Of a stretch of DNA of 64,000 nucleotides, positions 1 to 64,000 are shown piece after piece. The notes below the pieces were generated by a model. It was not told the origin of the DNA. It was given only the letters and a program-made list of their open reading frames with translations, and did no database searches. The position numbers were made by a program, and so were the translations under genes. Within the stretch, counting starts at the first letter, position 1. Every line of letters starts with the position of its first letter. Origin of the DNA: Pomacea canaliculata (taxonomy: Eukaryota > Mollusca > Gastropoda > Architaenioglossa > Ampullariidae); the NCBI RefSeq assembly GCF_003073045.1, contig NC_037593.1, forward strand, positions 2,781,525 to 2,845,524, read 5' to 3'.

Positions 1-5
1 TATAC

Positions 6-3000
6 CTTGCTGATAAGCATCATGAACCCAGCTTTTGCCAACATTCGGTGCACCATCATTTAACACACAGTCAGCCTGCCAGGTCTGTAATTCCTTCTTT
101 AAATCCTGTTATAGATTTTTACAAATCAGTTTAATACCAATTAGTATCTTACCTTGTTAGTTATGTCATTCAAGTCCTCTTTAAACAAATAAAAGTAAAT
201 GCAAAGGAACAATACTACCAAAAACAAAAAATTTCCTAACTTTTCCTGAGCATTTCTAGTTGGGTAGTCAAATCTCGCTACTATGCCACCTACCGGGACC
301 GAGCATAAGTGGCATAGTAGCGAGGTGGCATAGTAGCAAGATTTGACTGTAACATCAACTGAACACAACTACAAATATAAACTTTAAACAAAACACCATA
401 ATGTAAGATTGTTTTACACAAATAATAAATATTTTTGTACAATCTGAAATTTTTCCCCCCAGAATTCATCATTGGTTGATTACAGAATTGACAAATTTTT
501 GTCATAATTTAATTGTCTGAAACAACAAAAAAAAAAGGACAGAAAGTGTGATCCTTTTTGTCAGCTTTTGTCCAACTGTAATACATGTTCACACATGAAG
601 TTATGCATAAGATATTGTTCATCACAATCTTTTTTTCATCTGAGTAAAAAGAATTCTTGTGCTGAAATTCACCAAGTCTTAATGAGTAAATTTCCTGACT
701 TTTCATTGCCATTTTATTTATGGAATGAGTTTATTGAATGAGTTTAATATTATAACATTTCATTGAAACATTGTATAGTTTGCAAAAATAAAAATTTTTT
801 TAAATCTACCTGTCGACATTTATCTGTGGTAATATCTTCCTGAAGGGTGATTACACGATGAATGGGACGAATTGGAACCAGATCCACTCCTACAAGCAGA
901 AATCAAGAAAACAAAATACAGTAAGATATACTTTTTATAAGCTCAAACATGTATTTAAACATAAATTATTAGATAAATTACTAAATTTTGTTACTGATTC
1001 TATAACCATTTCAAATGTGTTTTTAAATTACTTTTTATTTCATTCCACCAATGTCTAATAAGTTTCATTTAACTCTTATTAAATATTCGCTTTGTTAGAC
1101 ACATAACGTTTACAAAATTGATTATGAAGATCCACAAACAGCCACTGGCTCATAAAAATCTAAATTTCTGAAATAAAATCTTTTTAAAGCATATCTAAGA
1201 ACTATTATTATCTTTCAGGCCTTACGTAAAATGCCTATAATCTTTTTTCCCTGCAAAACTGAAGGTAGTATAAGATAGGCATATATGTGATGAATACGCT
1301 GATTTAATTAATTTCACCAGGGATAGCGGTCATTTCTGAATTTTAAGGCCAAACTTATCCACATTAAAAGAAGCAAACAGATGAGTGGTTAGCATATGAA
1401 GTAGGCTCAATGTCCAGCCTTCTGCTGCTAGTTGATCTAGCTGTTAAATAGGTACATGACCTATCCCCTTATTCACCATGTTAGCCAAACAGAATCTTTG
1501 GTCTGCAAAATATAAGCCTGACTAAATTATTTATTTGGTGTACATGTTTAAAGCAGCTGTTGATAGCTATGGACTATAATCCCACATGTAGGTCAGTGTA
1601 TTAAAATCAAAGATATAAATAATACTAAAAATACAGCAACCAGAAAGTAAAAATATTATAAGAATCCTCATACCAACAATAAGGCTAGACACAGGTGTGT
1701 GCTCTGCTGCCACTTGAAGCCATCCACCTGGGGCAGCACACAAGTCGATCACGACACGGGATTTTTGCAGGAATTCATATTTGCGGTTGAGTTGGATAAG
1801 TTTGAATGCTGCTCTTGATCGATAACCTGAAAGCAAAAATTTATTGAAAAATTGCATTTCAACTTACAGTCAAAAATTTAAAGCTACATTTTTATAGCAC
1901 CCTTAAGGACTCTGAAAAAAATATGATTTATGCTGTATTAAATACACATCTAACATAATAATAATGACCATTTTTGTGCATGTATCACCTATGACAAAAG
2001 AGCTCATGGCACTTACTTTAAAAAAACTCTCAGACTTAATCATCATTATCCATCCATTCAGTCCATACACTTAAACATGTACAGCTGAGCAAAGTACAAA
2101 AGAGTCATTACACCTTAAACTTACAAACATGCACAGCTACTCAAAAGAAGTCATTGCTGGGGACAGTAAATATATGAGATCTGATGACTCTTTGAAGTGG
2201 GTGTGGTATTTGAATTTTGGATATTGAAAGGTAAGTTGTTCCATACTACAAGGCCAAAATTTTTTTCTGTTGGGGAATCATGGCGGTTCAAAGGTCAGAC
2301 AAGGGGGGGGGCCTTTGGTGTTTTACGCCCTGCCAGCAACTAAGGCTATATTACGGCAAGCAGCCAGCCCTGTAAACAGATGCCACGTGCAGAGAAAGAA
2401 CAGCGTGCCCGATACGAGAAATGAACTCAGGGCAGCCAACCTTCACTGTATTGGTGTCAGGCGCTAACCGTTGCGCCACCGGACCGCTCAAAGGTCAGAC
2501 AAAGCTAAAGACCATGAAGGAACACAGACTGAATATGGAACCAAAGTAAATTGCATTTGTTGAGGGACTGGAAGCCAATGTAACTTATGAAAATGAAATT
2601 TTTATTTTTTACACACTTAGGCCCATTTTAAACCATATAATACATATTTTGGTATGAAGAATGTTTCAGAATAAAGTAGTTTTTTTCTTTGTATTTAATG
2701 ATGTAAACTTATATTACATAATGATCTTATTTTCTGTTAACATTAGCAGCAGTAGTTTAAAGGTATTACATCTGCAGTAAAACTTTTTGGGAGAATAATT
2801 TTTTTTTATCAACATCACTGCATACTTTAAACATAATCAAAACATAAATATAAAACTTTACTTTGAAGATACAATAAGGTGAGCCTGACTATAGGTCCTG
2901 GTGCATATTTTATTAACAAAACTATTGTACCACTACCAAACACTCTTAACTATATTTTCTACATGTCTAAGTAAAACTTTTTAAATTTTTCTCCTTTTTA

Positions 3001-3166
3001 GCATACTGTCACTAGTCCTAGTCTGTTATGTTTAGTCAAGTATATAGTCTAACGCATGATCATAAACCGAGTAAAAATAAAAACATAAAATATTCGAACC
3101 TGTTTCTTTTGCAAGATGATAAAATTTATCCTTTCTTGCCTTTCCAACTTTCAACTTCTTGCCCAT
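6..3166 (-). CDS. FTSJ3: pre-rRNA 2'-O-ribose methyltransferase FTSJ3/Spb1, N-terminal part
   Basis: FTSJ3/Spb1 is a nucleolar SAM-dependent methyltransferase that acts on pre-rRNA during large-subunit assembly. Coding exons on the minus strand are 3166-3100, 1826-1674, 889-810 and 105-6; all join in phase with AG/GT borders. The protein starts [20 protein letters not shown], as the family does, followed by the SAM-binding [14 protein letters not shown], then LVPI, LQEDIT and LNDGAPNVG. These are the FtsJ-fold blocks in order. The donor after 6 leads off the left edge, so only about the first 133 residues are seen; the C-terminal Spb1 domain is outside. Introns hold a short foldback and a SINE. 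The start lies about 440 bp from the first EIF3C exon on the other strand. Confidence 0.95.
266..348. repeat. 83-bp foldback repeat, possibly a tiny Tc1/pogo-type MITE
   Basis: Arms 266-289 and 325-348 are inverted repeats matching at 23 of 24 positions. A further half-arm (309-324) repeats the right-arm unit in tandem. TA lies at 265-266 and 350-351, and the ends read GTCAAATCT, like the termini of small Tc1/mariner-pogo elements. It sits in an FTSJ3 intron. The family call is an inference. Confidence 0.6.
2303..2487 (-). mobile_element. tRNA-derived SINE with 15-bp target-site duplication
   Basis: The 185-bp insert is flanked by the exact 15-bp repeat tcaaaggtcagacaa at 2288-2302 and 2488-2502. 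Read on the minus strand it begins GCGGTCCGGTGGCGCAACGG, which contains an A-box-like TGGCGCAACGGTTAGC. A weak B box (GAGTTCATTTC) follows about 50 bp later. It ends in a C-run. This is the plan of a tRNA-head SINE. It lies in an FTSJ3 intron, in the same orientation as the gene. Confidence 0.8.
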
Positions 3167-3608
3167 GATAATTTCTTTGATGGAGTAGCCTGCCTCTCAA
3201 TCTTTTACCGTAATACTCCAGACGCACCACATGGCATTGGGTTATGTGCCCTTCCTACTACGATACGCTCGTAGGCAAAGTGCTCAGGATCTGCTTAATT
3301 ACTTCTTTTAGTCTTTATTAAAGTCATAAAATAAAAAAAGAAACACAAAAAAGTTGCTATTTCAAATATTAAGAAGCTGTGTTTGAAAAAAAATTAAAGT
3401 GGATTTTTCGTTCAACATATTTATGTTTTTGCGATTTTAATATTATTTTTAAAAGTTAATTGCTAATATTTAATAATGAAACTTTATTGAAACTTTTATT
3501 AACGAAAGATTTCATTAATTATTTATATGTAACTTTCTCCCTTACGTAGATCTTGATGACGTAGAACGCAGTACATGTGAGCACCATTTCTTCACCGGCC
3601 GATATTAA
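3167..3608. promoter_or_regulatory. divergent promoter region FTSJ3 / EIF3C
   Basis: This is the gap between the FTSJ3 start (minus) and the likely 5' noncoding exon of EIF3C. That exon probably ends at 3608, just before a good donor (GTAAGA at 3609). No TATA box is evident. The head-to-head arrangement implies a shared promoter. The TSS positions are not visible. Confidence 0.45.
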
Positions 3609-3719
3609 GTAAGAAATATTTCAGTGTATGTTTCGATGTTTGTGATAAACTACGCAAACAGTGTACTTTTAAATACTTATTTAGAAGTCTGCTTTTATGT
3701 TGTGGTGGCTACAAATAGT

Positions 3720-3953
3720 ATTAGCCATAACAAAGTAAAGTGATAGACAGCAAATTGTCCGTATGGTCAAATGGGCCACCATTGAGCTGCTGGGTAGTTA
3801 TATGGTATAGTGACAGATATAAAACAATATAAGCTTATACTTACTGGTTTGGCAGGTGTGAATTTGTAATTTTGGTTGTGCTGTGATGTTCTAAGTCTAA
3901 CCCTTGCTTTCTTATAGAGCTGATTGATAACTTTCTTCTGGGATAAATAAAGT
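3720..3953 (+). repeat. LINE-type 3' tail
   Basis: The segment ends TTCTGGGATAAATAAAGT (3936-3953). The same 18 bases recur at 27710-27727 at the end of a recognisable LINE fragment. Only the 3' tail can be supported; the upstream limit is a guess. Confidence 0.4.
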
Positions 3954-4734
3954 CTTTTTTTTAAGGATCTCGTTAAATATAAAGCGAAGAAGAATAGGAT
4001 GATGATTGCTGTATAAGATGTACAAATTAAATTTTTTTTGAATTCATTGAGTAAAACGTTTCTTTCATCCTTTTTATTTTATTATCTATTTCAGAGCCGC
4101 AGTCAGGTCTTATCATTTCAGACATTTAATTACAAGGTAATTTCATTCATTTGCAAGATCATAACAGATTATGCACATGTTACACAAGTGTTCGGCTCTT
4201 AAAGACCAGGCTAAATGAAAAAGCAAAATACACTCAGAAAACGCCATTGAAAGGACTGATTAATGCCTTAAACTTAGAATTGCCAAGGTTTTGAGAAATT
4301 GAATAAAAATGTCATTCCTTAACTGTTCAGAAACTGCCATGGTCGAACTGCAGGGACTGACATTGGTTTGGTGTGCTGAGAATTACCTGCACATTATGCT
4401 ATAGCATGGCCATGAAAACACATCTGTGAAACAGGGTCCATGCACTAAATCACATTGACCCAGAGTCAGGCCACTCCTGTCAGGATCAGATTATCCTAAC
4501 GCCAAAAGTCAAATCAACTCATGCCCAATCATTTTACCTTTTAGTTGTGGGTTAATTTGACTTTCAGTATTGGAATGATTTGATTTTACAAGGGTCATTT
4601 TTTGGCAGAGGTTGAACTGCCTCTTGGTAAAGGTCAGTAAGGTTTTAGGTTAAAGTGACCACTGACCATTAAATGAGGCTCCAACAATGTAAGTTGGCGA
4701 AAGTACAAGCATAGAGATCATTATGCTGTTAGTT

Positions 4735-4890
4735 TATTCCTTATTACTCATTGAGGAGCGTAGGGCCTCAACAACATATTGCTAGCAGACTCAGTTTTGG
4801 GCCCATGTGGTTCCGAGGTCCTTTGCCTCGCTCTCTCCTGTTCTTTTCCAAGTCTGCTTTGGTCTCACAACAATCCTCTTCCTCTGATGG
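4735..4890 (-). mobile_element. LINE 3'-end fragment (family A)
   Basis: On the plus strand it reads gaggagcgtagggcc, then gggcccatgtgg, then aagtctgctttggtctc. The same order of words occurs at 52500-52630, where the minus strand encodes a LINE ORF C-terminus. It is a diverged copy of that 3' end in intron 1 of EIF3C. Confidence 0.55.
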
Positions 4891-5759
4891 TTATAGTCAA
4901 CATTATGCTGTTGCAATGTGCAAACTACCTCAGCTTCACAATTAAGTTTCAATCTGTGCCTATATTTTGTGTATCATGGAGAAATAGTAGTATACTGGCA
5001 AATGCTCAGTCACTTAGAATCAGCACTTTTCATGTTATTAAAAAAATAAATCCACTGTAGAAGAAAACATAGACTTAAGAATAAAACCCCAAAATTTGGT
5101 ACCCACATGGCTACCTCATGTTTAGATGGTATACTTGCCCACTGACCCCTTTCATCTTTCTCATCGCAGTCATTTTGCTGCATTGCCACACATTAATTAC
5201 CAATGTTAATAAGCTTGACTTTAAAGAAGTGATAGATTCAACATTGAGAGTAAAATCATAGAAGAGCTGCAAATTCAAGGACCAAAGAATATTTTGAATG
5301 GTGTATGTCAAGGCGACTTTGATGATTGCTACACTTTAAGGCCATAGTGTTAATGTTAACGGAATTATTTTCCCTCCTTACTTCTGCTACCTCATTGTTT
5401 GTCAAGCAGAGATTTGATTCTGACCATATGCCTTTAGACTTGCAGTTAAGTATTCAGAGTGCAGAACCATTATTGAAGTAATGTGAAGTAAAGAGAAAGA
5501 AGTGTGTACTGTGAACACATTTTTTCTTGGATAATAATCACTTCAGGTTGATGACAGACAGAGATATTGTAAAGTAAGAAGAGAATACAAGAACTTATTG
5601 AAAAGAAAAAAGTGTTTTAATGAAACTATAAATATAAGTTAACCACTTCCATAAAAAAAAACAGCAAATGTTTTGGAGCACACTACATAAAATTTCTACA
5701 AAACATAATTCTAATAACAACATTTCTGTTGACATTTAGTGTCAACACTTAAAGAATTT

Positions 5760-6330
5760 ACTTGATGAAGACACTAGTTGTTCCAGTAATGATTCACGTA
5801 AGGATAACATCATTTTTGACCAATTTCAAAAGAAGTAGTATTGCATTCTTTGTGAAGAATAAGAAAGCTGCCTGTCCAGATATGATAATAGGTGAATTGT
5901 TAACATTCATGCTTCAATGTAGTAGATTTCCGACAAAAATTTTTTAATGAACTATCTAATAAGGGTGTTTTTCCACATAAATAATTACTTTGTTCAAGAA
6001 AGGTGATAGGAATAATCCTAAGAACTACTGAGGTGTTTTTGTTTGTGATGTTAAAGGTAAGGTGTGTGGTTTTATGATTAACAGTAGACTACAGGAGTGG
6101 ATGGATGAAAAGCATGTTGGAGAATATCAAGCTGGTTTTAGAAAAGGGTCCTCAGCTGTTGATCATATCTTTATCTTGTTGGGTTTGATTCAGAAACAGT
6201 TTGCTTTAAATCATAAACTATGTCACATTTATAGACTTTGAAAAAATAATTGACTCATTTATGGAATAGATTTATTTTTGCCAATATAAATCAATGTCTA
6301 TGTAAAAACAAGAAGTGTGAACCATTCAGC
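5760..6330 (+). mobile_element. decayed LINE reverse-transcriptase fragment
   Basis: Broken plus-strand reading gives KKAACPDMIIGELL, KGDRNNPKNY, NSRLQEWMDEKHVGEYQAGF, RKGSSAVDHIFILL and LIQKQFA. These correspond to RT blocks 1-3 of non-LTR retrotransposons (the usual xGPDxIxxExL, YRxIxL and EFQAGFRKGRST motifs). It has several frameshifts and stops and no intact ORF. It lies in the 5' intron of EIF3C. The LINE clade is not resolved. Confidence 0.75.
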
Positions 6331-6493
6331 ATTGTCATTTGCTTCTCTCAGCTCATGTTGACCACATACATTACTTCAGACTTTGGTAGATAATTGTAAA
6401 ATAAAGGAAAGACTCCTACTCTGCTCATAAAGCAAGCGAAGCTATTAGTAGAAATATGTTTGTCATGTGTTTGCAGGGTGAAATCAAGGTAAG

Positions 6494-9400
6494 ATGTCGA
6501 GGTTCTTCAGGGCAGGCTCTGACTCTGAAACAGAGACAGAGAGTGAGGAGGAAGTGCAGCAGCAACGTCCAGCCATCCCAGCAAGGTATAAAGCCATCTA
6601 TTCTTCAAATAAAGTTCCAAGCCTTCTCTTTTAAAGGAAATTTTACAGAAAATAGCTTTTATGGCCATTGCATGTTCTCAGAATATTTTACTTGAACTAA
6701 AAGCTCAGAAGAATTTTCCATTAGTATAGACAAGATGCTTTTCATTTTATTTTGAACATATTCATCTTTTTTAAAAAAAATTGCTCTTGTTATTTTTATG
6801 TGAGAATGTTCAAAATATTTTGTTGTTTACAGGGCATATCAGCTAAGTGATGATGAAGAAGATGCTCGTCGCATTGTTCGCAGTGAGAAAGATAAACGGT
6901 AATTTTTTTTCCAGAGAATTGTGTTGTAGGCATATTGTGGACAGATAAAACCTTTCACTAAATGAACTGGAAAGATGGGGTAGTACTGTTTACATAACAC
7001 GTCATATTTCTGTAAATCTTTGGAAACCTGTTTCATATATTCGTTGCCTTAAAAATTATGTAGAGTGCGTGATACTCAATAGTCTTTGATTTAAAAGAAT
7101 AGCAAAGTATATCTTACATATTTGAACATGTTGATTAATATCATTACAAGTTTGGACTTTTTTAATAATAGTGTTCTTTTTTCAATTCTATAATTTCATC
7201 TTGTCATTCCAAGAATCAAGAGAAAAAGAAAGACTGCACAATTGCTATGATTTTCAATATGTTAAAAAATAAAGCTGTTACTAATGCACTTGAGGTCTTT
7301 CAGATATGAAGAACTTCGTGACATCATTAAAACACTTAAAAATCATAAGAAAATCAAGGACATGGCAAGTGTTTTGACAGGTTAGTGATATTTTACCATT
7401 GTCCAAGTATACGTTCTAACCTCCAACATGGAGAAAATGAAGTTTTTGGAGCTTTACCAACAACTAGATAAGGTTGCAAAGCCAGTTCTGAAAAGGGAAC
7501 ATCTCATTGTACTCATGGATTGTAACTCCAAGGTTGGCCCCAATGCCTACCAGCAATGTGCAGGAATGGTGGGAAAATTTCACCTGGGTGAAACTGATGA
7601 CAGGGACATCAGACTTCAAGAATTTGTACAGAGCCAGAGACTGACTTTAGCCAACACCTTACACCTCTATAAGAAATCGAGGACCGCCATGTAGTTTCTT
7701 CCCCATGCTGCTTGAGCAGCCCAGCTGGCACATTATCAAAGATTTGCTCATAGCACTTTACATAAATCATACATAGACTAAATCATCAACAACCATGCAC
7801 CCACATTTGCATATAACAGACACACTCACTTCTACAGCAGACATTCATACACAAAGAAAATTACAGACGCAGGTTATACACGCTCATGGTCAGGATAAGG
7901 TCACAGTGAGGTTGTCGTTCTGAAAAGATGTGTCTTAAGTTTAGATGGTAGGAGAATAGTCTGAACGGAGGAAAGATGCCAGATATTGATAATGTGCCAG
8001 CTGGGCTGCTCAAGCAGGATGGGGAAGAAACTACAAAGGCCCTCACCATCCTGTGCCAAAGAGTCTAGGAACACAAGGAATGGCTCAAATGGACAACAGC
8101 TACAGCAGCAGTGGCTAGTCTAGATAGGATCTGTCATAGCCACAAGATAAGGTTCACTACCAAGTACAAGATAAGGTTCACTGCCAAGTACAAGCTTTAC
8201 ATTTCCCTGGTAGTGCCGATACTGCTCTACAGATGTGACACGTAGACCCTGCTCATTGAAATGGAAAGAAAAATCTAGGCATTCCAGAACAAATGCCTGA
8301 GGAGGCTGCTCCGTATCTTATTAAGAACATAAAACTGACTACTTTGTATGAAACAAGATTGCCACTCTCAAAAGACACTAGGAACTTCTACTTTCAACAC
8401 TCAAGCGACAAAAGCTGGTCTTCTTTGGCCACATGATCCAGCATGACACCCTGTTGAAGACTATCCTTCAAATCACCTTGGTGGGTAGTAGATGCTGTGG
8501 TGGCCAGAGAAGGAACTGGCTTACGAACGTCAAAGATGAACTGGTCATCCTGTACAGGACCTGCTATTGCCCACAATAGGCAAGAGTGGTAGGTCCTGTC
8601 AGCTGTTGTGTCTATCCATGGGATCCCCAGATGACAGGAGGACTGACTGGTTGACTGATATTTTACCTCAGATTGATGCTAAACACTCCCTACACCAATG
8701 TAATTATAATTAGTGTTTGTTTAAGCCCAAGTGAAGATCATGATTGTTTACTCCTGTTAAAATTTTAGCTGGAATTTAATTTGATCACGATTCAAAAAGA
8801 TGTCAACGCACAGGAGGAGTATGTTTTACTCAAAGGCAAGACGATTATAACATAAGGATGCATTTTTTTTTTACCCCTCAGACTTTGAAAGTCTGGGCCG
8901 TGCCTATGATAAAGCAAGAAAAGTGGTTGACAAGGAGGGCATCCCACGGTTCTACCTGCGCTGCCTTGTGGAGCTGGAGGACTTCGTGACCGAGGTTTGT
9001 CCTGTTGCTTTATCTTCTATGGAACACTGAGGTTGTTAGTAAAGGCTTCCTATTTAGGCATGGAATTCAAGGCTTGCTTTGTTAATCTTATATCTCTGGG
9101 CAGTCACACGAATTTCACAGTATCCTGTTAAGGAATAAAGTGTTCTTGACAATCTATCTAATCCTCTTCGTGCATCATGTTGCACATAAGGCTTCAACCA
9201 GAGTCCGCCACCGATGTCGATCCGCTGAATCCCGCTCTAGGTGACCCCATGTCCAGCCCTTTCCTTTCATCTCCCTTTCCACTGTTCTTCTCCAAGTTTC
9301 CTTTGGGCTGCCTCGTTTTCTTCGGCCGTCTGGAGTCCATTGTAGGGTGACTCTGGAGAGGTCTGCTGGCGGAGCACATTCCAATCCATTGCAGTGCCTT

Positions 9401-12400
9401 TGTTGAACCTGCGTGGTGATGGATTCGGTTTCAGTTCTTTGGTGGAGTTCTTTGTTGGTGATGGTATTTGGCCAAAAGATGTTAAGTATGCGCCTGAGGC
9501 ATCTGTTTTGGAAGACGTCAAGTCTCTTACTGATGGCTTTGGTCATCTTCCATGTTTCTGATCCGTAAAGGAGGGTGCTGATCACAGTTGACTGGAAGAT
9601 TCTGAGCTTGATATTCTTACTGATGTTTTTTGCCTTCCATGTGGTCATGAGTGAGGTGAAGGCCTGGCTTGTTTTTGCTAGTCGGGCTCAAATCTCCTCC
9701 TCCGCATCCCCGATGTTTGCCATTTTGGACCCAAGATAGGTGAAACTGTCAACTTCTTCAATCTCTTCTCCATTTAGTTGGATGCTGTCTTGGACTCTAG
9801 CGTTCACTCTCATACTTTTCGTTTTCTTTGCGCTGACCTTCAAGCCAAGGTTTCCAGCTCTTTCTGAGAAGGCATTTGTTTTTTCCTGCATGTTCTTGAC
9901 AATTCTTCAGTAGATTGACCTGAGCATTTCATGTGTCCACCAGATCAGCAATCAAAAATGTCTCTAAAGTATTTCTATTATTTGAAAAATGAGTGTGATG
10001 CATGGTGAATTATTATATATGTTTGCAGAGCTGGGAAGATCGTGAGTGGCGCAAGACCATCAGTAAGAATAATTCAAAGGGGCTTACCACTTTGAGACAA
10101 AAGCTCAAAAAGTACTGTCGAACTTTTGAAGAAGAAATGTCTCATTACCGTGAGGTAGGTCATGGTCTTGCTTTCTTCAGACATTGTTTTGTGCACACAT
10201 TTTTGCCTTTTTTTACCCCCTTTATGATTTACCTATTATCCATATACATTAATGGTGGATGTTTCTCATGAGCAGACCTTTTTAGATTATTATAAGACAA
10301 GAATGGGTTGGGGTTTTTTTTCATTTTGCTGTTTTACAATTTTTTATAACTTATTAATTTTTTACAGAATCCAGATGAAGGAGAAGATGAAGAAGAAAGA
10401 GAAGAAGAGGAAGAAGATGGAAGAGGTAAATTAAAGCATAAATAAGCAATAATTGGTCTTCTGAGTGTGTTATATGAATGTATGCAAAGTTTAAATTACT
10501 TTAGAATTCTCAGTTTTATTTTTTAAGGGTTTAAGGGATCCGGAAAATGGATTCTGACAAATTATGTGTGACAAAAATCCTTTTTTTGAGACTAATAATA
10601 AGTCCTTTTGAACACTTTAAATAGTGCCGGCAAGATTCAACCATCTTTGAGCAGGTGATCACTGCAATGATTGAATTTTTTTTTTTTTTTAATGAAAACT
10701 GTTGAGTTAAAACCATTTTGTGAACACCTCTATGCAATGTTGCAGGTGTAGTAAATGTCCTTTGCTTAAGTTGTCAGATTACTTTCTAATATCTTTACCA
10801 TAAAAGTTGTCAAAGATTTTAAATGATTGAAAATTAGGTGGTAAAATTGTTTTTCTTCAGCAGAATCTAAGGAGTCAGATGATGAAGGAGAAGTGGAGGA
10901 GATTAGACCAATGAAGGCTGCAAAGTTCGTGGTGAGTTAATTCCTTAGGATAGGGAATTAGATAGCCAGAGATGCAAATACAAGAAGTAATACAGTGAAA
11001 CCTCGGTTTAGTTGGCAATCTACCCAAATTAATCTGGAAAATCTGAAACAGACTAAAATTGAGGCAATTATTTCCATATGAATCAATGAAAATTCAATTA
11101 ATTCATTCTAGCCACTCCAAATGCATACCGAAAACACATTTTTATAGAGAATAAATATAGTGTTTAATACTACCTAAAAGCAAGAAATTAATGTAAAATG
11201 AATATAAAAGACTAGTGTAAAGAGCTGCTGGCTCTGGAAACTTTCTTTGGTCCCATGAGGGAGCTAAAAAAGGAAAGGGTTAACTTATTAGCAAGGGACA
11301 ATGAGTTTTGAGCTTATGATTTTATCTTTCATTCATTACGTACATTTTGAAACTGAAAACTGCAAAATAAACACAGTGCACCAAATATTGTATATCCAGT
11401 AATCACATGTAACTGTAGTATTAGCACTTGCAATCTTTTTTTTATAACTATTGCTAAATGTTTCAGGGATCAGATGTTGAGTCAGATGAAGATGAAGACA
11501 GTGATGATATCTGGAATCAAAGTTCCGAAGATGAATCTTCAAGTTCAGATGATGACTTGCCTGTAGCAGGTCGTCTTACAGCCGAGTATTTCCTCAAAAC
11601 CACAACAGAGCAAGAAGCAGCCAAAAAGGAGAAAAAGAAAAAGGAAAAGAAAAAGACAGATCGTCGAAAAGCTGATGAGGAGTGGCAGCCTGTGAAGGGA
11701 GGAGCCCCACTTATTGTGGTATGTGGATCTTTTTAGCACTGTACATGCCTGTGTTACCTGTTTAAAACCAGAGTAAGAATTTTTCATATTATTATCCACT
11801 TTGTTGTATTATTAAATATGCCAAATCATTTCTTTTGTCGGTTTGCAGGAAAAACCCAAAATGTTTGCGAAAGATCAAGAAATAAACCATGAGGCTGTGG
11901 TTAAAAAGCTGTACGAGATTGTTGCAGCCCGAGGCAAGAAGGGGACTGATCGATCCCAGATGATTGACATGCTTGTGGAATTAAAAAATGTTTCCGATGC
12001 CAACAACCTGGGCCCAGCCATGCATGTGAAGATCCTCTTTAACATCATGGCTGCTATTTTTGACTACAACCCGAATATTGCCACCTGCATGCGCAATGAG
12101 ATGTGGGAGATGTAAGTCTATGTGGTGCACTTTATCTCTACCTTTGTCTTGACTTAACTGAATTTATTTCATTGATAACAGCAGGTGTTGTGAATCAGAC
12201 ATATTCAATGAGCCTTTTGTGCAGGTGTTTAGAGACCATGACAACTCTGATGGACATGCTGACCAGACGAGAGGAAATTAATGTTGGAGAAAAAATTCTG
12301 GAAGAGAATGAGAACTTTGAGGTTTGTTTCACTTTTCATTTGCCTTAGCATTTGAAAAATTACTATGTGTAGATATATTTTCCTCACTTTTAGATTGATT

Positions 12401-15400
12401 GCATGCCACACCTTCATGCTGCTATAAAGTATTTAACTTAATGTATTGATGACCATTGCAGACAGTACCGTACCGCGTGCGAGGCTGTATTCTCACTGTC
12501 ATGGAACGCGTGGATGAAGAGTTCACTAAAATGCTTCAAGCCTGTGATGCCCACAGCACTGAATTTGTGGAAAGGTGGGCAGGAGTTTTCTACTATGGGT
12601 GCTACCAAAAGTGTCATGCTTAGAGCAGTTTGTGAGGGAGTGCCACACTGTGAGCAGTGTTAAGATTAGTTTCAGATGGTGTGTGAGGGAGGGAGGGGCT
12701 GAAGCATTGTAAAGATTAGTTTGAGATGGTTATGTGTGTGTGAAGGAGGGGCTGGAGGTGGAGAGAGAAAGCTTAGGAATGTTCATGCTGGCAAATAAAT
12801 TTACTTATTAGGATCCTTATGTAATATTAACACTCATCACATTCCTAAAATCAGTCAGCAACAACTATCTCATAAGTAGGACTGGGTAGTACCTGCCACT
12901 AGTTAAATGCATAATTATATTAGAATAAACCTGTCAAGTTCAGCGAGTATTGCAGAGGGTCAAATCAGTAGTTTGAAATACTTAGTGTGCAGACTGAAAA
13001 AGAACAGTAATCGCAGAGAATAATTTCCTAAAGCCAAATCAGCATCATTTGTCACAATCAGTATCAAAGCCATGCGGTTTTGTTTTTTTTCTTTTTTTTT
13101 TTCTTTTTTTTTTTTTTTTTATAGGCTAAAGGATGAACAAAAGGTGTGCAAGCTTTTAGAGGACTTGGAGATCTATGTTGAAAAACATGGCACCAGTGAG
13201 GAGATCTGCCGCTGCTACTTGAGGCGAATTGAACACCTGTACTTCAAGGTAAAATGTGCCCTCTGGGATAGTTAGCTTCTTGGGATATCATAAATTCCTT
13301 TATAAAAGAGTAGTAAATTTGAAGCTTTATATTTTTGATTGAAGTAAGTTATGGAATTTTTTTGTTGTTACAGTTTGATCCCACAGCATTTGATGTTCCT
13401 GCTGATAAATCAGTATGTATTCATCTTCATCTTTACAATTAGAGGAGTAGATCTGGATTCAGTTGCAGAAGATTTTTTTTCTTTCTATAGTTGTAAGCTA
13501 CTACTTGCTAGCAAGGGAAACTTCCTATTTTTTTTCTTGTTAAACATCATCAATTAACCATTTGTTGAAATGAACCTATCTTCTTAAATCACAGTGATCG
13601 GTGCTCATGGATTTCCTAGCAGTAAAAAGTACCAGAAATACTAGAATCTTTTATTCTATGAAATTAGCTATTGGGGCCACAGCAGCCAGTCCTTTAAACT
13701 GTGAAAGACCTTTAGTCGCATCAGTTTTAGTTTTCAAGGACTTTTATTCTGGTCAGAAATGTATCACAACTGTTTTGATCCACATAACATGATTGCTATG
13801 GTGGCTAAGAATGCTACCGGCCCCAGAAAGAATAACTTACCCTGCAACTCAGGGCAGACCAAACGAGACCCATTTCAGGTGAAAAATTAAAAAAATCTAA
13901 TGTTATTTTTTTTAAATACAGTATTCTTGTTTCCAATAGCACCGAGTGTCATTTTAAGTCGTGTGTGAAATTTGCAGGTAACTTCAGAAAAGCTGATGGA
14001 CAAACTCTGCAAATTCATATATGCCAAGGATCTGACAGATCGTTTGCGAACACGAGCTATTCTGTGCCAGATCTACCATCATGCCTTGCATGATCGTTGG
14101 TTCCAGGCCCGTGACCTCATGCTTATGTCTCACCTTCAGGACAACATCCAGCACTCAGATGTTCCCACTCAGGTAAGTGGCCATAGTAAAAGACTAAAAC
14201 ATAAACCCAGCCTTGTATTATTTTTGCGGTAAAACTTTGCATTCAAATACTAATTTCATATTCAGCTAATTGTTGGAAGTATAACTATATAATATAAATA
14301 ATAATATAATAATAATAATAATATGTACTTATGACATAATATTTTTTACTCAATGCTGGAGAAAGATCTTCAAATGCCAACTGCGAACATAAGTTATGGA
14401 ATTAAAGAGAGAGCTTTAGTTCTTTCCTTACTGTGAAGGTTGACTTTTCTCTCCGTTTATTAGAGTTTAAAATGTAGTTGGGTTTTTTTAATTATGTTTG
14501 TAAGCTTCTTCCTTCCTCTTTAAAACTGAGCTACATCTAGTATGAAAAGTAAAAAATGAGATAAATGTAACTTGTATAATTTGTCTTTACAGATTCTGTA
14601 CAACCGCACACTTGTGCAGCTGGGACTGTGTGCTTTTCGTCAAGGTCACGTGCGCGATGCCCACAATGCACTTGTGGATATCCAGAGCAGCAACCGTGCC
14701 AAGGAACTGTTGGCTCAGGCATGTCATTGCCATCTGTGGTTTTGCTTTCACTTTGAGCATTAGGTTAACATCATAACCTTAAGTTTTCCATTTGTTCATT
14801 TAGGAACTTCAAGCCTTGTTCTTACCATGCCATCTATCCATGCAAAAGGTCTCTTGTTAAAGGATTATGAAAAGATATTTGTAGTTTGTGCCCAGCAAAG
14901 ACAGTTATTTTTGTTTCTTTTACAGGGTTTGGTGCCCCAGCGTCAGCATGAGCGAACACCAGAGCAGGAGAAGATCGAAAAGCGACGTCTGCTTCCATAT
15001 CATATGCACATAAATCTTGAGTTGCTGGAGTGTGTTTACCTAGTTTCAGCTATGCTGTTGGAGATTCCATATATGGCAGGTAAGAGTCTGTGGGTGTGTA
15101 CATGTATGAAAAAGCAAGCATACACATGAAAGAGAAAAATTCAAGTTTATTTTTATGATGACTGCATAATTTTCGTTCTGACAGCTCATGAACTGGATGT
15201 TCGTCGTCGAATGATCAGTAAGAATTTCCATCACGTGATGAAAATGAGCGAGAGACAAACACTGACTGGTCCACCAGAAAGCATGCGTGAACATGTGGTG
15301 GCTGCATCAAAGGCCATGAAAGCTGGTGACTGGCGTGCATGCAAGAACTTCATCATCAATGAAAAGATGAATGCCAAGGTTAGTATAGAGAGTGGCACGT

Positions 15401-18324
15401 TGTTTTAGGTACATCTTTAGACCCAAACTGACAAATATTTGATAATTGTTCAATATGGAAAGAGTTTGGCTGAAACCTTAAATTGGTCATTTCCCCTGAG
15501 TATAACTGACAATGATGTCATCCAGACAAGCAGTTTTGTTAGTCTGCTTAGGGTGCTTGGAAGATTCTAAAAATGTGCATTTTTCCCTTAACTCTTTTTA
15601 AGATTGCTTTTGTATGAGATTTGTTTGTGCTTAGTATATTTTGATTAGAATGACATTAGTTCAATGTAGATATAGAATTTATTAATAGGGAAAATAATCT
15701 GATAATTATTACAGTCTGACTACTCTTCTGTAAGCACTAATGACTTTGTTGCAGGTGTGGGATTTGTTTCATCAGGCCGACAAGGTACGGGACTTGATTC
15801 GCTCTAAGATACAAGAAGAGAGCCTGCGAACCTACCTCTTCTGCTACTCCAGTGTGTACGACTCTATCAGCCTGCCTTACCTGGCCCTGATGTTTGAGCT
15901 GGAGACCCCGGTGGTCCATTCAATTATTAGCAAGATGATCATTGGGGAGGAGCTCATGGTACGTGTCGGAGAAAGAGTTTTCATTGACAGTTGTTCTAAA
16001 CATCCCGCTGTTTTATATTGTCTTTAATTAATATATTTTAATTAATTAAGTGATATATAATTAAGCCGTTTTTATGGTTCCAGAATCTTTGATAGGGAAC
16101 TGCTGCAAGCATGACAGATAGCAATGTAGACTTATTTACAAAAAAAGAAACTTTTATGGCTTATTTTCCTGATGTAAGACAACTTGTTCAGACATCACTA
16201 TTTTGCTTTGTTTTTTTTCCTCAAGTCTTTACCAATCCTTACTATAGCATAAAGGAATGTTAATGGACCCTGATTTTTTATGCAAGCTTTAATCATCTTC
16301 CTATTAATTTCACATTACCTGTAAAGTGTCAGAAATACTGCCTGTGATATAGCATTGTCAAAGTGTTTTTGCCTGATTTAGGTGTATTCATTTTTCCTGC
16401 ATCATTCATGTCCTTGTCCTCAGATTTTGTTTTCCTAAATACTTTTTGTAAAGGCTTCCCTGGATGAACCCAGTCAAGTACTCTCCATGCATCGCACAGA
16501 GCCAACTCGCCTCCAGTCGCTGGCATTGCAGCTGGCAGAAAAAGTAGCCTCACTGGTTGAAAACAATGAGAGAATAATGGAAGTGAAACAAGGCAACTTC
16601 TTTTTCCAGAAGTCAAGTGAGTACTACATTTCTCCTGTTTGTATATTAGTTTCTGGTATCTTATGTGGTTATTTTATTTTGGTTACTAAAATCGGTCATC
16701 TGCATTCTGCTGTCTTAATGATCTGCTAGATACAATCAGCATTGTACTTGGTGTTTTGTAGTATAAATTTTATCACATCGATGTGTGTTGAAGAATGAAT
16801 GTACAAGATGAAGTTTATTTTTTAAAACTATGTTTATGTAGCAGAGTCATTTTTAAACCTTTTTAACAGTTTGTTTGAGAACACCCTCTATGGTTATTGA
16901 AGATCTGCACATTTAATAGCATGGTTACAGGACACGTATTGTGTTACAACATGGAAACATGATCATCACATTCCTTAGTGAATACATCTGCGTTAAAAAT
17001 ATGCTGGATGACTGCTACAAAATTTACATCTTGTCTAGGTGTTCTAATATGCTGGTTGTTTTGAACAGAGATGATTATCTAAATGTTTGCGGTAAGATCA
17101 AATAGTCTGTGATCAGCCTTGGTCCAGGTTATATAAATGGTGTTAGCCCCATACTTTTGTTCAAAAATCACCTCTAGGTGGAAGCACTTTCCCTTCCAAA
17201 ATCTTTGTTCTGTTCCTCTCATTTACTTACCATTCCTCCCTGATCCTTCAGCTTGATGTGGCTGGTTGCTCAGATTAAAAAAGTTATTATCCGAGTCTTC
17301 ATGTCTGCCTTTTGCCTTCTTACTTTGGGATAATGTCCTTATTTGTCAAATCCACCATTCTGTATTCTACTCATTCCAATTCCTTTTTTGTGTGGATGTT
17401 GGCCAGGTTGACTTTGGAATTGGTGAATGTCAACTCTATTTCATATTGTCAATGGAGTGTTACTTAAAATATACTTGCAGATAATGATGAAGACAAATAT
17501 ATTGTTTATTAATGTTGAAAGATCTTTTGTTTTATGTATTGTTTTTCTAATATTAAATATTAAAAACATCTTTGGCCTCATGTAATAGACATTGATGCTA
17601 GAATAGTACAGAATAATGCAAAATAGTGTACTCGACTAAGATTTATTGGATTCAGTACACATTTAGTGGCTAAAATAATTTTAAAAAGGCTCACATATTT
17701 CATAGTCTTGCATTGAAATCAACACAAGTCCTGCTTAACAGAATAAAGCAGATTCTCTCCAACAGCCTATAAATAAGTACAATCAATAAAAATATACAGT
17801 GTTGTCTTAATATGATTAAAGGTTTTTAAAAAAATCTATTTGTTTTTCAGTGCAGCTATTGCTGCTATTTTTTTTTTCTTTTGGCGTATTCACTTTCTGA
17901 GAAAAGAATGCTTTTTATAATCCTTATCGCAAGAAGGGTACCACAGTGTTTTCTTTATCTCATAACTCTGCTCTTTTTTTTTTCAGGTAATCAGAACTAT
18001 ATGCAGCAAAATCAGAACTGGGGTGGAGGTGAGGACATTTGACCTATGTTATTTTTATGTTTAAAGCCATTTCAGTGTACTGGGGTAGAGATGAATTTCT
18101 TCGGGGACAGGAGGCAAAAACAACACATTTGAGGTCTAGTGCACGATTGTATTTATGATCCATCCAGTCACAAATTTCTGGTCAATTTTTAGTGAAAAAG
18201 AATTTATTTCTAAAAATTTTAATAGGAAGTACAGAAAAGAATAAAGAATTCATTTCTCTATGCAGGCCGACGACAGAATCGTCAAGAGGGAAGATATGAC
18301 CGAGAGAGGAGCAGGAACTATTGA
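6494..18324 (+). CDS. EIF3C: eukaryotic translation initiation factor 3 subunit C
   Basis: This is a core scaffold subunit of eIF3, which binds the 40S subunit and contacts eIF1/eIF5. Coding exons: 6494-6585, 6833-6898, 7304-7380, 8882-8994, 10029-10154, 10368-10425, 10861-10931, 11467-11718, 11849-12111, 12225-12321, 12462-12574, 13125-13248, 13374-13412, 13978-14172, 14593-14718, 14926-15079, 15185-15378, 15755-15958, 16454-16616, 17987-18028, 18266-18324. All phases agree and give 875 residues, close to the usual ~900. It starts MSRFF and has an acidic/lysine-rich linker. Conserved core words include [60 protein letters not shown] and [17 protein letters not shown]. The PCI domain is in the last third, and the tail is Gln/Arg-rich. 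The intron after 14718 begins GC. The exon at 10861 has a CAGCAG acceptor, allowing one Ala more or less. The acceptor just before the start (6476) implies a noncoding first exon. Confidence 0.97.
7398..8655 (+). mobile_element. rearranged LINE copy with 12-bp target-site duplication
   Basis: It is flanked by tgatattttacc at 7386-7397 and 8656-8667. An endonuclease-domain remnant lies at 7428-7694 ([15 protein letters not shown], then FHLGETDDR). RT pieces include [19 protein letters not shown] (about 7985-8040). A C-terminal part reads [29 protein letters not shown] and [14 protein letters not shown]. The end is a GACT-type tail at 8640-8655. Frames are broken and most of the RT is gone. Between the two halves is an inverted duplication (see the repeat at 7691-8034). 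It lies in an EIF3C intron, in the same orientation as the gene. Confidence 0.82.
7691..8034. repeat. 49-bp near-perfect inverted repeat inside the LINE
   Basis: Arm 7691-7739 and arm 7986-8034 are reverse complements with one mismatch in 49, separated by 246 bp. The right arm is LINE coding sequence ([15 protein letters not shown]) that continues beyond the arm. The left arm is therefore the inverted copy. Confidence 0.85.
9154..9890 (-). mobile_element. 5'-truncated LINE, nearly intact ORF end, 13-bp target-site duplication
   Basis: The exact repeat tgttcttgacaat lies at 9141-9153 and 9891-9903. The minus strand codes the end of a LINE polymerase. 9891-9688 gives [11 protein letters not shown] and SFTYLGSKM. 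9648-9175 gives [37 protein letters not shown] and [11 protein letters not shown], then stop. The two are in one frame, split by a single TGA between them. The 3' end (low coordinates) has TTAGATAGATTG. Truncation at the 5' side and the duplication fit target-primed insertion. It lies in an EIF3C intron, antisense to the gene. Confidence 0.88.
10993..11290 (+). mobile_element. possible Tc1/pogo-type MITE, left end only
   Basis: It begins TA then CAGTGAAACCTCGGTTTA at 10993, a terminus common in pogo/Tigger-like elements. A typical subterminal stretch follows (ccatatgaatcaatg, then aattcattctagccac). No matching right terminus was found before exon 11467, so the end is approximate. It lies in an EIF3C intron. 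Confidence 0.4.
13079..13122 (+). repeat. T-rich tract at a splice acceptor
   Basis: About 40 bases of almost pure T, broken by a few C, run directly into the acceptor ATAG of the EIF3C exon at 13125. It acts as an unusually long polypyrimidine tract. Confidence 0.7.
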
Positions 18325-18489
18325 AGTGTAGCTGTCTCAGTCCTGAATCGAGTTAAAAAAGACTTTTAACATATAGTTCTCAGCTTTCGATAACGATGCC
18401 ACCAGCACCATGAAAATTGTGTAATTTACATGTGGTGTTTGAGTTTACTTCAGTTTGTAGTTGGATTAAAGAGAGACATGAGCAAAACT

Positions 18490-18665
18490 TTGTTTATTTT
18501 CTGACTGTAGAACAAGTAGCTGACACGAGGGCTGTGCTGGTTTGTCCTATCCAGCCCCATTTGTGCTTTTTGATGTCTTGGCTAGTAGCATTTTGGTTGG
18601 TCTGGAGCTTGTCACTCCGTAGGTTTCATAACAATACAGTAGGACAGCTTTCACATTGGTATTAA
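18490..18665 (-). mobile_element. LINE 3'-region fragment (family A)
   Basis: The plus strand reads ggtttgtcctatccagccc, gatgtcttggctagtagca and acaatacagtaggac. These match word for word, with decay, the stretch at 52680-52890. On the minus strand this is the LLYG-x-ET region of a LINE ORF. It lies just after the EIF3C stop and could be part of its 3' UTR. Confidence 0.6.
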
Positions 18666-18739
18666 ACCCCACCATGTTGACAATTCATTCTTCAGACCCC
18701 CATTCTTTCAATGAGTTTAACCACCCTCTTATAGTTCAA

Positions 18740-18890
18740 CTTCTTGTAGCACTTATTCATTGCAACAAGGATCTGGGTTACTGGCCATGCTGGTATTCTA
18801 GGCAATGTCAAAACAGACCAGGCCATCGAGGTCACATCCCTGCCTACCTGTGTGCAGCAGAGTTCTGACAAGACTTATGTTTAGGACACA
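18740..18890 (+). mobile_element. LINE RNase H-like fragment
   Basis: One frame reads WVTGHAGILGNVKTDQAIE, which resembles the W-x-GH-x-G-x-x-GN-x-x-x-D-x-A block of the RNase H domain carried by some LINEs. It is short and decayed. An AATAAA follows at 18947, possibly the EIF3C poly(A) signal. Confidence 0.5.
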
Positions 18891-19099
18891 CCTTTTCAAG
18901 GCAACTGCACTTGTACTAGGCTATCCAGAAGTTTATCCATGGTGTCAATAAAATTTTAGTGGTACATTTTAATTGTTATGAATTCCAGAGTATCATGCCA
19001 GCAGTTTTTTTACAACAGCTAAAAGTCCGTTCTAGAGCAGCATATTTTTTTAAAAAGAAGAGTGGGGCTGTTTCTTTTATTTGCTGGTAATTTTGGGCT

Positions 19100-20490
19100 T
19101 ATCTGTTGGTGACCTTTATAGCCTTAGTTGCTGGCACAACAACACAACCAACCCAGATACCCTAGTCCAGCGGTTCTCAACCTTTTACATGTGGCGACCC
19201 CCCTGACGAACACCGGTACGTCCGCGACCCCCCTTAGCCGGCTAGGTCGGTGGAAGAGCGGGGGGGGGGGGGGCAGCTTTAGCAAACCTCGAACGCCGCG
19301 TCGAGGAAATCAATGCAATTCAACAACGGAAGAGCAAAGTTCGTATCTGCAAGAAGTATAACTGTTAATGAAATTTTACTAAAGCTAATAAATATTATTT
19401 TATTGGACACTCACTTTGATTAATGAGAAGGTTGAGCCTGCTTGCTGTTGCCTAAAGAAGCGAACCTGTGTGCGATGTTCGTACCCACTGCTAATCGCAG
19501 CTCAGCCTCTGCGTCCACACGATTTCTGTATTTCGACTTCAGTGCTGCCAATGCTGAAAATCCTTGCTCACACATATACGAAGTTGAAAATGGCAGCAGA
19601 ACTTTCATTGCTTTCTCAGAAAGGAGAGGATATTCACCGTTGACGCTAATCCAGAATGTTGGCACTGGTGTTGTTTGGAAGACCATTTTCAGGGATTGGT
19701 CACTCGAAAGGTCGATGAGCTGCTCTTCTTCTTGCGTGGACAACCCGCTTGTGCTAGGATCAGCCAGAAATGGATTACGAATCCAATCGTATTTAGTCAC
19801 ATCAATTTCAGCGAAATAATGCTGAAACCTTTCTTGCAGTCCGTTTAGATGGGCAATAATTACATTCTTCACCTGATCAAGATTCAAGTTGTCAGCCTTG
19901 CACTTACACAAGCACGGAAACATATCAAAAATATTTTCTTGGCGTATCTTTTGCGTCCACAACGAAATTTTTCGGACGAAAGCATTCATCTTGTCAGTTG
20001 TTTGTAATATGGTGGTGTAATATAGGGGAGTCAGCGATGAGAGATTGGGGGAGAAAGAGGGCAAAAGGCGAGAGGAGGGAGATTGGAGGCTTAATTGTTG
20101 AGAGGGAGATTGTGTTTTGAGTTTTGGAAGTGAGAAGTCACTGCATGCCGAGACAGTGTACTTGAATAGGAAGAAGAGATTTGGAGTTTGAGCCCCCGCA
20201 CCACTCGGTTACACAATGTAAACTAATTCCACTAATACCAGTATAAGAAACTTTTTTTAAAAAATGACCACCTTCGCGACCCCCTTGTAGGCACGTCGCG
20301 ACCCCCCAGGTTGAGAACCGCTGCCCTAGTCTGTTTTAAGTTGACCTTTAAACCAGTCTTCTCTGCTTCCTGCGCTAGCTTTTGTGCATGCTGCTGCCAA
20401 CAAGATAGAAGTTCAGGTCCTATAGCTGTTTGAAGGTCCACCAAGTGTTGTCTTGTGCATAAGCTAGTCTATTACCATCATATAGAGGAA
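19100..20490 (-). mobile_element. LINE RT fragment interrupted by a hAT element
   Basis: On the minus strand, 20490-20332 contains a decayed LAYAQD (the YADD region), then EAEKTGLKVNLKQTR, the RT block just after the catalytic site. The reading is interrupted at ccctagtc by the hAT insertion and resumes around 19160. The outer limits are approximate. Confidence 0.55.
19168..20323 (-). mobile_element. hAT DNA transposon, internally deleted, 8-bp TSD
   Basis: The ends are cagcggttctcaacc at 19168 and ggttgagaaccgctg at 20323, with gcgacccccc blocks just inside both. The exact 8-bp duplication ccctagtc lies at 19160-19167 and 20324-20331, which is the hAT signature. The minus strand has a 214-residue open stretch (20064-19420) with RKISLWTQKI, DWIRNPF, LLPFSTSYMCEQGFSALAAL and KSKYRNR, i.e. 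the C-terminal hAT dimerisation region of the ZBED5/SCAND3-like group. The N-terminal zinc finger and catalytic core are absent. At 1156 bp it cannot be autonomous. Confidence 0.92.
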
Positions 20491-20858
20491 GCGCACCATG
20501 CAAACCCATTACCCCTAAAACACAAACGCTGGTCTCCAGGCTGATCGTCCCAACTTCAGAAATGCCTATATGCAAGTAGCTTGTGTCTGTTACAGCAAAT
20601 TTCGTACTTCAAAACCAAGCTGTTTAGATTCCATTTTAGAATTCCCCCCCCCTCCTCACTACCAGCAGTTTGCACATCCACTTAAGATGCCATCAAGCTG
20701 ACTGCTCTACCTGTGCATAAAATTGAAAACAAAATTTTCTATACTAGCCAGAAAATAACAAACCACTTTTACTTTCATAACTGTCGGCACAAAAACCTTG
20801 ACAATGACAACCAATTGCTGTCTTTGTAGAACAGGATTTATTTTTCCTTTTACAATAC

Positions 20859-23800
20859 TCAGAAGACCATCTTGTGAGGATATTGGTGGTTCTTCAAAGA
20901 AAACAAAGCACCAAGGTAACCAAACAAGTATTTCTTTTCAGGGTTCTGGCGAATCACCTCAAGCAGTTGCTTGTCCACCTCAGCCTGGTCAGTCTTTCGA
21001 TTTTCGGAGACAGCATACACCTGAAACAGAAACATAACCACATCTTTGAAGCAGAAGTAATTATTCAAATAATAAAAAGTAGTTAAAATAGATACAAACT
21101 TTACACTTGTAAATGCTCAGAGTTGCTTATTTTGGTTAAACTAAAGGCGTACCTCTTTTTTGGTGTCAAAGATTTCGCCCTCAGCATGCTTTGGCTTGCG
21201 TAGTTTCAGGCGACGGAAATAGTCATCGTTCAAGCGGTCAGGAATCTTGACGTCTTTGATGTCAATCTTGGTCTTAGTTGCAATAACATAGATCTGATTA
21301 ATCCGACGCAGAGGACAACCATTCAGGTGGTAAGGACCTGTCACAGAAAGTGGCTTAAGCAACCAAATGATTTAGCAATAAAACTTCTAGGCATTTCATT
21401 TAAAGCACTTTTAACCAAATGCACCTTCTTGGAACAGTTATACTCTGCACACTGCTAAATATAAAAAATATAGTATGCCTTGTTTTAAGTTCAAAAGAAG
21501 CATAAACATGAGTTGCTATACAATTCCCACCACAATCAAGACAGATTTTAGCCAGAAAAATGAGCATGTTCAGTTGTGTATGTGTCCATCAGGAGTCAGC
21601 GACTCTAGTTTGAAAATGTTCATCACAACATGCCAGATACCAAGATTATGAGGAAATAATAACATTTTGACCAAACTTGGCTGCATTGGAGAATCATGTC
21701 CAACTACTTCAACTATTAAGTCAACCTGAGTGTCATCACATTTTTTTTAAAATTAACCTTACTTCTAACACTTTTGTTATAGGTTAAATTAGTGTTTTTC
21801 CACTTGGTGTAAACTGTTAGAACTGCTGAATATAAGACAAACCATCAGTCTTTAGGCTGCCCAGCAACAGTTGGTAGAAATAAGAGCTTAAGGAAAATGC
21901 ATTAAAAAGGTACTTACCAGTGACAAGAAGCAGTCCCGAGTTAAGTTGTTTCAGGAATACCACTCTCTAGAAAAAATAATATATATATATCGTAATAACC
22001 ATGATTTTTTTATTTAGTGAGTGCACAAGCTATGAAGTAAACCAGCCTACCAAGTAGTTATATATCACTTTTGTTGTTTCAGTTTGATTAGCCTCATTGT
22101 GCTGTTTTTTTATTTCAAACCATATTGAAAATATATGAAAGGAAGACGCAATGCAGTAGCATTAGGTGTAAGCCTTACCCTAGGGATAAACGTAAATTTC
22201 ATGTTAAGACCAAATCTATTACTTCTGAGTCATGCTGTGCATGCCATTGCATAATATATTTGAGATAACATTGGACAACTTATTTCTCAAATCATAACTT
22301 CAACAGTCCATGGTAAATAAATTTGATATTACTCTGTATCCATGTGCAGAACATAGGATTGTTCTGCACCCACTCATTGCCAACAGATGGTCAAAAATAA
22401 CACATGGCTTGTAAGAACAGTACAGCATGTGTAAATCATAGTTCAACGTGCTTCTTCCCATAGAGCACTGGGTACTACAGAGTGCCAGCCTAGCTCACAA
22501 TACATGCCAGCAACTGACCCAGTAGGTAAAACAACCACACAATTAGTTCTTTCAATTTAAAATCACACAAAACATTAATGAAATATTTATTGTTTGGGCT
22601 GAAGTATTTAATGCTAAACTTTGGTAATACATTTTTAGTAACTCCTTGGGGACTAGTTTTCACTTTACTGCTATGCCACATCTTTGCATCTCTTCTTGCT
22701 CTTTATGCTGATTTGAAGGAAATCCAAACTACTTGTATCTTTACTCCTAACTGTGTTAAATGTCTGTATGAGTATGTATGCCTGCCCTTGTGAGCGAAGA
22801 AAAATTTGTCCTGGGTCTCCTCGACAGACAATAAAGTCTGATTTGATTTGATATTTAATTTGCCTCAAACCCCTTAGCAGGATGGGCTATATACATGAGA
22901 GCAGTAATAATAAAAACATCACCCACTGTCATCTTAACCATCTTCAAGAATATACCATTACTTTGATATATATTTTTACTTCTTTGCTGGGTTAAGAGGG
23001 TTACATGAAAAATCTTTGCAATTCCCAATATAAAAGTTTTTCAAATCAAAATCCTACCCCATACTCCATTTGGTATTCTTTTAAATTGGCAAAGTATGCT
23101 TTTATAAGAAAAAAGCGGCATACAGACAAGGTGTGTGGATAAGCATTTCTCTAAGCACCATCATGATGGTACAAGCAAAAATATAATAGCCAGCAATTGA
23201 TGCTTACCTTGCCCTTATGTCTTCCAGCAACAAGAATAAGGATGGTACCAGGCGTGATGCTGCTCCTTAGTTTGTGCTTGTGCTGAGAGAAGAACTTCTG
23301 TCTGGGGTGCAGTCGTTTCTTTCCCTCCGCAGTTGGCAGATACCTCGGTAACCTGTTCACACGAACTTTCCTTTTTCCACCATTTTTATCACCACCAATC
23401 TCTTTCTCCACAAAATGTGGCTTCTTAGCTGGCATCTGCGGTAATAAACAAAAATTATTGGCTGGCATGTACATGTAATGAGAGGCAAACTTGTTACACA
23501 GCGATGATCGCCATGTTAGCAATACTATGTCTAATGATGTTTACAGCTGAAACGATGAGCAAAATGCAGTACAAACTGACACGTCTAGGCTGACTCCCAG
23601 TTAAATCTTAAGCATGATAATTTACTATTCCCCACATCACTTCCTAGCCTTCGTTTTGCTGCCAATATAAGCGAAGGAGTGGGGGGGGGGAGGGAAGATG
23701 ATTCTTTGAACTGAAAGGTTTTAGAACATAGTGGTATTTTACCATTAATTGGCCCAAAAGCCCAAAGAGACGGTTACATTTTTGACACTTAAAAGATAAC

Positions 23801-24067
23801 CATCCACAGACCACGACAAGTTTTGCGCTTAGAATTCACCGGTACGAATGGCTAACCCAGAAAAACGTGAGCATCTAGCAAACCATGTATCAAGTTTACA
23901 CTCAAATTTTCAAATATAAAGAGCCAATTACAATCACAATTATAGTATGTTAAATTTTGAGAATGTATTGCCTATCAATTGTTGCGGATGCTGAAAAATA
24001 CTAGAGATCGAAAGTGATTTGTTTCATAAGGGATATGCTTCCCTACACTTACTTTGCCTGTGTTCAT
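20859..24067 (-). CDS. RPL6: 60S ribosomal protein L6 (eL6)
   Basis: Large-subunit ribosomal protein. Coding exons on the minus strand: 24067-24053, 23435-23208, 21966-21918, 21337-21153, 21020-20859; phases agree and give 212 residues. Conserved stretches are [93 protein letters not shown] and the end YPHKMVF. Exon 1 encodes only MNTGK, then MPAKK, so either Met could start. The N-terminal basic extension of the vertebrate protein is much shorter here. A poly(A) signal (AATAAA on minus, 20842-20837) lies 17 bases past the stop. A C/D snoRNA candidate lies in the intron 21338-21917. Confidence 0.97.
21564..21633 (-). ncRNA. C/D box snoRNA candidate in an RPL6 intron
   Basis: Read on the minus strand: stem GCATGT (21633-21628), C box GTGATGA (21626-21620), D' box CTGA (21599-21596), C'-like TGATGGA (21591-21585), D box CTGA (21573-21570), then stem ACATGC (21569-21564), which pairs with the 5' stem at all six positions. 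At 70 nt it is typical. The bases before D' (CAAACTAGAGTCG) are complementary to GACTCTAGTTTG, which I recall as a conserved segment of large-subunit rRNA (GAGCUUGACUCUAGU...). The fifth base before D' would place the 2'-O-methyl on the U of GACU. Host-gene location, orientation, size, boxes and stem all agree. The target is from memory. Confidence 0.82.
22680..22860 (+). repeat. LINE-type 3' end with TTTGA tail
   Basis: The segment runs through ctcctcgacagacaataaag into tctgatttgatttgat, a common LINE 3' end with a short TTTGA repeat. It lies in an RPL6 intron, antisense to the gene. The upstream limit is a guess. Confidence 0.45.
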
Positions 24068-24228
24068 TGAAAAGGAAGTCAAGATCAGCAACGTCACAAC
24101 ATGTGCACCAATACCAATGACGTGGAATCGTCAACTTCCGGTGTTTCTATTTAAGCGCTACTTGTGTTTTTGATCTTTTCAAAAGTCGCCACCTAATTAT
24201 AAAAATTATTTAAGGGGTTTTGTAAACG
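24068..24228. promoter_or_regulatory. 161-bp divergent promoter RPL6 / INO80E
   Basis: The two start codons are 161 bp apart on opposite strands. The gap holds acttccgg (24134-24141), an ETS/GABP-type site (CCGGAAGT on the minus strand), a GACGT word nearby at 24119-24123, and on the RPL6 side CTTCCTTTTC just before ATG, a possible TOP tract. A TTTAAG lies between. The functional roles are inferred from the motifs. Confidence 0.65.
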
Positions 24229-27200
24229 ATGATGCCAGTCCCAGGTTAGCTACTTTTTCCACTTTCTTGCTAGTAAATGAAATAAGCTTCGCAAATGAGT
24301 ACTCAAATAGACTAAATATACCGATTACTAAATAGTAATGGCTTTGCTTTTGTCGTATTGTGTCGATTGCTAATGCAAATCTAATCTTAATACAAATACC
24401 AGTTAATTAAATATTGATACATATTTCCAGGGAGCTTATTGACAAAATTCCTGATTGCTTTGTACAAGTGTTTTCATTTTTTTCTTCTTCTAAAGACACA
24501 TACTCAGAACCTCAGATAGATTACAAACAGAAGTACAAGGCCCTGAAGAAGAGGCTGAAGTTACTTGTCTACGTAAGTATGAAGGAATAAAGATATTTAT
24601 GCTTTATTGTTTTTGCTACCAGTTATATTTTAATTTGTATTTCCTTGACATTTTGAAGTTCTAGGTAATAAATATTTTGTCAAGAAAAATATTATGCATC
24701 ATAAATAATGACACATCTATTATTTAAGGAGATAGTCTTTTGGTATCAACCATTCATGTTTATCATTTTGACTGATTTTTTTGTTGTTGAAAATTTCATT
24801 TGTGTGTTGTTGCACATTGTGACGCAGTCCTGAAATGCGTAAATAAAATAGTTTTTTTGTATAAAAAGTTTTGATAAGGATAAACAGTATTTTTGAAAAA
24901 GTTGTAACAAAAATAGGCAGTACAAAACAAACAGAACTGCCCAATAAGTATGTTATTAAGGTATTTTTTCAGTTATTTAATTATATGCACTTTCAGGAAC
25001 AGGAATGCTTTTTAGAAGAACTGCGAAAGGCTCAGCGAAAGCTACTTAAAGTAGCTAGAGACAGAAGGTAAGCTCTCACATTATTAAAGTTTCAATTTTT
25101 GTTCAGATAATAGGATTTTATAACCAACTGTTGAACATTCACAAGACAAAGCGGTGCTCTCATTTATTGAGTTGGTGACTGTGCCTACTGCACAAAAAGA
25201 AACATAATAGCAATCAAGTCATTTAAACTACCTTGGCAGAATCAAGCATTTTTTATGCAACGATGCACATTTTCATGATATCAAATTAAAGAGACCCATG
25301 ATATCGAATGGGCAATTTTGCTAACATTTAAAAAATATTATGTGCAAAGTTTATTATGACTGTTAAAAACCTCACTTCTGAAGAAGAAGAAGAATGACAG
25401 AACTTTTATAATGCTGTCCCCTAACTAAAATCAGGCTCACAGTACTTTACAAAGCCTGCTTAAATTTTTACTTTAAAATGGTCTACATACTAGCCAATTT
25501 CTACAGCAGCAATTGAAAACATTGCTAGCCATGATGTAATAATAGCACAGGACGATTTCTGTGTGAGAGTAGGCAGCATGAGAGAAGGAGGAGAATGAAC
25601 TGTGGGAAAGGAAGGTATAAGGAATATAACTAACAATTGCAGCAGGCTGTTTGATTTTTGTGAAGAATATTACTTTGGAATAGGAGGAAAAATTTTCCAG
25701 CATAAAAAGATGCATAAAAGTCACTTGATGGCAGGACAGAGAGTCAGATCAACCACATTATCATGAATGCCACCACCTAGATACAAAAAGGACTAAGTAG
25801 ATACTGACCACAACAGACATGCATACACACCACAGATACATTTCCATATACTTCAAGATGTCAGTCAAAAGGCAGATCAGACATAAGTAGTGACCATTAC
25901 TTGCTTATTTGCAAACTTGCTGAAAAGCTCAGAAAATCTAAGGTGGAAGAATAATGACATCCACACTTTGATCATAAAGACTCACCAATTTTGTGGAAAC
26001 TCATCATGACATTAAAAAACTAATTCAGTGTTCTAACAAATGACACCCATATGAATGTTTCCAGCTTTAACAGGAGTAAAAGAGCAGGAAAAAAATAATC
26101 AGCAATCTAAACAAATGTAGATCAAAAATAATAAACATAGGCAAAAAAATATAAAAATGAGACTGTATCAATATGACAGAACCTATAGCAATAATGAACA
26201 GAATCATCAAAATAAATCAAGCCTTTACCATGTTATAAGAAAGTTGAAAGCCCATTGTTCTAAGAAAGAATACAAAAATTAACAATCTACTGAAGCAATA
26301 TCTGTTCAGTCTTACTATGGGAATGAATGCTGGAAGATATCAGCAAAAATCAGCCAGAAACTAAAGACCTTTCAAACCAAATGTGAGAAAATACAGAGGT
26401 CTCTAGTGGATGCCTTATGTACTACCACCTAGGTAAGAAATGTACTAACCATAACAGATGTGCAAACACACCACAGATACTATTCCACAGTCTAAGCAAA
26501 GGTGTAATTATCTGTAAGTCCTAAACAGACATAAGAAACACAGTGTAAATGAGTTTTTGTATCCATAGTCTAATGATGTTTGTTGGGAGGTGGGGTGGTG
26601 CACATTGATATAGAAGATTTGGGTCTGTTTAAAGAGACTGAATCTTAAATGCTGTATACTATTAATAACAAAGGGTTTTCTGAAAGTTAAACTCACTGTA
26701 AACGAGAAAGGTTTGACGAGAACTTTATACTGGCATGTGTATGTGTGTGTGCGTGTGCATGTGTGCACAGTTTTCTGTTGGATCGACTTTTACAGTATGA
26801 AAATGTTGATGACTCATCTGGAGACTCGGATGCAACAGCCTCTAGTGAAAGTGATGGGGAGAGTCAACACAAAGATGGAACGCCAGCAAAAAGGTACTTT
26901 TTTCATGCAAAGAGACATTAAGAAGAACAAATCTGTTGAAGACAGAAACATGAGCATAAAAATACTGTATTCATGTTCATGATTTCTTGGTCATTGATCC
27001 TTTGCTTTATTACTCCCGAAAGCTCTTGCTTTTTCTTTGCTCTTCTCCCTCTGTTATCCATATTTTCATGCACTACTTATCAACATTCCACTTCACTCTC
27101 CATTTTAGAGTTGCAGATCTAGAAAGAGAAGGCGTAGAGGTGACATGAAGCAGAGACTCAAAAAGTTTTGACTAGACAATTGGCCCCAAAATCCATCTCT

Positions 27201-29635
27201 TCTATCTTTTCTGTTATGTGATGTCCAGTTAATTCGTGGCAAGACTGATGAGCTTGAAGCATGTGTGCACAACTTTCAGCTACATAGGGTTACTTGTTAG
27301 AATTTACTGAAACATGGCTCCATGAAAGTAACTGTGTCACTAGACATTATTGGTGTCTGTGGTCCATAAGATCAGATAGATCTGCCAGAATTACCAGCAG
27401 CATGTGTGGTGGAAGAGTCTGTTCTATGTCAAAAACAAATCCTTTAAGTCTTCGTGAAAGGATGTGTACTCATGACCTTGTTTCCTGTTGGGAGAATTTT
27501 TCCCCTTCTCATTGGGCCGCCAATTCTGTGTATCTTCAATGCAAGACCAACAGATTGAAGCTGTCCTTTGTTGATTTGGCCATATGACTTCTGAGTGTTA
27601 CTGTGTGCAAATAAATGTAGCTGTCTGAACCATGAATGTGTGTGTTTGGTGGATGTGGATATGTTATGGTATTGTTTTGTGCTTTCATATCGCGCTGCCC
27701 CAAATTGTATTCTGGGATAAATAAAGTGTTACTACACTGCAGTGTTAACATGGTGTTTCCCTCATTTGCTGTTGTCCTATGGTAGCTTCAGTTGTTGAGA
27801 TAAATTAATGTTATTTGCTTTTTTTTGCAACAGGAGACGTGTAAGTGGACACAGCACAAATTTAGGGCAGAGTCATGGGGCGAACTCAGCAGATGGAGCT
27901 CAGACAGCAACGTCAGCCAGCATTGCCAGCATCATCTTAGCTCAGGTGAACAATAAAAACCTGTTTTATTTCACTAAGGTTTGATTAAGCTGCTGTTCAT
28001 GAGTTCTGTCAAACTATCTTCTTTGTGACTCCATTTTCTTTTTACTATTAGCAGTTTACGTTTTGACGTATTACTGATCACAGATTATTGTTTAATACAG
28101 TAAAACACATAATCGCAAGTCTTTGAGCTTGATGTGTTGTGTGTTTAGCAACAGGCTGCAAGCAGCAGCACTGTCAACCAAGAGGGTGGCAAACGAAGAG
28201 CCAAAACATCAACAAAGCGATCGAAAACAAGTGAGTAATAAATCTGGCTAAAAACAAGCTTACAGAAAACAGGAATATTTGTCTCCATTTTTGAGAATAT
28301 TATTCGTATAACAAGTTTGCTGAAGTGTTGGATCTTTAGACTGGAACTCCTAGCCCACCTACCAGCTGTTCAGCAGAAATGGGTAATGCTGCATAATTTG
28401 ATTTTATCAAGGAAAGTGAAAGGTGGAAAGAAGAGGGGGTTAGTGTAGACCTTCCACATTCCATGCTCTTGGATCACATTTTCAGCGCAGCTAGGCCATG
28501 GGACATTTTACCATTACCTTTAATCATGACAGCTTTGTGGCACACAGCTCATATGCAGGTCTTTTGACAGTATTGCAGAAAAAGTTGCTGAGGACTGATT
28601 GCTGATTTTGAGGATAGAAAGGGAGAACAGTGCTTTTTTCCTCAGTTAATTCTTGGTATTTTACTGGTTATCATAGGTGTAAAAGCAGCGGCAGAGGTTG
28701 CAGAGCCTCCAGTCACCAGTACTTCAAGTATGCCCAGGCAGATGACACGTGAAGAACTAGAGCGCCACCTAGACTCAAAACAGAATGCATTTGGAATAGA
28801 AAAGGCCACAGCCAGTCTTCCTATGGAGATCTTCAGCAATGATAGCTCAAACCATGCCAGGTATAGGCTAGGTTGTGAGAGGTAAAAGATAAATTATTAT
28901 GCCTGTTTCCTTCTTGTTGTGGGTTTCTTTCGCCTTCACAGCTTGCAATGAAGCATGCTATCAACTGCTGAGGTGAAATAGAGCTTGAAATTCTGAAACG
29001 AAGACGTTCAACAAAAATTTGATTGGGCAGTTAATACAGTGCACATATTTCTGGCTTCTTCTGCAATTTTTTTTTTAATCTGTTTCTGTTTACACAATTT
29101 TATTAATCACTGAAAATTTGCTTTAACACTTTATATCAGTTTATGGTGGTGGGATTTGTTTGCTGAAATTTCTTCCTTCGAGGGGCAGTGGTGGCGTTGT
29201 GCATCATGAGACATGGCTTTTGTTCGCATGTCATTTTGAAAGTTAGTTGTTTCATAATTAACATGCAAGGAGACAATTCAAAATTTAAAGAGATATAAGA
29301 TGTGTAGAGACTTGTGTGATGAACTGATCATCTCATAGCACTCTGACATACAACAAAATACGATTGCATTAAAATGTACAAAACAAAAGCAGTTTTTTCA
29401 CACTTCTTAATATGGCTTTAGATTCTTTTTGTTTTTCTAAAACTGATAGCATGGACAGATTTTTGTAATGGTGATTTTTCTGAAAATTATTTGATGAACT
29501 TTGTGAGTTGTTGTCACTTATATTTTCACATTTCAAAGTATTTTTTTTTAATTTGGTCTTTTTCTTAGCGACTTGGCTGGAAATGGAGGCTTGGCAGATG
29601 ATGAAGAAGACCTCGTCATTGATGTTCCTCAGTAA
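24229..29635 (+). CDS. INO80E: INO80 chromatin-remodelling complex subunit E
   Basis: A metazoan accessory subunit of the nuclear INO80 complex. Exons: 24229-24244, 24496-24572, 24997-25067, 26771-26893, 27834-27945, 28149-28230, 28677-28860, 29569-29635; phases agree and give 243 residues. The conserved N-terminal coiled coil reads [54 protein letters not shown] then [11 protein letters not shown]. The conserved acidic end reads [12 protein letters not shown]. The middle is low-complexity, Ser/Thr/Lys-rich and poorly conserved. The exon at 28149 has a second acceptor 6 bases in (CAACAG), allowing loss of QQ. A poly(A) signal lies at 29863-29868, followed by a TG-rich stretch. Confidence 0.93.
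25770..26480 (+). mobile_element. decayed LINE remnants with a flanking repeat
   Basis: About 25860-26030 reads as broken [16 protein letters not shown], the end of a LINE endonuclease domain. About 26310-26420 reads [20 protein letters not shown], the LLYG-x-E-x-W block near the ORF end. The RT between them is lost. Similar sequence of about 60-70 bp (ending acaccacagatac) occurs at 25772-25839 and 26422-26480, in direct orientation. It lies in an INO80E intron. Confidence 0.6.
27290..27735 (+). mobile_element. LINE fragment: endonuclease start joined to 3' tail
   Basis: It starts [11 protein letters not shown], the catalytic TETWL block of the CR1/L2-type endonuclease. Farther on, the end reads TTCTGGGATAAATAAAGT (27710-27727), the same tail as at 3936-3953. 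The central polymerase is missing. It lies in an INO80E intron in the same orientation. Confidence 0.65.
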
Positions 29636-29879
29636 CTTGCTGCCGAATGTTTAAATATGCCAACATTCTCATTTTCTATTTTTCACATTGTAATGCATTT
29701 ATTTGGTGCCCAGAGAAAAGGTGTGTGTGTTTGGTTGAGATCTGCCATAGATGAATGCATATTTTATGCATGTGTGATGTTTCCAAGTGTGCTCACCACT
29801 TAAGTTTCATGTGTTTGTATAAAAAAAAGTGAATTATTTTGTGTAGAGTTAAAATTGTTAGAAATAAACTTTTGTTCAT

Positions 29880-31150
29880 CAAATGTGTGTGTGCATTGTT
29901 CACATCTGGCAGACTGACTTTGTTCTTTGAAGAAAATTTGCTTCAAAAATAACCCATAATAAAACAAACTAGCAAATTGTAGTCAGGATGGCATTAATTT
30001 TCACAAACTTTCAGTCAAGTTCCAAAAAAGCCTGGTCTTTCCACACATTTCTATTCCTGAAATCACTATCCATTCCTAAATTGTTCATTTTCCTTTGAAA
30101 GGGAGAAAGTAGTTATGTATGATATACAGTAAATGTATTAAAATACTTGCAGAATTCAGTTTCATTTCTAAAGTCTTGGAATGCCACACAAATCACAAAC
30201 GTGAACACACCCACTGTGCCAAAAAATAAAAGCGAAAAAAGTGGGTTTGGAATGCTCTTTAGGTCCTGAAACAAATGGGAAAAATGTAATATTGCTGTTT
30301 ACCTGTGCACAAGCCAGCCATTGTCTCTGACCATAAAATAGATACCAACTACCCGAGTTAGGGAACAGCTAGCCAAAAGAAGCACATCAGAAGCTCTTTC
30401 TGTAATTAAAAAGTGTCTTCATCCTTCATTGAATTATATTATTATGCTACAATCTCTAACCTTGACCTCCAGCTTACGGCATTTACACTAGATTTAAACT
30501 GTATTCCATCTAATATTGATGGACAATTACAAAAGTATCTTGAAGAACCTTAAACCTCAACCAGTTGTGGTGCAGAACATTGATGATGTAGCAAAATGTC
30601 CTTGTATAATGATTCTGTAAATGCTGGACAGCTAGACACAATGTCTCAAAGTAACTGCATCATACAGAGAGAAGATATTTCTGATATCACTGAAGACTAC
30701 ATGTAGAATTCTGTGTAGTCATCCTTCTCATTCAGTTTGCTTGTAGACAAAATCTCCTTGAAAGGCAAACATTGTGATTAAAATGGTTTATATTTTCTCA
30801 CATTCATGAAAACATACAAAAAAATGTATGGTCTGAATCTATGCATTAGAAGGTAAAGGAAAGATGATAAATGCTCCTCACAAATGAAGAGAAATGAAAA
30901 TGATTCTAAATATACCTGATTGCATGTTCACTCAAGGGTGGTAGTGGAGATGGTGGGAAACTAAACTGACACCATTTTCCCCCTTATGTCTCAACATTCA
31001 GCCTCTTCCTGTTTCATTCATAAATGATGCATAGGCACATTCACCCGTATGTGCGTGTTTTGTTGTAATATATACACACAAAAAAAAATGTAGCAAAGGC
31101 CAAACCAAGAGATGACAGCAACAAGGTTGGCACTACTCGTACTTTCGCTG
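29880..31150. other. convergent intergenic stretch, nothing recognised
   Basis: This lies between the INO80E poly(A) site and the 3' side of the minus-strand zinc-finger gene. No ORF, repeat end or RNA gene could be supported. Part is probably the 3' UTR of the zinc-finger gene. Confidence 0.5.
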
Positions 31151-31179
31151 CATCACCACTTTTGATCATTCACACACAA

Positions 31180-34100
31180 TCATTGCAGTTTTTGTCTCTT
31201 TGAGGTAGGAGGGTGGCCTCTGTCTTGGTCACCCGGTTCCACATCTGTCACCTCCTGCAAAAGCCGTGGGTGAACCTCTAACACACTTCCTTCTTGTACC
31301 TCTCCTGCCTCGGTCTTCACACACATAATGTAGTTTGATGAGCCGTCCACTGCTCCAGATGCTGCTATTTCCAAGGCTGTTACCCCGGTATCTTCATCAG
31401 TTGATATCTGCTCGAGGTGAAGTTCACCCGCCTGCACGAGGGCAGAGTTTACCGGAAGGTTCTGGGTAGTATTTTCTCTCGACATGTTGCTGCTCACCAT
31501 CAAAGCCTTGAAAGAAGCAGGGCTAACCACCTGAAAAGTAGGTTTAGAATCAACTCATCACTAGGTAGTAACAATAATACCAACCTCTTAGAGATCAGAG
31601 TTTTAGAAGGCTTGCCTCTTTAAAAATGGTAATTTAGCTTCCTTTTCATGAAAGACTCATAATCTTCACATTCCACAGATTTCTTACCTGTATCTGCTGA
31701 ACATTGTTATCTGTCAATTGTAGAACAGATGGAGAATGAGCGGAATACACTGTCTGCTGTAGAACATTGAGATGCTGGCGGAGAAGATCGCGATGCTCTT
31801 TTTCCAGCCTTTGCAGTACCTCCTGTACTCCACGTTCTGTTGCAATGCCTAATCGCTGTGCTAAATCTTCCTCTCTCTTCTTTGCTACATTTAGTTGTTC
31901 CTCCAAATTTTGGATCTGTTTGCACAACAGTCTTTGTTGAAAAAGTAATTATACAACTTTATCACACTGAAAAAATTAGTTATTGGTTTTAGTCTTTTGT
32001 CAATTATTATAGAAACAGTCAACCAGTTTTATTCGCTCCCAAAGAATCTACAAATGGCCACATACAGTCTCAGCTCATCTCACTATTCATGATCTTGCCA
32101 GCCCCACCTTTCGCCACACTTTTTGGTACCACTAATTATCATATATTATTAATCATATACTCTCTTTTTGCTGCCACCCTTGCCTCTCACCCGATATTTG
32201 AGTTGGATGGATGGTGGCAAGATAATGGGACTGTATGATGATTGCATAATTGTTATTATGTCACCTTGCTGCTTATTCAGCATGGACAAGATTTCTGCCA
32301 GGTGACACAGATTGAGAATGCTTACTGAAATAAAGGACAAAGTGTTCCACTCAAATTCCTTTGAATCTCTTTTTATATTTAATACTACTATACTTATATT
32401 AACCATGCCATAGTGACCCTCACGTACATAAGCAATACAGTACATAAGACACTCTAACAATTGCTTGATATAACACTGTAAGAGACATGACACTGAAAGA
32501 GACACTGATGGCAAAAAAGGAAAAGAAAAACAAACTGCACTATATTCCACATGCTTAGAGGGCACCATCTCTATGCCCACAAGGCATTTAATGATAAGGA
32601 ATGAGATGACAGAGTTTACTCTTTTAAACTAATCATAATCTTTTCTCCCTATCTCACTCAATGTCTATGTGTTCACATACCCTCTCCTTCACCCACCCCA
32701 TAGTGAACATATGAAAACCTCAAATATGCTGTTGACAAACAACCCAGAGCTGAATGTCCTGTTTAAGTGGCTTTGTCTTCAGCAGGTTAAGCATGTGCAT
32801 ATACAAGGCTAGGGAAGAGAGGTGGAGACGTTTCCAAACTATTATAGGTCTCACTAGTGACACTGCCTGTTGTCCACTAGCAACTTACATGTTTGTGTAG
32901 CCGTGCAACCTCTGACCTGAGAATGTTCTTCTCTTGTTCAAGTCTCTTGCATTGCACATCTAATGTTTCCTGGGTTTTAGTAGATGAACTCTTTTCTCCC
33001 ATGATTTCCACATCCTACACATATGCATACCATGATAAACAAGTTCATCCTTTCCTTCAAAGAATTAATGTAATAAACCAAGCAATAATTTTCAAATGTC
33101 ACATAACTTAATCACTGCACAAAAACTTGAACTAAAGCTCTTGCAACTTTTGCAAAAGACACCTTGCCTACCTGATAGTTAAATCTTTTTTTCACTTTAT
33201 AAAATAAATTTAGAGTGATTTTACAGACAATAATTCTGCCCAATATGCAGGTGAAAAAACAGTAACCAACAATTGAATCAAGCTGTAATATACATAAAAC
33301 GTATGTAAATGTCACTGATATTTTTGTGTTTCACTGGCTTTGTAATATTAGACTGGTCAACTAATTTTTACAAAAGTCATGTTACTGAAATAAAAATAGT
33401 CATTCCTTATCAATTTTTATGTGCTCAACATGAATATGACAGTCAAAATTCAAAATTGGCTCTAGTTTTTTTTATAATCTGCAATAATTATAGTGTATAT
33501 CACGAAATGCATGCTGATAATAATTGACCTATGCTTAATACCTGTAAAAAATCAAATCCTAGACTACATCTTAGATTTCTTTGCCTGTCTCTGGTACAAC
33601 TGTTCGGAAGCATCTGTGGGGCATGTCCAGCAGTAGTCAGCCAGCATGGCAGTGGAAATTTTCAAGGCTATCTATTTTTCCATTGTTGCAATATCTTGAT
33701 GAAAACATTCGCCATGTTTATCACTAACTATACCCCAGTTGTCAGGAAAGAAATCCACAATGAAGTGGATCTTTGGAGACATATTGCAGTCAAGTTTCTA
33801 CCTTGGGCAACTATCTTCAAATCACCACAGAGGTGCCAGCTGTACTTGTTATACTCAAAGGAATTCAGTAGCTGCTTTAAGTTATCGTATGTCTCTTTCA
33901 TGTGGATAGCAAGCGCTGCTGGAATAGATGGAAGATGGTTTCCACTGTGCAAAAGCACAGCCTTAAGACTCAGTTTCAAAGAGTGCACAAATAGTCTCCA
34001 TTCTTGTGGGTCATGAATGATTTCTACGGCATTCATGAGGCCCTCAGTATCAGAACAGAATAGTTTAACTTGGATCCCATAAATTCTTAAATATTTTAAA

Positions 34101-37100
34101 TGCTGAACCTTTCTGATCCGATCCTATAAAGTATACTGCTGACGTCAGCTTATTTCAGCAGCCGCCTGGCAGTAGTATTTCATTGCATCTCATCAGAAAA
34201 TGATGCAATAAACTCTGGATGATGTGTGCATGATGGTATTATGCAATGTGATGCAACATTACATCATTCTAGGCTTATGTGTTGTTACAGTCCTACTTGA
34301 TAAATGTACACAGTGAAACAAAAAATGAACTATATCAAATATATTCAAAACAAGAGCCAATAAAAAATTTCATAGCCATCTTTGTGTTCAGCACACCAAG
34401 ATACTACAGGTCAGGTCCTTTTTAAGTCAGTAATAATTTCAGTAAAATCTGTAAATAAAATAATGATCAAATTCAAGTCTTTGAGCAGAAACTGTTTCAA
34501 CTGCACTTTTTGATTGTTTCAACCTACTTCACTGGCTATAATCTGTGCAGAGAAAGCACCATCTATCTGAGATGCGTCCAGTTGTTCTTCCTGTATGATC
34601 ATGATGGTCTGCGTATTTTCTTCTTCCTCGCCTTCAACAGTCTCATTCGCAGCAATAGACACATGCAAAGCACCATCAGGTATTTTTCCATTGGTCAAAG
34701 GTACTGCAACTGGGAAAAGATAATGTGACAATGTGATTTAATAAAGTACAATTTCATTTACCTGACCATTTTTAAAAACAAATCCTTTTTTTTTAATACT
34801 ATGCATTCACTATAAACAATGTATCCCTTAACACTTGCTGTTCACGTTTTCTTGCTCAGCTGCAAGGTAAACGCTTTATCATTTATATATTCAAGTAAAC
34901 AATAAAGAGTTAAAAAAACATATTTTCCCATTCCCAACCTATCATTCCCCAATATATGTATACATTTATTGATAAGATATTACTATTTAAAGTTAATGCT
35001 TTATTAAATAACTTTGCCATTCATCGTTGTGTCACCAGAATTGACAGCCATGTGTTTTGCCATCTCACGCCCCTGTTGCCACTGGAGTCTTGAATTCATG
35101 AATACCATGACTATTTTCTATTAATTCCATGCACTACCTCAAACCCATAATTTCCCCTGCCAGTCCTGTTTCTTTGATTATTATTATTGTTATTTACAGT
35201 TATCTTCCCTGCTGAAGTTCCCTCCTTTGACTTCTGTCTCTACTGACATTTTTCTTCCTTTTTTACACAGCAAGTTGTAAAAAGCACCTCTGTTTCAAAT
35301 AAATCCTGCATGATCACAACATTTTAGGATTATAAAACCCTCCATTTAATCAGCTATTAAAATGTATAACATGTTTCTTTTACCTCACCATGCAATTCTG
35401 CAATACGCAGACACCCATCATCTCCTCGTGTACAGGAGTTGGTTTCCTGATTCTGAAACTCAGGAGTTCTAAATATCTGCAAATTTTGGTCACTGTTAAA
35501 GTTATCTACCTTGTTCACTGACAGTTATGGGTGTGGAGATACAGGATACAGCCTGCGTGAGAGCAGGGTGAATGGCTTCTTGTGGCACAGCAATATTCAC
35601 AGAGGACGATGATGTTGTTACTGCTGGGTTTCCCCGGCTTTCCTGGTTGTAACTGACTGGTGTATTCAGATCCTGCACCACAGTTAAGTAAGATAGATTA
35701 ATGTCTATTTTAAAGTCTGAGAATGAAACATCTAGTTTTTTATTGTATATTTCACTCTTGGTATTAATACTTGCAAGGTATTTGAATGGGTGCTGTGTGA
35801 CTGGTTTGAAGATCATTTGGGCTGCAATTGGAAATCTCTCTTTGTCCACCCTAGGGATAGTAGTTTTGAAGCGATGGTAAGTCTTTGCCCTTGGGCATCA
35901 TTGGGAACTCAAGGACAAGCAGTTTTGTTCCCATAATTATAAAGCAGTGTCTGGACTCTGCAGGTGTTGTTTTACCCATTGAAATGTAGTTATAGAGTGG
36001 TGGCAAAGGTGCCCTGGGGTAAAGAAACATGAAGTACTGCCTGCGGGGTTTAGGATATTACTTTATAATTTCAGAAACAAGATGCTTTTCCATGAGTTTC
36101 CCAATTTGCCATGGGAAGACAACTTACTCTCATTTCATAACTATGGCCCCAGCTGATGCAGACGTGGAAAAGGAAAGGCTGAAGGTGGAAAAAGGAAATG
36201 ATTGAAATCTACCTTCCGCGTGCTTATAGTTCATCATCACTATGCCCACAAGGCATTTAATGACTTGAATGAGATTAGTATCTTAAGGGTATGTGCTTTT
36301 TCCTTCCTACCTCATTCAGTGCATATGTGAGCACATATACTCTCTCCCTCATCCATTCCCCACCCCCACTCTCTGTTGCAGAAGCTCACTCACCTGAGTA
36401 ATAGAGATCTGGAATGTGGTCTGAGGATTTCTGAAGTGTGTCTTGTAATGTTTCACAGCCTCATCCCGCCGGTTGAACCCATTACGACATCGATAACAGT
36501 GCCAGTGTGCTCCTTTAAATTTTTTCTCCCCCTTAATTACTCCAACAATGTCACAATGATCACAGCAACGTAAAATCTTGAGACCTAGAAAAAAAAATAA
36601 CTCGCATTTAATCTTACCTTGCAAACAAAACAAAAGGAAACCAGTATTGGTCTAACTGTTTTCATAATTTGCACACACACACACACACACACACAAACTG
36701 TCATTCTGTTCTTATCAGAACACATGAAGATAAAAATTGTTAGACTCACCTGCAAACTCAATGCCTTTGTCAACATGTTTAACACGGTAATGTGCCTTTA
36801 AAATGACTGGATCTTGGTAAATGTCAGTCTTCACACAAAATGGGCAATGAAGATGAGGGGTTTTTATGGGGCAGTTTTGGTCCATGCAGTGGATAGGAGT
36901 GTACACATTTTCGCTCCCTTTAATGCGCACACTTGGATGTGTCTACAAGCAAAATAAAACATAACAAATGAGTGTGTAATTATATCAGCATGTTACTGCT
37001 TTTACAGTTCATAAAAACAGTCTTTGTGAACGTCATACACATGGTAGTGGGATAGTGTTTGTGTGGGGGAGAGAGAAGGGGGGAAGAGTATTATGTAAAA

Positions 37101-37635
37101 CTTGAAACCTCATAATTGAAGGTGTGTGCACAATTCATATCACACATACACATGGTGTTAGGTCAGTACCGACGTCCCCAACATAGTGCACTCCACTGAT
37201 AACAAAAATAAAAAAATTATGGGAAACCTCCAAAACAATTCTTAATAAGCCTTATGAATTTCATAATGAACTTGCATTATGACTCTGCAGAATGAAAAAT
37301 GATAGTAAAGTAACTTGCAAATTAGCGTCTGCTACAAGCCTAAAGAATTAAATGTTGCAGGCTAAACACTAAGAAATCAAAATGGCGATAAATAGTTGAG
37401 ACTGCTCAATGCAAAATCTGAAGCATCTGTGACTTACCACAAAAGCAAGACTACTCATCTCAACTTGTTCCAGATCGATTAAAATGAGATTATTTTTTTC
37501 TGCTGCAGCATAAGTACTTTGCGCGGAGTCTTGTTTGCGGGCTTCTCCTTCGAGTTGTGTGTTCACGTCACGGGAATGATAGTGGGTTTGCATGACGTCA
37601 CAGGATCCGTGGCGCGCGTTGTTGTACAGCCTCAT
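31180..37635 (-). CDS. two-zinc-finger, coiled-coil nuclear protein (unnamed)
   Basis: Exons on the minus strand: 37635-37438, 36942-36750, 36584-36394, 35672-35510, 34709-34528, 33014-32889, 31915-31688, 31530-31180; phases agree and give 543 residues. Seen: CPFCVKTDIYQDPVILKAHY (first C2H2-like finger), a CCDHC pair, then CYRCRNGFNRRDEAVKHYKT (second finger, C-x2-C-x12-H-x3-H). Next comes a Ser/Thr/Gln-rich acidic middle, a long coiled coil (KRLEQEKNILRSEVARL, then NLEEQLNVAKKREEDLAQRL and VLQRLEKEHRDLLRQHLNVL) and a tail ending TSKRQKLQ (likely NLS). A DNA-binding transcription factor is inferred; I cannot name the family. A Met at 37458 (MSSLAFVTHPSVRIKG) is an alternative start giving 484 residues. 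It is favoured if the CRE at 37593 is promoter DNA. Confidence 0.85.
32540..32690 (+). repeat. dispersed repeat, copy 1
   Basis: It contains ctatgcccacaaggcattta (32571-32590), continuing identically for four more bases. The same 24 bases, then similar gagat...ctcact/attca...tgttcacat/tgagcacat words, occur at 36210-36365 in another intron of the same gene. The class is unknown. Confidence 0.6.
33540..34130 (-). mobile_element. fossil of an unclassified repeat-borne protein gene
   Basis: The minus strand carries EWRLFVHSLKLSLKAVLLHS, HMKETYDNLKQLL and then CGDLKIVA, followed farther on by HGECFHQDIATMEK. I recall this word order from multicopy predicted proteins in cnidarian, arthropod and mollusc genomes, where it behaves like mobile-element cargo. 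The element class is unknown to me. The copy is clearly broken and old. It lies in an intron of the zinc-finger gene, in the same orientation. Confidence 0.5.
36210..36365 (+). repeat. dispersed repeat, copy 2
   Basis: The partner of the repeat at 32540-32690. It is identical over 24 bases (36240-36263) and diverged elsewhere. Both copies lie in the same orientation in introns of one gene. Confidence 0.6.
36671..36695 (+). repeat. (CA)n microsatellite
   Basis: About 12 CA units in the intron between the two zinc-finger exons. Confidence 0.95.
37593..37600. promoter_or_regulatory. palindromic CRE, TGACGTCA
   Basis: A perfect CREB/ATF site. It falls within the upstream part of the first open reading frame of the zinc-finger gene, which argues that transcription or translation may start downstream (Met at 37458). 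It also lies about 680 bp from the ADAT2 start, in the gap between the divergent genes. Confidence 0.6.
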
Positions 37636-38264
37636 TTTTTCTTTTCTTTTATTTTATCAGTATTTTCGTAGTTCGCACCTAAATCATAGTAACAGGTAAA
37701 ACATTTGATGATGTAAATTAGTTTTTTTGTTGTTCTTTTTCGTTCAAGTGAATACTTGGCTTTCTTCTCAAACTGCGCAAAGAACGGTCCCTGGCGTCAA
37801 GGCTTCCTTGATGTCGCTAATGTTATCGGCGTTGTAATCCGACTTTTGTCGTGAAGCAACGATTTTGAAAAAAAAAAATAGCGACAACGGAAGTATTACC
37901 GTTATCTGTGCATTAAACTGAACTAGTAATGTAAATTTCACTTTAGATGAGCGATGTATCTGTTTATTGGTTTTTCGTGTCTGTATTCAGTTGATGAATC
38001 TAAAACGATGAAAAGATGTACCAGCTTGATATGATGTTTAGGATATTTTGTTATTAAGGTTGGATCTTCCAGGGTGGCAGATCTATTTCACCATTATACA
38101 TATGAAGGAAAAAAGTACGATTACTTGATTAAATAAGTTTTTTAATGATCACTAATACACCATGTACGTACACGAGATGAAAAGGTTGAAAGAATGGTAC
38201 ATATAAAATACTAACCATCTGAATGAATGAAGCTCTGTGGAACTGGAGGGCTATCCTTGCTTAA

Positions 38265-38822
<558 letters not shown>

Positions 38823-39725
38823 GAAAATTTATGTGTGCAAAATACAGAAAAATGTATTTAAAAAAACAAATTAAAGCATGTAACCTCCCAGAAAGTCTTT
38901 CATTTGTAAAACATTTGGGCTATATGAATGTAAGTGTGCCATTAATAAAAAAGAAATTTACAGGTGTCATAAAAATAATCCATTTACCTTTGTTAACTTA
39001 TGAATGGATGCATCCCAACATTACAAAATATAAATATGTATATGCATTTGTTCTCATCAGCTTAAACATTCAGAAACAAATATAAGTATTTGATATTTAA
39101 AAGAGGGGATCATGAGTTAATGCTCTTGGCAGAAATCAAACCATGTGCCTGAAGCATGGATAACTTAAATTGTTACCATCATACACAAGCTGCTAGCACT
39201 TTCATGATAAATCGTTTTTGTCCATTAAATGTTTATGTCCAAATCATGTTTTATGACATCAATATAGAAAAATGCATAAAAAAAAATTCACACCGAAATT
39301 CTCTTGTTCTAAGCTACTGTATGTCACAAAGTGAAATAAGCTGTTTAATTTAATTTTTGTTTTGTGTTTTTTTTTTTTTATATTAAGAATGATGATAAAC
39401 ACACTCTTTAAACTAATACTGAATTCTTTTTACTTCTTTACAAACATCAACCAGGGATTCACACAGTCCAGGAGCATCTCAATCTGATCTGTGACCAAAA
39501 AAAATGAACAGATATACAAATGTGGGGATATTCCACTGTGTAGAAAAACTTCACAACTTGAGGGCTCTGGGGAAAAATCTATCAAAACTTCACAGAGAGT
39601 GGATGGGGAGAAGAAACGTTGAAGTCATGTATGTTAAGGGTTGCAGTATCAAGGATGATGATTATGACTCACTGAAGACAGAGCTAAACAGATGCAGATG
39701 GACCAAGGACTGGCAAAGACATAGT

Positions 39726-42700
39726 ATGCTGCAGGCTGCAATGCATAGAAATATTAACACAGCCATCAGGCATTTTAGTACAAAACCACTGGGAGGTAAT
39801 GAGATTATTCTGCATAAATTTGAACTTAGTCTGATATCAATGACGGCTATCATCTCTGTTTGTGTGTACTTGTTACCATTTCTCTATTTTTGTTTCTATT
39901 ATTTTCTTTCTTTGAGATTGAGAAATTTTAACAGCACTCTTTAAAATGGACATATTGTTGCTTTTCCTGTTGTTTTTTTTTCTATATTATATTTTTATTG
40001 TTGTTTTGTGGGATTAAAAATGTATTGAAATGGGACAGATTCAACATCAAGACGACAACGTCTGGTGATCTTGGGAACTGGATGGGGGAGCTACAGTGCT
40101 TTGTGTTGTATTGACAAGAGTCTGTTCGATGTGTTGGTTGTTAGTCCTCGCAACCATTTTCTGTTCACCCCATTGCTAGCCAGCACAACTGTTGGAACTC
40201 TAGAATTCAGGTAACATTTATAGAAGTGATATATAATATATTATAACTATTACTTAATATTCAGAAATGATGGCTCAAAAGCTACTAGAAATAAAGTGAA
40301 ATAGACTATGGTGCACAATGGGCATTACAACTTACCCCATTAGAAAAAAATAGTGAGAATATGAGACTGCATATGTAGTTTCATTGAATGATGACTGCTA
40401 CTACAGCCAGTGAAACCTTAGATGTCACATCTGCTTGATTGTTTTCATAATTTAGTATTTAATATTTATGCATTGCTATGAATATCTACATCTGCCAAAT
40501 TCCTTATTATTGAAATTTGTAATTCACTAGCTGTTTGTTTTAGTAGTTGCCTAAAATTCTTATTCAGCTTAAATGTTTTGGTGTTTTGAGCACAAAATAT
40601 GTAATTTTAGCCACTATAGTTGCCTTTTCTAATGTTGGTATTTTAAACAAAATTATTTACATTTTTTAAATCAGTCTTGAACTCCAAAAGTAATTCTGCG
40701 CAGCAGTGTCATAAGATGTGTGCTCATTTGGTCAGTCCATCTTTTAATAATTTTTATTTATCTAATTAAAGCATTTGCTTTTCAATAGGTCCATTATTGA
40801 GCCGGTTCGCAACACAGGGTTTCGCGAGTCTGCTCACTTCCATCTATCGTATGCTACTGATGTAGACTTCTGCAAAAAGCAGCTTCATGTGACAAGTGTT
40901 CTCAGACCAACTTTGTCCTATAAGCTTGATTATGACAAGCTAGTTATTGGAGTTGGAGCTCTCAGTAACACTTTCAATGTGCCTGGAGTTGAGACCAATG
41001 CCTTCTTTCTTAAGGTGAGCTTACATGCTTTGAAATAGTAGAAGTTATTGTTTAACTTACAAGAAGAAACATTTGCAGAGTATACCAGACAGGAACATAA
41101 CACATGAACTTAATTATTTACAACTAAATTAAGTTTTAATGAGTTATATAATTTTAGGAAATTTTTTTTTGGTTCAAGGAAATTCGAGATGCCCGCAAAA
41201 TCCGGAACAAAATCCTCTCCAACTTTGAGCTTGCGTTGCAACCAGGAATTGACAGAGATGAAAGTGAGCGATTGCTGCACATTGTCATTGTGGGAGGTGG
41301 GCCAACAGGTGTGGAGTTTGGGGCAGAACTCTATGATTTTGTAGAGCAGGTAACTATCATGTCTTGTGACTCTGTGTGTGTGTGAGACAGAGCATATGCA
41401 TGAGAAAATAAAGGATCACTTTCTTTCATCCAGGATGTTGCAAGACTGTACAGAGAACAGCAAAAGCAAGTCCAAGTGACTCTGGTTGAATCAAATCAGA
41501 TTCTTGGGGCTTTTGACAAACGGCTCCAATCCTATGCTGAGAAGAAAATGAAACAAAGGAAAAGATTTAATATTGTTCAGTCTGCTGTTGTTGGTATGCT
41601 ATTTTATTTACAGGTTTCAAGTTTCTCTTTGTAGATGACATCTATATATAGCCTTCAGCTACAGCATCCATGAACATCATCAACAGACCTTTTTTGGGAT
41701 CCCACCCTATCTTTTCTTCTTGTTCACTCACTTTATCCCTCTCACATGGACGGACATACACGTACACACACAGACAAAAAGAGAAAGGTTACATTTCTCT
41801 TAAATCACCTTTCTGAATGCAAAGTACAGTAATTCTAAAAAAACAGTGTCCTTTTCTTGCTCTTATGGGATATGTTAACTAAAACCAAAAATCTGAGATA
41901 AAATAATATGCAGACTTAATGCAACACTCTAAATTATCAGATCATTTGGATTTGAAAGGAACAGGTAGGTTCTTTGGATGCCCTAGGTCAGAGATTCTCA
42001 ATCTTTTTCACAACTTTACCCCCAAAGGATGAAAGTATGTCCACAGAAACCCATGCACGTACGTTCGCGCATAAAAGTACTTTTTTTTTTTTGTAATAGC
42101 TTGTGCCAAGAACGGATATTAGTTTGTGCTTGTGCTTATTTATATCACTGCTTACACCTGCATAACCCTTGCCTAGGGGTACACTTACCACTGGTTGAGA
42201 ACCATGGCCCTAGGTGATGTAGTTGCCCATACCATACAATTAAAGCATATTTAAAGATAGTTTATGAACTTTTTGTACTGATTAATAATTTTTAATTACC
42301 ATTGGCAGAAGTAACACCCACCTCTGTCAAGCTCAAAGATGGAGAGGTGATTCCTTGTGGGCTAGTTGTCTGGTCAACGGGCCTGGCACCTCGGCACTTC
42401 ACAAGCGCACTCGCTGTAAAAAAGAACCGCCAAGGACAGGTAGGGCTGTAGGTAAACAAGCCCCTATACTTGTGCAAGATGTTCACCATTATTTACAAAT
42501 AGAAGGGTTTTCTTCATAACAAGATTATGATTTCACAAATAAGAGCATATTTGTTTGAGATAATGGCCGTTAAATGTTATCTTTTATACTTGGACAGAGT
42601 TCAAACCTATGATAATAGTGGAATAAGAAATTTAGTCTGGTGCACCTGATTAACATATGATACAAATGTCTCAGATTCTGTATTGAAGGTTGGTAAAATA

Positions 42701-44059
42701 GCATATTGTCTTCAAGCAAATGTGCATAAGATAATAATTCCATTCTGCAAAGTGATTAACATTAGAAGATGGAATTTTTAAGATGTGTATGGTGTGTCCC
42801 ATATCCAAAAAAAAAAGAAAAAAAACGGAGGTAAATTTCATTATTTTGCGTTCATCATTTTTACTAATCACTGCCAAGTGTTGGATGCTACATGTGTTTG
42901 CACACAGTGTACTTTAAAAATCTTGAGCTGGGATCGTTGTCTGACAGATTCTCACAGATGGACACCTTTGCATGAAGAGTGACACTACTGGCTCTGTGTT
43001 TGCACTGGGTGACTGTGCAGATATTGATGATTACTCTTTACCTTGCACTGCACAGGTATAAATTACCTTAGTAGTTTTAGTGAAATTTTTTTATTAGATT
43101 TTCCCATTTTTCTGTCATGCTGAAAGTAAGGTGATGTTGGACTGTGGAGAAGGAAATATATTTCCACAGCTGTCTTATTATATTGCAAAGAATTATTTTG
43201 TGCAATGATTGTTCATCCTTAGCCTGAATTTTTTTAAAACACTCTGAAAGATCAATGTTAAAGAAAAATTGTTGTAAAAGCTAGATTCAACCAAGATTCT
43301 TGTTGTAGTTTAAATCTTTCATAGACAAGAAAGCTGAGGAGTCATATAAATCTTTTGTGTATTGTGGTTGAAAGAGCACTGGATGGTGTAACGCTACCCT
43401 TTGATTTATTTGACATCAGAACAAATTGCTGCTTCCAGGTTGCTGAGCGACAGGGTCGCTACTTGGCAGATTTCCTCAACAAAGGTTGCCCACCACATAT
43501 GGAGCCTTTCAGGTTCAAAAATATGGGCATGCTTGCATATATTGGTCGGTATGAGGCTCTTGTAGATACACCAGTGGCACGACTTTATGGTAAGTCACAG
43601 AAGGTACGTAATTGTATGTGCTAAGCTTCCGCACAACTGACAGCATAGTAGCTTATAATTACTGTATTTATATTTATAATTATTATACATCAGCAGGCAT
43701 TTTTCAGTTCCATTATAATCTTATAGGACCAAGTCTTATGTGGTGTCCATCACTGACTAAAATGTTATTGCAGCATATTAGGAAGGGAAGATGAAAAAAA
43801 AAATTAAAATAAAACTGTGATCCATGTTTAAAATAGCATAAAACTTTTGTCATTCTCACCATTATTTTCATCATCATCATCATTGTCACCACCACCAATT
43901 TGCATTATAACCATATTTGGTGTTGCAGGAGTTTCATCATGGCTTCTTTGGAGGTCAGCATATCTGACGAGATTAGGCAGCTGGCGTCTGAGGATGCAGG
44001 TGCCTATGGACTGGACGAAAACTTTAATTTTTGGACGTGATATCTCCTTCTTTAAATAA
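39726..44059 (+). CDS. type II (alternative) NADH:ubiquinone oxidoreductase, NDH-2
   Basis: A single-subunit, rotenone-insensitive NADH dehydrogenase that feeds electrons to ubiquinone without pumping protons. Exons: 39726-39795, 40039-40210, 40789-41014, 41179-41349, 41434-41593, 42309-42439, 42948-43055, 43439-43589, 43929-44059; phases agree and give 439 residues. The FAD motif [10 protein letters not shown] is at 32-41, the NADH motif [16 protein letters not shown] at about 192-206, and FALGDCAD at about 328-335. The C-terminus [13 protein letters not shown] then FGRDIS is typical of NDI1-like membrane anchoring. The start [20 protein letters not shown] looks like a mitochondrial presequence; the frame stays open upstream to an ATG at 39504. 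There is no EF-hand. AATAAA overlaps the stop codon. Confidence 0.93.
41989..42207. mobile_element. hAT-type MITE with 8-bp TSD
   Basis: The 219-bp insert between exact ccctaggt duplications (41981-41988, 42208-42215) begins cagagattctcaatc and ends ggttgagaaccatgg, diverged versions of the hAT terminus seen at 19168. It has no coding content. It lies in an NDH-2 intron. Confidence 0.8.
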
Positions 44060-44060
44060 A
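44055..44060 (+). terminator. poly(A) signal overlapping the NDH-2 stop
   Basis: AATAAA contains the stop codon TAA (44057-44059). A TG-rich downstream element (gtgtgcatgtgtgtgc) begins at about 44071. The 3' UTR should therefore be only some 15-25 nt. Confidence 0.65.
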
Positions 44061-44499
44061 ATTTGCCAGTGTGCATGTGTGTGCAGGCCCATGCATGTGT
44101 ACACTTGCTACAAAATATGAGTAATAGTTGAGTTTTAGAACACTTCTTACAGTTTGAACTGATCAATGCTGTACACACATCATAAGTATATGGTAGAAAA
44201 GCATAAAAATATTATGTTCTATGCAACAACCCAAAATAATTGAGTTGTTTTAATCGAAAAAATGTCTCTTTGAACCTGCAACCATTTACTGTTTTCCTTA
44301 GTTTTGTCACATTTAAAATATAAATTTCTACTTATACACAATATGTAAATATTATGGATAATATTTTATTATTTGTCCTACTGGGAAATTAGTTTTATAA
44401 GGCTCTATAAGGAAGCAAGAGTGAGAACCACACAATATGACATCAACAATAACATCACCTCCCGTTCATACCTGCCACACATCAAACTCCTGTATAATC

Positions 44500-46330
44500 A
44501 GTGGCGTAGGAACCAGGGGTAACGAGGTTGGGGGGTAACTGCCCCCTCAAAAAACATAATGAGGGAACAATAATGTAAACATGGTTCACTGTCAGCATGG
44601 AGACCCCCCAACCCCAAAAGCTCAGCATCTTCTTACGGCACTGACAGTAAGAGTTCAGGCCTACATAAGATCGCATTCATTCACACACGGTAGTATGCAG
44701 AAGTCGCACAGCCAAAACAACAAAGGACAGCCTCAGTCTTTTGGTCCTGCATCCAGACACACGACGTGAAGAGTCCAACAGAACTCGATTTCCCGATAGG
44801 ACATGCCTATCATTAACGCAGAGCTCCACTTTTGAAAATGTATATCGGATTTGTAATATCTGACGATGATCCTTTTTCATTCTGCTTGAAATTATTTTAA
44901 ACTGCTGTTTACAAGATTTGTGAATATGATGAAGTAAAACAATATTTTAGAAAACGTTCAGTAATTTTAGATGTGTGGCTTTGACTGAAGTTGTTCCTAA
45001 GAACTTTTTTTTTTTTTAAACAAGAACCACATTAGATAAATTACGTGATCTTAAATCGAAAGCTCATTCACTCGTTTACTTCTATCACTGATCAGTGAGT
45101 CGGTCCCCATAAAGCTTTCAATGTGTGTTTAAATGAACACCATGGAATTTGTGTGCGCGCGATCCCTTTGTTATTTTGCAGAGGCACTAAAAAAAGTGCG
45201 TTTGAAGGGTGGAGATGGATACGGGACCCCTTGACAATGAAATTTTCCGTTGAGACAGAGGATGCTTAAAGCAAGACATACGGCCAGAGCATGCCAAATA
45301 GAGATTTGAACACTATGCGGATAGGACTTTCCTAGAAGGTCGGCGTCGAAGACAACGGCCCTCAGGAGTTTAAATTCTGGAAGATTAGAATGTAAGTCTG
45401 CAAACAAATAATTACAAGGGAATCTTTATGCATATAATTTAAGCATAAGTACAGTGACTTCGTAGGTGGTTTTAAAATAAATCAGAAGATCTGTGCAGTT
45501 ATGACAACAAATCCCAGGATATTGATCTCTGCATATCCAATTCACCATTATGGCGATCAATTTCTTGTTGGAGTTAGCATTATCAGGTGCGAATTTCGCC
45601 AAAAGTAGTGAAATCATTATCTGATTATAGAATTTATGGGCAAGCATGAAGAAAATGCAAGCTCTGTAAAAGCCGACAAGTCTTGAATTGCTTCATCGAA
45701 GAACTTTGTGACAAATTGGGTATGATTGAAGCAAGCTAGTGAGAGGTTTAGTCTTTAGACAGTGGATTGTTTCTTCTTTAGCTGGTAATGTTCGAGACTT
45801 AAAAGTTTATCGGGGGAAAAAAGTTTGAAATAAGAGAGCAGAGTCACCGAATAATAATAGATGTTAATAAGCAGGTAACCATTTCAAGAGGGGAGAACAC
45901 TCCATTGCATACCATTATGTAAACACGTATGCTAGTAAAACCAGCGAAGTAAAACTGTGTAGCAGGAGAAGTGGGATTGCGTAAGCATTTCATAGCATTT
46001 TTAGAGATAAGACTGAGGTAGGTCTGGGCCAGATAAATCCGCAAATCAGTATTTGTAGTTATAGCAAAAGCAAAGTATCTATGCCATAATGCCACAACAT
46101 TATATGAACTAAAAACTATCAAACACAGACTGCTAACTGCTGTATTTCCTTTCAGGGAGAGATTACTTCATTGATCGCTTCACTCATTGCTGGAAAAAAA
46201 ACAACTAAATGCCAAGGCTCATTATTTTTTTTGAGTATCCTATCCCTCTTGACAGATCACTTTAGAGAAGGAAAAATCTTCAGCAGGAAAACATACTGGA
46301 AGTGATCTCTTTAAGCTGAAATAATCCGAC
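44500..46330. other. intergenic stretch between NDH-2 and the phosphatase
   Basis: No gene recognised. cagtggcgtaggaacc at 44499 looks like a DNA-transposon terminus, but no partner end was found. The rest shows only short random ORFs. Confidence 0.4.
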
Positions 46331-46363
46331 AAGATTTGATTGTGTTGCTGCTGTCAGTTTTGT

Positions 46364-48540
46364 ATGGCAGCCTTGCTTCATGTCATCTTGTCTTCTGTTC
46401 TGCGCTTGGAGCCAGAAAGACCACAAAGCAAATATGACATTCCTGTGCCGGAGTTTTGTCATGCGACACTGAATGCAGAGCACCTGGATGATCGGGAGGT
46501 GTTTGTCATCGGAGATGTTCATGGATGTTTTGATGAGCTGTGTCAGTTGTTGGAAGCTGCAAGGCAGAAATGCCAAGATCCTTTTGTTGTTTTTGTTGGT
46601 GACATGATCAACAAAGGGCCAAAAAGTGTGGATGTTCTAAGGTAAGGCATACGTTTTGAAATATGAAAGAATAGATTCTAGCTTTTATTTTATCAGTGGT
46701 GATGCTAGTGGCAATGGGTGATTATAACAATGACATTGGTAACTAGTGGTAGCGAAACACTATTATTCATTTCATCATGTTTTAGTGATGCTAAAAATAA
46801 ATATTAAATATGTAGTTGTAGTTCATTTTTCACTAGGGACCAAACACATCTAAAGTTAGGAACATAATAGCTAGGTAAAGTTTGGCAATAAATTGTGAAC
46901 TGAAATAACACTTTAAAAGTTAGACAAAACTTTCCTTTACCAGCAATAACATACTGTGGATTGAGTCTTGAAGGTAATAATGTAGGCTGTTTTTTTTTGC
47001 ATGAGCATTATTATTTCTTAATTGTTATTTTATTGTTTTGTTTAGGTTTTTAAAGAATATTTTAAATGGACAGCATGTTTTTATATGTGCATGCCTGTGT
47101 AGCTATATAGTTCAAACAAAAATTTTAAATAAATCAGAAATTTGTTACTTTGTGAAATATTGTATACCAGATTGGTACAAGAGATGACTCGAAGAAATGA
47201 AGCATCAGCTGTCCGCGGAAATCATGAGGAGTGCGTTTTACGAGAGCTTTGGGCTGTACGTCGGAAGCAAGGGTACATTTTACCAGAAAGGTATGTGTCT
47301 TTTGGGAATTTGAGAAAAAGAAATGTACCTATGTATGACATGGGAGGCTGCCACTGCCAGTGTTTACAGCTTTTGTCACATTAGAAAATCTTTTTTTCAG
47401 GGAGAAATAGGGTTTGGTTGAGGAAAGGAATTTTGATGTAAGAGTGGCATGTCATTAACCCCCATCACCTTTCCTATATGCAGCTTTAGATGCAGCATTG
47501 CTTTAAAGCAGTGGTTCTCAAAGTATTTCGGACCGCGGACCACTTTACTTAAGTAAAAGGTATGGCGGACCACCAAGGCCTAAAAATCAGTCTGTACTAT
47601 GAATTTCAAATTTAAATTGCCGCATTTGTTTCATTACAATTCAAAACTAAATGTACTTCTGTGACAGTAGTACACTGTATAGTAATAAGTTGACATAAAT
47701 CTACCTCGTCATTTGTAATTAAAATGTTAATGCGAGGAATGCATCACTTTAAACATTACTTTGATGACATATGTCGACTGCAGCCGCGGACCACCTGACC
47801 TATGCCCGCAGACCACACTTTGAGAACCTCTGCTTTAAAGCAATCGGGAAAAATTCTTTAGTGAAATCAATAGTATTCATAGATGGTACTTAGTTATCCA
47901 ACAGCATTCCATTATTTAAATAGTCATAGTGGATTTTCTTAACATTAGTTTCTCACCCAGCCATGAAGTTGATATGATTTTCTGATGCTTAAACTATAGA
48001 AAGTTAATTATATACATTTGTATTTATGAAATGGAGAAGTAACTTGCCATAATTTATAAAAATCTATCTTATCTCAACATTTTTGTTCATTGTTTACTTT
48101 CTCTAAATAACAGATATCAGTGGGTCTTGGAGTTAACAGAAGAAGACTTCCAGTACCTTCAAGGACTTCCATACACATTAAGTATTCCCTCCAAGTCAGC
48201 ACTGGTTGTTCATGCGGGACTTATACCAGGGCTTCCTTTAGAAAGACAGTCCCTTGTCAACCTCACTCACATGAGAAACATCATCGAGGAGGACTTTTTT
48301 CATGGTGATGGGTTTGTGGGCAGCAGCAAGCTGGACCAAGGAGAAGCTTGGGCTTCACTTTGGCCTGGTCCTGAACATGTCTATTTTGGACACGATGCAG
48401 TTCGAGGCCTGCAGAATTGGCCACATGCTACTGGACTTGACACAGGCTGCTTGTATGGAAATAGTCTTAGTGGAGTATTTATAGGACATGAACAAAATCC
48501 TTTGTCTGTTAAAGCATTAAAGATGTATAGAAAACCATGA
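46364..48540 (+). CDS. ApaH-like phosphatase (ALPH), PPP superfamily
   Basis: Metallophosphoesterase of the group related to bacterial Ap4A hydrolase ApaH. A trypanosome member (ALPH1) acts as an mRNA decapping enzyme. Exons: 46364-46641, 47171-47290, 48114-48540; phases agree and give 274 residues. The PPP metal/catalytic motifs are complete: GDVHG (50-54), GDMINKGP (79-86; KGP rather than RGP is typical of ALPH), GNHEE (109-113), VVHAGLIPG (H166) and FGHDAVRG. The N-terminus (LHVILSSVLRL) is hydrophobic, but I cannot tell whether it is a targeting signal. The substrate in animals is unknown to me. Confidence 0.9.
47509..47832. mobile_element. hAT-type MITE, copy 1
   Basis: 324 bp between ctttaaag duplications (47501-47508, 47833-47840). 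The termini are cagtggttctcaaagt and actttgagaacctctg. Inside both ends lie mirrored ggaccgcggaccac / gcggaccacctgac words. It lies in the ALPH intron before the last exon. It is homologous to 51404-51713. Confidence 0.92.
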
Positions 48541-49940
48541 GTGATCAACAAATATTTATCATCTGTCTTTTATATCATTTTGGCTTTGGGCTTGTAATGT
48601 TTAAACAAAGTGAGTCTATGCAACAGCCCTCTGCTGTTTGTCTATTTATGGTAAATGTTAGTGTTAGTTTCCAAAAAACTGAGGAGAATCTCTGAGAAGT
48701 GAGATACAGATGATTAATGTCAGCTTACAAAGGTCATTGACATACTTTTTCTGGCATATTAAATGTGCCATTGATGACATGGCTTTTAGAATATTGAAAG
48801 GAAATCTATTTTTGAAGAAGAATGCAAACCTGTAGATATTTATAGTTTGAAAAGTTATTTTAGCTTAACGAAAACTAATGCAGTTCATGCTTATATAATA
48901 CCATCTAGACTAAAATTTAGCATGCAGGTACCCAAGGTCTACTTGTAACTGAAGATTTTTATATCAAAATGATTTCAAACTGAAGTTTTCTTGTAGTTTT
49001 TTTTAAAAACATTTTCTCTTTCTTTTCAAGATTTAGGCTCTTGTTTTACCCTTTTCACATGAGCAGGTGACATCAGGGGATTTAAAATAAAATTTTCTGA
49101 GTGATGTCATTCTATAAGGGTACTTCACATTAATCTTGTAGCATTATCTCTTTTCTTTCTTTTTTTTAAATGGATTCCAGGGAGGCATCACTTTGTATTA
49201 CCAAGACATTTTAGAGCATTCCTTATATTATAGTTTGCAAAAATATGATGCATCCATTGCTTCTTGTACTAAACTACTATTTTCATAGTATAAAAGGCAA
49301 TCCAGAGCACAGGCTTATTAGTCATTTTATTTACTTTTAATGACTTGGTTATCTAACTTACAAGGTACAAATTCTCAAAATGTGGATAAATAATTTGCAT
49401 GGTATGAGCCTTGAAACATTAACTTGCATGCAATGAGATCATTAAGTACATGGACATATATATATCAACAAGCTGTGAGAAAAGAAGAAAAGCTAGGAAC
49501 ATTGTTTTCATAAGGTATATTAATCTGTTTGAATGGTGTTAAGATTCTGAGCTATTTCTGTACATATTGCTGTTTAAATTCTTGTTTCTTATAAATCAAA
49601 GAGATTTGAAATGTTAACTTACAATTTGAAAAATAGTTTTAAAAATGCAGATGTAGAGATTGTTGTCTTTGGATATGCTGAGAGATGAAAGGGTTAAAAG
49701 CCATAAGGCACAGTTTAAGTTAAAAGGTGCAAGTGATCTTTTGTTCACATCAGGTTCCTTTATTGGCTCATCTTTGTTAAAGTCCATTTCTCTCTGTTAT
49801 GTGTACTAAGTAAGATTGATATATTGTGCATTAACAACACCAGCTGGAAGGTTTACAAGAGCATAAATGTTTTGTGTAAAAGATGAAGTTCTGTACAGTG
49901 CTTGTTGATAATAATGAATGTAAAATGTGTAAAGAGCATA
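48541..49940. other. AT-rich stretch after the ALPH stop
   Basis: No gene or clear repeat. AATAAA occurs near 49086. It may be ALPH 3' UTR in part. Confidence 0.4.
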
Positions 49941-49944
49941 CTCA

Positions 49945-50265
49945 CACTCCTAAGGAGCATGCTCTTAGCGCTTAAGAACAAGAACGAAACATGGACAGCA
50001 TATGAATGACAGAAAAATTAACAAATAACATATAAACTGTAGAAGAATACACAACCGTACTAAAGGAAGAATAAATTCAAATACAGAAAACACAAAGAGG
50101 AACCAAATAACAAAAACAAGAGCTGAGAGTAACATGATATTCCAAAAGGAAGGGTGCGAGAAAGGACTTACATTATGGGAAAGGGTGTTAGGAGTAATGT
50201 TTAGAGGTGCATTTTCAGTGCACATTTAAAGGATTCAATAGTGGGTTAGTGTTGTTACAAGTAGA
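49945..50265 (-). mobile_element. LINE 3'-end fragment (family B), copy 1
   Basis: The minus strand encodes PTIESFKCALKMHL near 50260, then a 3' UTR ending with gcgcttaagaacaagaacg and gagcatgctc words (plus strand). The copy at 57795-58200 has the same order of words. It is decayed. Confidence 0.6.
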
Positions 50266-51403
50266 AACTGCTGACTCAGACTATGATTGATGAAGATATT
50301 GAAGAAGACTTGAAAGGGCCTTACTTTGACATCAACAGGCTTCATGACAGTTTCTTGTCCGATAGAAGTTCTCAAATAATTCTCTTTTGACTTCTACAGT
50401 ATTGCTGAAGGAACCAACTTTATTTACATCGGGGGTATCAGTGCACATGTTTATCAGTATTCATTTTCATTGATGAAGTGTTTTATTTTCCTTTGTTTCC
50501 TTTTAAACCCTTGGTTGTAATCAAATAATCTTGTAAGATGATTGCTTCAAATAATTCTGTCATCTTGTAATTGTGTTTGCCCATGAGAGCATTGCTTATT
50601 TCAGTATAGAATGCTTCATTGTTTTGGCAGCACATATAGTATTGTCAGGACTGTCTGCAAAGGGAAAGGAAGCCGGTTTTTTTGCCTAATACAAGTCTAA
50701 CTGAGCAGAAAAGCACTAAAAAGAATGGAGCCAACATTGATTTTTTTTTTTTTTTTAAAAAGGTGAGATGAATGGTTTATGCTTTTGTCAAATGCATTGT
50801 CATCTCCTAGAACAATCACTTTGTATGCATATCATGTTAGAACAGTCACTTAGCAATACATTTAGCATAACTTTATCCTACGCAAACTTTGACAAAAGGG
50901 GAAGCAGCTTGTGATTTAGGAAATATCGCTTACTTCTTAAGCCCTCACCTTAATTTGTTACATCATCACATTATCCTACCAGAAGATACAGGTAAAAGGA
51001 ATTTTTATATCCCTTAGCTTTTCATTTTCCTGGATATTGGGCTGGCTCTTGTGCTTGCCATTGCCTTGGTCTAAGTGATTGTTAGTTTTTTAATTTTTAA
51101 AAAATTTTTCTTGTAAATTTGTTTCTTTTGAAGATGCACCACTTATACATTGTTTAAAAAGTTAATAGGTTTAAGGACTTTTTTAAAATGATTTCTTTAT
51201 TCTCCAATTTAAATTATTTGTCAGTCTTGATGATAAAGGCTCCATTCATTCCCAAAAGGCACAGTTGCATTAGAATTTACTGGGTAGACAGAGTTGCAGA
51301 TTGTCAGTTTTAACTGTGAGATATTTCATGCATGAGACTTGATTTGTTGCTTTCATTAGCTTAAAACGATTGGGGGCAGAGGGTATCATATAGTCATATA
51401 TAC

Positions 51404-51713
51404 CAGTGGTTCTCAAAGTATTTCGGACCGCGGACAACTTTACTTAAGTAAAAAATATGGCAGACCAACAAGGCCTAAAAATCACTCTATTATGAATTTC
51501 AAATTTAAATTGCCGCATTTGTTTCATTACCATTCAAAACTAAATATCCTTTTGTGACAGTAGTATAGTAATAAGTTGACATAAAACTTCCTACTTAACT
51601 GAAGTTTTCTACAAGCCTATCTGGCGATTTAAACATCACTTTGCTGACATATGACGACTGTCAGCCGCGGACCACCTGACTTATGCCTGTGGACCACACT
51701 TTGAGAACCACTG
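51404..51713. mobile_element. hAT-type MITE, copy 2
   Basis: 310 bp between exact atatatac duplications (51396-51403, 51714-51721). The termini are cagtggttctcaaagt and actttgagaaccactg, a perfect 16-bp inverted repeat. It is collinear with 47509-47832, in the same orientation, with small deletions. Confidence 0.93.
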
Positions 51714-52484
51714 ATATATACCTTACTACAAGTTCTAACAGGTGACAGTGTCTAGAGTTAAAGTGAACTGATGACCTTTTTCAAATATTTTGACTTCTTC
51801 TCGTCCTTCCTTTTTCAGTGTAATAGACAAATCATCTTGTGTTAACACCAAGACTCACTGTCATTTAAAGCTTTGCACCTAATTCTGACTTTCGTTATCA
51901 GAAATCAAAAATTGATTTAGCATTTTTGTTTTGTTAAAATTTAAGATGTGATCATATTTGTTTTGTGTATAAGTTTAAAGTTTAGGCAACTTAACAAAAC
52001 ATAAAAGGTGTCGTAGGCTTGTTATAAAATTTCTTTTTTTTTTATTTTTTTTTTTTTTAAAAAGGCATACCTGGATCGCCTTTCTGACATCATGAAAAGC
52101 CCCAGTCATTCTAAAAGATTCAAGCATCTGCTAATGAGTGAACCCAGTCAGTGAACCTACTTTGTGACATGGGACTTAGGTCTTAACCTCTTAACCCAGG
52201 TGAGAACTGTGATTTTCAAAGGCTTGTATCTTATGAATGGAACTGACTTGCTCACTTAGGTTCGGATAATTAATATCAGTAAAATTGAAAGATATTGATT
52301 GTGAAATGACTGCACTCAGGTTTACCTTTGGAAACATGCAAGCAAAACTGCAGTTTGATCATCATCAACGAAAGACAGCACTTAAGCATCAAGTGTGAAG
52401 CAATGAATCTCAGTGACATAATCAGTTGGTTTATTGAAATAAACATTCCACATTGAAAGGTATAAATATTTTGCAATTAATGGA

Positions 52485-52930
52485 GACTGGGTTTATTCCT
52501 TTTTGCTCCCTTGAGGAGCATAGGGCCGCAACAACACCTCACCAGTGGACCTTGTTTTTGGCAGCCCCCTTCAGTTGGGCCCATGTAGTTCAGATTCCAA
52601 GTCTGCTTCGGTCTCCCAACTCTCCTCTTCCCTTGAGGGTTCCAGTCACGTGCCTGCCTGGCAATGGTGTCAGCTGGTTTGTGCAGGGTTTGTCCTGTCC
52701 AGCCACATTTGCACTTTGTGATGTCTTGACTAGTGGCATTCTGGTTGGTTCTCTTCCACAGGCTGCTGTTGGAGATCTTTTCATGCCATCTTATTCCCAG
52801 AATATGGCGTAGGCATCAGTTGGTAAAGGTCTGGAGCTTGTTGTTGATGGTGTTTGTCACTCTCCAGGTTTCAGAACCATACAGTAGGACCGCATTTTTG
52901 CAATTTAGGACTGTTAACAGCATGAGTATG
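52485..52930 (-). mobile_element. LINE ORF C-terminus and 3' end (family A), longest copy
   Basis: Minus-strand reading from 52905 gives [69 protein letters not shown]. This is the conserved end of a CR1/RTE-like LINE polymerase, with a few breaks. It is the reference for the shorter relatives at 4735-4890 and 18490-18665. Confidence 0.82.
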
Positions 52931-52939
52931 TGCAATCTT

Positions 52940-54740
52940 TAAATTATTTAATGGGGTTTAGGTACACTAAATTCTGAATTACATGACAGAAAATGTTACA
53001 TTGTGTGTCATGCTTTGGTTTATTTGTAATCTGGGCAAATTTATAGCTGCATTCTATGTTTCAGAACCATTGAATAAGTAAATTTATTTTGCATCCTGAT
53101 TTTTTTCACATTGTATCAGTTAAAAGTCTACATTTTGTTATTGTTATAAGAAAATAGTTTCTTGACAGTATGTACTGTATTATTATTATTATTTATATAC
53201 CGTTTTTATAAAGTGGTGCTTGTATATATTTGACAAATTGATATGGTTTATTTAATGTCATCAAAATTCATGTAGTACAGAACTTGTTTCCTCCATTTGT
53301 TGTTGTGATTGCTTGAATTTTTGACAAGCATTTAATTTTGCTTTCAATGTTGATGTGATCTCACATATCTTTTTTAATTGTTTTTCACTTATTTATTATT
53401 TTGTGCTAACATGCACATTAAACGATAAAACATGTAATTCTTTTATCTGAGTAATTAAATGCTTGTAGAAGTTTAATTTTTACTACATTTTTTATTGATG
53501 TTTATACACACAGACCTTTCCTTTTTCAACATCTTTTTTCAAATGTGGCTACAGGTTTTCTTTAATGCTGTGAACAGTGTGTTTGACCAGTCTCTGGGGA
53601 ACCTTGGAACGTTTTTGTAAGGATAAGTACGAGAGTTCCCCTTTCCAAATACTCATTTTTTTCTTTTACAAGATTTTTGTATTGCACTATTTTCGGTGGT
53701 AAAATTAAGGAACAATCCCTTAGTTTTCTTGATGTTGTTTTGTTGACTTTTTTTATTTTTTACTTTTTTACAGTTCAGTTGAACATGGATAGTCAAAAAA
53801 TAAACCCACACTTTCTTGGTCTTTGAGCAAGAATATCTAAACTGTAAAGTGTGAAGATTTACTTGTATTTAAATATTTACTTATAGACATTATCATTTGG
53901 TTTGCACACCCTTGAGTATTTTGTTATTTACACTTAAGTGGTATCTTGGATTTTTTTTTTCATTTTGCTATACTAAGTTTTTGATATACCAACTGAGCCT
54001 ATTTCAATAAAAAGAAGTTAACATTTAGATTATTCTGTTTGTTTTTACTCATAAATAATATTGACATCTAGCATTTTCATTTAAAAAAAGTCATATCATT
54101 TAATTTAGTTTGATAGACCTGTGAATCGATTAAATGTGTTAATGCTTGTTCTTTTATGTATTCTAGATCACTAGTGCTTTGCTAGGAGAAATTACTGTAA
54201 TTAAGAAGGGTGACTTCTAATAGAAAGGTTAATTGATCAGCTGACCTCATCGACAAGCATGTGTCTTGACACGGCTTCACGAAATGCTTATACAGTATGA
54301 ACTAAAACTCCTCGATGGCTCTGAGTCAGTACATTAGTCAATTATTGGTCATAACTGTGCCATTGTCATAAATGGCATGCGCTTGATTATTAGGAAGTTC
54401 AAAGGCTTTGCGATTAGAAAAATCTACCTAAGCTTGGTTGAATGAGCAGTGTGAAGAATGGAGCTGAGTATTGCTTCAGTGCATTAAGTTGCTCCATACA
54501 CACACAAAAAAGAGTCTTTAGCATAAAAATGTCGGGTTTAATTCTGCATGAGCATTGACCACAACCAGCAAAGAAACGATCTTATCTTACAGTTATTATG
54601 CAATATTTGTTAATGGCGTTGTATGTAGAAAAAGAGTACCTCATCCTATCCCCCACCCTTATGATCTTTACGAAAATGTCATCCTTATATGCTGACCAAG
54701 ATGCGGACTTCAGAATTCCTTCTTATGTTTGCTACTCTTG
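52940..54740. other. AT-rich intergenic stretch
   Basis: No gene, RNA or element recognised. An AATAAA near 54006 on the plus strand has no visible gene before it. Confidence 0.4.
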
Positions 54741-54762
54741 TTGTTATTATTCATTTTTGAAG

Positions 54763-55657
54763 TCAAAAAATGTCCATGAACTGTACGACCGAACGGTGGG
54801 GTTTTTGCACCGCGGGCACAGCAAGATTTTTAAGCGCTTTTTTGCTTGCGAAGTCTTTGCGATATCCTAGCAATTCCATGACATCCTGACACAGCCCTGA
54901 AATAGTCTGAGCATCCTTGTGAGCAATAGATTTCCGCCACACCTGAGAAATTTCTTTTGCCTTATACACCGCACCTTTGCATGTAGGGCAAGGCTTTATT
55001 TGTTTGGAAGACTTGCTCAGATTTCTGGCAAAGGCTTGGTCCTCCGCTGAAGAGACTAGTCCCACGAAACTGTACAAGAGGTCCATAGCTTCCACAGGTG
55101 ACGATGCCGTGTCCTCGTACCGTTTGAGGAGGTATCTTCCCTTCAGAGTGTCTCTAGCCGCTAGGGCCAGCTTCAAGTCGCGAGACATGCGCGAGCACAG
55201 GTAGGAAGCTTCGTTCGCCAGGTCTGTCCAGTTGCAGAAACCCAGCTTACGACGGGAGAGCAGGACAGCACGTGGGTCTCTGACCAAGTGCACGATCTTG
55301 ACGTCTGGATCACTCTGCACGAGCGCCAGAGCACGCGCCATGTGGAAGCGAATGGTCTTCACTGCCACGACGCTGTAGTCTCTGTGACACGTGGCGCTCA
55401 TGGCGTGCGTGCAGGCGTTCCAGGATCCAGCAGAATCCGCAGCTTTGAAGCAGTGAATCTGTTGGCTCGTCACCTTGCTGAAAGAAAGGAAACCGTCGAG
55501 CAAGATGTTGCGGTACAGGCGGTCGATGTCACACTTGAGGATGGCAGAGATGTTGCCGAGGGCCATATCGCTGTTCGTAAATTCTTCTCTCGCCGTCCTG
55601 CAAGGCGACAGCAAGCAGTTACACTCGTTTACTGATATCCATACAGATATCTGACTC

Positions 55658-55729
<72 letters not shown>

Positions 55730-58700
55730 GAAGAAATTCTTCTTCTTGAACATAGGAGGGCTTCTGATTTATCATTGTTGTTAATACAGGCTTCTATGGT
55801 GCTTCGTTAACTTCCCTCTGCGCGCGAGCATGAGAGAGAGAGTGTGTGTTTGTTTTAGAACATCATGCCATCTCACAGGAAGTGACCAGCAAACTGAGTG
55901 GAGAGATGCCGTGCTAGTGCTAACGGTCGCTTCGCAAACCTAGGGAAATGCTGCAACGTCCTTCCAGTCTCACTCCTAACTGTCCATGACCCGTGAACCG
56001 AATCCGCCCTATTCACTCTCCTCCACCGAACCGAGAGAATGTAGTTATTTCAAGACATTGATTACCATCATCATCTCAGTGGTTGACGCTACAAAGTCAG
56101 ATCACGGAGATAGATATAATTTTCATTTGTTGAGTATTTTCCTGTGATGTGGACGTTACATGATTTTGTGACAAGAACACAAACCGAGAGTTTTTACCTG
56201 TTTTTCATGGGAATGTTGTCGAGGCGTCCTCTGGTGGTGAAGTAATATTCCAGTGAGTGAAGAGGCTCGTACCAGTAGAAGACACTCCTGTGGCGCCTAA
56301 TCATTGCACCCGTCGAGGAGCTTCCAGTACGCATGTAACCCAAAAGGATCAAACGTGTCTGTCTGGAGGTCTGGTTCCCTTTTCGCTCGGCTGGGAATCG
56401 ATGGATATAAACACGCACACAAACACAGTTATGCTTTTTCTAATTATTGCCTTTTTAATCAATCAATTTACTTTATTTGTAATAAACAAGCGTTGCATTA
56501 TTTTAGCACTGCTTCGCCGAAGAAGGAAAAACGACAACAGACATTTTGGAGGATGTAAACAATTATCGGCTGAAGAAAAGACGATGAAGATCAAAAATAA
56601 AAAGTTATTCTATGGTAGGCCAATTGTTCACATGCATACTGTTTTAGATATAAAACAAATTATTAATGAAACATTTAACGTGATAGAAATAAATAATGGC
56701 ATACAAAAAATTAGAAAAAAGTGTAGCTGTGCTGAAGAACGCGTGAAGGGACAGTGTTTCCGTCTGAGACAGCGGGGACACACGTGATTCGTTGACGACA
56801 TGAATGACCCCCGCTTGGGGGCAGGCGGGTCAACTCCTTACAAGTTTTGTTGGCAGAGCACCGACTAAACAATGAACCTTTTTTTTTTTTAACGGACGAG
56901 AGACTCCGCCGTTCTACGGAGTAACCCGCAAAAGTAGGAACGTTTCAGTTTTTAGCGGTAAGATAGATGGAGGGAAAGGACCATCGCAGCCACTGTTGCA
57001 GAAAAGCCTTGTAATAAGATGTTGATGCCTAGACCGGTGGTCGCGGTTATTGTTGTAATCAACTATTTAGACATTGGAAGCAAACACGAAGAGCATCTGA
57101 GAGTGTGAGGACTGATGGTTAAAGATATTTTAGTCAATTGTGTCAAAACTGTTATATAGGTGTACGGCCTGGTACCTGCAAACAGCTACATGAAATTGAT
57201 AGTACATACCCATTATTTTGATGTTGAACTATATTAGACGTTGAAAGATTCCAATACTTCTTTCTTTTGCTTAAAATATATTGGTGTCGCGATGAGCAAG
57301 AAAGCCCCCCCCCCCTCCCAAAAACCCCTTTTTGTGTTTTGTGAACGAGTGTGCATGCTTGACAAAAAAAGCAAAACAAACCCAAACTAATAAAATAAGT
57401 AAAGACTTTTACGAACTAATTAACGATAATTACAATGAACTCGTATCTTGACAAAAGAACTTTCATATCCTTCGCAGACGCCTGGATGTTATAAATCCTC
57501 AAACCAAATCACAAACACCTGTGCATGATATCTGCCTCAGAACTAGAATCGATAGACTAATGATCTCGACGAGAGGAGAGGACGGCGTCACATCTCGAGG
57601 TGTTAGCCGCTTCATCTCTTTGTCCCCGACAAACTGCTGGGGGTCAGCAGGGGTGAAACACTTACAGAGGTCGCAGTGTCTAACATTACCGTGCAAGATG
57701 CAAGAACGGACGTATATCTCTGGATGGCTGTCTGCCCTTAGTCTCTCGCGAACCATTTAACAGTTTTAAAAAATAATAAACTTGCGATTTATATATCGCA
57801 TGAGCATGCCCAGGAAGGATCTCTGCGCTTGAGACAAGAACGAGACAGCAGACAAAGGATGGAAGGAGAAACAATCATGAGACAAATAATAACAAACATA
57901 GAAGACGTACATCGGGGAACAAATAGCAAAGACAGAGAGCTATGGAAATCTGCAGAGGAAGACGAGCAGGCTGGCTAGTCAATAGAAGAAAAACGTGAAA
58001 GAAAAAAAAAGGGACTATAGCATTGTGAAGATTGATGTTTGGATTGATGCTCGTAGAACTCAACAGACGTGTTGTTAGTACATGTTTAAGGGATTCGATG
58101 GTGGGTAGGTGGCGGATATGGAAGGGGAAACAGTTCCACTGTTTGAAAGCACGGAAACTAAAACTCCGGTGACCATAATTGGTTGGGTGGGTGACCATAA
58201 CTGGTTGTTATCGTGAAAGGGATAGTAGTAGCATACGGTCATCAGACAAAGAACGGATCGAGCTGTCTAGCAGTTTGATATTCGGAATCGCGATAACATT
58301 CTTAGTCAACAACTGACTTGCAATAAATGTATTAGTCACTTTTTACTTCTTTCTTTAGTATCGAAAGTCCTCGACATCCTCTTCCCACGATAGCCAAGAA
58401 ATTGAAAACACAGCAGGCCATAAAGTTTGAGCTCTGTCAACATAGAGTTCACATCGTCTGCTCTTCTCCTTGATGTTGATAGTCAAACCGGAATTAAATT
58501 TGTGTTTTGGCCTCGTTTTACAAGTAAACGTAGATATGTCTTCAAACAGTCCAGAAATATAAGTCTGTGATGCAAGAAAGCCTTTGATTGTTGTTGTTTT
58601 TTTTTTTCAAATGTTCTCTCTCCTTTCTCTGTGTTTCTGTATGCTTTTCCCCATCTGCGCGGTTCACACCTGTAAGATGCTTCCCTTTAGTTTACCCACC

Positions 58701-59795
58701 TGTGAATGGGCACCTGACTCTTTACACAGGGTTGGGCAAGGTAATGCAACGAACAAAAAAGAGAAAATGCCTCATTGACCGAAAGGTAACGGTACTACCT
58801 TTCTCTCTCTCTCTCACATCCCAGCAGGCAACAGATGTTTTTGTATCTAATCCGATTTTATCATTAAAACAGTGCTGCAAACTTGCCCTTGTGGGACTAA
58901 AGAGGTGTTTTATGAACTTTGAACTTTAAAGCATTAGCGTGTACATACAGAGAACACACCAGTGACATAATTATATTGTCATCTAGGCTGCAACCACTGG
59001 GAGAGCTGGGAGCAAATGATGATTAGGGATGTGATGTTCGACGACATTGGCCTGTTCCAGTGCACGTGAAAATTAAATGTCGAGTTTTTAAGGTGTACTT
59101 CACCCTATAAGCTGCAGAGAATTTTGTATGTGTGTGTGGTATGGACTTCAGAGAAAACAGATCAGACGACACCTACTATTAGAATGACCTTCGGCCTTCT
59201 GGGGCAAATCCTCGTCAGTCGGCAGAATCTGTTTCGACAATCCATCTACAATCGGAGTGATGTTAATCGCCGACATGTTGTTGATCTTGGGTTGCGACTC
59301 CAGATTGTTTCGCAATCGCTGGATAAAAGCATGCTGCTTTTTGGCTGACAGGTCAGAATGGCCATCATCTTCGCTGACCACATGGAACCCTTGGGCAATA
59401 GCTTTTTCTGTGGAGAGGTGGAACCATTGATTAATAAGTAAACGATAAAAGTTAATTTTTTATAGGTCAGTAAGTCAACATCTTATCTCCAGAAATCCAA
59501 ATTGAAAAAATAAAGTATTTATTCACATGCACAGCAAATGCTTAACCTGTAACGTTCACTTTAATATAAATTTATTTCTTCTCACTCATGTATCTCACTC
59601 ACTCTCACACACACGCACGTACACAGTTAATATGAACACACGCTTGTTCACACATTAAACATTATATATAAACAAATACTGACCTTGGTGAATGTCCAGA
59701 GGAGCAATGTCTGGCATCAGGTTGTATGCAATAATGAGAAGAGACAGGGCTAGCAGAACGGGTTTCAGTCGCCTTACACTCAGCATCTCTGTCAT
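54763..59795 (-). CDS. Golgi carbohydrate sulfotransferase (CHST1/3/5-like 6-O family)
   Basis: A type II membrane enzyme that transfers sulfate from PAPS to glycans. Exons on the minus strand: 59795-59684, 59401-59177, 56390-56198, 55597-54763; phases agree and give 454 residues. A short cytosolic tail is followed by a signal anchor (LKPVLLALSLLIIAYNLM, residues 11-28). A stem region holds an NIT sequon. The 5'-phosphosulfate loop is LILLGYMRTGSSSTGAMI and the 3'-phosphate site is IVHLVRDPRAVLLSRR (about 277-292). Cys-rich positions (CPTCKG) lie near the C-terminus. The donor after 59177 (AATA|GTAGGT) was chosen because it keeps the phase. Acceptor sugar and exact orthologue are not determined. 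It is divergent from RAD51D. Confidence 0.88.
55661..55723 (+). repeat. (TAA)n microsatellite
   Basis: About 21 TAA units, directly followed by an A/G-rich run, in a sulfotransferase intron. Confidence 0.97.
57499..57756 (-). other. possible unassigned exon in a sulfotransferase intron
   Basis: An open minus frame reads VRSCILHGNVRHCDLCKCF then PQQFVGDKEMKRLTPRDV. Composition looks coding, but I found no convincing pair of splice sites in phase. A strong GTAAGTG donor word occurs inside it. It is not needed for the sulfotransferase. Confidence 0.25.
57795..58200 (-). mobile_element. LINE ORF C-terminus and 3' end (family B), copy 2
   Basis: The minus strand gives YGHRSFSFRAFKQWNCFPFH, IRHLPTIESLKHVLTTRL: the standard GxRSFS-W-N-LP-IR end of jockey/CR1-type ORFs. 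A 3' UTR follows, ending in the gcgcttgagacaagaacgag and gagcatgccc words shared with 49945-50265. An 18-bp unit (ggtgaccataattggttg) is repeated in tandem at 58169-58207. It lies in a sulfotransferase intron. Confidence 0.8.
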
Positions 59796-61929
59796 TGGAT
59801 CACCTCTTAAGTTCTTATCATTTTTGTTTTTTTTTCCATACTTTTTAATTCGTGGTTTTAAATAAATATCTTTTTAACCCTCACCCCACATATCATCCAT
59901 TATCTAAATAAAGTGACATCAGTAATATATCACACAAAAAAAAAAAATCCGGACATTTAAACTAAGCTCTAGTAAAGTTGTTAAAATATGCCTGAAAATA
60001 TCATCATAAATAAATGTATAATTACTTAGCCCTTATGACTAAGGAAACAATCCTGGAAGGCATTAACCCAAAGCTCGCATCATCATCGAGCATATTAAAG
60101 GCTCACAAGGATTTTTAGAGCTTCGGGTGTTCCTCGAGTGCATCATCTGCATTGGTTAAAAATTGAGCGAAAAAGGAGTGCGTGCGTGAGATAGAATGCC
60201 ATCAATTTGTAGATGTCCGAAAGTTTCTCACTTTTAGTTTTCCCAGCGAAGAACGAATTCTAGTAAGCCTCTGGTCCAGACGTGGATCCAAGTCTATACT
60301 GCGCCCTGCAAGCCGCACAGCTGCATTTTCATCTTCAAAATCTCTTTGTGGGCATCTGCGACAACGCACAGTCGGTCCTGTCATGCAGTGGATCAGACGC
60401 TCAGCAGCACGTGACAACAACACTGTAAGTCAAGGGAGCGGAGTACCTGACAGTTCGACGTCCACTACAGGTGTTCTGACATATCGCTGTAGCAATAATT
60501 ATTAGGGGATAAGTAACTTTTATTACCTTTGTTCATCATCATCTTATTACTATTATTTAAAAGAGCTGATCGAAGAGTTTTTTTCTTAGGGAACAAGAAA
60601 AAAAGACCCATCAAGCATGTACAAAGGTTAACAGGTGTGATCACACTCGGAGATTTGAACAGGTGACTTGCCTGGTGGCACGTACAGTAGTAGAACCCTT
60701 GCAGTCGATAGTATGGGGCATAGTTTGATTCTCATTTTATGTCTCTCTACGCATCGTCACTGATGTAAGAGCTAATTACTGTGCGGGGGTGGGAGGTTTT
60801 TCAGTTTTCCCCCATGGATCCCTTAGATGGACTGAATTTTACAACGATCTCAATCGTAAATACGATTAAAGTTGAAGACAGACGCCAACGTCCTCCAAAA
60901 CAAAAAAAAGTATTACGGGTAGCACTCTATATAGATCGATCGAGTGATAGGCTGTCTGCAGGGAAGTCGCGGAACGAATAGCTAAATGGAAAAAAGGCAT
61001 TTTCTTGCTTATTTTACCTCTCGTTAATAGAAAAAAATTGTCATTGTCATTATAGTTATACAGTGAGAGTAAGTGCAGTTTCCCTGGTGCAAAATGGGGA
61101 ACTATAAAGACAAAAAAGTCTTATTTTCGTGGTTACCCAGGGCTGTTTCTTTGCCTTTAGACGTCCAAAAACCTTTCAACCGAAAGCTAGAGCACTTCTG
61201 TGATGTGACCCGAGATGGTACGTACGTATTCTCATGCCAGTTGATTATAGGTTCATTGCGGCAAATTTCCCTCCGACTTGCGAATGCAAAAGTTCAGCAA
61301 CATTATAGGGTTTCGCAGTTCAAAGGGAATGCGTGTGACGCGTTCCCATTGGCTTCAACATATGACGCTTGATAATGATGTTATGGTCAGAATTGATATT
61401 CGCGCTTGGATATGCCCTCGTCTTTGATGCTTTATTTCCTACTAAAGCAACATGCAACCAACTGACCCTAGGGAAAAAAACAGCTTAGGGAAAAAAAAAA
61501 AAAAAGACGGCGGCGATTTTTCATCTTTCCCAAAGGATTTTAAGGTTATAAGGCTAGCACATTTTGCCTTCGTTTATATTTTAAATATCTGAATATCTTA
61601 AGTAGGCAAAGTGTACAATGCATTTAAACATAATTCGGCATCTTTGGCATATCTCCATCCACAACTTCATTCTCAACACGAAGCTATATGATTGCACTGC
61701 TGGCAGGCGATTTTTCCAGTTAACTACTTTAACGAGGCAGAAGTGTATAAAGCTTCCGGTTTAGTCACATTCTTTGTTCAGGCTCGCCGAGACTAACAGC
61801 GGAGAACTTCGCAAGAAGCTACGCGTTGGTCTTGGCAAACAGACAGCAGTCCACCTATAGACTCCATGATTCTTAAATAATCCCATTCTCAAAATGTAAT
61901 ATTCACGAAGGCGGGAAAGTTAAGAAGAA
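59796..61929. promoter_or_regulatory. divergent intergenic region, sulfotransferase / RAD51D
   Basis: This is the gap between the two start codons. It holds the orphan coding-like exon at 60236-60424 and otherwise nothing that I can assign. The RAD51D promoter must be in its right part. Confidence 0.4.
60236..60424 (-). other. orphan coding-like exon
   Basis: 189 bases fully open on the minus strand, between an acceptor (ttgacttacag) and a strong donor (AAA|GTGAGA), with both borders in phase 0. It reads LSRAAERLIHCMTGPTVRCR, then RDFEDENAAVRLAGRSIDLD and RLDQRLTRIRSSLGKLK. The charge pattern and codon use look like real protein. Joining to the sulfotransferase first exon hits a stop at once, so it belongs to another transcript or an alternative 5' exon. 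No family recognised. Confidence 0.45.
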
Positions 61930-64000
61930 ATGTCGCTTCTTCGTCCTGGCATTTGTAAAGCTATGACAGAAAATGTTTGTTCTGTTTTGCATAATGCCGA
62001 AATACGGACTGTCATCGATTTTATAGTCAAGGATCCAGAAGAAATTGCAAGAACTTGTGATATCGCCTATAAAGTGAGCATAAGTTTGCTCCCACATTCT
62101 CAGATAACGCAGTGGGCGTGGCATCCATTCCATTGCTGTTTCAGGAGATGGTTATTCGATGTTTAAATGGGTTCAATGTTCAACTTATGTTTTGTTTGCC
62201 AGTGGTCACGACAAAAAGTTTGTTTAGGAGGGTAGAGGAATGACATAAAACGCTCTGACAGTTAATATTCGTTTGACTATGTTGAATATTCATTATATAC
62301 GTTCGATCGGTCGTACGTTGACACAGATAAGTATCTCTTAGGCGAAGCTGCTGCTGAGTATGATTTACAAATATACATTAGGGTTTTTGCTAAAGCATAT
62401 AGTAGTAGTAGTAGTAGGGGGACTGGCTATCATTTGCTTATACCTCACGACCTATTTAACGTCCCCTCTTAAAAGCAATTGAAAATTGTCGGGAGCTGAG
62501 TTTTAAGCATAATACAATGTTTTGTTAACCATCAAAACTGTGAAACAGTTTGATAAATTTTGGATTGTAAAGAGCTCTTGAAGCTTTTCAAATTTGGTGC
62601 ATATTTAGTAGGTAGCAACTGTACGCAATATTTGCATCCAGTAGTTAAAAATAATGGCTGATAAATACAATTAATGTTTGTGGTATTAAGAAAAAAATTA
62701 AAGCACACATGAATCTAGGGTCAGGTGGAATATCAGTTCATTATTTTGTCATCTGTTTTCAACTTAAGTGTTCTTAGAGTATGACATTTCTACAAGACCA
62801 CAAGTTTGCTTTTTATCATTTATTTACATTTCAATATTTAGGATTTGATGTCTGTTGGGTCAACAGTTCTCATTTTCATTCAGGAAGCTGTTTCACTGTT
62901 GGGTGGTGTATTTATCTCTTAACTATATCCAAATGTCAGTATTTTCAAACTTTGATTTCAGTTTACTGTCACTTTATAAAAATAATTTATTGGTGACATT
63001 GGTGTAATAAAACTTTAATTTGTTGTGTTTTTTTGGTCCTTGTGTTGGGCAGGACCTACTGTCCATTCGGCGTGTACTGTTGGCCCAGTACTCAGCCTTT
63101 TCAGTGACAGCATCACAGTTGTATTCCAACTCCCTGTCTTGTCTTGCCATTCTCAGTACTGGAATTTCAAGGTGAATCAAGTTTAACAAAAGAGTAATAT
63201 CTGAAACCAAGTTTTTAAAAAATAAGCATCTTTTATAACAAACACTTTTTGTACAGTGTGAATATCAGATATGCTAGCGATTTCCAATAAACTGGGGCTG
63301 GTGCAACAGAAAAATAGAGGTTATTTTTCCTTGCTCTGATTTTTAATTGTAAGTAGATTTTAAGGCACTTTGGGGGAATTTTTTAATATCCTAATGACCT
63401 AATCAGTACTTGCTAAGCCAGAGCCGGCATTTACAAAATTTTCTTATCTTTGTGTTAGCCTAGTCTGATAGAGAAGAGTTTTGAATATTTGCAGTTTGGA
63501 TAAGCTACTTGACGGTGGGCTGTATACAGCTGAAATTTGTGAAGTTGTTGGAGAGGTAGCAGTAGGTAAAACACAGGTAAAGTTTGAAATCAACAGTGCT
63601 TAGGTGTTCGTTTACATAACAAAACATAAGTTTTTGATGAATTTTCATTTTTATGTAGACTACTCCAAGTACTATAAAGTGAAGTATGAATTGTTTATTT
63701 TGGGTCAGATAATTTATTTCACAAATCTATTTAAGAGTGATGGGAAAATGTCGTGTGCAGTTCTTGTAAGTTTCTCACATTTGCAAAGAAAGGAAAACAA
63801 GTGACAGAAAGAGAAAGCATAAATAGAAAATAATGGGGAGATTTTATTGTTAACATCTGACTTGGAAATTGTTATACATTGCAGATATGTTTACACTGTG
63901 CATCATCAGTTGCCACTGTGCACTCGCAGAATGTAGTCTACATTGACACTTGTGGCTCTTTCAGTGCTGAGCGGTTGCTTGATTTCATGCCTGAGATGGA
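61930..64000 (+). CDS. RAD51D: RAD51 paralogue D, N-terminal part
   Basis: An ATPase of the BCDX2 complex in homologous recombination. Exons: 61930-62073, 63053-63171, 63495-63576, and 63885 to beyond the window; phases agree. The start MSLLRPGICKAMTENVCSVL and VIDFIVKDPEEIARTC match the family N-domain. Then come IRRVLLAQYSAFSVTASQLY and LAILSTGISSLDKLLDGGLY, then the Walker A loop GEVAVGKT and VVYIDT. The usual GPGSGKT loop of vertebrates is replaced, but GxxxxGKT is kept. The gene is cut by the right edge after about 153 residues, so the Walker B part is not seen. Confidence 0.94.
62401..62418 (+). repeat. short (TAG)n run
   Basis: About six TAG units in RAD51D intron 1. Confidence 0.8.

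Follow-up and report, generated by a model that had tools for sequence, protein, structure and literature searches.

Does a 70-nt stretch inside an intron of the ribosomal protein gene RPL6 code for a box C/D snoRNA, which rRNA nucleotide would it guide for methylation, and how does it relate to the guides described for that site in other organisms? A first-pass annotation of the window (the whole 64-kb stretch of DNA that was analysed) had placed such a gene there in the orientation of its host and had named host and target. The features on which the answer is built are collected in Table 1.

Table 1. Positions of RPL6, of the predicted snoRNA with its sequence elements, and of the related genes on contig C1. 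Positions are those of the window unless C1 is indicated.
Feature	Position	Strand	Basis or remark
RPL6 last coding exon	20859..21020	-	splicing reconstruction
RPL6 coding exon 3' of the snoRNA intron	21153..21337	-	splicing reconstruction
RPL6 host intron, 580 nt, GT-AG	21338..21917	-	splicing reconstruction
RPL6 coding exon 5' of the snoRNA intron	21918..21966	-	splicing reconstruction
RPL6 coding exon, ATG directly after AG acceptor	23208..23435	-	splicing reconstruction
Probable first exon of RPL6 with 5'TOP-like start CTTCCTTTTC; GTAAGT donor from 24052	24053..24078	-	picked by eye
Predicted box C/D snoRNA gene, 70 nt, U52/snR78-type	21564..21633	-	sequence; Rfam SNORD52 28.9 bits at 21567-21630; box set unique in window
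Terminal stem 5' arm GCATGT	21628..21633	-	perfect complement of 21564-21569
C box GTGATGA	21620..21626	-	sequence
D' guide, 14 nt (CAAACTAGAGTCG = 21612-21600)	21600..21613	-	pairs with 28S-like TGACTCTAGTTTGG
D' box CTGA, exact	21596..21599	-	sequence
C'-like box CTGATGG	21586..21592	-	two departures from RTGATGA
D box CTGA	21570..21573	-	sequence
Terminal stem 3' arm ACATGC	21564..21569	-	sequence
C1a	C1:28825170-28825237	+	C/D anatomy, guide core CTAGAGTC
C1b	C1:28825370-28825431	+	C/D gene, guide core AAACTAGAGTC, degenerate D' (CCAA)

Four coding exons of RPL6 (eL6), joined through GT-AG introns, give an open frame of 207 amino acids. Its translation matches the Pfam family Ribosomal_L6e (1.3e-38) and eL6 chains of the PDB (best 2e-79), in agreement with the host named by the first-pass annotation. 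The putative snoRNA has the orientation of RPL6 and starts 284 nt after the beginning of the host intron, leaving 226 nt between its 3' end and the intron end, more than the distance usual in mammals. The probable first exon contains an ATG whose frame continues into the next exon; translation of RPL6 may therefore begin a few residues further upstream (MNTGK; MNTGKMPAKK).

The open stretch just downstream of RPL6 (window 19423-20208, minus strand) has a match to the carboxyl terminus of hAT transposases (PF05699, 5.2e-05). About 20 kb from the snoRNA, an FtsJ-like methyltransferase exon (PF01728, 4.1e-17; 1570-1863, minus strand) may belong to the guide-free rRNA methyltransferase FTSJ3/Spb1. 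The window codes also for a single-exon deaminase-like gene (PF14437, PF00383; 38280-38819, plus strand) whose product resembles ADAT2.

Read on the minus strand from 21633 to 21564, the 70 nt have the organization GCATGT-T-GTGATGA-ACATTTT-CAAACTAGAGTCG-CTGA-CTC-CTGATGG-ACACATACACAA-CTGA-ACATGC. The C and D boxes lie near the ends and are closed by a terminal stem of six pairs, all of them Watson-Crick, as expected for a box C/D RNA. An internal pair is formed by an exact D' box and a C' box that is off by two letters; C' boxes commonly depart from the consensus. The four boxes in their order, the perfect stem, the length and the orientation relative to the host gene are all present, in the interval first described.

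This combination of elements is rare in the sequence around it. A strict box set (C box R-TGATGA, CTGA as D', CTGA as D and at least 5 Watson-Crick pairs in the stem), searched on both strands of the 64 kb, occurs once, at the RPL6-intron snoRNA. In dinucleotide shuffles of the window any such set was found in 4 of 200 (mean 0.02), none with a guide of at least 10 nt to the 811-nt rDNA piece described below, and 5000 shuffles of the 580-nt host intron yielded no strict box set. Upstream of the D box a second guide was considered and rejected: the gap from C' to D is just 12 nt long and offers, in the rDNA loci, at best the TGTGTGTGTG repeat (10) and a run of 8 nt.

The target of the D' guide was sought across the whole genome (440,159,624 bases, 24 contigs) with a 75-nt stretch of 28S rRNA as query. 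Three places were found, designated C2 (92% identity), C5 (84%) and C9 (83%). The target site reads GACTCTAGTTTG in C2 and C5 and GACTCTGGTTTG, one letter apart, in C9. The 811-nt C2 piece scores 535 bits against the eukaryotic large subunit model (RF02543, LSU_rRNA_eukarya; model positions 1891-2984) and C5 scores 310 bits; C9 reaches 135 bits, yet at model positions 967-1381. Both C5 and C9 are diverged copies. The C2 piece (L021:1-811, minus strand) is overlapped by a long SSU match (1-1833), and its first part is presumably 18S-like, the target sitting in the 28S-like part. This overlap and the 18S-like start give the rDNA of the assembly a fragmentary and rearranged appearance.

Guides of box C/D RNAs pair with rRNA over about 10 nt or more directly upstream of D or D'. 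The D' guide forms 14 contiguous pairs with the C2 28S-like DNA, 12 Watson-Crick and one G.U at each end, and the best duplex computed with ViennaRNA (-19.8 kcal/mol) uses 13 of the 14. The complementarity to conserved large subunit rRNA put forward in the first-pass annotation is thus found in the same genome, and the run, although read from fragmentary rDNA, exceeds the limit of about 9 contiguous pairs with the 28S rRNA of the species below which that annotation would have been abandoned. Counting from the D' box, the fifth pair involves the U of GACU in GACUCUAGUUUG, which is the U that had been predicted. Among the rDNA loci scanned this site is the best for the guide, with a run of 14 in each of C2, C5 and C9, followed by a run of 11 with 9 Watson-Crick pairs.

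It is exceedingly improbable that the boxes and the complement of the guide met by accident in the intron. The 12-nt guide word is not rare, being found at 29 places of the 440-Mb genome, among them the RPL6 gene and two rDNA copies (the word read backwards occurs at 73). However, none of the 200 window shuffles holds a full box set with a guide of at least 10 nt, and the anatomy is restricted in the genome as well. A C box followed by CTAGAGTC is present at 39 places in 37 loci (26 places for the backwards control) and C/D anatomy was recognized in three of these loci: RPL6 and C1b, both by script, and C1a, by eye. The script missed C1a because its 8-bp stem (GCACACAG/CTGTGTGC) sits past an internal loop that the script disallows; none of the remaining 34 loci was flagged.

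The predicted target U corresponds to a known methylation site, Um3904 of human (U52/SNORD52), Um2421 of yeast (snR78) and Um2411 of Arabidopsis (AtsnoR37). The table of PMC8817022 equates these three positions with one another and with Um2687 of Dictyostelium, guided by CD22. In PMC3511168, clan CL00063 groups U52 (RF00276), snR78 (RF01176) and AtsnoR37 (RF00333), with the yeast position numbered Um2414. PMC6461891 reports a C/D RNA of a nucleomorph that shares the target of SNORD52, and PMC5597630 enters Um3925 (3904) with SNORD52. According to PMC8178906, which terms human SNORD52 a singleton, U3904 belongs to helix H73 and lies close to the peptidyl transferase centre. In the RPL6-intron gene the equivalent of Um3904/Um2421 lies at the fifth pair from D', and the consensus guide of Rfam SNORD52 is in the same register. 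The literature search found no paper tying RPL6 introns to a guide of the U52/SNORD52/snR78 type, and RPL6, U52, SNORD52 and snR78 are absent from the main text of a paper on ribosomal protein introns of sponges (PMC3412847).

It is very likely, given this pairing and anatomy, that the interval 21633-21564 codes for an intronic box C/D snoRNA that guides methylation of the 28S U through its D' guide. Its expression and action would follow the course established for C/D snoRNPs. The snoRNA would be transcribed together with RPL6, and splicing of the 580-nt intron followed by trimming to the terminal stem would free it. The C/D core proteins, fibrillarin, NOP56/58 and 15.5K, would then bind the freed RNA, the D' guide would pair with 28S rRNA and fibrillarin would methylate the 2'-O of the target U. 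A main role of this C/D RNA other than 28S methylation, for instance in splicing of its own host, is very unlikely, even though intronic snoRNAs that affect host splicing are reported in PMC10324135: the helix of 14 nt at an established methylation site accounts for the guide, and the D-side stretch has no notable match in the rDNA loci examined.

The guide had also been suggested to be the local form of the one known in yeast and vertebrates. The suggestion holds for the target, since the U is that of U52/snR78, but is not backed by the family score. SNORD52 (RF00276) is the best Rfam match of the window and covers its model over the full length (1-67), at 28.9 bits, below the gathering cut-off of 45 bits. 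The E-value is 0.00027 for 401 nt searched, 0.043 for the 64 kb and 0.07 in the genome search. Because the SNORD52 search, at E up to 10, matches also in every one of the 14 prokaryote control genomes (each time below the cut-off), the Rfam match is weak by itself; the kind of RNA, C/D, is settled by guide, boxes, host and target. SNORD33 (20 bits, E 0.55) and SNORD101 (15.9 bits, on the opposite, plus strand) are weaker matches than SNORD52 and were discarded.

Outside the guide, the stretch from D' to D does not resemble the Rfam SNORD52 consensus beyond chance (363 of 2000 shuffles as good), a comparison of little power given the short stretch. With a score below the cut-off, the gene is filed by function and not as a confirmed member of RF00276. 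It is best described as a predicted C/D guide of U52/snR78 function, for which shared descent with SNORD52 is not established by score or likeness. The resemblance to human U52/SNORD52 (RF00276, CL00063) lies in the predicted target U, the guide register upstream of D', the box order and the length (67 model positions), whereas the guide core is CAAACTAGAGTC here and CAGACTAGAGTC in the consensus of Rfam. An A stands in place of the consensus G, and an inner pair that would be G.U with the GTTTG target of this genome thereby becomes A-U.

The gene setting of these guides is diverse. The host of human SNORD52 is presumably SNHG32/C6orf48, and yeast snR78 is polycistronic, a setting different from the RPL6 intron. 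SNORA58 is an H/ACA RNA, unlike the C/D RNA in RPL6. PMC3511168 describes its recent migration into MRPL3, likewise a case of a snoRNA in a gene of ribosomal-protein type through copying. By their target, snR78 (Um2421/Um2414) and AtsnoR37 (Um2411) resemble the RPL6 guide, as they are assigned to the equivalent U in the tables cited above.

The genome carries further candidate guides of this type. A tandem cluster on contig C1 (G000:C1:28825168-28825715, plus strand) comprises the two U52-like C/D genes C1a and C1b, 200 nt apart, and a SNORD15-like match of 24.5 bits, below its cut-off of 75 (L024:1168-1240, 1366-1436 and 1600-1715). The three members share a strand and fit into about 550 nt, and no host gene was identified for the cluster. 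C1a and C1b score 34.4 and 32.8 bits, respectively, in the SNORD52 family, above the RPL6 copy and both below 45. A fourth U52-like candidate on C1 was seen by eye (L024:1882-1957; guide GGCTAGAGTT); it is degenerate, with an imperfect D', and is left out of the count. When the 70-nt snoRNA was used as DNA query it matched nothing but itself, and an exact 30-nt pattern had no match in viral contigs.

C1b can reach the target U of the RPL6 guide over 13 contiguous positions (11 Watson-Crick and 2 G.U) with the first position unpaired. It resembles the RPL6 copy in target U, guide core and the D'-to-D stretch, C' box included (0 of 2000 shuffles as good), and differs by its setting in a tandem C/D cluster and its degenerate D'. 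The RPL6 copy and C1b are probably paralogues. C1a shares the C/D anatomy and a guide core able to pair with the same U, in a possible run of 13 with 10 Watson-Crick pairs and 3 G.U. Its D'-to-D stretch is like that of C1b (2 of 2000 shuffles as good) and unlike that of the RPL6 copy (408 of 2000). In addition, two C2 copies contain an 18S-like CTCTAGCCTGT site with which C1a makes 11 contiguous Watson-Crick pairs from position 4, positions 1 and 3 being mismatched; the target of C1a may be the 28S U or the 18S site. Both sites contain CTCTAG, so a guide such as C1a could drift between them. Related guide copies at RPL6 and on C1 fit the known mobility of snoRNAs.

The presence of these relatives raises the question of whether the RPL6 copy is a silent or dispensable duplicate, a gene of the C1 cluster doing the work. 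C1b reaches the same U and C1a could do so, yet the D' box of C1b is degenerate (CCAA) and C1a needs three G.U pairs for the 28S site and makes more Watson-Crick pairs with the 18S-like one. The RPL6 gene combines canonical C, D' and D boxes and an adjoining 6-bp stem with the longest helix of the three, and it is housed in a ribosomal protein gene. A silent or dispensable copy is improbable in the light of these features, and the RPL6-intron gene is preferred as an active guide for the 28S U.

The RPL6-intron snoRNA would be a known kind of guide and opens no new class of system. The locus is mildly unusual in its RPL6 host and in that two, perhaps three, guides are predicted for a nucleotide that human serves with a single guide. 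It places a predicted guide for rRNA methylation in a ribosomal protein gene of an animal seemingly outside the usual models, with a guide letter that suits the target of this genome where the Rfam consensus guide would give a G.U. A more speculative and unlikely proposal is that guides which differ in host and in pairing, all serving one U near the peptidyl transferase centre, could set the level of the mark according to tissue or stage. The RPL6 copy would then be the best matched to the 28S rRNA of the lineage, and C1a may have drifted between 28S and 18S. The RPL6 and C1 genes would add to the examples of C/D guides that are deeply conserved and have related copies at different places of one genome.
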